Shown here: positions 1-28,167 of the stretch, piece after piece
Layout of the letters: each line of letters starts with the position of its first letter
How positions within the stretch are numbered: position 1 is the stretch's first letter
Source: a virus
Virus record (IMG/VR): IMGVR_UViG_3300050821_004647
Coordinates: 1 to 28,167 of that record
DNA length: 28,167 nt
Reading direction: 5' to 3' (one strand)
The notes under the pieces: generated by a model
Told to the model about the DNA's origin: nothing
What the model saw: only the letters and a program-made list of their open reading frames with translations
Databases searched by the model: none
Made by a program: the position numbers and the translations under genes

Positions 1-1035
<1,035 letters not shown>

Positions 1036-1080
1036 AAATACGTCTAGCACTCGCAAGTATACGAAAGTAGAAAATACCTC

Positions 1081-1107
1081 AAAGCCCGCGTAAATGCGGG
1101 CTTTTTT
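1081..1107 (+). terminator. rho-independent terminator after guaA
   Basis: A perfect 9-bp stem AAAGCCCGC / GCGGGCTTT (1081-1089 and 1096-1104) has a 6-base loop and runs into six T (1102-1107). It lies 46 bases after the guaA stop and would end guaA transcription before the integrase. If the att core is inside the guaA end, this terminator is phage-borne and replaces the host one. Confidence 0.9.
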
Positions 1108-1174
1108 GCTTTTTGGCTCCGCATTGATTGGCAGGCCGATGTATACCCAAGTACTTATTCCAGATGGCATTTGT

Positions 1175-1317
1175 GATGGTATTATCCACGCCGATGCCAT
1201 GAGGGCCACCCGATACCATGCCATGATTTTTTTTATCTTCATGGTATTGAAAATATCTAGATCATTGATTTGAAAGAGATATTTAGCAGAAAAAGCGGAC
1301 GTGGAAATCATGGTATT
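1175..1317. repeat. catggtat repeats between guaA and int
   Basis: The 10-mer TCATGGTATT occurs exactly at 1239-1248 and 1308-1317. GATGGTATT is at 1175-1183, and the inverted form ATACCATG is at 1213-1220. The second exact copy ends 24 bases before the int start codon. Repeats of this kind between an att site and an integrase gene fit arm-type integrase sites or AlpA/Cox-type sites, but no binding is shown. The rest of this roughly 300-base gap holds the guaA terminator and, by position, the attL junction. Confidence 0.5.
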
Positions 1318-1341
1318 TCTAACTAAAAAAGGAAGAAAGCC

Positions 1342-2550
1342 ATGTTGACCGATACCAAGCTGCGCAACTTAAAAGCGGGTGAGAAGCTTTTCAAAGTAAA
1401 CGACCGTGATGGCCTCTACGTGGCGGTTACCCCAGCTGGATCGATCTCCTTCCGTTACAACTATTCGATCAATGGTAGGCAGGAGACACTGACGTTTGGG
1501 CGCTATGGCTTAGGCGGTATCTCGCTTGCAGAAGCCCGGGAGCAGCTGGGAGAAGCCAAGAAGATGATTGCCGCCGGGAAGTCGCCGGCCAAAGAGAAGG
1601 CACGAGACAAAGCCCGAGTGAAAGGCGTAGAGACGTTCGGCGCCTGGGCCGACAAATGGCTACGTGGCTATCAGATGGCCGACTCGACGCGGGATATGCG
1701 CACGTCCGTATATGAGCGAGAGATCAAGCCCAAGTTCCACAATAAAAAATTGATTGAATTTACGCACGAGGACCTGCGTGCACTGACCGATGTGATTGTC
1801 GAGCGAGGGGCACCGGCAACCGCAGTACACGTTCGGGAAATCGTTTCACAGGTATTTCGCTGGGCAATAGAGCGCGGCCAGAAGGTGGCAAATCCGGCAG
1901 ATTTAGTAAGGCCGACCACTATCGCCAAATTTGAGCCGCGTGACCGTGCGTTGACCCCCGAAGAAATCGGTATCGCTTATCGGTACATCGAGAGGATCGG
2001 TACGACGCCATCCATTCGTGCGGCGGCCAAGCTGCTTTTGCTGACAATGGTCCGAAAAAGTGAGCTAACAAATGCGACATGGGATGAAATCAATTTCAGC
2101 CAGGCCTTATGGACGATTCCAAAGGAACGTATGAAGCGCCGCAATCCGCATCTTGTTTTTCTCTCGCGGCAGGTACTGGATATTTTTATTGCGCTTAAGA
2201 CTTTTTCTGGTGGATCGGCATATATCCTGCCATCACGCTACGATTCGGACCTCCCTATGAGCAGCGCGACTTTGAATCAGGTGCTTACGCTGACGTACCG
2301 TCTCGCACAGAAAGAAGGGCAGGCACTATCGAAGTTCGGACCGCACGATCTGAGGCGTACAGCAAGCACCTTGCTGCATGAAGCTGGATACAACACTGAC
2401 TGGATTGAAAAGTGCCTTGCGCACGAGCAGAAGGGCGTCAGAGCTGTCTACAACAAGGCCGAGTACAGAGAACAACGCACGGCCATGCTGCAGGATTGGG
2501 CGGATATGATTGATGAATGGACGATCAGGGGCAAGCGGCTTGCGGCATAA
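1342..2550 (+). CDS. int: tyrosine recombinase integrase (P4-type, DUF4102 arm domain)
   Basis: This 402-aa protein should catalyse integration and excision of the prophage at guaA. The N-terminal ~90 residues have the DUF4102/Arm-DNA-bind look (LKAGEKLFKVNDRDGLYVAV, then FGRYG). A SAM-like core-binding region follows, about residues 95-195. The catalytic set of the tyrosine recombinases is complete: R238 (MVRKSEL), H335-x-x-R338 (HDLRR), H361 (CLAHEQ) and Y370 (AVYNKAEY). The length is usual for the family. The ATG is preceded by GGAAGAAAG at 1331-1339. It points away from guaA, and its last 26 bases overlap the end of the convergent AlpA-like gene. The codon mix is less GC-biased than in the late genes. 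Confidence 0.95.
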   Translation: MLTDTKLRNLKAGEKLFKVNDRDGLYVAVTPAGSISFRYNYSINGRQETLTFGRYGLGGISLAEAREQLGEAKKMIAAGKSPAKEKARDKARVKGVETFGAWADKWLRGYQMADSTRDMRTSVYEREIKPKFHNKKLIEFTHEDLRALTDVIVERGAPATAVHVREIVSQVFRWAIERGQKVANPADLVRPTTIAKFEPRDRALTPEEIGIAYRYIERIGTTPSIRAAAKLLLLTMVRKSELTNATWDEINFSQALWTIPKERMKRRNPHLVFLSRQVLDIFIALKTFSGGSAYILPSRYDSDLPMSSATLNQVLTLTYRLAQKEGQALSKFGPHDLRRTASTLLHEAGYNTDWIEKCLAHEQKGVRAVYNKAEYREQRTAMLQDWADMIDEWTIRGKRLAA

Positions 2551-2743
2551 ATCCTGGTCGTGCTGCTTGGTCACCGGAAGATCTTCTTATTTCGATCCAC
2601 TCTTCGATTTCCGATAGATCCCAGGCCACGTTTCTACTTGTTAGCACAATCCGCTTCGGGAAGTCGCCGCGTTTTTCCATGTTGTAGATCACGCGGTCGG
2701 ATAGAGGGATCATTGCCAGTAAGGTTTTTCGGTTGATTAGCAT
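2525..2743 (-). CDS. AlpA-family transcriptional regulator / excisionase-like
   Basis: This small protein (72 aa from this start) has the AlpA/MerR-like winged-helix signature: LINRKTLLAMIPLSDRVIYN, then FPKRI and a W-containing end (VAWDLSEIEEWIE). AlpA proteins of P4 and related elements activate integrase expression or act like excisionases. The frame is open to an ATG at 2773, but I chose the internal ATG at 2743 because it has the Shine-Dalgarno AAGGAG ten bases upstream and the extra ten residues are low-complexity. It is the last gene of the leftward operon, 64 bases after the methyltransferase. Its 3' end overlaps the 3' end of int by 26 bases on the other strand. Confidence 0.8.
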   Translation of the reverse strand: MLINRKTLLAMIPLSDRVIYNMEKRGDFPKRIVLTSRNVAWDLSEIEEWIEIRRSSGDQAARPGFMPQAACP

Positions 2744-2800
2744 TTTGCTTTTGCTCCTTGAAGTGGTATTCATTTGGTTATTTCTGAGTTGATTGCTTTT

Positions 2801-3622
2801 TTAGCGTTTACATAACGGCTTCGATGAACGCTTTGGCAGCTTCCGCGTTGATCGCGTTGCCGTAGGCGCGCAGTCGTCCCACTCGGGCGGTAGCCCCATG
2901 AGCCAGCGGGAATGTGCCGGGTTCAACTGGCCGGAATTTCTCGTCCCGGCATCCGAGCCAGTCAGCAGCTCTCCAGAAGCCGTTAGTCGGGCCGGGGAGC
3001 CCAACATCATTGCCATATCCCGCAGCATGAATCCTCCCGCACCTCTCGCTGCCTTTGCCTCCAAACTTTCCGCGCCCGTGGTGTCGCTGGTCGTACACGT
3101 TGGCCATCCGGCCAGATAGGCTTGCCGTGGTAATTGATCTACTCGATCCTTTCCATCGCGTTGAGCCACCATTCCAGGTGTGTCTTTGTGGTCCCGCACT
3201 GTCGGCGTTACCCACCCAGTAAATGCGGTCGCGGATGTGGGGAGCGCCGACGCCCGCAGACGGAAACGGGATCGCCCCGAAGGGGTAACCCAGCGCTTCC
3301 AAGTCAGCTTGTACAAGGTCGATCCAAGCATCTGCGTGTTTGCTCGCAACCTGCTCTCCAAAAATTGTTGGGGCTGGTCGCTTCTGTCGCTTACACCAGT
3401 TTTTGTGCTTGCTGATGAGATGATAAAAGGCAGGCCAAAGGTGGCGCTCGTCATCAAATCCAGTTCCTTTGCCTGCCGTGCTGAAAGGTTGGCACGGACA
3501 GGAACCGGTCCAAACAGGTCGATCATCAGACCATCCAGCGCGTCGAAGTGCATAGGACCATACGCCGACGCCGGCGAAGAAGTGGCATTGCGTGTATCCG
3601 TGAATGTCGTTTGGTCGTACAT
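2801..3622 (-). other. open alternative frame over the methyltransferase gene (273 codons)
   Basis: A second ATG-started frame on the same strand stays open for 273 codons, covers most of the methyltransferase, and ends 7 bases beyond its stop. It contains composition that looks protein-like (for example [35 protein letters not shown]). I recall similarly worded proteins annotated in other phages, probably from the same shadow frame of homologous methyltransferase genes. No Shine-Dalgarno was checked convincingly and no known domain is visible. It may be a shadow kept open by the GC-rich codon use of the real gene. The antisense strand here also has a 165-codon open frame, which argues for caution. 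Confidence 0.25.
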
Positions 3623-3731
3623 CTCTTATATCCCTTTCATCTACGTCGCCAGCAGCAATGTGCCCGGCTGTGATTAAATTGCGTAGCCATTGGGCTGCGC
3701 CTTTGTCATGCTCGTTGTAGTACGCAGCCAT
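2808..3731 (-). CDS. phage C5-cytosine DNA methyltransferase
   Basis: The product (307 aa from M3731) transfers a methyl group to cytosine C5 in DNA. Visible motifs are: motif I FFAGVGVW (51-58); motif [11 protein letters not shown] with the catalytic Cys at 80; a motif VI variant GEQV (125-128, canonical ENV); motif [13 protein letters not shown] with R167 and R169; and a motif X-like end LRAYGNAI (287-294). A further in-frame ATG lies at 3788, but homologous phage enzymes begin around MAAYYNE, and this ATG sits two bases after the stop of the upstream gene, which suggests coupling. No restriction endonuclease is seen nearby, so it is an orphan enzyme, plausibly anti-restriction. Its target sequence cannot be read from this. 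Another reading frame on the same strand is open across almost the whole gene. Confidence 0.93.
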
Positions 3732-3733
3732 GT

Positions 3734-4027
3734 TCAGATTGCATCGACGGCTAATGGGGTGTTGAGATAGGCGGCGTAGGTTGCCCAATCCATCCCGATG
3801 TAGCAGGTCGAAGGGGGGCCAACTTTGTCAGAAGTCATAATGACCGAGACCGGCACGGCGCGGAAGCAGCCAGGCAAGCTGTGTTCCAGCTCAACCCAGG
3901 CGTGCAGTTCACCGTTGCCCAGGTCGCGCCGAAGGTCGTTGACGTAACCGGCCTGGATGCCTTCGTCGGTGTCGAATGTGACGCGGTCGCGTAGTTTCAC
4001 GCTGACAGGTTGAATGGGCTTATTCAT
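3734..4027 (-). CDS. hypothetical protein in early operon
   Basis: A 97-aa soluble-looking protein of unknown function, starting MNKPIQPVSVKLRDRV. I do not recognise the family. The frame is open to an upstream ATG at 4069, but that part lies within the preceding gene. The ATG at 4027 overlaps the end of the preceding membrane protein by 8 bases. The beta-rich pattern (DRVTFDTDEGIQAGYVNDL) suggests a small beta-barrel-like fold, which is only an impression. It lies two bases upstream of the methyltransferase start and is probably co-translated with it. Confidence 0.7.
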   Translation of the reverse strand: MNKPIQPVSVKLRDRVTFDTDEGIQAGYVNDLRRDLGNGELHAWVELEHSLPGCFRAVPVSVIMTSDKVGPPSTCYIGMDWATYAAYLNTPLAVDAI

Positions 4028-4208
4028 GGAAAGCCCCCGCGAGCAAGCCAACCACCAGGCAGAAGACAATGATTAGGGCCACGAAGGCCGACAGAGCGCC
4101 GTGGTAACGGATCTGGAAGCGTTTGAACGCTGGCTGGATGATTTCGGCGATGCCAAGCATGGCGAACGCCATGAGCGAATTTAGGCATGCGTGCATGAGT
4201 ATTTTCAT
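4020..4208 (-). CDS. small membrane protein
   Basis: A 62-aa protein with an amphipathic N-terminal part and one clear membrane helix near the C terminus (about 39-59, LSAFVALIIVFCLVVGLLAG). Its start codon overlaps the stop of gpA as ATGA at 4208-4205, the same coupling seen at other junctions in this operon. I do not recognise the family. A role in superinfection control or lysogenic conversion is possible but unsupported. Confidence 0.7.
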   Translation of the reverse strand: MKILMHACLNSLMAFAMLGIAEIIQPAFKRFQIRYHGALSAFVALIIVFCLVVGLLAGAFHE

Positions 4209-6172
4209 AGGTCGCTTTCAGTAATAAAAATTCGTGGGTAAGGGCAGGCGCCGAGGGCGGCCCAGGTCGTGACAAGGCGCTTGCGTGCCGTCATGTCGTT
4301 TTTTTCATACGCGGCCACTTCCTGCCGGCGCGCCTCTTCACACTGCGCATTCATCGCAGTGGCAAATTTGTCGGTTTCCCGCTCCAGGTCTTTCGACTTT
4401 TTATCAATTGCCGACCAGTCGGTCGGCTGATATGCCGGCTGCGGATTTTTTCTGATGAAATCAGCAAGCCGAACTGCTGTTGCTGCTATTTCTTCCGGCG
4501 ATAAAACCGAAGTGGAAATTTTCTTTTTTAATTTTTTCGTACAGTTATTTACACCAGTCCAAGGTACGTCAAAAGCCACAGCCTTGGCGGCGCCGACGAC
4601 TGTCCACTGATAGCGGACCGATTCGTACACCGCGTGAGGATTCCATGCGTGATAAATCCCGCATGGCTTGTCCATCTCATAGGTGGCGTACTTGCCTTCG
4701 ACCACGGTGCTGCGCGTGGCGATTTTGACGAGACCCTTGCGTCCGACAGTGGGGCCGCCCTGGGCCAGCAGGTAATCGCGGTAGGAGGCTTGTTTGATGG
4801 TCTTGACGGTTTTGACACGCTTGCCATCGACCACATTGATTTCGGTGGCCTTGATGCTCTGTGCCGCCTGCCATGCCGATTTCACCGCTTCCGGCGCATG
4901 CAGGATGCTTTCGCTTTTGATGCGCCGTAACTCGCGCCAAGGGCCGACAGGTGCACCGCCGACCTGCTGAAACTGCCGGATGCCCCAGGTCTGCGCCCAA
5001 TAGCAAACTCTCTGACTCGGCTTAATCAGTTCGTCGCCGACCAGGTCTTCCACCAAGATATGCTTTTGCCCATCTTCGATGACATGGTGTTCGCCCAAAT
5101 TCTTGCCATCGGTGTTCTTGGTGACATACTTGATGATGTAACCAGCGGCTGTACCTTTGCCGGCTTCGATGCGCACCAGCTTGACCCGGTTCTTCTTGGC
5201 GCCGCGTTCGTCGCCGTCTTCGCGCATGGCATACGCCGTCATGACTTTCTCGTAACGCTCCAGGTGTTCGGGCGCGACGAACATCAGCATGTGCCAGTGC
5301 GGACAGCCGTCATGGTGTGGCTCGGCAATTCTAAAACCGTAGGCGTGGATGCCGTCGCGGTGTAGCTTGGAACGTATTTTTTTCCACACGTCGCACAGAT
5401 AAGCTTGCGCATCGCGTGGCGTGGGTTCGCCAAATGCCTTGTATTTCGGGTTAGGTTCGCCGTTCTTGCTCAGGACGGCGTGATATTTACTCGGGGCAGT
5501 GATGGTGGCAAAGATGCCGACATGACCCAGGTCGAAGGCGATTTCTTCAAAGCCGCGTATCCGTGTCATCAATTCGCTGTGCCGAATGGACTTGTTAGCC
5601 GTACCGAGGGCGGCTAACGCTTCTAGGCTATAGACCTGACCGTTTTCATTCTGTATTTCTATGGACGCCAGCAGTTTGGCATTCTGCTTATTACGGCGCT
5701 GCTGGCGATAGGCAGTTTCGTTGCTGACATAAGCGCCGGCCTTGAAATGCGTAAAGCCCAGGCGGATCGCCATATGTTCGCAGCGGCGCGCATGGGCCTT
5801 GCGGATGCCTCGCAACCACCACGCCTTGTCCAAGGCCCGGCGGATGATTTCGGCTTCTTCCTTACCGGCTGGTGCGGCGACGCCGTGGCGGTCGCAGTGT
5901 TCACGAATGGCCGACACAATCGCGTCTAGCGATTGCAGGTTGGCACAGAACTGGTAACAGGCACGGGCGGCAGTGTCGGCGGCGCGATAGAGCGCTCCAT
6001 CGGAAGCATCGGGTGGCAAAATAAAATGGTCGGCAGACCAGATCTCATCAATGACATCGACCTTGTGTTCGTGCTTTTCGTAACCGTCGCGGGCGAACAG
6101 ATCGCGCAGGGCGCGGCCCATGCGCTTCGGCAGGCCAGTGATGCTCTCGGCGGAATAGAAGTGGTAGCTCAT
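4205..6172 (-). CDS. A: replication endonuclease gpA (HUH, rolling circle)
   Basis: This 655-aa protein is the P2 gpA-type replication initiator, which nicks the phage origin and joins to the DNA 5' end to start rolling-circle replication. The metal-binding HUH motif is H292-W-H294 in GCPHWHMLMF, about 50 residues before the two active-site tyrosines Y345 and Y349 in AAGYIIKYVTKN. The YxxxY pair is typical of this group. P2 gpA is about 760 aa, so this one is somewhat shorter. The frame extends upstream to an ATG at 6217, but the ATG at 6172 overlaps the preceding stop as ATGA and gives the family-like start MSYHFYSAESI. In P2 the origin lies inside A; I did not locate it here. Confidence 0.95.
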   Translation of the reverse strand: MSYHFYSAESITGLPKRMGRALRDLFARDGYEKHEHKVDVIDEIWSADHFILPPDASDGALYRAADTAARACYQFCANLQSLDAIVSAIREHCDRHGVAAPAGKEEAEIIRRALDKAWWLRGIRKAHARRCEHMAIRLGFTHFKAGAYVSNETAYRQQRRNKQNAKLLASIEIQNENGQVYSLEALAALGTANKSIRHSELMTRIRGFEEIAFDLGHVGIFATITAPSKYHAVLSKNGEPNPKYKAFGEPTPRDAQAYLCDVWKKIRSKLHRDGIHAYGFRIAEPHHDGCPHWHMLMFVAPEHLERYEKVMTAYAMREDGDERGAKKNRVKLVRIEAGKGTAAGYIIKYVTKNTDGKNLGEHHVIEDGQKHILVEDLVGDELIKPSQRVCYWAQTWGIRQFQQVGGAPVGPWRELRRIKSESILHAPEAVKSAWQAAQSIKATEINVVDGKRVKTVKTIKQASYRDYLLAQGGPTVGRKGLVKIATRSTVVEGKYATYEMDKPCGIYHAWNPHAVYESVRYQWTVVGAAKAVAFDVPWTGVNNCTKKLKKKISTSVLSPEEIAATAVRLADFIRKNPQPAYQPTDWSAIDKKSKDLERETDKFATAMNAQCEEARRQEVAAYEKNDMTARKRLVTTWAALGACPYPRIFITESDL

Positions 6173-6507
6173 GCGGCTATGCCGTCCGATTCGTGACCCG
6201 CTGCCGGAAACTGGCAAGGCAACTCGCCGCCTTGCGCACAGCGCAGAACGATTTCAAGTTGCTTGATAAGCCGGCGGGCTTCGCAATGCAGCTTGCCGCG
6301 CTCCAGGGCGTTCAGCGATTGCAAGGTGGTGTCCCCCTTCTTGCTGCCAATGCCGGCCATGTGCGCCAGCATCTGGCGGTCACGCGGCGGGATGCCATTC
6401 CAGCGGCCAGCGCGTACACTTTCCTTGTCGCCAGCCAGCATGATGTAGGCGTGTGTCAGGTGTGTGTACGCAATGTCCTGGTGCGCCTGTTGAGAGTGGG
6501 TCGCCAT
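6169..6507 (-). CDS. hypothetical protein upstream of gpA
   Basis: A 112-aa predicted soluble protein of unknown family. The start ATG at 6507 follows a strong GGAGGG Shine-Dalgarno (about 6514-6519) that is located in the last codons of the preceding 35-aa gene. The stop overlaps the gpA start as ATGA. The central part (SLNALERGKLHCEARRLIKQLE) looks helical. Position directly before gpA suggests a replication accessory role, but this is only inference from place. Confidence 0.72.
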   Translation of the reverse strand: MATHSQQAHQDIAYTHLTHAYIMLAGDKESVRAGRWNGIPPRDRQMLAHMAGIGSKKGDTTLQSLNALERGKLHCEARRLIKQLEIVLRCAQGGELPCQFPAAGHESDGIAA

Positions 6508-6510
6508 GGC

Positions 6511-6618
6511 TTACCCTCCGATGATGCCGGTGGCTTGCAACAACGGGCCTGCCATCATCAGGAGGCAGCCAAGCGTAATCACGCCCAGATCGAGAAGAAT
6601 GTTTTTCAATTTTTTCAT
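6511..6618 (-). CDS. 35-aa single-pass membrane peptide
   Basis: A very short frame begins MKKLKNILLDLGVITLGCLL and ends ..GIIGG. It has a positively charged N terminus and one hydrophobic stretch of about 20 residues, so it would be a small inner-membrane peptide. Its ATG overlaps the stop of the upstream gene as ATGA (6618-6615), and its own 3' codons carry the Shine-Dalgarno for the next gene, just as expected for a real member of this tightly packed operon. Function unknown. Confidence 0.6.
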   Translation of the reverse strand: MKKLKNILLDLGVITLGCLLMMAGPLLQATGIIGG

Positions 6619-6833
6619 GCTGTCGCCTCTTCATTGGTAATCAATTCACCCACTGCCAGCGCGTTCAGGCCGGCATCAAGATGAAGGCGCAGCGTGTGCT
6701 GGCCGGCGTCATGGAAATGGAAATTAACTTCTTGCGTGGTGTACATCCCTACGGTCGGATCTGGGTGCCGACGCGTCACTGCCGGATTCACCGTGATGCG
6801 CTTCAACATGGTGAGAGTCGTTTGCGCGGCCAT
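6615..6833 (-). CDS. hypothetical protein in early operon
   Basis: A 72-aa protein starting MAAQTTLTMLKRITVNPAVT. The middle part is rich in His (NFHFHDAGQHTLRLHLDAG), which resembles a short beta-rich fold rather than a metal site with defined spacing. No family recognised. It starts two bases after the stop of the preceding 132-aa gene and ends in an ATGA overlap with the 35-aa membrane peptide. Confidence 0.65.
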   Translation of the reverse strand: MAAQTTLTMLKRITVNPAVTRRHPDPTVGMYTTQEVNFHFHDAGQHTLRLHLDAGLNALAVGELITNEEATA

Positions 6834-6835
6834 GA

Positions 6836-7234
6836 TCAGAGCGCCTCGGCTGGTTCGAAGATATATTTCGGCTGCCTGAAAATCGCCTTGTAGATGTATT
6901 TGCGGGCGTAGTGAACCAGCTTGCCCCGGCTGTTATTGGTGTGATTACAGGTTGGCATCGCACGGAGGTCATTGAAGCTCATGCCAGAAAATGCGACCAG
7001 AGGATCGATCTTGTAGTCTTGCAGGAAGATGAACCGGAAGCCGCCAACTGTGGCGCCAGCAAAGGCCGCTGAAAAATCATTTTCATCTGTCACCACAAGA
7101 GCCAGATTGCGCCTGCTTTCCAGCGGGATTTGCAGCCACTCATTGAATACGCAATCGTTCAACTGATCGACCTGGACACGGTCGGCGATGGTGAATCCGA
7201 GGCCGAGCCAAAGTAGCGTGATGGTGTTTTCCAT
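6836..7234 (-). CDS. hypothetical protein in early operon
   Basis: A 132-aa protein with no family I can name. The start at 7234 has the Shine-Dalgarno AAGGA nine bases upstream (AAATAAGGAAATCACT). The N terminus is hydrophobic (MENTITLLWLGLGF) but short, and charged residues follow directly, so I do not call a signal peptide. The C-terminal part is basic and aromatic (KLVHYARKYIYKAIF). The 135-base gap upstream to ogr holds a perfect palindrome. Confidence 0.68.
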   Translation of the reverse strand: MENTITLLWLGLGFTIADRVQVDQLNDCVFNEWLQIPLESRRNLALVVTDENDFSAAFAGATVGGFRFIFLQDYKIDPLVAFSGMSFNDLRAMPTCNHTNNSRGKLVHYARKYIYKAIFRQPKYIFEPAEAL

Positions 7235-7269
7235 AGTGATTTCCTTATTTCAGGGTGAGCGAATCCCGC

Positions 7270-7287
7270 ATGCCTGAAATCAGGCAT
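7270..7287. promoter_or_regulatory. 18-bp palindrome between ogr and the next early gene
   Basis: ATGCCTGAAATCAGGCAT is a perfect inverted repeat with 8-bp arms around a central AA. It lies in the 135-base gap between the ogr stop and the 132-aa gene. It has no T run, so it is not a standard terminator. A protein-binding site or an RNA hairpin affecting the genes after ogr are both possible. It does not match the two repressor operators at 7794-7833. Confidence 0.45.
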
Positions 7288-7369
7288 TGCAGGGAACAAC
7301 GGGAGGAAGTAAAACGGACTAGCGGGGAATTACGGTGGAGCTAGGATGCGGAGGGTAGTCATATGTGCC

Positions 7370-7627
7370 TCAGTCATTTTTGAATAGCGCCAACTGATTG
7401 GCACAAGCATTGCGGACATGTTGGGAAACATGGATGCGAATATCAGGATTCGGGATTGCCGACATAGACAACGTGCGCAGCACTTCCAGGCTGGCGACGA
7501 AGCTATGACCGCAGTCAGGGTTCTGGCACATGTACGTGATCTCTTTCATCAGCTCGGACATAGTGCGGCTTTTAGCGGCGCGCACCCGGTGGCGGCAATG
7601 TGGACAGGGAATGCTGATGACTCTCAT
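7370..7627 (-). CDS. ogr: Ogr/Delta-type zinc-finger late-gene activator
   Basis: This 85-aa protein is the Ogr/Delta family activator, which binds upstream of P2-type late promoters and contacts the RNA polymerase alpha subunit. The family zinc site is complete: C8-x2-C11 and C34-x4-C39, spaced C-x2-C-x22-C-x4-C, followed by GHSFVASLE. In P2 ogr sits after D at the end of the late region; here it is near the head of the leftward early operon, 38 bases after a 41-aa leader frame and behind the repressor-controlled promoter. This places late-gene activation directly under immunity. The Shine-Dalgarno is weak, so coupling to the leader frame is possible. Confidence 0.94.
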   Translation of the reverse strand: MRVISIPCPHCRHRVRAAKSRTMSELMKEITYMCQNPDCGHSFVASLEVLRTLSMSAIPNPDIRIHVSQHVRNACANQLALFKND

Positions 7628-7665
7628 TGGGGATCGATTATCGAGATTTGCGATAAGTAAATTGG

Positions 7666-7791
7666 CTAATAATTGTTTTTTTTGAAATTAAACATGGGTG
7701 CCCAGGCGTTTTCCCCCATTCCTTTACGGAGCCATTCGGCACGAATTTGTTGTGCTGTAGTAGTATTCAATGGTTTTATATTCACTCTCAT
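7666..7791 (-). CDS. 41-aa leader protein of the early operon
   Basis: A short frame starts MRVNIKPLNTTTAQQIRAEW and ends FNFKKNNY. It is the first frame after the leftward promoter; its Shine-Dalgarno GGAG is part of operator 1 (7794-7809), four bases from the ATG. The composition (Trp-, Lys- and Asn-containing, no repeats) looks like a protein. I do not recognise a family. A small regulatory protein of the Cox/Apl sort would be expected at this place, but no helix-turn-helix is evident, so function is left open. Confidence 0.5.
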   Translation of the reverse strand: MRVNIKPLNTTTAQQIRAEWLRKGMGENAWAPMFNFKKNNY

Positions 7792-7793
7792 TT

Positions 7794-7809
7794 AGCTCCA
7801 ATTGGAGCC
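7794..7809. promoter_or_regulatory. repressor operator 1 (candidate)
   Basis: AGCTCCAATTGGAGCC contains the perfect 14-bp palindrome GCTCCAATTGGAGC. It covers the predicted start region of the leftward transcript and the Shine-Dalgarno of the 41-aa leader. Its left edge is 24 bp from that of the second copy of the same half-site, so both lie at about the same face of the helix region. Binding by the product of the divergent repressor gene is inferred from position. Confidence 0.8.
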
Positions 7810-7810
7810 A

Positions 7811-7839
7811 ATAATATAGCTCCATTTGGAGCTGGTCAA
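7811..7839 (-). promoter_or_regulatory. leftward early promoter
   Basis: On the minus strand TTGACC (7839-7834) is followed after exactly 17 bases by TATTAT (7816-7811), a good sigma-70 promoter. The spacer is almost wholly occupied by operator 2, and the expected start of transcription lies in operator 1. It would drive the 41-aa leader, ogr, the small genes, gpA, the methyltransferase and the AlpA-like gene. Confidence 0.82.
7818..7833. promoter_or_regulatory. repressor operator 2 (candidate)
   Basis: AGCTCCATTTGGAGCT has 7-bp arms AGCTCCA / TGGAGCT around a central TT. It shares the GCTCCA/TGGAGC half-sites with operator 1. It fills the spacer between the -35 and -10 boxes of the leftward promoter, so binding here would block RNA polymerase directly. 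Confidence 0.82.
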
Positions 7840-7847
7840 GGTCTGTT

Positions 7848-8645
7848 ATGAATATCGGGGAAAGAATTACGGAAGAGAGGAAGCGGTTGGACTACAGCCA
7901 AACAAAGTTTGCCTCTCTGGCAAAGGTCTCTTTGAGCAGCCAAAAGCGATATGAGTCCGGTGAGCGTGATCCTGACACCACATACCTAGAAAATCTTAAG
8001 CAAATTGGAGTAGACACATCCTATGTAATTACTGGGACCAAAAAAAATATCTGGCAAATCACATATGGCGAACATCTCTTGGACTTGGGACATGTCGTTG
8101 CCTCGGTACTCAATATTTCACCGGAGGAACTCGATATAGTGGTAAAAAAGGCTGGATTGATAGCAGATTCAGAGCCCTATAGAAAGATACCGGATTCCCG
8201 AGTAGACGAGAGGGTTGCCATTTTTGATGAATTTTTTTTCATAAACGCAAGCGCCTTAATAACGCAGAAAATAAATAAAAAATTTTCAGTAGATCAGCCT
8301 GTTGATTTTGAGCTGAATAGAGAGCTGCTGACTTTAATATTGGAGCGAATTGAGAGTTGTCTATCCGAAAAAAACTTAGAGATAACGGCTCGAAAGAAAG
8401 CTGCTGTAACCACCATGCTGTATCGCAGTTTCAGCGGTAATGGAAAAGTCGACACCTCAATAGTTGAGGAGGCCGTCGAACTGGCGTCTGGAATAGATCC
8501 ATCTAATGCCGTAGGTGAAAAACAAGCGCAACTCGCGCACCCCATAACAGGGAAGAACCCTCAGATAAATTCGGGCAAAAAGAGCACCAATATTTCGGGT
8601 AACGCCACTGTTAAAATCGGCGGTAAAAAAAAGGACATCCTATAA
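7848..8645 (+). CDS. immunity repressor, Cro/CI-type helix-turn-helix
   Basis: A 265-aa protein with an N-terminal HTH_3 domain: RITEERKRLDYSQTKFASLA (about 6-25) followed by the recognition-helix region VSLSSQKRYESGERDP. It is divergent from the early operon, with both operators lying directly upstream, which identifies it as the lysogenic repressor. The C-terminal part is helical and not a LexA/S24-type peptidase: I see no Ser-Lys autocleavage signature, so direct RecA-triggered self-cleavage is unlikely. The last ~30 residues are Gly-, Asn- and Lys-rich (NISGNATVKIGGKKKD). The gene is clearly more AT-rich than the neighbouring tail genes, a sign of separate origin of the switch module. Confidence 0.88.
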   Translation: MNIGERITEERKRLDYSQTKFASLAKVSLSSQKRYESGERDPDTTYLENLKQIGVDTSYVITGTKKNIWQITYGEHLLDLGHVVASVLNISPEELDIVVKKAGLIADSEPYRKIPDSRVDERVAIFDEFFFINASALITQKINKKFSVDQPVDFELNRELLTLILERIESCLSEKNLEITARKKAAVTTMLYRSFSGNGKVDTSIVEEAVELASGIDPSNAVGEKQAQLAHPITGKNPQINSGKKSTNISGNATVKIGGKKKDIL

Positions 8646-8785
8646 AATTAGGCCGCGTCTATCCCTCCTGACATTCTCATACAAGGCTGTAGCCGATAAG
8701 AAAAAGCGCAAGAAGAAGTCGCGTTGCAAGGGGAAGGCCGGTAAAACAACCGGGAGCGGGATGATACAGGTTGCTGATCAGAAAA
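8646..8785. other. intergenic region after the repressor
   Basis: No gene is called here. There is a short hairpin-forming CCGGT-AAAACA-ACCGG at about 8741-8756, but no T run after it, so I do not call a terminator. One plus-strand frame reads through a very Lys/Arg-rich stretch (about 8683-8735) without a start codon or ribosome site. The convergent repressor and D-side genes end around here. Confidence 0.4.
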
Positions 8786-8998
8786 TCACGCCTCGCTGGC
8801 GTTTTCCGCGATTATTTCCCGCCGTTCCTGAATCTTTGCCCACTCAAGTTTTGCTGAACGTACAGCCGATTGCTTACTTGCATAAATATGCACCAGTGTT
8901 GTTGGATGGGTTCGAGATTCTGCAAGCTGCTCCCCTTGTTTCTTGCTGACCTTATCGCGCCACGTCCACCGAGGGTCACGTAATTTCTGACCTCGCAT
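8786..8998 (-). pseudogene. diverged duplicate of the gene D 3' end
   Basis: The 70-codon frame resembles the last part of gpD, whose gene ends 13 bases upstream. From TLVHIYASKQSAVRSAKLEW to the end, about 25 of 33 residues equal the gpD end TLQHVYANKQTAVRAAKLEW and onward (KIQERRE shared). A shared WR..KK.G block lies before it. It is in another frame from gpD, has an ATG at 8998 but no Shine-Dalgarno, and lacks all of the tail-tube body of gpD. I therefore read it as the relic of a second D gene left by recombination, not a working protein; a short expressed peptide cannot be excluded. The divergence shows that it is not a recent tandem copy. Confidence 0.7.
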
Positions 8999-9011
8999 CT
9001 AAGCAGCGATA

Positions 9012-10277
9012 CTACTGACCGTCGCTGTTTTCTTTGATCACCTCGCGCCGCTCCTGAATTTTTCCCCATTCGAGTTTTGCGGCGCGTACGGCCGTTTGCT
9101 TGTTGGCGTAGACGTGCTGCAGTGTCTTTGTGCTGACCGTCGCGCCGACCGCCGGCGCCGTATGCTTGCCCTTGCCAGTGGAGGGTGCGAATTCCTGCCC
9201 GGTCTTCTTGGTGGCAAGGTTGCGCCACTTGGCGTACACGCCGGTAATTCCTGGATCTGGGTCGACCTCATCCTCGCGCTCAACTTCCGCTTCCTCGGTG
9301 CGCGTCTCCAGCTCGATGCTGCTGGTAAAGCCAGCATCGCTGATGCTGTGCCGGACCTTGGCCGTTAGCCACTCCTGATGATCAATATCGGTTTTGAATC
9401 CGACGACTTCCACCGGCGATTGCGGCATCAGCGCCGGGTCGCCAATTGCCAGCGACAATTCCAGAGTCGCGGCGCCGCGCTGGATGCGCTGCCACTCCGC
9501 GACGGCGGCGACGCGGGCGTCGGCCTCATTGGCATAGGTGGTGCGCAGCCGCTTGCTGTTGCCGGGCGCGCCGGCTACGACACTGCGGCGAAGGCCGTGC
9601 CGGTCGTCATGCCAGAACACGCGCACGCCGCTGTAGCTGTCGCGCTCGGCGCTATGGTAGCGGTGCCTGTCACCCAGGTTGCGCGTGATGCGGATCACAG
9701 GCAAGTCGCGGCCCGACGCCGTCTTGCTGCGGCCCGCCGGCATGAACAACAGCGTGTCATTTTTGACCGTCGCGGCAGCATCGTATTTCTTGCCCAGCCG
9801 GCGCAGGAATGCTGCGTCGCTCTCCCTGGTCTGGTCCAGATGTCCGATCTTTACACCCCGCAGCGCCTCAGCAATCCCGGCTTTTAGTTCCTGCTGAAAC
9901 GCGATCACCTCGATCACTGCGCCCAGCGTGGTGTCGTGAAAGCTGCGCTCGACCGGCTGGCGGAACGTATCGATCAGGCTGGCCGTCCTGGCGCGCAGGG
10001 TCAGCAGATCCGGCGCGCCGCTGTGCTCGATCTCATCAACCGTAAAGACGCCCTTGTCAATCAAGCCGGATTCCTGCCAGCCGATCTGCACGTTGATCCT
10101 GGCGCCCTTGTTTGGTATCGCAAGCTGGCCGTCCGTGTCCGACAGGGTGATACTCAGTTCGTCGGCGCTGTCGCTGCGACACTCGGTTAGGTCGAGGCTG
10201 ACCAGGCGCGGCGCGAATTTCCCCGTAATGTCCTGGCCGTCCAGCGTGATCTTGAAAGCAGGGATAGGGTAGTCCAT
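9012..10277 (-). CDS. D: tail protein gpD (late control D family)
   Basis: This 421-aa protein is the P2 gpD homologue, a baseplate-hub/tail protein of the gp27-like late-control family. It opens with MDYPIPAFKITLDGQDITGK and keeps the typical core (DELSITLSDTDGQLAIPNKG, and the SDAAFLRRLGKKYDA block). P2 gpD is about 387 aa; the extra length is at the C terminus, which carries a second YAN..A...EW.KIQ.R motif like the one at about residues 260-285 (YANEADARVAAVAEWQRIQR). The start overlaps the gpU stop as ATGA. It is the last gene of the tail operon, followed by a duplicate of its own 3' end. Confidence 0.95.
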   Translation of the reverse strand: MDYPIPAFKITLDGQDITGKFAPRLVSLDLTECRSDSADELSITLSDTDGQLAIPNKGARINVQIGWQESGLIDKGVFTVDEIEHSGAPDLLTLRARTASLIDTFRQPVERSFHDTTLGAVIEVIAFQQELKAGIAEALRGVKIGHLDQTRESDAAFLRRLGKKYDAAATVKNDTLLFMPAGRSKTASGRDLPVIRITRNLGDRHRYHSAERDSYSGVRVFWHDDRHGLRRSVVAGAPGNSKRLRTTYANEADARVAAVAEWQRIQRGAATLELSLAIGDPALMPQSPVEVVGFKTDIDHQEWLTAKVRHSISDAGFTSSIELETRTEEAEVEREDEVDPDPGITGVYAKWRNLATKKTGQEFAPSTGKGKHTAPAVGATVSTKTLQHVYANKQTAVRAAKLEWGKIQERREVIKENSDGQ

Positions 10278-10804
10278 CAGAACAGGCTCCGCATACTGTT
10301 GGCAACATTGTCAAACGTCGACATGCCGGTATTGATGGCATTGCTGGCGCTGTTGCTGATGCCCTCCAGGCTCAACATGTTCTTGATGCTGCCCAGGTCG
10401 CCCAGGGTATTGAGCAAGCCCAGCACGGATTCGTCGGTACGCTCCAGGGTGATGGTGAATTCGATCTTGCCGGCGTCGCCATCCTGCGCCAGCACCGTGC
10501 GGCCCTCAGTCATGCCGGTGATGACGTAGGACCCCAGGATGCGACCGGTCCCCGCAATCAGAATCCACGATTTTCCGGTGTCGCCCATCAGGCGCAAAGC
10601 GTCCAACGAATACACGCTGCCGGTCAGTTCCGGCGCGATCCAACCGGATAGCGTGATGGTGTCGTCGCCCTTGCCGGTGTACTGGCGTGCGTTACGGGCG
10701 CCGACCCGCGACGTACTCGGATGCTTCCAGTCGGTTTTGCGTTGCAGCTCCTGGTAAGCCAGGGTCGGTAAGCTGAAGACGAACATGCCCAGGGTCATCA
10801 TCAT
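10277..10804 (-). CDS. U: tail protein gpU
   Basis: A 175-aa homologue of P2 gpU, which acts in finishing the tail. Typical features are MFVFSLPTLAYQELQR at the start, then the HPSTSRVGARNARQYTGKGD block and GWIAPELTGS. The frame is open further upstream to 11053 but that part overlaps gene T; the run of three ATG codons at 10804-10796 is preceded by AAGGA about ten bases away, so I start at 10804. It lies 13 bases after T and overlaps D by ATGA. Confidence 0.93.
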   Translation of the reverse strand: MMMTLGMFVFSLPTLAYQELQRKTDWKHPSTSRVGARNARQYTGKGDDTITLSGWIAPELTGSVYSLDALRLMGDTGKSWILIAGTGRILGSYVITGMTEGRTVLAQDGDAGKIEFTITLERTDESVLGLLNTLGDLGSIKNMLSLEGISNSASNAINTGMSTFDNVANSMRSLF

Positions 10805-10817
10805 GATAATAAAATCC

Positions 10818-13538
10818 TTAAAAGTGATTGTCGGACAGGCTGGAGCGCGTGCGCGCTGCCTTCTGTCTGTCTCGCTCTTCCATCGCCAGCATGACGGCGC
10901 GGGCAATCGCTTGTTCGTCCATGCCAGGCATGGTCTGCACGGTGATCTGGATCGTGTCGCCCTGGACAACGACGCCGGCGCCGGTGGCACGCGGCGCAAT
11001 GGGCGGGCGCGTATCGAAGGACAGCGCCGGCATGGCTGTTGCGCCGATGGCAATCCCGGCGCCGAGCTGGGTCAAGCGCTTGGCAAGACCGCTGACCTGG
11101 TTGATCGGCGCATCCTGTCCGTTCTCGATACCCAGCGCCAGCCCCTCAGTGATAAAGCCACCGAATCGGCTAAAGACACGGCTAGGGCTGTGGATCTCCT
11201 GCTCCTTCGCAAAGGTCATGCCGACCATGGCCCCCAGTTGCTTGATTTTGTCTTTCAAGAAACCAAAGCCCGACGAGATTCCATTGACCAGGCCCTGGAC
11301 GATGTTGGCGCCGAACTCGGTAAATGTCCCCGGCAGCTCAACACCGAACCAGCTCATGACCCCGGCGAATGCCTTATAGAACAGTCCCAGCGGCGACCAG
11401 TTCACGATTAACGCGCTGACGCCGCCAATACCGCCATCGAATGCTGTTTTCACATCCGCCCACAAGCCGCCGGCAAAGGTCTTGATGGTTTCCCATACGC
11501 GACTAAACCGCTCGGTGATGCCGTCCCACAGATCGCTAAAGAAAGCCTTCAGGGGTTCCCAATTTTTATAGATCAGGAAAGCCAGCACCGCAATGAGGGT
11601 AATCAGCAATACAATCGGGTTCGTCAACAAGGCGCGGCCTAACCACAGAACAGTTTTACCGATCGCCATGAAGCCGCCGCCAATACCGCGCAGGATCGGA
11701 GATAACACGCCACCACTAACGCCCATTTTGGCGAACAAGACATGCAACATGGCATAGGGTCCGATCAAGGCGGCCAGGCCCAGCATCAGCGGCCCTAGCA
11801 CCACCAGAATGCCGGCCAGGATGCCAAAGCCCACAATCATCGCTTTGGCCGTGGCCGGGTTGCGCTCCATGAAGCCATTTAAACCTTCCAAGGCGGCGGT
11901 CACGTTGTCGATAGCGCTGGAATACAGCGGCAAGATCTTCTCGCCCATGGTCAACTGGAGGTTGACCAGCTTGGCGTGCGCGTCCATTTCCTTGCCGGCG
12001 GCCTGTTCGCGGGCCAGCGGTTCGAGCTGGTCCACATCGTAAGCGCCTTCGTTCAGCTTCCGGTTTTTATGGATCTGGGCGCGCTGCAAGTACATGTTCG
12101 CCATCAAGTCGCCAGCCTTGCGATTGGTGAACAGGCTGCCGATGGTATCCAGTACCTTGGTGGGCTTGGTGATACCGTTCTTCGCCAACTGAGGCAACAG
12201 GACTTGTTCCATCCACTCGAATTGGCTTTTCTTGAACAGGTCGGACCCCAAGAGTGCACCAGGATCAAGCTGCGCAGTCTGACCGACCTTGTCATGTTTC
12301 ACTTTGGTGTGATCGCCAATCAGCCCCAGCTTGTCCAGGTTCATCGCGGCCCGTTTGCTGGTGCGTCCCTGGTATAGATTGTTATAGCTCGACATCAGGC
12401 CGTTACCGACGCCAAAGCCGCCCAGCTCCTGCACCAGTGGTTCCAGCTCATAGTAAAACGACTTTTCATCCATGCCCTTGGCAGCGATGCCGCCGGTCTT
12501 GATGAGGTTTAGCCATTCGGTCGGGCCGACCCGCCCGCCGGTGGCGGAAATGACTTTCTGCACCATGTTGGCTTGTTCGTTGAATTTCTCCGAGCTGGCC
12601 GTGCCGCCACGCACCTCGATGACTTTCAACATGTCCATGAACTTGCGCTCATTTTCGCCGCCGGCTTCCTCGCCATAAAACGCCTTGTTGGCGAATTTCA
12701 TCTTCGCCAGCATAGGCGCCACCATCTGCGCATGCGGCAGATCACCGAACACGGACATGCTGTCGCGCACCAGTTCCAGGTTTTCGGCGTGGCTGGTGCC
12801 GTAGGTCTTCATGTTGCGGGCGTAGCTCTCGGCGTCGGCGCTGACCTTCGGTCCCAGGCCCAAGGCAGTAATGCGGCCCTTCTCGGTCTGGTAGTGCTTC
12901 GCCTCTTTCAAGCCTGTAACCAAGGGGGCGCCCACGGCGGCGCCGGCGACAGTCGCGCCGATGCCGGCGGCCGCGACATTGCCGGCGGTGGTGCGCAGCT
13001 TGTCGGCATGCTGGCGGGCGCCGGCCACCTTCTGCTGTTGCGCGCCGACTGCTGCCAGCTTCTTCTGCTGGGCGGTGAGTTCGGCGTTGGTAAAGGCGAT
13101 GCTGTCTTTCAGCCAGGTCTGTGCGCTGCCCAGCTTGCGCGTATCGATGCCGGCGCCGGACAAGCGCGTGCGCAGGATCTGCATTTGTTCGCCTTGCTGT
13201 TGGCCGGCCTGTTTTAACGCGCTGGCCGACTTCACGGCGGCGTTAAATTCGCGGGTCATGGCACGCGTGGGCGTCGTGGTCTGCTGCATTCGCTGCGCCA
13301 GGGCGGCAATCTGCTGTTGCGTCTCGCGCAGCTTGCCAGAGCTGATCTGCAAGCCGGCATTCAGTTCGCGGAAGCGCCCAACATCTTTTTGCTGGGCGTT
13401 CAGTTCCTTCAATCTGTCATTGTTGGCCTTGATGGCTTTGCCCAGGGCGGACGATTCGCCGGTGATCTTTTTCAAAGGGCCGGTCAGCTTGTCCAGCGCC
13501 GCGAAGACCACCTGTAACCGCAATTGCTTGTCGCTCAT
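10818..13538 (-). CDS. T: tail tape measure protein gpT
   Basis: A 906-aa protein in the place and size class of P2 gpT (815 aa), which sets tail length and sits inside the tail tube. The N terminus (MSDKQLRLQVVFAALDKLTG) is typical. Residues about 20-110 and 130-170 are Gln/Ala/Lys-rich coiled coil. Hydrophobic segments near the middle-to-end (for example MIVGFGILAGILVVLGPLML and PIVLLITLIAVLAFLIY) are the membrane-active helices seen in tape measures. AGGAT about nine bases before the ATG is the likely ribosome site. Direct upstream neighbour is the E/E' pair, the usual chaperones for this protein. Confidence 0.95.
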   Translation of the reverse strand: MSDKQLRLQVVFAALDKLTGPLKKITGESSALGKAIKANNDRLKELNAQQKDVGRFRELNAGLQISSGKLRETQQQIAALAQRMQQTTTPTRAMTREFNAAVKSASALKQAGQQQGEQMQILRTRLSGAGIDTRKLGSAQTWLKDSIAFTNAELTAQQKKLAAVGAQQQKVAGARQHADKLRTTAGNVAAAGIGATVAGAAVGAPLVTGLKEAKHYQTEKGRITALGLGPKVSADAESYARNMKTYGTSHAENLELVRDSMSVFGDLPHAQMVAPMLAKMKFANKAFYGEEAGGENERKFMDMLKVIEVRGGTASSEKFNEQANMVQKVISATGGRVGPTEWLNLIKTGGIAAKGMDEKSFYYELEPLVQELGGFGVGNGLMSSYNNLYQGRTSKRAAMNLDKLGLIGDHTKVKHDKVGQTAQLDPGALLGSDLFKKSQFEWMEQVLLPQLAKNGITKPTKVLDTIGSLFTNRKAGDLMANMYLQRAQIHKNRKLNEGAYDVDQLEPLAREQAAGKEMDAHAKLVNLQLTMGEKILPLYSSAIDNVTAALEGLNGFMERNPATAKAMIVGFGILAGILVVLGPLMLGLAALIGPYAMLHVLFAKMGVSGGVLSPILRGIGGGFMAIGKTVLWLGRALLTNPIVLLITLIAVLAFLIYKNWEPLKAFFSDLWDGITERFSRVWETIKTFAGGLWADVKTAFDGGIGGVSALIVNWSPLGLFYKAFAGVMSWFGVELPGTFTEFGANIVQGLVNGISSGFGFLKDKIKQLGAMVGMTFAKEQEIHSPSRVFSRFGGFITEGLALGIENGQDAPINQVSGLAKRLTQLGAGIAIGATAMPALSFDTRPPIAPRATGAGVVVQGDTIQITVQTMPGMDEQAIARAVMLAMEERDRQKAARTRSSLSDNHF

Positions 13539-13549
13539 ATTGAGAAATC

Positions 13550-13998
13550 CTATTCTTCCGCGCCGCTGCGCACCCTGGCGCGTTCGCGCCAGGCCATCAA
13601 TTCCGATACTTCCAGCTCATCCATGGCCTGCGGCGGCCAATGAAACACCACCGCAATATCGGCCATGGGGTCTTCTACTCGGTCCGGAAGGCCGCCAGCC
13701 GATCCGCTCTCTTCACCAAAAAAATGGCAACCTCCGCGCCGATCTCGGTCAGATCCGCCGGGTCCATGCCGGCGACTTCGTGCGCGGTCAGGGTCGGTTG
13801 CGTGATACGCGGCAAGACGGTCTGCAAGGCGGCCACGCTCAGATTGCCCAGCTCCATCAACGACACGCCGCGCAGTTCGCCCGCCTTCGGGCGCCGGATG
13901 GCGATTTCGCTGATGAAGTCGTCGCCGCGCTTGATCGGTTCGTCCAGGGTGATCGACTTGGAGATGGCGGTCTTGGAAACGGTAGATGTGTTTTTCAT
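13550..13998 (-). CDS. E': tail assembly protein gpE+E' (-1 frameshift product)
   Basis: Reading of E to the slippery T TTT TTG at 13723-13717, then a -1 shift, gives a 149-aa fusion: 94 residues of gpE, then 55 from the -1 frame. The -1 frame contains the conserved E' segment MADIAVVFHWPPQAMDELEV and ends ..RSGAEE with TAG at 13552-13550. P2 gpE+E' is 142 aa and is made the same way. The product is thought to act with gpE as an assembly chaperone on the tape measure, like lambda gpG/gpGT. The frame was checked codon by codon. Confidence 0.9.
13675..13998 (-). CDS. E: tail assembly protein gpE
   Basis: The 107-aa zero-frame product is the P2 gpE homologue, a tail chaperone made in excess over the frameshift form. 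It starts MKNTSTVSKTAISKSITLDE, has the conserved IRRPKAGELRGVSL block, and ends ..ADRLAAFRTE. AGGA lies about nine bases before the ATG. It is between the tail tube gene FII and the tape measure gene T, the standard place. Confidence 0.93.
   Translation of the reverse strand: MKNTSTVSKTAISKSITLDEPIKRGDDFISEIAIRRPKAGELRGVSLMELGNLSVAALQTVLPRITQPTLTAHEVAGMDPADLTEIGAEVAIFLVKRADRLAAFRTE
13717..13723 (-). other. -1 ribosomal frameshift site T TTT TTG
   Basis: The heptamer on the minus strand is TTTTTTG, placed in the E frame as T TTT TTG (Phe 93, Leu 94). After the slip the next codon is GGT at 13717-13715, which enters the E' frame. It is the same slippery sequence as in P2. I did not identify a stimulating structure downstream. 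Confidence 0.9.
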
Positions 13999-14054
13999 GG
14001 TGTGGTCCTAAAAGTATAAAAATAAAAAGGGGTTGGGGTTGTTCTTGACCTGGC

Positions 14055-14564
14055 TTACAGGCCGATGGCGCGACGCAGATCGGCGTTACGATCAACGCCG
14101 CCGACCTTCTCGACACCATTGATAAAATCGAACTCAAAAATAGGTCGGTTATCGATGGTCAGCTTGTAGTAGCTGCATGCGGTCGTATATTTCTGATTGG
14201 TGTCTTCGGCCGACTTGGCATTACCCATATCGATTTCCTTGTGACGACCGCGCACGACGATTTCCACGGTCGAGACGACGCCGCTATCGTCATCTTCATA
14301 GCCGCCGGAGAAACGCAGCTGGGTGGCGTTGTGGCTGCGGGCGCCGTATTGCAGCAGGGCGTCCGGCAGGATGCCGCCGGCGGTCCACTCCAGAGAAATG
14401 GCCTCATTGCCCAGGTCGACCGAAATCGGGCCGGTCATGCCGGCGGCGCGGTATTCTTCCATCTTGCGCGAGAGTTTCGGCAAGGTGATTTCCGTGACCT
14501 GGCCGAAGTAGGAATTACCGCTATCGAACAGATTGAACAGTTTCAATTTTTTAGGCATACCCAT
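14055..14564 (-). CDS. FII: major tail tube protein gpFII
   Basis: A 169-aa homologue of P2 FII (172 aa), which forms the inner tail tube. Family landmarks are MPKKLKLFNLFDSGNSYFGQ, the LPKLSRKMEEYRAAGM stretch, and DNRPIFEFDFINGVEKVGGV near the end. It is preceded by a purine-rich AGAGAG. It follows the sheath gene FI by 27 bases, the usual pairing, so tube and sheath are made from one message. Confidence 0.95.
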   Translation of the reverse strand: MGMPKKLKLFNLFDSGNSYFGQVTEITLPKLSRKMEEYRAAGMTGPISVDLGNEAISLEWTAGGILPDALLQYGARSHNATQLRFSGGYEDDDSGVVSTVEIVVRGRHKEIDMGNAKSAEDTNQKYTTACSYYKLTIDNRPIFEFDFINGVEKVGGVDRNADLRRAIGL

Positions 14565-14591
14565 GATGTGATGCTCTCTTTCTGTAATTGA

Positions 14592-15764
14592 TTAAGCGTT
14601 GACGGCGGCGGCGAAGTCGGCCAGGTAGCGGTCGGTAATGCGTTGCTGGAACATCAGATTTTCTAGCGGTGGCACTGGCGTGTAGTCGTAATCGATCGTC
14701 AGCCGACCATCCTTCAAACTTTCCTTTTCATTGAACTGCGGATCGCACCAGGCGCTGCCACCGATCAGATAGCCACGTTTGACCAGGTCGCGGAATTTGG
14801 CGTTGATGCTCTCGACCAGGTCTTTTGCCAGGGACGGATGCAAGGGCTTGTCGGCATAGGTCATATGCGCCTCCGCAATCGTGTCGGCCAGCACCTGGGC
14901 GGTGCGCGTGTAGTTCTCAAAATAGAAGAATTCCGGCGTTTCGCAAGTGCGCGAACCCCAAAAGCGGAAACCGCCGCTGTTGATCAGGGTGGTGACTTCC
15001 TTGGCGTTCAGGAAGCCGGCATCGGTGGCCGGATCTTGCAGATCCCAGAATACGTCCGCAGAAATGCCGGTCGGCCCGTTGACGACCATGTTCGACAGGG
15101 TCTTGTGCCAGCCAATCTCTTCGTCCAGTTTGGCGCGCAGGCCCAAGGCGTAGGCTACTGCAGAGATATTGGCGTCCGCATTGGTGGCGGTATCCCAGCT
15201 CACAAAATCCGGCCAGATCAGCATCAGTTCGCGCTGTCCAAAATCCTTGCGGTACAGCACGGCGTCTTCCTTGGTCAAACAGCCGTGCGCCGACGCATAG
15301 ACAAAGCCGCGCAGCTTCTGGGCGACGCTGACCAGGGCGTTTGTCACGGCCTTTGTATCCAGCCCTGGCGCGCCCAGGATGCGCGGTTTTATCCCCAGCT
15401 TGCTTTGGGCGGCCAGCAGCGCCTTGACGCCGGTGTACTTGCCGGCCGCGGTTGTAGTGCCGATCACATTAGAGGTGGTTTCGGCTTCATCCTTACCCTC
15501 GGCCACACGCACCACCACCGTAAACGGCTTGGTTTGCGCACCGATGGCGTCCAGGGCGCGGCGCAGTGTGCCTTTGACGCCGGCTTTGCCGATAGCGGCG
15601 GGCACGTTGGTCAGCAGGACCGGCGTGTCGAGTGGGAAGGCAATCGGGTCGGCATCTTCGGCGGTGGCGACCAGGCCGATGACGGCGGTGCTGATGGTGC
15701 GGATCGGACGCGTGCCGTCGTTCTTTTCGATGACGCGCACGCCATGGTGGTAATCAGTAGGCAT
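14592..15764 (-). CDS. FI: tail sheath protein gpFI
   Basis: This 390-aa protein is the contractile sheath of P2-type tails (P2 FI is 396 aa). Signs are the start MPTDYHHGVRVIEKNDGTRP, the STAVIGLVATAEDADPIAFP segment, the central YASAHGCLTKEDAVLYRKDF region and the C-terminal LIGGSAWCDPQFNEKESLKD. A strong CAGGAG is located about seven bases before the ATG, fitting for an abundant structural protein. It lies 27 bases after the fibre assembly gene. Confidence 0.97.
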   Translation of the reverse strand: MPTDYHHGVRVIEKNDGTRPIRTISTAVIGLVATAEDADPIAFPLDTPVLLTNVPAAIGKAGVKGTLRRALDAIGAQTKPFTVVVRVAEGKDEAETTSNVIGTTTAAGKYTGVKALLAAQSKLGIKPRILGAPGLDTKAVTNALVSVAQKLRGFVYASAHGCLTKEDAVLYRKDFGQRELMLIWPDFVSWDTATNADANISAVAYALGLRAKLDEEIGWHKTLSNMVVNGPTGISADVFWDLQDPATDAGFLNAKEVTTLINSGGFRFWGSRTCETPEFFYFENYTRTAQVLADTIAEAHMTYADKPLHPSLAKDLVESINAKFRDLVKRGYLIGGSAWCDPQFNEKESLKDGRLTIDYDYTPVPPLENLMFQQRITDRYLADFAAAVNA

Positions 15765-15791
15765 ATTGGCTCCTGTAAATGAGGTAAATAA

Positions 15792-16382
15792 TTAATTGGT
15801 GGCTGGGTAGGGGGCTACCGGCCAGGTGAGGGAGTGCGAGAAGCCCTTCTGGTCAGGTAAGCGGTTGAGGCCCACCCGGTAAATCTTCCAGGCGCGCAGC
15901 AGCGCCACATCGGCGGCGCTGGCGTCGTCCACGTCGACGCGGTCCTGGTATTTGGTCACTTCGACATTGGCGCGGCGCAGCTCACGAGATAGGCGCTCTT
16001 GCACGGCCTCCAGCAGTTCGGCATCGGTCGGGAAGTAATTCGGCACTTTGGCGACCTTCATTGACGCGCATGCTGCATAGATCGCCCGGCCGTGTTCCTC
16101 GATATCGTCAGCGCGAGCCAGAAAGGTCGCGTAATCGTCCCAGGCGTCAAATTTGACGGAACACTGGAAACCGATCGGCAGACGAATCACATCCTTGATG
16201 TCGCTAAAGGCGAATGGGTGAATTGGTTCCGGTTGCTCCGCCGGCACGAAGGTCGGCGCCGGCAGCGGATCGGTCAAGACTGGCGGTGGCAAATCCGGCA
16301 AAGTGAATGCCGGCGCGGTTGCTTGTTCTGCGATGTTCTCGACGGTTACGTCCGCCGTGGTGCTTCTTTTCTTCGTTACCAT
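15792..16382 (-). CDS. G: tail fibre assembly protein gpG
   Basis: A 196-aa protein (from M16382) with the C-terminal pattern of tail fibre assembly chaperones: LLRAWKIYRVGLNRLPDQKG and then LTWPVAPYP. The N-terminal third is Pro-rich (PDLPPPVLTDPLPAPTFVPA), a likely flexible linker. I chose the ATG at 16382, which overlaps the fibre stop as TAATG and has AAAGGGT upstream; a second ATG at 16400 would add six residues. It is directly after the fibre gene, as in P2 H-G, and should help to fold or attach that fibre. Confidence 0.85.
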   Translation of the reverse strand: MVTKKRSTTADVTVENIAEQATAPAFTLPDLPPPVLTDPLPAPTFVPAEQPEPIHPFAFSDIKDVIRLPIGFQCSVKFDAWDDYATFLARADDIEEHGRAIYAACASMKVAKVPNYFPTDAELLEAVQERLSRELRRANVEVTKYQDRVDVDDASAADVALLRAWKIYRVGLNRLPDQKGFSHSLTWPVAPYPATN

Positions 16383-18541
16383 TACGCTACCCTTTGCCAT
16401 AACACTGCACTTGATTCATTACCTTCCACCGCACCCGACCCATAGTCGTAGACCTGGCCGCGTTGTTCCCATGCACCCGGCAGGCCGCTGGTACTCTTGT
16501 TTTTGATCAGAACGTAACCGCCGACCCCGCCATGCTGTAGGCCTTGACCGGTCAGCTGATGGGCATACACCGACGTCACGCTAGATGACACGGCCATCGC
16601 AGCGCGGTTGTAGATAGAAAACACGCTGGCACCGGCTTCTATGCCAAGCACGTAATAGGGTTGATTGGCTGGCGGATTCTCGGCAAAGCGCAATGGAAAA
16701 CCGCTCCAGGTCCGCGCATTGCCGACGTTGAGATTGCTGGTCGCGCAAAGCCGTGCGCCGGTTGGGCCGTCACTGCCCCAGACATAGGTTGTTTGTCCAC
16801 CTGGATCGGACCAGCTCATCCGCATATAGCTATTGCCATTACTGATGTTTTCCGCATTCGATGCGCCGCCGGCGCTGCCCGCATACGCCACTCTGAAAGC
16901 GGACGGGTTGTAGACATTGATCTCCCCGGGCGTGTTACCGCCCAGCATCCAGGTTGGCTGTCCATCTTGCCCCGACCAATGCAAAGAAAATCCCGGACCG
17001 GTGGCTTTACTGCCAGGATCGAAATTGCGGCTGGTCCACGCTTCTACCCATGCGCTCCATTTATCCGCCCCCGCGCCAATATTGACCCGTGTGAGCGTCT
17101 GGTTATCGGTCGTCAAGGCGCGTTGCATCAGCCAATTGCCATTCGAGGGCGTTGCGGCTCCGGTGAGCGATGAAGTAAACACCTGGCCATAGGCACTCGG
17201 ACGATTGGCTGTTGCCTCTTGCGTGTACGTTGACCAGCCCAGGGGAGGCATATTCAAATCCGTCGCCGTCGGCATCGGTCCATCTGGCAGCGTGCCGTTC
17301 TGACCTGCGTGGAGCAAGCGCTGATACTTCTCCCAGGCGTTGTTTTTGCCGGTACGATGAAACAGGTTGCCATTGGCAGTAAAGCCCAGCTGATGCGCTG
17401 GACCGCCAGAAAAATCGTCACCCGCTCCCCATTGCCGGAAAGTGATCACGCCATGCTGGGCGCCACCGTCAGAGAGGTTGCCAGCATCATTGTTTCGGAA
17501 GTCGAAATAGACGCCTTGATTGCGATCCTTTGGCGTGTAGCTAGTCGCACGGTCATCGGCAACGATCACGCTGTTCAACCGGTCGCCGACCGCCTGGGCA
17601 GGTTTGTAAGCCAGCGTGTCCTGCTTGGACACAGGATCAAACGTCACGGAGTCCCACAACAGCTTCCAGTCACTGCCTTTAAATGGCTGTGCAGCGCCCA
17701 GATAGCCGGATCGCTGCCAGGTACGGTGCTTAATCGATGCCTCTGTATAGACCTGGTGCACGAACTGGCCGCCGTTCTCGGTGGTCAAGGTGCCATAGCC
17801 ATCGGCGCCCATCGGCAATCTGGTGGCGGCGATGACGCCCCGATCATTGGCGACCGATACGTCGCGCACGCCCGTTTCTAGCAAGGTGTCGCAATCGGTA
17901 TCACTATCGGTATAGGCCGGCAGCTTGTGGAAATACCTACTATCGCCGCGCGCTGGCGTCAGGTATTGCTGATGCGGATCTTCTGCGGCCACGTGATTGG
18001 CGATGGCCTGCGCCATGGCTGGTGTCAGGCCGGCTGGCGTGACGGCACGTGTGCCATCCGTGCCGGCGACGGTTTCGTCGGCGGTCGCCAGCTCGGTCAC
18101 GCCCTGACGGTCCACGGTGGCAGGCGGGTTCGTGAAATTGGCGTCGCCGAAGGTCAACGAGGTGGCTTTGATATCCGCAAAAACCACGTCAGCAGCCAGC
18201 AACATCATCGATTGCGTAGATTTCTGCAAGATCGGTTCCGGCTGGCTATAGACGCCCAGGAGAACGCCATTGGAGAGCCAGTAGCCGATACCGCGCATGG
18301 TGTAGGTATCGCTGCTGTCGTCGCGGATGGTGACGTGGATGGTATCGGGGGCGACGACCTCACCAGACATGGACGTGATGCGCTTGATCTCACCCGGCAA
18401 GGCGACCGTATCTTCGTTGGCAGTGAAAACGGCAGCAGTAATGCCGATCTCAGTAATCGTCAATGGCGCCGTGCCGTTGTGTTCGGCATTGACCAGGGCG
18501 GCGCGGCCGGCTTTGGTGATGATGATTTGGAGTCCAGGCAT
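16382..18541 (-). CDS. H: tail fibre protein gpH
   Basis: A 719-aa receptor-binding tail fibre (P2 H is 669 aa). The N-terminal ~150 residues are the tail-collar fibre domain (DUF3751 type): MPGLQIIITKAGRAALVNAE, then the GIGYWLSNGVLLGVYSQ block, which attaches the fibre to the baseplate. A linker follows (about 150-215) with AMAQAIANHVAAEDPHQQYL, a motif common in fibre shafts. The C-terminal half is Gly/Asn/Ser-rich, beta-structured and should carry host specificity. It lies five bases after gene I and overlaps G. Confidence 0.93.
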   Translation of the reverse strand: MPGLQIIITKAGRAALVNAEHNGTAPLTITEIGITAAVFTANEDTVALPGEIKRITSMSGEVVAPDTIHVTIRDDSSDTYTMRGIGYWLSNGVLLGVYSQPEPILQKSTQSMMLLAADVVFADIKATSLTFGDANFTNPPATVDRQGVTELATADETVAGTDGTRAVTPAGLTPAMAQAIANHVAAEDPHQQYLTPARGDSRYFHKLPAYTDSDTDCDTLLETGVRDVSVANDRGVIAATRLPMGADGYGTLTTENGGQFVHQVYTEASIKHRTWQRSGYLGAAQPFKGSDWKLLWDSVTFDPVSKQDTLAYKPAQAVGDRLNSVIVADDRATSYTPKDRNQGVYFDFRNNDAGNLSDGGAQHGVITFRQWGAGDDFSGGPAHQLGFTANGNLFHRTGKNNAWEKYQRLLHAGQNGTLPDGPMPTATDLNMPPLGWSTYTQEATANRPSAYGQVFTSSLTGAATPSNGNWLMQRALTTDNQTLTRVNIGAGADKWSAWVEAWTSRNFDPGSKATGPGFSLHWSGQDGQPTWMLGGNTPGEINVYNPSAFRVAYAGSAGGASNAENISNGNSYMRMSWSDPGGQTTYVWGSDGPTGARLCATSNLNVGNARTWSGFPLRFAENPPANQPYYVLGIEAGASVFSIYNRAAMAVSSSVTSVYAHQLTGQGLQHGGVGGYVLIKNKSTSGLPGAWEQRGQVYDYGSGAVEGNESSAVLWQRVA

Positions 18542-18546
18542 AGGTT

Positions 18547-19107
18547 TTACTTTTCTTCAGTGAGATTTAAACGGGCATAGATCACAGGGCGGGCCGCGCC
18601 AACAACAGCAATCGCGGCTTGCGTCTCAATACCCTGGGTAAACGTAAAGTGGCTACGGATCGATTTCGTGCGCTGGACCTCGGCAATCACGTCATCGACA
18701 AATTCGGCTGTGGCGGACTGGCCGCTGCTGCCTGTCAGCGTCAGCACCAGCTCGAAGGTGAACGGTTCGCCCATCGGCGTCATTTGCCACCACTCGCGCA
18801 GCAGGATGGAACCACCAAAGGCGGTGACCACGTCCTTGACCGCCTTGGCGGTTCCCTTCTGGCGGTGGATCTTCATGGCGTTGCGCACGCGGGCGCGCCG
18901 TACCTCTTCCGTCCAGTAGGGTTTCCAGCTGTCGACCGACCAGTGCCAGGCTAACCAGGGCAGCAGATCAATATCGATCTTGTCGGGGTTGTGCATGGTG
19001 CGCAGCGGGACTGGCACATCAGAAATCCGGGAGGTAGCGGCTTCCAGCGCTCGCTCCAGCGGTGTGGAATTGGGCGGCAACAGGGATTTGATTTTTCTCT
19101 TGGTCAT
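18547..19107 (-). CDS. I: baseplate protein gpI
   Basis: A 186-aa P2 gpI homologue of the baseplate wedge (P2 I is 176 aa). The motif LLPWLAWHWSVDSWKPYW is characteristic, followed by the helix that contains MKIHRQKGTAKAVKDVV. The frame is open up to 19119, but the ATG at 19107 overlaps the J stop as ATGA and gives MTKRKIKSLLPPNS, which is the family-like start. Confidence 0.94.
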   Translation of the reverse strand: MTKRKIKSLLPPNSTPLERALEAATSRISDVPVPLRTMHNPDKIDIDLLPWLAWHWSVDSWKPYWTEEVRRARVRNAMKIHRQKGTAKAVKDVVTAFGGSILLREWWQMTPMGEPFTFELVLTLTGSSGQSATAEFVDDVIAEVQRTKSIRSHFTFTQGIETQAAIAVVGAARPVIYARLNLTEEK

Positions 19108-19994
19108 ACCTTGCCCCAAATACCGCCGTACTCGATCTGTATGTCGTCGCAGTAGTACGCCACCAGCTTGGAAATCTCTGGATCTGCGGTCGGCGACACC
19201 AGGATGACGCGCTCGACGCCGGCAACATGCACCGCCGCGTCGATGCCGGAATGGGTCGGCACGCGCCCCAGCTGGTGCGCTTCCTTCGCATACTTCTGCA
19301 TGCGCTTGTTCGCCTCAATCAGCACAACGGTCGGATCCGGGCCGGAGAAGCTGTACAGCTTGGCATGCACCTGGTAACGGACAATTTGCGCGGCAACGAC
19401 TGTGACGTAATCCGTCAAGGGCCGCACACCATCATCAAACATGCGGATGGCGACGATGTCCAGTAGCTCCTGCGAGGGCGTGCCGTCGCCTTCGTGCGAC
19501 AAGATCGCTACGACCACATGCCCCGGCGATGGGCTGGTGGCCGTCGCGTTGCGCACGCGACCGTCCGCGCTCAGGGCGTGGAACACATAGGCGCCTTCGG
19601 GACCGGCGACAGACATGCCTTGCGGTGCCAATTGGATGCGGCGGCGGTAGTCTTCGTCCGCTTCCATGACGGCAGCGGTCCCCTTGTCAGGATCTGCCGG
19701 CCAGATCTGCAAGCGCGGCACGTCCATGTTCGCGCCGATCTGGTCCAGGTCGGATTTCATCGCATAGGCCAGCATCAGGGCGCGGGCGGCTTCGTTGATG
19801 CGCTGGCGCAATTTCAATTCACGGTAGGCATTCAATTGCACCACTTTTATCGCGGGATCGGATTCCGTGAGTTCGTCCAGATTGACGCCTTGCGCTTCCA
19901 GATTGGCCAGGTTCTGGGCCAGGATAGTCTCGTAATCTAACGGCTCGATGACATTTGGCGCCGGCAGTTGCGACAGATCGATAGCGGCGCTCAT
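19104..19994 (-). CDS. J: baseplate assembly protein gpJ
   Basis: A 296-aa protein of the baseplate J family, close to P2 J (302 aa). It starts MSAAIDLSQLPAPNVIEPLD, has DELTESDPAIKVVQLNAYRE and the repeated hydrophobic core with DDGVRPLTDYVTVVAAQ. It forms the baseplate wedge with gpI and gpW. Start overlaps the W stop as ATGA; its own end overlaps I as ATGA, so W, J and I are coupled. Confidence 0.95.
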   Translation of the reverse strand: MSAAIDLSQLPAPNVIEPLDYETILAQNLANLEAQGVNLDELTESDPAIKVVQLNAYRELKLRQRINEAARALMLAYAMKSDLDQIGANMDVPRLQIWPADPDKGTAAVMEADEDYRRRIQLAPQGMSVAGPEGAYVFHALSADGRVRNATATSPSPGHVVVAILSHEGDGTPSQELLDIVAIRMFDDGVRPLTDYVTVVAAQIVRYQVHAKLYSFSGPDPTVVLIEANKRMQKYAKEAHQLGRVPTHSGIDAAVHVAGVERVILVSPTADPEISKLVAYYCDDIQIEYGGIWGKV

Positions 19995-20329
19995 AGCGCG
20001 GCCCCAGGACCGACAGGCACGTCCAATTGGACGCTCTGCTCATTGGTGACGCCGTCCAGAATCAGCGTGGCCTGTCCATCAGCGCCGCGTTGCAATTGCA
20101 CGCCAGTCAAGGCAATGCGTTGCTCCCAGCGCAGCACGGCATAAGCCGTGGCGGCATAGATGCGCAGGACCGTGGCGCCGTTCAAGGGCTGGTCGATCAG
20201 CTCCGGTACTTCGGACCCATAGTCGCGGCGCATGACGCGGGAACCGATGGGCGTGGTGAGAATGTCGGCCAGGGACTGGCGGATGTGGGCGAGGCGAGAC
20301 ATAGGGCGGCCTGTGCGGGCGTTCATCAT
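19991..20329 (-). CDS. W: baseplate wedge protein gpW (gp25-like)
   Basis: A 112-aa protein of the T4 gp25-like / P2 W family (P2 W is 115 aa). The conserved part runs HIRQSLADILTTPIGSRVMRRDYGS, ended by the typical EVPELIDQPLN. I start at 20329, where ATG overlaps the V stop as ATGA and AGGTGG is seven bases upstream. A later ATG at 20302 (MSRLAH) would be nine residues shorter and has a poor ribosome site. Confidence 0.92.
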   Translation of the reverse strand: MMNARTGRPMSRLAHIRQSLADILTTPIGSRVMRRDYGSEVPELIDQPLNGATVLRIYAATAYAVLRWEQRIALTGVQLQRGADGQATLILDGVTNEQSVQLDVPVGPGAAL

Positions 20330-20991
20330 TTCGGACCACCTGATTCGTCTTCGCCCTTTTTGACGCCGCCGTGCGGGTGCTTGACCAGGCTGATGCCGGC
20401 AGCGACCACGTCCATGGTGGCCTGGATGATGCCTTGCACCACAGCGGCGGGGCCGCCAGCCTTGCCGGCTTTTACATTCATGCCAGCATTCAACGCCGAC
20501 ATGCCGTTGACGGTCAGGTTCTGGTTGACGACCAGATTCTTTTGCACCAGCAGGTTGCCGGTGCATTCCGTATCTTCGGCATTCGAGGTGACTTTGCCAG
20601 GCGCCAGGGTGACGCTGGTGCCGTCCGGCAGCGTGGCCGTCAGGGTATGCGCGGCGCTGTCGTACTGGACGACCGTCCCGTCCTTATAGCGGGTCGTATG
20701 GTGTGCCGGGTTAGTGGACGGCGATTTGTATTTGTCGGAATAGATCGCCGGCAGGATCGCGGCATTGGCGAAATCGCCTTCAGGCGACAACACAATGACC
20801 TGTTCGCCCATGGAAGGCGGAAACCAGGTCTGTGCATCGCCGGCGCGGGAGGTGATCCAGGGGCGCCATGTGGTGGTGTTTTTTCCTACAAGGACGCGGA
20901 CACGCTGGGCGTCATGATCGATGTCGGCAACGGTGCCGAATCGAATCAGATTCAGGATTAAGCGCAGCAGTTCGGAGTAGTCAGCAGTCAT
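20326..20991 (-). CDS. V: baseplate spike protein gpV
   Basis: A 221-aa protein of the P2 V / gp5-like spike family. The OB-fold part runs from FGTVADIDHDAQRVRVLVG past PWITSRAGDAQTWFPPSMGE, matching P2 V. A beta-helical repeat region follows, and the C terminus has H205-P-H207, like the HxH that holds iron at the tip of the P2 spike. I start at M20991 (MTADYSELLRLI); ATGs at 21000 and 21057 are also in frame and no start has a strong ribosome site. It is the first gene of the tail operon, so a late promoter is expected just upstream. Confidence 0.9.
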   Translation of the reverse strand: MTADYSELLRLILNLIRFGTVADIDHDAQRVRVLVGKNTTTWRPWITSRAGDAQTWFPPSMGEQVIVLSPEGDFANAAILPAIYSDKYKSPSTNPAHHTTRYKDGTVVQYDSAAHTLTATLPDGTSVTLAPGKVTSNAEDTECTGNLLVQKNLVVNQNLTVNGMSALNAGMNVKAGKAGGPAAVVQGIIQATMDVVAAGISLVKHPHGGVKKGEDESGGPK

Positions 20992-21291
20992 GCGTTGCAT
21001 GTTGCCGGGTTGCCGGAATCGGCGCACCTGGTAGAGGGTTGATATCAAGCTTACCAACTACCGGTATGTACTTATGGTGATGAGGTGCCTTCTATGCCGG
21101 TCAAAACAGACGCGGCGATGTGGGCCGTTGGTGGTTTCATTCATCCCCCTCTGCGCACCACACGCAAGCATGGTCAGGACCCGTCACCTGTGCAAGCGGT
21201 AACGCTAACATGCATCGATCAAATTTTGTTGCTAAGCAAAGTCACTGCTGTCACGTTTGCCAGTTGAAAAATAATCGTAAATACCGTTTCA
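20992..21291. other. intergenic region upstream of gpV
   Basis: No gene is called in these 300 bases. By analogy with P2, the Ogr-dependent promoter for V should be here, reading leftward, but I could not find a clear TGTTGT-N12-ACAACA site. A palindrome TTGCTAAGCAA (21229-21239) is present; its role is unknown. A 60-codon plus-strand frame at 21085-21267 has no family or ribosome site and is left out. Confidence 0.4.
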
Positions 21292-21319
21292 TTGACATCA
21301 CGTTCTCCCAACCTATTTT
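21292..21319 (+). promoter_or_regulatory. sigma-70 promoter of the opposite-strand cassette
   Basis: TTGACA (21292-21297), a 16-base spacer and TATTTT (21314-21319) lie just before the start at 21335. The -35 box matches the consensus perfectly. It faces against the late genes and would let the cassette be expressed in the lysogen. Confidence 0.65.
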
Positions 21320-21334
21320 TGAAAAGAAAAAATC

Positions 21335-21661
21335 ATGACAGCAGATCATTGGGGTGTGAAATTTTCCAGGACACCTATTGTGAGGACCGTTGAGATTAGC
21401 CATAACTCTATAACCGTAGCATGGTCGGCCCCCGTCATGAATCGACGGATCACCGCTTATCAATTCATGGTTAGAAAGGGCGATCCCAACGGTTCGCAAG
21501 TGCCGATCGGCGTATTGGCTTGTCCTAATAATTTCCCTCCTTATCAGCACGAAATCGGTTCACTTATCCCAAAAACGGTCTACTACATTCAAGTACGGGG
21601 CATCGATTCTGGTGGCGATCCAAGTAATTGGTCCAGGCAGCAAGTGTTCAAAACACTGTGA
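21335..21661 (+). CDS. small fibronectin type III-like protein (accessory gene)
   Basis: The 108-aa product is almost wholly one FN3-like domain: SITVAWSAPVMNRRITAYQF with the core Trp and Tyr of strands B and C, then YYIQVRGIDSGGDPSNWS with the tyrosine-corner region and FG loop. No signal peptide or membrane helix is present, so it should be cytoplasmic or carried on a partner. It lies on the plus strand between two minus-strand tail genes, has its own promoter, and is visibly lower in GC than the late genes, the mark of an inserted accessory gene. In P2 the non-essential orf30 lies at this S-V place. FN3 domains often mediate carbohydrate or protein contacts; function here is open. Confidence 0.75.
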   Translation: MTADHWGVKFSRTPIVRTVEISHNSITVAWSAPVMNRRITAYQFMVRKGDPNGSQVPIGVLACPNNFPPYQHEIGSLIPKTVYYIQVRGIDSGGDPSNWSRQQVFKTL

Positions 21662-21779
21662 AGTGTTACGTTTTCCCGCGCCAGAACTTCCATGGCGTTG
21701 ATTCCCGAGATACTCACGCGTCCGTCAAATGATGATGCGCGAAGAAATTTAATTAAAGAATTTCACCTCTGAGGGCACA

Positions 21780-22013
21780 ATGAAATCGATCAAATGCAAA
21801 GAAAAACTTCGCGACGATCAATGGGAAAAATTGGCGCATAGCCTGTCAGTAGCGACGAGGATAAATTTGGCCAAGCAAGACTATCGTTTGTTTATTGAGG
21901 CCGTATTGTGGGTCATCTTAAATAACAAAGCTTGGAGCGATATTCCGACACATTTCGGAAACGCAAAAAGCATCTATACATGTTTTTATCGGTGGAACGA
22001 ACGCGGGATCTGA
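21780..22013 (+). CDS. orphan IS5-type transposase N-terminal domain (DUF4096-like), truncated
   Basis: A 77-aa protein matching the N-terminal DNA-binding part of IS5/IS4-family transposases: LRDDQWEKLAHSL, then DYRLFIEAVLWVILNNKAWS, DIPTHFGNAKSIY and FYRWNERGI. A typical transposase continues with Trp and then the DDE catalytic domain; here TGA stands where the Trp codon is expected and no DDE domain follows. GAGGG is 5-9 bases before the ATG. No inverted repeats of an insertion sequence were seen around it. It follows the FN3-like gene by 118 bases in the same direction. It may be a decayed transposase or an adapted DNA-binding protein. Confidence 0.72.
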   Translation: MKSIKCKEKLRDDQWEKLAHSLSVATRINLAKQDYRLFIEAVLWVILNNKAWSDIPTHFGNAKSIYTCFYRWNERGI

Positions 22014-22214
22014 CAATTGTTGGCACGACGGTCAACGAGTGATCACGAATTGCACCGGATGCTGATGCAGATTAATGAACGTTGCGATTTCATGAATAGG
22101 AGAAGGGAACGTCGCTTTCAAAATCTGATATCGATTCAGCCTCAAACTATCGTTCTCCCGGAAAAGTGCCAAGATGGCGTAATAGTGCATCACGAATCAA
22201 TGCTTGATCGGTAG
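22014..22214 (+). pseudogene. in-frame continuation after the TGA stop
   Basis: After TGA at 22011-22013 the same frame is open for a further 66 codons (QLLARRSTSDHELHRMLMQI at the start) and stops with TAG at 22212-22214, 21 bases before a strong terminator stem. This fits a former single protein of about 144 aa cut by a TGG-to-TGA change. A TTG at 22017 could start it separately, but no ribosome site supports this. The last 68 bases overlap the 3' end of gene S on the other strand. Confidence 0.45.
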
Positions 22215-22626
22215 CACTGAAACCAAGTAAAGGCCGGGCCGGATAGGGATATGCCGGCCCTTTTTTTGCGACCTTGTCGCTCAATCCCTCCTGGTGTACG
22301 CGGGCGATCCGCGCCACGCGCCCAAAGAAGCCGACCGAAAGCTGATTTTCGTCCCGCTCGATCTTGAGATTTTTCTGTGTGCGGATTTTCTCAAACATCG
22401 CGGCTTTCTGCCGTTTGATTCTCCCTTTCTTACCTCGCAGATTCTTGCGTTGCTTGCGCGCCGCATAGGGTGCGCCGTCCGGCGCCTCCTGGCCGGCGAT
22501 GCGCTGGGCCTGGCTGCGCCGTAAATCCTGGGCTATGCGGCGCGTGACGACGCGACGTTGGCTGGGTTGGAGCTGGGCCAACAGTGCGCCGGCCCAGGCT
22601 TCCAGGGCGTGAAGATCGTCGCTCAT
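22147..22626 (-). CDS. S: tail completion protein gpS
   Basis: A 159-aa P2 gpS homologue (P2 S is 150 aa), needed to complete the tail and join it to the head. The start MSDDLHALEAWAGALLAQLQ and the block RKNLRGKKGRIKRQKAAMFE are typical, as is PARPLLGFS near the end. The ATG at 22626 overlaps the R stop as ATGA; the frame is open eight residues further but that is less likely. Downstream of its end comes the opposite-strand cassette rather than V. Confidence 0.93.
   Translation of the reverse strand: MSDDLHALEAWAGALLAQLQPSQRRVVTRRIAQDLRRSQAQRIAGQEAPDGAPYAARKQRKNLRGKKGRIKRQKAAMFEKIRTQKNLKIERDENQLSVGFFGRVARIARVHQEGLSDKVAKKGPAYPYPARPLLGFSATDQALIRDALLRHLGTFPGER
22236..22267 (+). terminator. terminator of the opposite-strand cassette, inside gene S
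   Basis: GGGCCGG (22236-22242) pairs with CCGGCCC (22254-22260) over an 11-base loop and is followed by seven T (22261-22267). It is in the right orientation to stop the plus-strand cassette after the frame ending at 22214. It lies in the coding part of S, where the same bases encode KKGPAYPYPARP on the minus strand. Confidence 0.72.
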
Positions 22627-23111
22627 TCGGGATTGGCCGGTGTATGCCATTCGGCCAGCAATGCGTCGCCCACATAGGCTTGCCAGAATTCGTCGGTAAA
22701 TGCCGGGGTCGATTGTGGCTCGGCCAGGTGCAACACTTCCAGCCGACCGGCGCCGGCTGGCTTCACTACCACGCGCTCAGTCAATGCCAGCGTGATCGCT
22801 ATATCAATGGATTCGGAATTGTTGTAATCGACATCAAAGCTGATACCGGTTTTGCGCAGCTCGGCGTTGTCTAGCAGGTCGCGCTGGTGTACCTGGACCC
22901 AGGCCAGCAATGGGACCATGAGCGCATCCTCGCTGTCGCTGTAGTCGGTGATGATGATGTTCAGCTTATACCGATATTCAAACGACAGGGAAGCGGTGCC
23001 GGTCGCCACCGTATTGCCGCCGTCCGCAAAAATCAACAGCTTTTCGGGATTCTGTCGCAATTCGGCGCTGACTGTGGTCAGGTGCGCTCTAAGGCTTTTT
23101 GGCTTGTACAC
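22623..23111 (-). CDS. R: tail completion protein gpR
   Basis: A 162-aa P2 gpR homologue (P2 R is 155 aa), acting with gpS in tail completion. It begins with a GTG codon at 23111 (VYKPKSLRAHLTTVSAEL); I prefer it over an ATG at 23195 because GGAGGAAG is six bases upstream and the residues from here match the family. Typical features are FEYRYKLNIIITDYS and the end AFTDEFWQAYVGD. It overlaps the Rz1-like gene by 23 bases and S by ATGA. Confidence 0.92.
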   Translation of the reverse strand: MYKPKSLRAHLTTVSAELRQNPEKLLIFADGGNTVATGTASLSFEYRYKLNIIITDYSDSEDALMVPLLAWVQVHQRDLLDNAELRKTGISFDVDYNNSESIDIAITLALTERVVVKPAGAGRLEVLHLAEPQSTPAFTDEFWQAYVGDALLAEWHTPANPE

Positions 23112-23367
23112 GGTCGGCTTCCTCCTGGCAATCGACAACAGCGTCCACCATGGCCGCACAAATGCCCCATGCCGCTTCTGCGCGCTCCAGGGCAAGAAGC
23201 AATGTGCCGTTAGTCCTGGGCGCTGCCGCCGGCAGGTTGCAGCGTGTGATCGCTGGGCAGGCGTTGACTGTCAACGTCGGCGCCGGTGACGGCTGGATGC
23301 TCCCGCAGGCGGGCAACAGCGTCAGGCAAAGGAGTATCGGCCCAAGTGCGTATCGTAGGGTTGTCAT
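23089..23367 (-). CDS. lysC: Rz1-like spanin outer-membrane lipoprotein
   Basis: A 92-aa lipoprotein with a signal sequence and lipobox L18-P-A-C21 (MTTLRYALGPILLCLTLLPA then C), followed by the Pro-rich IQPSPAPTLTV segment usual for Rz1. It starts inside the Rz gene in another frame and runs 121 bases beyond its end, as in P2 lysB/lysC. With Rz it should fuse inner and outer membrane at lysis. Confidence 0.9.
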   Translation of the reverse strand: MTTLRYALGPILLCLTLLPACGSIQPSPAPTLTVNACPAITRCNLPAAAPRTNGTLLLALERAEAAWGICAAMVDAVVDCQEEADRVQAKKP

Positions 23368-23632
23368 GGATTAGGTTTTCCAGTTGGTTTTCACGTTCGG
23401 TGAGGGTTGCCGCGATATTGTCGCGGGCGGCTTGCAGCTTTGCGGCGGCCTTCTTGTCCCTGGCCGCCGCGTCGGTCAAGGTTTTGATGGTGCCATCGCG
23501 GTCGCGTGTGATCTGTTCGGCTGCCTCGGCGCGTTCTTTGGCAACGGTCAGACCGTCGCGCTGGACGTAAATCACCAGGCATAGCGCGCCAATTCCCAAG
23601 AGGGAAATCAGGCTCTTGGCGATCAATTCCAT
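23210..23632 (-). CDS. lysB: Rz-like spanin inner-membrane subunit
   Basis: A 140-aa protein with an N-terminal membrane helix (MELIAKSLISLLGIGALCLVIYV, residues about 3-22) and a long periplasmic Ala/Arg/Glu-rich coiled coil (about 27-95). This is the i-spanin layout. I start at M23632; the frame is open further upstream but only as a shadow of the endolysin gene. The first 10 bases overlap the endolysin end, and the last 158 bases hold the start of the nested Rz1-like gene. Confidence 0.9.
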   Translation of the reverse strand: MELIAKSLISLLGIGALCLVIYVQRDGLTVAKERAEAAEQITRDRDGTIKTLTDAAARDKKAAAKLQAARDNIAATLTERENQLENLIHDNPTIRTWADTPLPDAVARLREHPAVTGADVDSQRLPSDHTLQPAGGSAQD

Positions 23633-24087
23633 AGGCCGATCCGAGTTCCGCGGCTGTCGATCGTCAGCACCTGGCGGCGCGGCGTCTTGCCCTCGACTGC
23701 AATGCCCAGGTGTACCCACACGGCGCCGCCGACGCGCTCGTAAATCAGCTGGTCGAATTGCAGATAGGATTTGTCCAGCGCCTGGCAGATCTCCATCGGC
23801 GTACCGAACGCCGGTGCCGTGAAGTCGCACGCCAGGCCCTCCAGGTGCGCGCTGTTGCTGGCGCCGCCGACTGCCCGGTTCAACGACTGGCAGCGGTAGC
23901 CGCTGGAAATGACCATCGCAGCGCCGCCCAGCTCCAGGCGCACCAGCTCGTTAAATTTCGCCAGGCGCCGCAGGTTGGCGACGATGGCCGGCGCCGGCCT
24001 ATTGTCGATAGAGAGGGACCGCGCCTTGTCGCTGCGCGTGAATTCCTCCAGCGTGAAATGCGCGGTCAGTGGTGTGGTGGTTGTCAT
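23623..24087 (-). CDS. endolysin, M15-type peptidase
   Basis: A 154-aa peptidoglycan peptidase of the M15 (D-Ala-D-Ala carboxypeptidase-like, PF08291 type) family. It has LTAHFTLEEFTRSDKAR, the SGYRCQSLN block, the zinc motif SAHLEGLACDF (SxHxxGxAxD) and the second His in VHLGI. P2 gene K encodes an unrelated lysozyme-type enzyme, so this is a functional swap at the same place. The ATG at 24087 overlaps the preceding stop as ATGA, with GGGGA upstream. No signal peptide, so it needs the holins for export. Confidence 0.92.
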   Translation of the reverse strand: MTTTTPLTAHFTLEEFTRSDKARSLSIDNRPAPAIVANLRRLAKFNELVRLELGGAAMVISSGYRCQSLNRAVGGASNSAHLEGLACDFTAPAFGTPMEICQALDKSYLQFDQLIYERVGGAVWVHLGIAVEGKTPRRQVLTIDSRGTRIGLWN

Positions 24088-24353
24088 TGAAATCCCCGAA
24101 TGATGTTGGCGACATTGCCCTGGGCGCGATGCACCAGGACACACAAAGTAAAAGCGATGCTGGCCGTGCCGAAGGAGACGCGGCCATGGTCGAGCAGGAT
24201 CTCCAGGGCGCTGGTGCCGGTTGCGACAATCAGCAGCCAAGCCACCACGGAGATGTGGAAACGGTGATTCGCCAAGCCGCGCCGGTAGCACAGCAGCCGC
24301 AGGCAGGTGCTGGCGTAAGACAGCAGCGCCAGCAAGGTCAGAGTTTTAGTCAT
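24084..24353 (-). CDS. holin-type membrane protein (3-TM type)
   Basis: An 89-aa membrane protein with three hydrophobic stretches: LTLLALLSYASTCLRLLCY (about 5-23), ISVVAWLLIVATGTSALEIL (about 34-53) and FGTASIAFTLCVLVHRA (about 61-77). This matches the putative 3-TM phage holin family found next to P2-type lysis genes. It has AAGGATGG 7-14 bases before the ATG and overlaps the preceding gene by 8 bases. It should form the membrane hole that releases the endolysin, or be the antiholin partner of the gene upstream. Confidence 0.8.
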   Translation of the reverse strand: MTKTLTLLALLSYASTCLRLLCYRRGLANHRFHISVVAWLLIVATGTSALEILLDHGRVSFGTASIAFTLCVLVHRAQGNVANIIRGFQ

Positions 24354-24702
24354 GGCCGCCATCCTTGCGCAGCCAGGCCGGCAGCTCAATGGTTTTAATC
24401 AGGTCGATGCCGTGCAGCGTCAGGGCAATGGCCGCCGCCGACGCGAAGAAGGCGGCCACGCCCGATTGCTTCAACGGCGTATTGCTGATGACCTCGGGTG
24501 CGGCCAGGTAGCCAATTGCCAGGGAAATGACCATGTACGCCAGGCGTTGCAGGACCGGCAGGTTCTTGCTGGAGATCGCCACCAGCGTGGCGCCGGCGAA
24601 AGCGCCAATCAGCGCGTTACCGTCAATGCCGGGGAACAGCGTCGACAAGCCGATGCTGGCGGCGCTGGTGACGACCAGGGTGGTGGTGCTGGGTTCTGCC
24701 AT
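24346..24702 (-). CDS. holin-type membrane protein
   Basis: A 118-aa protein with several hydrophobic helices (LIGAFAGATLVAI, LAYMVISLAIGYLAAPEVI, SGVAAFFASAAAIALTLHG) and a short charged C-terminal tail ending KDGGHD. The pattern fits the P2-type putative holin family found between X and the endolysin. Two holin-like genes are next to each other; which is holin and which antiholin cannot be told from sequence. Confidence 0.8.
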   Translation of the reverse strand: MAEPSTTTLVVTSAASIGLSTLFPGIDGNALIGAFAGATLVAISSKNLPVLQRLAYMVISLAIGYLAAPEVISNTPLKQSGVAAFFASAAAIALTLHGIDLIKTIELPAWLRKDGGHD

Positions 24703-24718
24703 AGATAGAATCTCTCGG

Positions 24719-24928
24719 TTAATCCCACAGGCTGATGACCTGGGCGGTTTTAGTAGGGGTTGCGGTTGGTTCCGGCAGGGTTACTAGAAGGCCGTGCGGC
24801 AGGATCGGCCCATAGTCAGCTAGGCCGGGATTGAGTTCGAGCGCCGCCTCGACCACATTGGCGGTGGCGCCCAGGTGCCGCCAGCACAGCAGGTCCAGCG
24901 TGTCGTGCTGTTGGGCGCGTACCTGCAT
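24719..24928 (-). CDS. X: tail protein gpX (LysM-like)
   Basis: A 69-aa P2 gpX homologue (P2 X is 67 aa). The motif VRAQQHDTLDLLCWRHLGAT is the LysM-like signature of this tail protein, followed by VVEAALELNPGLADYG. The start ATG at 24928 shares one base with the L stop (TGATG), which indicates coupling. The frame is open 18 residues further upstream but that overlaps L. Confidence 0.93.
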   Translation of the reverse strand: MQVRAQQHDTLDLLCWRHLGATANVVEAALELNPGLADYGPILPHGLLVTLPEPTATPTKTAQVISLWD

Positions 24929-25422
24929 CAGATCAGCTCGACTGTCATGTGGGACCGGCCAATAATGTCGGCAATGGCCCAATGGGTGTTACGGCGCTGC
25001 TCGGCTGGCGCGTTGTCCAGCGCTTCCATCATCTTTTTATCCGACATGGAAGAGGCGGTGCTGTCGAAGTCGCGGTAACGCTCGGTGAGATCGGCCTTGG
25101 CCCAGCAGTAGACGGCGCGCCGGTAGTGGGCAATGTTGACGCTTTCACGATTGACTCGATCCGCCGGCACAGCGGCCAGCGAGGCGAAGCCGGCGCCGAT
25201 CTGTAACAGCTTCCAGTCGCGTAGCTCGGCATTGACGTGCAGGACGGCGGCGACAATGGCCTGCGTCAGTCGCGCACTGGTGACAGTGCCGTCTAATCTC
25301 ATGTTGTCGCGCATGTCCTGCAAGACGATATCAGGATAGAAACCATCGTTTTCCACGCTGCCGGCTTCCGGCAAGCTGACAGCACCACCGGCAGAGGGCG
25401 GCGCGAAGGCTATAAAACTCAT
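24928..25422 (-). CDS. L: head completion/stabilisation protein gpL
   Basis: A 164-aa homologue of P2 gpL (169 aa), needed to complete filled heads. It starts MSFIAFAPPSAGG and has NDGFYPDIVLQDMRDNMRLD and the typical HYRRAVYCWAKADLTERYRD. I use the ATG at 25422; an ATG at 25485 in the same frame would add 21 residues in the M-L gap. A weak GAAAG is upstream. Overlaps X by one base. Confidence 0.92.
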   Translation of the reverse strand: MSFIAFAPPSAGGAVSLPEAGSVENDGFYPDIVLQDMRDNMRLDGTVTSARLTQAIVAAVLHVNAELRDWKLLQIGAGFASLAAVPADRVNRESVNIAHYRRAVYCWAKADLTERYRDFDSTASSMSDKKMMEALDNAPAEQRRNTHWAIADIIGRSHMTVELI

Positions 25423-25476
25423 ATGGGGTTCTTTCGTTATAAATCGGCGGTGGGCGGGCGTCAGAAAGGAATCGCA

Positions 25477-25489
25477 ATGATTCAATCAT
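25477..25489. repeat. 13-bp palindrome in the M-L gap
   Basis: ATGATTCAATCAT is a perfect inverted repeat in the 101-base gap between M and L, the largest gap in this part of the late operon. It has no T run. It could be a short RNA hairpin or a protein site; nothing else supports a role. Confidence 0.3.
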
Positions 25490-25523
25490 CGACCCGCGCC
25501 GCCGTGCGCCAGGGGGTGCTCGT

Positions 25524-26237
25524 TTAGCCAGGTACGGCTTTTACTATTCGTGTGCGCAAGCGATCCATCGTCTGTTTCACACCCACGCCAGGGAACAGCG
25601 TTACGGCCCGCTCCATCAGCGCGTGGGCCGCTTCCGCCTGCGGTAGCTGTGACGCCTTCAACAGTTCGGCGCCGTCCCGGTCGAGAACAGCCAGCATCGC
25701 GTAAGCGTTGGCTTTTAACAATTTGGCGCGGGCCTGGTCCGGTGCGTCGCAGTGTTCGGTCAGTTGCTGCACCTGGGTCAACATCTCAATAGCGAGAATG
25801 GGATCGCCGACCAGCTTGCCCTTGAGGAATGCGGCAGAAAACTCATCCAGCAACATCGTCGGAATATCGCGATTGAACTGGTCCGGCAGCGTCAGCTTAT
25901 GAGTCACGGCGTAGCGCGCCATCTCGACCGCTCGCGCATACTCGCCGCAGTCGATATGCCACACCAGGAGCGCGGTAAAAACATCGTCCTGACCGCCGTT
26001 GCCCTTGGATAGCACGCCGTCAATCCAGTCCTGGTATTCGGGCAGCAATGTCGCCTTGACCTCGATCTTGCGTTCCATGGACTGGATAGCGCTCAAGCTG
26101 CGGCGGTCGTTCGCCAGTTTATAAAGCATCATCTCGTAGGCGCTGCCGCCGGTCATTCCGCCAGGGGCGGCGTCGGCGGCGGCGCGCTCGGCCAGGATGC
26201 GGGTCTTGTGGCGCTGGGCAGGAGAAAGATTGTCCAC
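25524..26237 (-). CDS. M: small terminase subunit gpM
   Basis: A 237-aa homologue of P2 gpM (247 aa), the small terminase subunit and endonuclease. The start is most likely the GTG at 26237, one base after the capsid stop, giving VDNLSPAQRHKTRILAERAA, which matches the SPAQRH start of P2 M. The block YEMMLYKLANDRRSLSAIQS and the C-terminal TPR-like helices (QLPQAEAAHALMERAVTLFP) are typical. A frame up to 26336 exists but overlaps N. With the large subunit gpP, outside the window, it packages DNA. Confidence 0.92.
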   Translation of the reverse strand: MDNLSPAQRHKTRILAERAAADAAPGGMTGGSAYEMMLYKLANDRRSLSAIQSMERKIEVKATLLPEYQDWIDGVLSKGNGGQDDVFTALLVWHIDCGEYARAVEMARYAVTHKLTLPDQFNRDIPTMLLDEFSAAFLKGKLVGDPILAIEMLTQVQQLTEHCDAPDQARAKLLKANAYAMLAVLDRDGAELLKASQLPQAEAAHALMERAVTLFPGVGVKQTMDRLRTRIVKAVPG

Positions 26238-26238
26238 G

Positions 26239-27243
26239 TTAGGCCGCCAGGACGATATTTTCCAGCACGGCGCCCAGGCCCAGATCCTCGACCACATAGG
26301 CGTCGTTGGACGATTCGTAGTTTTCGATGCGGTCACGCTCGGGCTTTTCGACTACCCGGCGCCGGCGTGCCGACTCTTGCCAGTAGATCGACAGGTTGTC
26401 GAGGCGTGTAGTGAAAATCGTGTTATCCGGGAAGAACGGCACGGCGATGGCCGGCAGGCCACCTATTCTCTTCTGGCTGATGACGATATCGGCCGCCAGC
26501 GTTTCGGTCGGCGCCTGCTTGGTGTTCACCAGCGGGAAATACTTGTCGTGCATCAGGTTGCGGCTGACGATCACCACCAGACCGGTATCTTTCTGATACC
26601 AGGGATCGAGCAGATTAATCGCGTCGTACACAGCCGCGTCCAGATTCGCGTAGTCGCCGCCGGCGCCGATGACAAGCTTGCCGGCTTCCTTGCCTTCATG
26701 CATGACGCGCTGCGGGGCCTGTTCGCGGTAGTGCTGCAACCAACCCTTGTTGACGTCCTGGAGCATCGGATTCTTGTCGATATCCGTATCGGCCGCCACG
26801 GTGCGGCCATGGAAGCCAATCATCATGCGGTCCAGCGCCTGGCGCTGCAAAATAGCGTTGGCGAGTCGCTGCTGGAAATCGGGGAACTTGGCCCAGGCGT
26901 CCAAGGTTTGATATTTGACGTGCGTATCGAAGTTCGTTTTTTCGCAACGATAACCCTTGCCGTCCAGGGCAGTCAGATCTCGGGTCTTGCGGTCGCCCTT
27001 GTCGGTATTGGTACGGCTGGCAGTTGGACCGGAAACGCCCAGACCAACCTTTTCGCCCTCCTGTTCGGATACGCCGATGACATTGATGCTCTTCAAAAAT
27101 TCGCTGGATTCCTGGATCTTGGTTTCCAGCTTTTGCTGCACGCTGGGCGCAACGCCAAAGGTCTTGGCGACGTTGCCGGTGTCGTTCAACTGCGCCAGGC
27201 GGGCAGTGTATTTGTCGAAGGCGACGCGGGTGATTTTTTTCAT
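26239..27243 (-). CDS. N: major capsid protein gpN
   Basis: A 334-aa P2 N-family capsid protein (P2 N is 357 aa). It starts MKKITRVAFDKYTARLAQLN and has the conserved RCEKTNFDTHVKYQTLDAWA and MMIGFHGRTVAADTD blocks, and a C terminus of NYESSNDAYVVEDLGLGAVL. AGGAG is 11 bases before the ATG. In P2 the N-terminal part is cut by gpO, whose gene lies 61 bases upstream here. Confidence 0.97.
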   Translation of the reverse strand: MKKITRVAFDKYTARLAQLNDTGNVAKTFGVAPSVQQKLETKIQESSEFLKSINVIGVSEQEGEKVGLGVSGPTASRTNTDKGDRKTRDLTALDGKGYRCEKTNFDTHVKYQTLDAWAKFPDFQQRLANAILQRQALDRMMIGFHGRTVAADTDIDKNPMLQDVNKGWLQHYREQAPQRVMHEGKEAGKLVIGAGGDYANLDAAVYDAINLLDPWYQKDTGLVVIVSRNLMHDKYFPLVNTKQAPTETLAADIVISQKRIGGLPAIAVPFFPDNTIFTTRLDNLSIYWQESARRRRVVEKPERDRIENYESSNDAYVVEDLGLGAVLENIVLAA

Positions 27244-27304
27244 GTAAGTAAGGCTCCTGAATGTATGGGCGGTAATCGTGTTGGGGTGGGATGGCCGGCG
27301 CCGA

Positions 27305-28120
27305 TCAACAGTCGGTTTCCATCAAGCCGTCGCCGCCGGTCGCGGCAGGCCGGTGCAAGGGGTTCGCATCGGTGGATTCGACCTGCTGCCGGAATGCCGC
27401 GAAGTCTTCGGTCGTTTGCTTCAGGGCCGCTTCTAGCGTGTCGACGCGCTTCTTTTCTTCCGCGAATTCATCCGCGCTCAGATTCGCATGCGTTGCCAGC
27501 GTCTCGATGGCGCCGACCAGCTCACCGAAGCGCGCATCGTCGCCGGCGGTCTTGGTAGAAAAGCGGTTCAACAGGTTTTTAAAGGTGTCGGACAATTTGA
27601 TTCCTTCGGTTTCAGGTTGGAGAATTTCCTCGAATTCCAGCGTTGTTTCTTCCGCAACCGAAAACAGGTTGCCGGTGTTCTTGGTGGCGAACGATAAAAC
27701 CTCAGTGCCGAGGCTGGCGGGACTGTCGGTCACGGCCAGGCCGACCAGGTAGGCTTCGCCGGTGTCGGAGAATTTCGGATTGATTTCGATGCTGGTGTAG
27801 ATTTTCTGGCGCGCCTTGTTCATGGCGACCAGTTCCGGCGTGGGCGAGATCTGCGCGTACAACGCCAGCTTCTTGACGCCGCCCAGCTCGACTTCCTCGG
27901 CTTTGACTGCCGTCACATCGCCATAGGCTTTGAAGGCGCCATCTGCCCAGGTGCTGCGCAGATGCTCGACCCAGATACGGGCGCCATACACCTGCGGGTC
28001 AAAATTGGCGGCCATCTGTTCAATGAAAGCGCGGTCGATGACACGGCCGTCAGTGGTGGCGCCTTCGACGGCGACGCGGAAGAATTTGGATTTTGGAGCG
28101 GTGGAGGTCGTCTTTGCCAT
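27305..28120 (-). CDS. O: capsid scaffold and protease gpO
   Basis: A 271-aa homologue of P2 gpO (284 aa), which scaffolds the procapsid and then cleaves capsid proteins. The N-terminal serine-protease part has counterparts of the P2 catalytic triad: D24 (GATTDGR), H53 (WVEHLR) and S110 (IYTSIEINPKF). The C-terminal half is the scaffold, with a coiled coil of LSADEFAEEKKRVDTLEAAL and more. Gene O is divergent from P in P2; P would be just right of the window edge. Confidence 0.96.
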   Translation of the reverse strand: MAKTTSTAPKSKFFRVAVEGATTDGRVIDRAFIEQMAANFDPQVYGARIWVEHLRSTWADGAFKAYGDVTAVKAEEVELGGVKKLALYAQISPTPELVAMNKARQKIYTSIEINPKFSDTGEAYLVGLAVTDSPASLGTEVLSFATKNTGNLFSVAEETTLEFEEILQPETEGIKLSDTFKNLLNRFSTKTAGDDARFGELVGAIETLATHANLSADEFAEEKKRVDTLEAALKQTTEDFAAFRQQVESTDANPLHRPAATGGDGLMETDC

Positions 28121-28167
28121 GGTGTCGGTATTTTGGGAAGTTCGAATACCGCCATGGTCGGCGTTGC

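Follow-up and report, generated by a model that had tools for sequence, protein, structure and literature searches.

The window, meaning the whole 28,167-nucleotide stretch of DNA that was analysed, is a P2-like prophage record adjoining guaA, whose host is best explained as Collimonas or a close relative. Between the tail genes V and S, both of which run leftward, it carries a plus-strand unit of two genes, an FN3 gene and a DUF4096 gene, the second of which is overlapped by the 3' end of S (Table 1). Pfam matches to both frames and to their flanks uphold the preliminary description of this locus as an opposite-strand unit with an FN3-like and a DUF4096-like gene. Its remark that the unit is AT-richer than the tail genes is likewise correct, as GC content is 0.449 in the cassette, 0.599 in V, 0.591 in S and 0.574 over the window.

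Table 1. Features in and around the S-V gap of the window.
Feature	Position	Strand	Support
Gene V (baseplate spike), left neighbour	20326-20991	-	Pfam Phage_base_V 3.5e-18, Apex 7.3e-7
Dyad GTTGGTAAGCTTGATATCAAC, located before V and not part of the cassette; possible site of the late activator	21038-21058	-	Found by alignment in most of 14 relatives
Leader of the cassette, conserved, containing TTGACA (21292-21297) and TATTTT (21314-21319)	21248-21334	+	Homology start common to five copies; consensus match
Solo FN3-domain protein, 108 aa, intact	21335-21661	+	Pfam fn3 2.7e-7
DUF4096 gene, interrupted: 77 codons, TGA at 22011-22013, conserved frame onward	21780-22214	+	DUF4096 1.5e-14
Gene S (tail completion), right neighbour	22147-22650	-	Phage_tail_S 4.5e-37
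Intrinsic-terminator-like hairpin and T7, antisense within gpS codons (KKGPAYPYPARP)	22236-22267	+	About -17 kcal/mol

The S-V position, that of orf30 in P2, is a documented acquisition locus in P2-like phages, occupied by an Old homologue in KS5 and by a plus-strand methylase in KL3 (PMC3091744). Its earlier designation as a moron or accessory site is borne out in our own comparison, in which the S-V gap ranges from about 0.45 to 5.4 kb across 65 related contigs containing both genes, with one outlier that has no gap. The cargo of these relatives includes methylases, AbiTii, AbiJ, Old, PDC-S06, AbiEii-type ATPases, a HicB domain and a Com zinc ribbon. The FN3-DUF4096 cassette occupies 3 of 66 S-V intervals, and thus consists of extra genes at a syntenic site that are absent from most relatives, as expected of a moron and not of DNA with late-gene composition shared by all of them, the outcome that the preliminary description had named as contrary to its proposal. 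The location is already known, and what is new there is the cargo. As a separate observation, a D12-class adenine methylase lies antisense on the V side of the gap in many close relatives (L001, L002, L003, L006, L012 and L014), accompanied in several gaps by a Com-like zinc ribbon; the window's gap contains no such methylase.

The proposal that the cassette has its own -35 and -10 elements stands in part. A TTGACA-16-TATTTT arrangement is present at 21292-21319 and agrees with the consensus at 10 of 12 positions, but consensus matching alone performs near chance, with 3 promoter-like sites found and 2.1 expected. Conservation of the leader, which can be aligned in all five known copies of the cassette while the DNA upstream of about 21248 is not common to all, is the better support for a promoter here. 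The late promoter of V had been placed inside or against the cassette, and this is not supported, as a dyad that is conserved ahead of V, and has no second example in the window, falls outside it. This dyad may be the late-activator binding site in this clade, in which case the site would be unlike the TGT-N12-ACA motif of P2; a search upstream of V for that Ogr-type motif found none near the gene.

A terminator-like hairpin (stem 22236-22260, T7 22261-22267) does lie downstream of the cargo on the appropriate strand, but its assignment to the cassette does not hold: it is part of the gpS coding sequence, and 19 of 21 close gpS genes have an antisense hairpin of this type irrespective of what lies between S and V, including where the FN3-DUF4096 pair is absent. 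Synonymous-codon shuffles of the close gpS genes reach the observed hairpin strength in a median of 1% of trials, and the hairpin in the gpS genes of the window and of L001-L023 thus appears to have been kept beyond the demands of protein sequence. In a more distant gpS clade the hairpin is found in 16 of 42 genes. Most cargo of the close clade runs antisense to S, and most of that in the distant clade lies on the strand of S, a pattern that fits a terminator shielding the late genes, with kinship as a confounding factor. A putative antisense terminator within gpS codons would account for the tolerance of P2-like phages towards cargo that interrupts a late operon on the opposite strand.

Five copies of the cassette were found in total. 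Besides the window, two P2-like contigs (L004 and L013) carry the pair in their S-V gaps in the same order, on the same strand and with similar spacing, and Collimonas humicola (L081) and another Collimonas genome (L116) carry it at a single syntenic chromosomal site, with flanks about 90-92% identical. The chromosomal copies are probably phage-derived and were then retained, because each bears a gpS relic at the 3' end of its DUF4096 gene and because homology between phage and chromosomal copies ends within the gpS hairpin; between the two chromosomal copies, omega is 0.09 for FN3 and 0.22 for DUF4096. Our search for an empty chromosomal site found a single third species with the neighbouring gene, which there stands in another context. 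No copies were found on plasmids, and phage records returned only remote FN3 and IS5 matches to the cassette genes. FN3 distances and DUF4096 distances disagree as to which copies are closest, a conflict hinting at recombination within the cassette. Comparison of the five copies establishes, at the level of sequence, that the two genes form a conserved, transferable unit under selection, which runs antisense to the late genes and has a conserved leader of its own. Collimonas humicola contains, at a distance of about 4 kb from its cassette, a further gpS C-terminal relic (L081:1919-2011), which suggests another fossil of a phage gap.

The first gene of the unit is intact and under constraint, with omega of 0.09-0.37 over the five copies. 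Its FN3 assignment rests on a Pfam score of 31.1 against a gathering threshold of 25 bits and on a predicted beta-sandwich model (mean pLDDT 73) that matches FN3 structures such as 6x39 (TM 0.73/0.78). No signal peptide was seen by inspection, and comparison with PHROG gave weak matches only. An origin of the gene in the host was considered and rejected, as six Collimonas genomes contain no paralogue.

The second gene is interrupted in this copy, and the earlier description of the cassette as complete is not confirmed. Codon 22011-22013 is TGA in the window and TGG in the other four cassettes, and the tryptophan it replaces is invariant in the 21 other family members of a 22-row alignment into which the window was entered with TGA read as Trp. 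Beyond the stop the frame stays open and conserved for 67 codons, to 22214, so that an open reading frame at 22017-22214 is the continuation of DUF4096 and not a separate gene. Because TGA takes the place of this tryptophan, which follows a helix-turn-helix-like part and is present in all four cassette relatives, the window's cassette is probably half broken, and the record probably holds a broken member of what we describe below as a solo DUF4096 family of Collimonas. Omega is 0.12-0.45 for residues 1-76 and 0.09-0.41 for residues 79-112, past the stop, where the values against relatives are 0.12-0.41; the nonsense change therefore arose recently, is a mistake in the record, or is overcome by read-through. 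Given a nonsense codon in the putative regulator, this copy probably makes only the FN3 protein and a 77-residue putative DNA-binding fragment. Nor is the gene an orphan transposase N-terminus, as had been supposed: its cassette relatives encode a full single-domain protein of about 130-146 aa from a non-transposase family, of which the window copy is a nonsense-cut member. The predicted model of the DUF4096 protein, built from a 4-row alignment, is all-helical with a long C-terminal helix and has no structural relative in the PDB at Z of 4 or more.

This family is large in Collimonas. Six genomes (G001, G211, G031, G133, G156 and G120; loci such as L116-L175) contain 73 DUF4096 genes, 7-17 each, many of whose proteins end in an ESTLHWVGLV-like motif and whose loci lie near adhesins, TetR and other regulators. 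In other Oxalobacteraceae (G004, G113, G029), DUF4096 belongs to real insertion sequences, which have a D-S-T-x-V-R-A-H motif and a second frame and reach 12 identical copies; unlike these, the Collimonas paralogues are divergent and syntenic between species, with seven orthologues beside one tetR gene showing omega of 0.10-0.26. The motif containing the first Asp of the DDE triad is present in 11 of 14 insertion-sequence copies, 0 of 60 solo genes and 0 of 5 cassettes. The six genomes give 24 DDE matches, and just one of the 73 DUF4096 genes has a DDE domain at a distance of up to 2 kb, in opposite orientation to it; no DDE domain accompanies the cassette gene, either in its own frame or in the next one. 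In a tree, one branch (support 99/100) separates solos and cassettes from insertion sequences, with the cassettes nested among the solos. Insertion-sequence debris is rejected on the evidence of purifying selection, synteny, the absent catalytic motif and this tree, and these comparisons place the cassette DUF4096 in a non-transposing family related to the N-termini of IS5-type transposases.

Twenty-five of the 73 DUF4096 genes lie within 3 kb of the end of a trimeric autotransporter adhesin gene, where random placement predicts 1.6, and all 25 are on the strand of the adhesin; they are spread over several separate clades of the tree. The nominal P of 3e-23 is overstated because the count includes orthologues, and only about a third of the solo paralogues are near adhesins. 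At one locus (L170, G120:C1:3065409-3066176), an adhesin gene is immediately followed by an open frame of 311 aa that encodes two DUF4096 domains in tandem. Our literature search found no work on a solo DUF4096 family, the papers that name DUF4096 being off topic by title and abstract, and none on the regulation of Collimonas adhesins.

We propose, with a probability of about 0.42, that the cassette is lysogenic-conversion (moron) cargo at the orf30 site, expressed in the lysogen, which pairs a domesticated transposase-derived DNA-binding regulator with an FN3 protein-binding partner. The cassette promoter would fire in the lysogen, in which the late genes are switched off. The DUF4096 protein, whose DNA binding we infer from its family origin, would regulate the cassette itself, host surface-gene loci, or both; the chromosomal paralogues cluster at such surface loci, those of trimeric autotransporter adhesins. 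FN3 domains ordinarily bind proteins, and the FN3 protein would act as a cytoplasmic partner of the regulator. The terminator embedded antisense in gpS would stop transcription and spare the late genes from read-through, and the outcome would be an altered host surface or expression state. A broader history, which we regard as doubtful, is that a single domestication of an IS5-type transposase DNA-binding domain, in the lineage of Collimonas, gave rise to a large family of regulators that stand alone and in many cases control surface adhesins; P2-like phages would have captured one of these together with an FN3 partner and would use it, from the S-V site, to reprogram the surface of the host. 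Through the cassette, phage cargo is connected with a protein family that is undescribed, is expanded in the genus and has a piece of a transposase as its sole recognised domain. If the regulator reading is true, 7-17 putative regulators per genome in these six Collimonas genomes are hidden under the DUF4096 label, about a third of them adjoining giant adhesin genes, and the phage has one of its own.

The chief rival is a two-gene phage-exclusion or defence module, in which FN3 would provide a sensing or binding part and DUF4096 a DNA-binding partner or repressor, together blocking superinfection. Defence genes are frequent at the S-V site, and the Abi-type, Old, PDC-S06, HicB and methylase cargo of relatives favours exclusion over regulation; a two-gene cassette with its own leader, kept after prophage loss in two chromosomes, would suit it too. 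Weighing against it, neither protein contains a recognised enzymatic or toxic domain, and the chromosomal DUF4096 paralogues adjoin adhesin and regulator genes; a known anti-phage defence family was rejected, as neither protein matches a PADLOC-DB 2.0.0 profile. On balance we consider an exclusion module somewhat unlikely. A second explanation concerns the window copy alone and is compatible with both regulation and exclusion: the TGA may be a sequencing or assembly error, or may be read through as Trp, leaving the window's cassette functional and complete. The open frame past the stop, with its low omega, and the TGAC context, which is leaky, speak for this, and we nevertheless think it unlikely, as the TGA rests on a single record and the codon is a stop in none of the relatives. 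Decay of the second gene in the window record is a real possibility, but that the cassette as a whole is functionless passenger DNA, an IS5 remnant beside an FN3 fragment, is improbable: the nonsense codon and the finding of only five copies would fit, and purifying selection over those five copies, the conserved leader, intact copies elsewhere and membership in a non-insertion-sequence family argue otherwise.

Several known systems resemble the cassette in part. The cargo of P2 orf30, KS5 and KL3 also lies between S and V, and that of KL3 also runs against the tail genes and extends over the end of S, but the cargo differs, and the FN3-DUF4096 pair is not among that given for these phages (PMC3091744). 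The cassette FN3 has the fold of the FN3 domains of phage tail proteins, from which it differs in being solo and antisense to the late operon. The cassette DUF4096 is homologous over about 75-85 residues to the N-terminal domain of IS5-family transposases (PF13340, NF033580), but scores 59 bits where NF033580 sets a cut-off of 110, lacks the catalytic motif and a downstream DDE frame, and occupies stable single-copy loci. Transposase-derived regulators are known in bacteria, among them the TnpB-derived TldR and InsA of IS1. The cassette protein, a putative regulator, comes from another transposase family and has no RNA guide; what it would share with TldR and InsA is the DNA-binding part of a mobile element, apparently retained without transposition.
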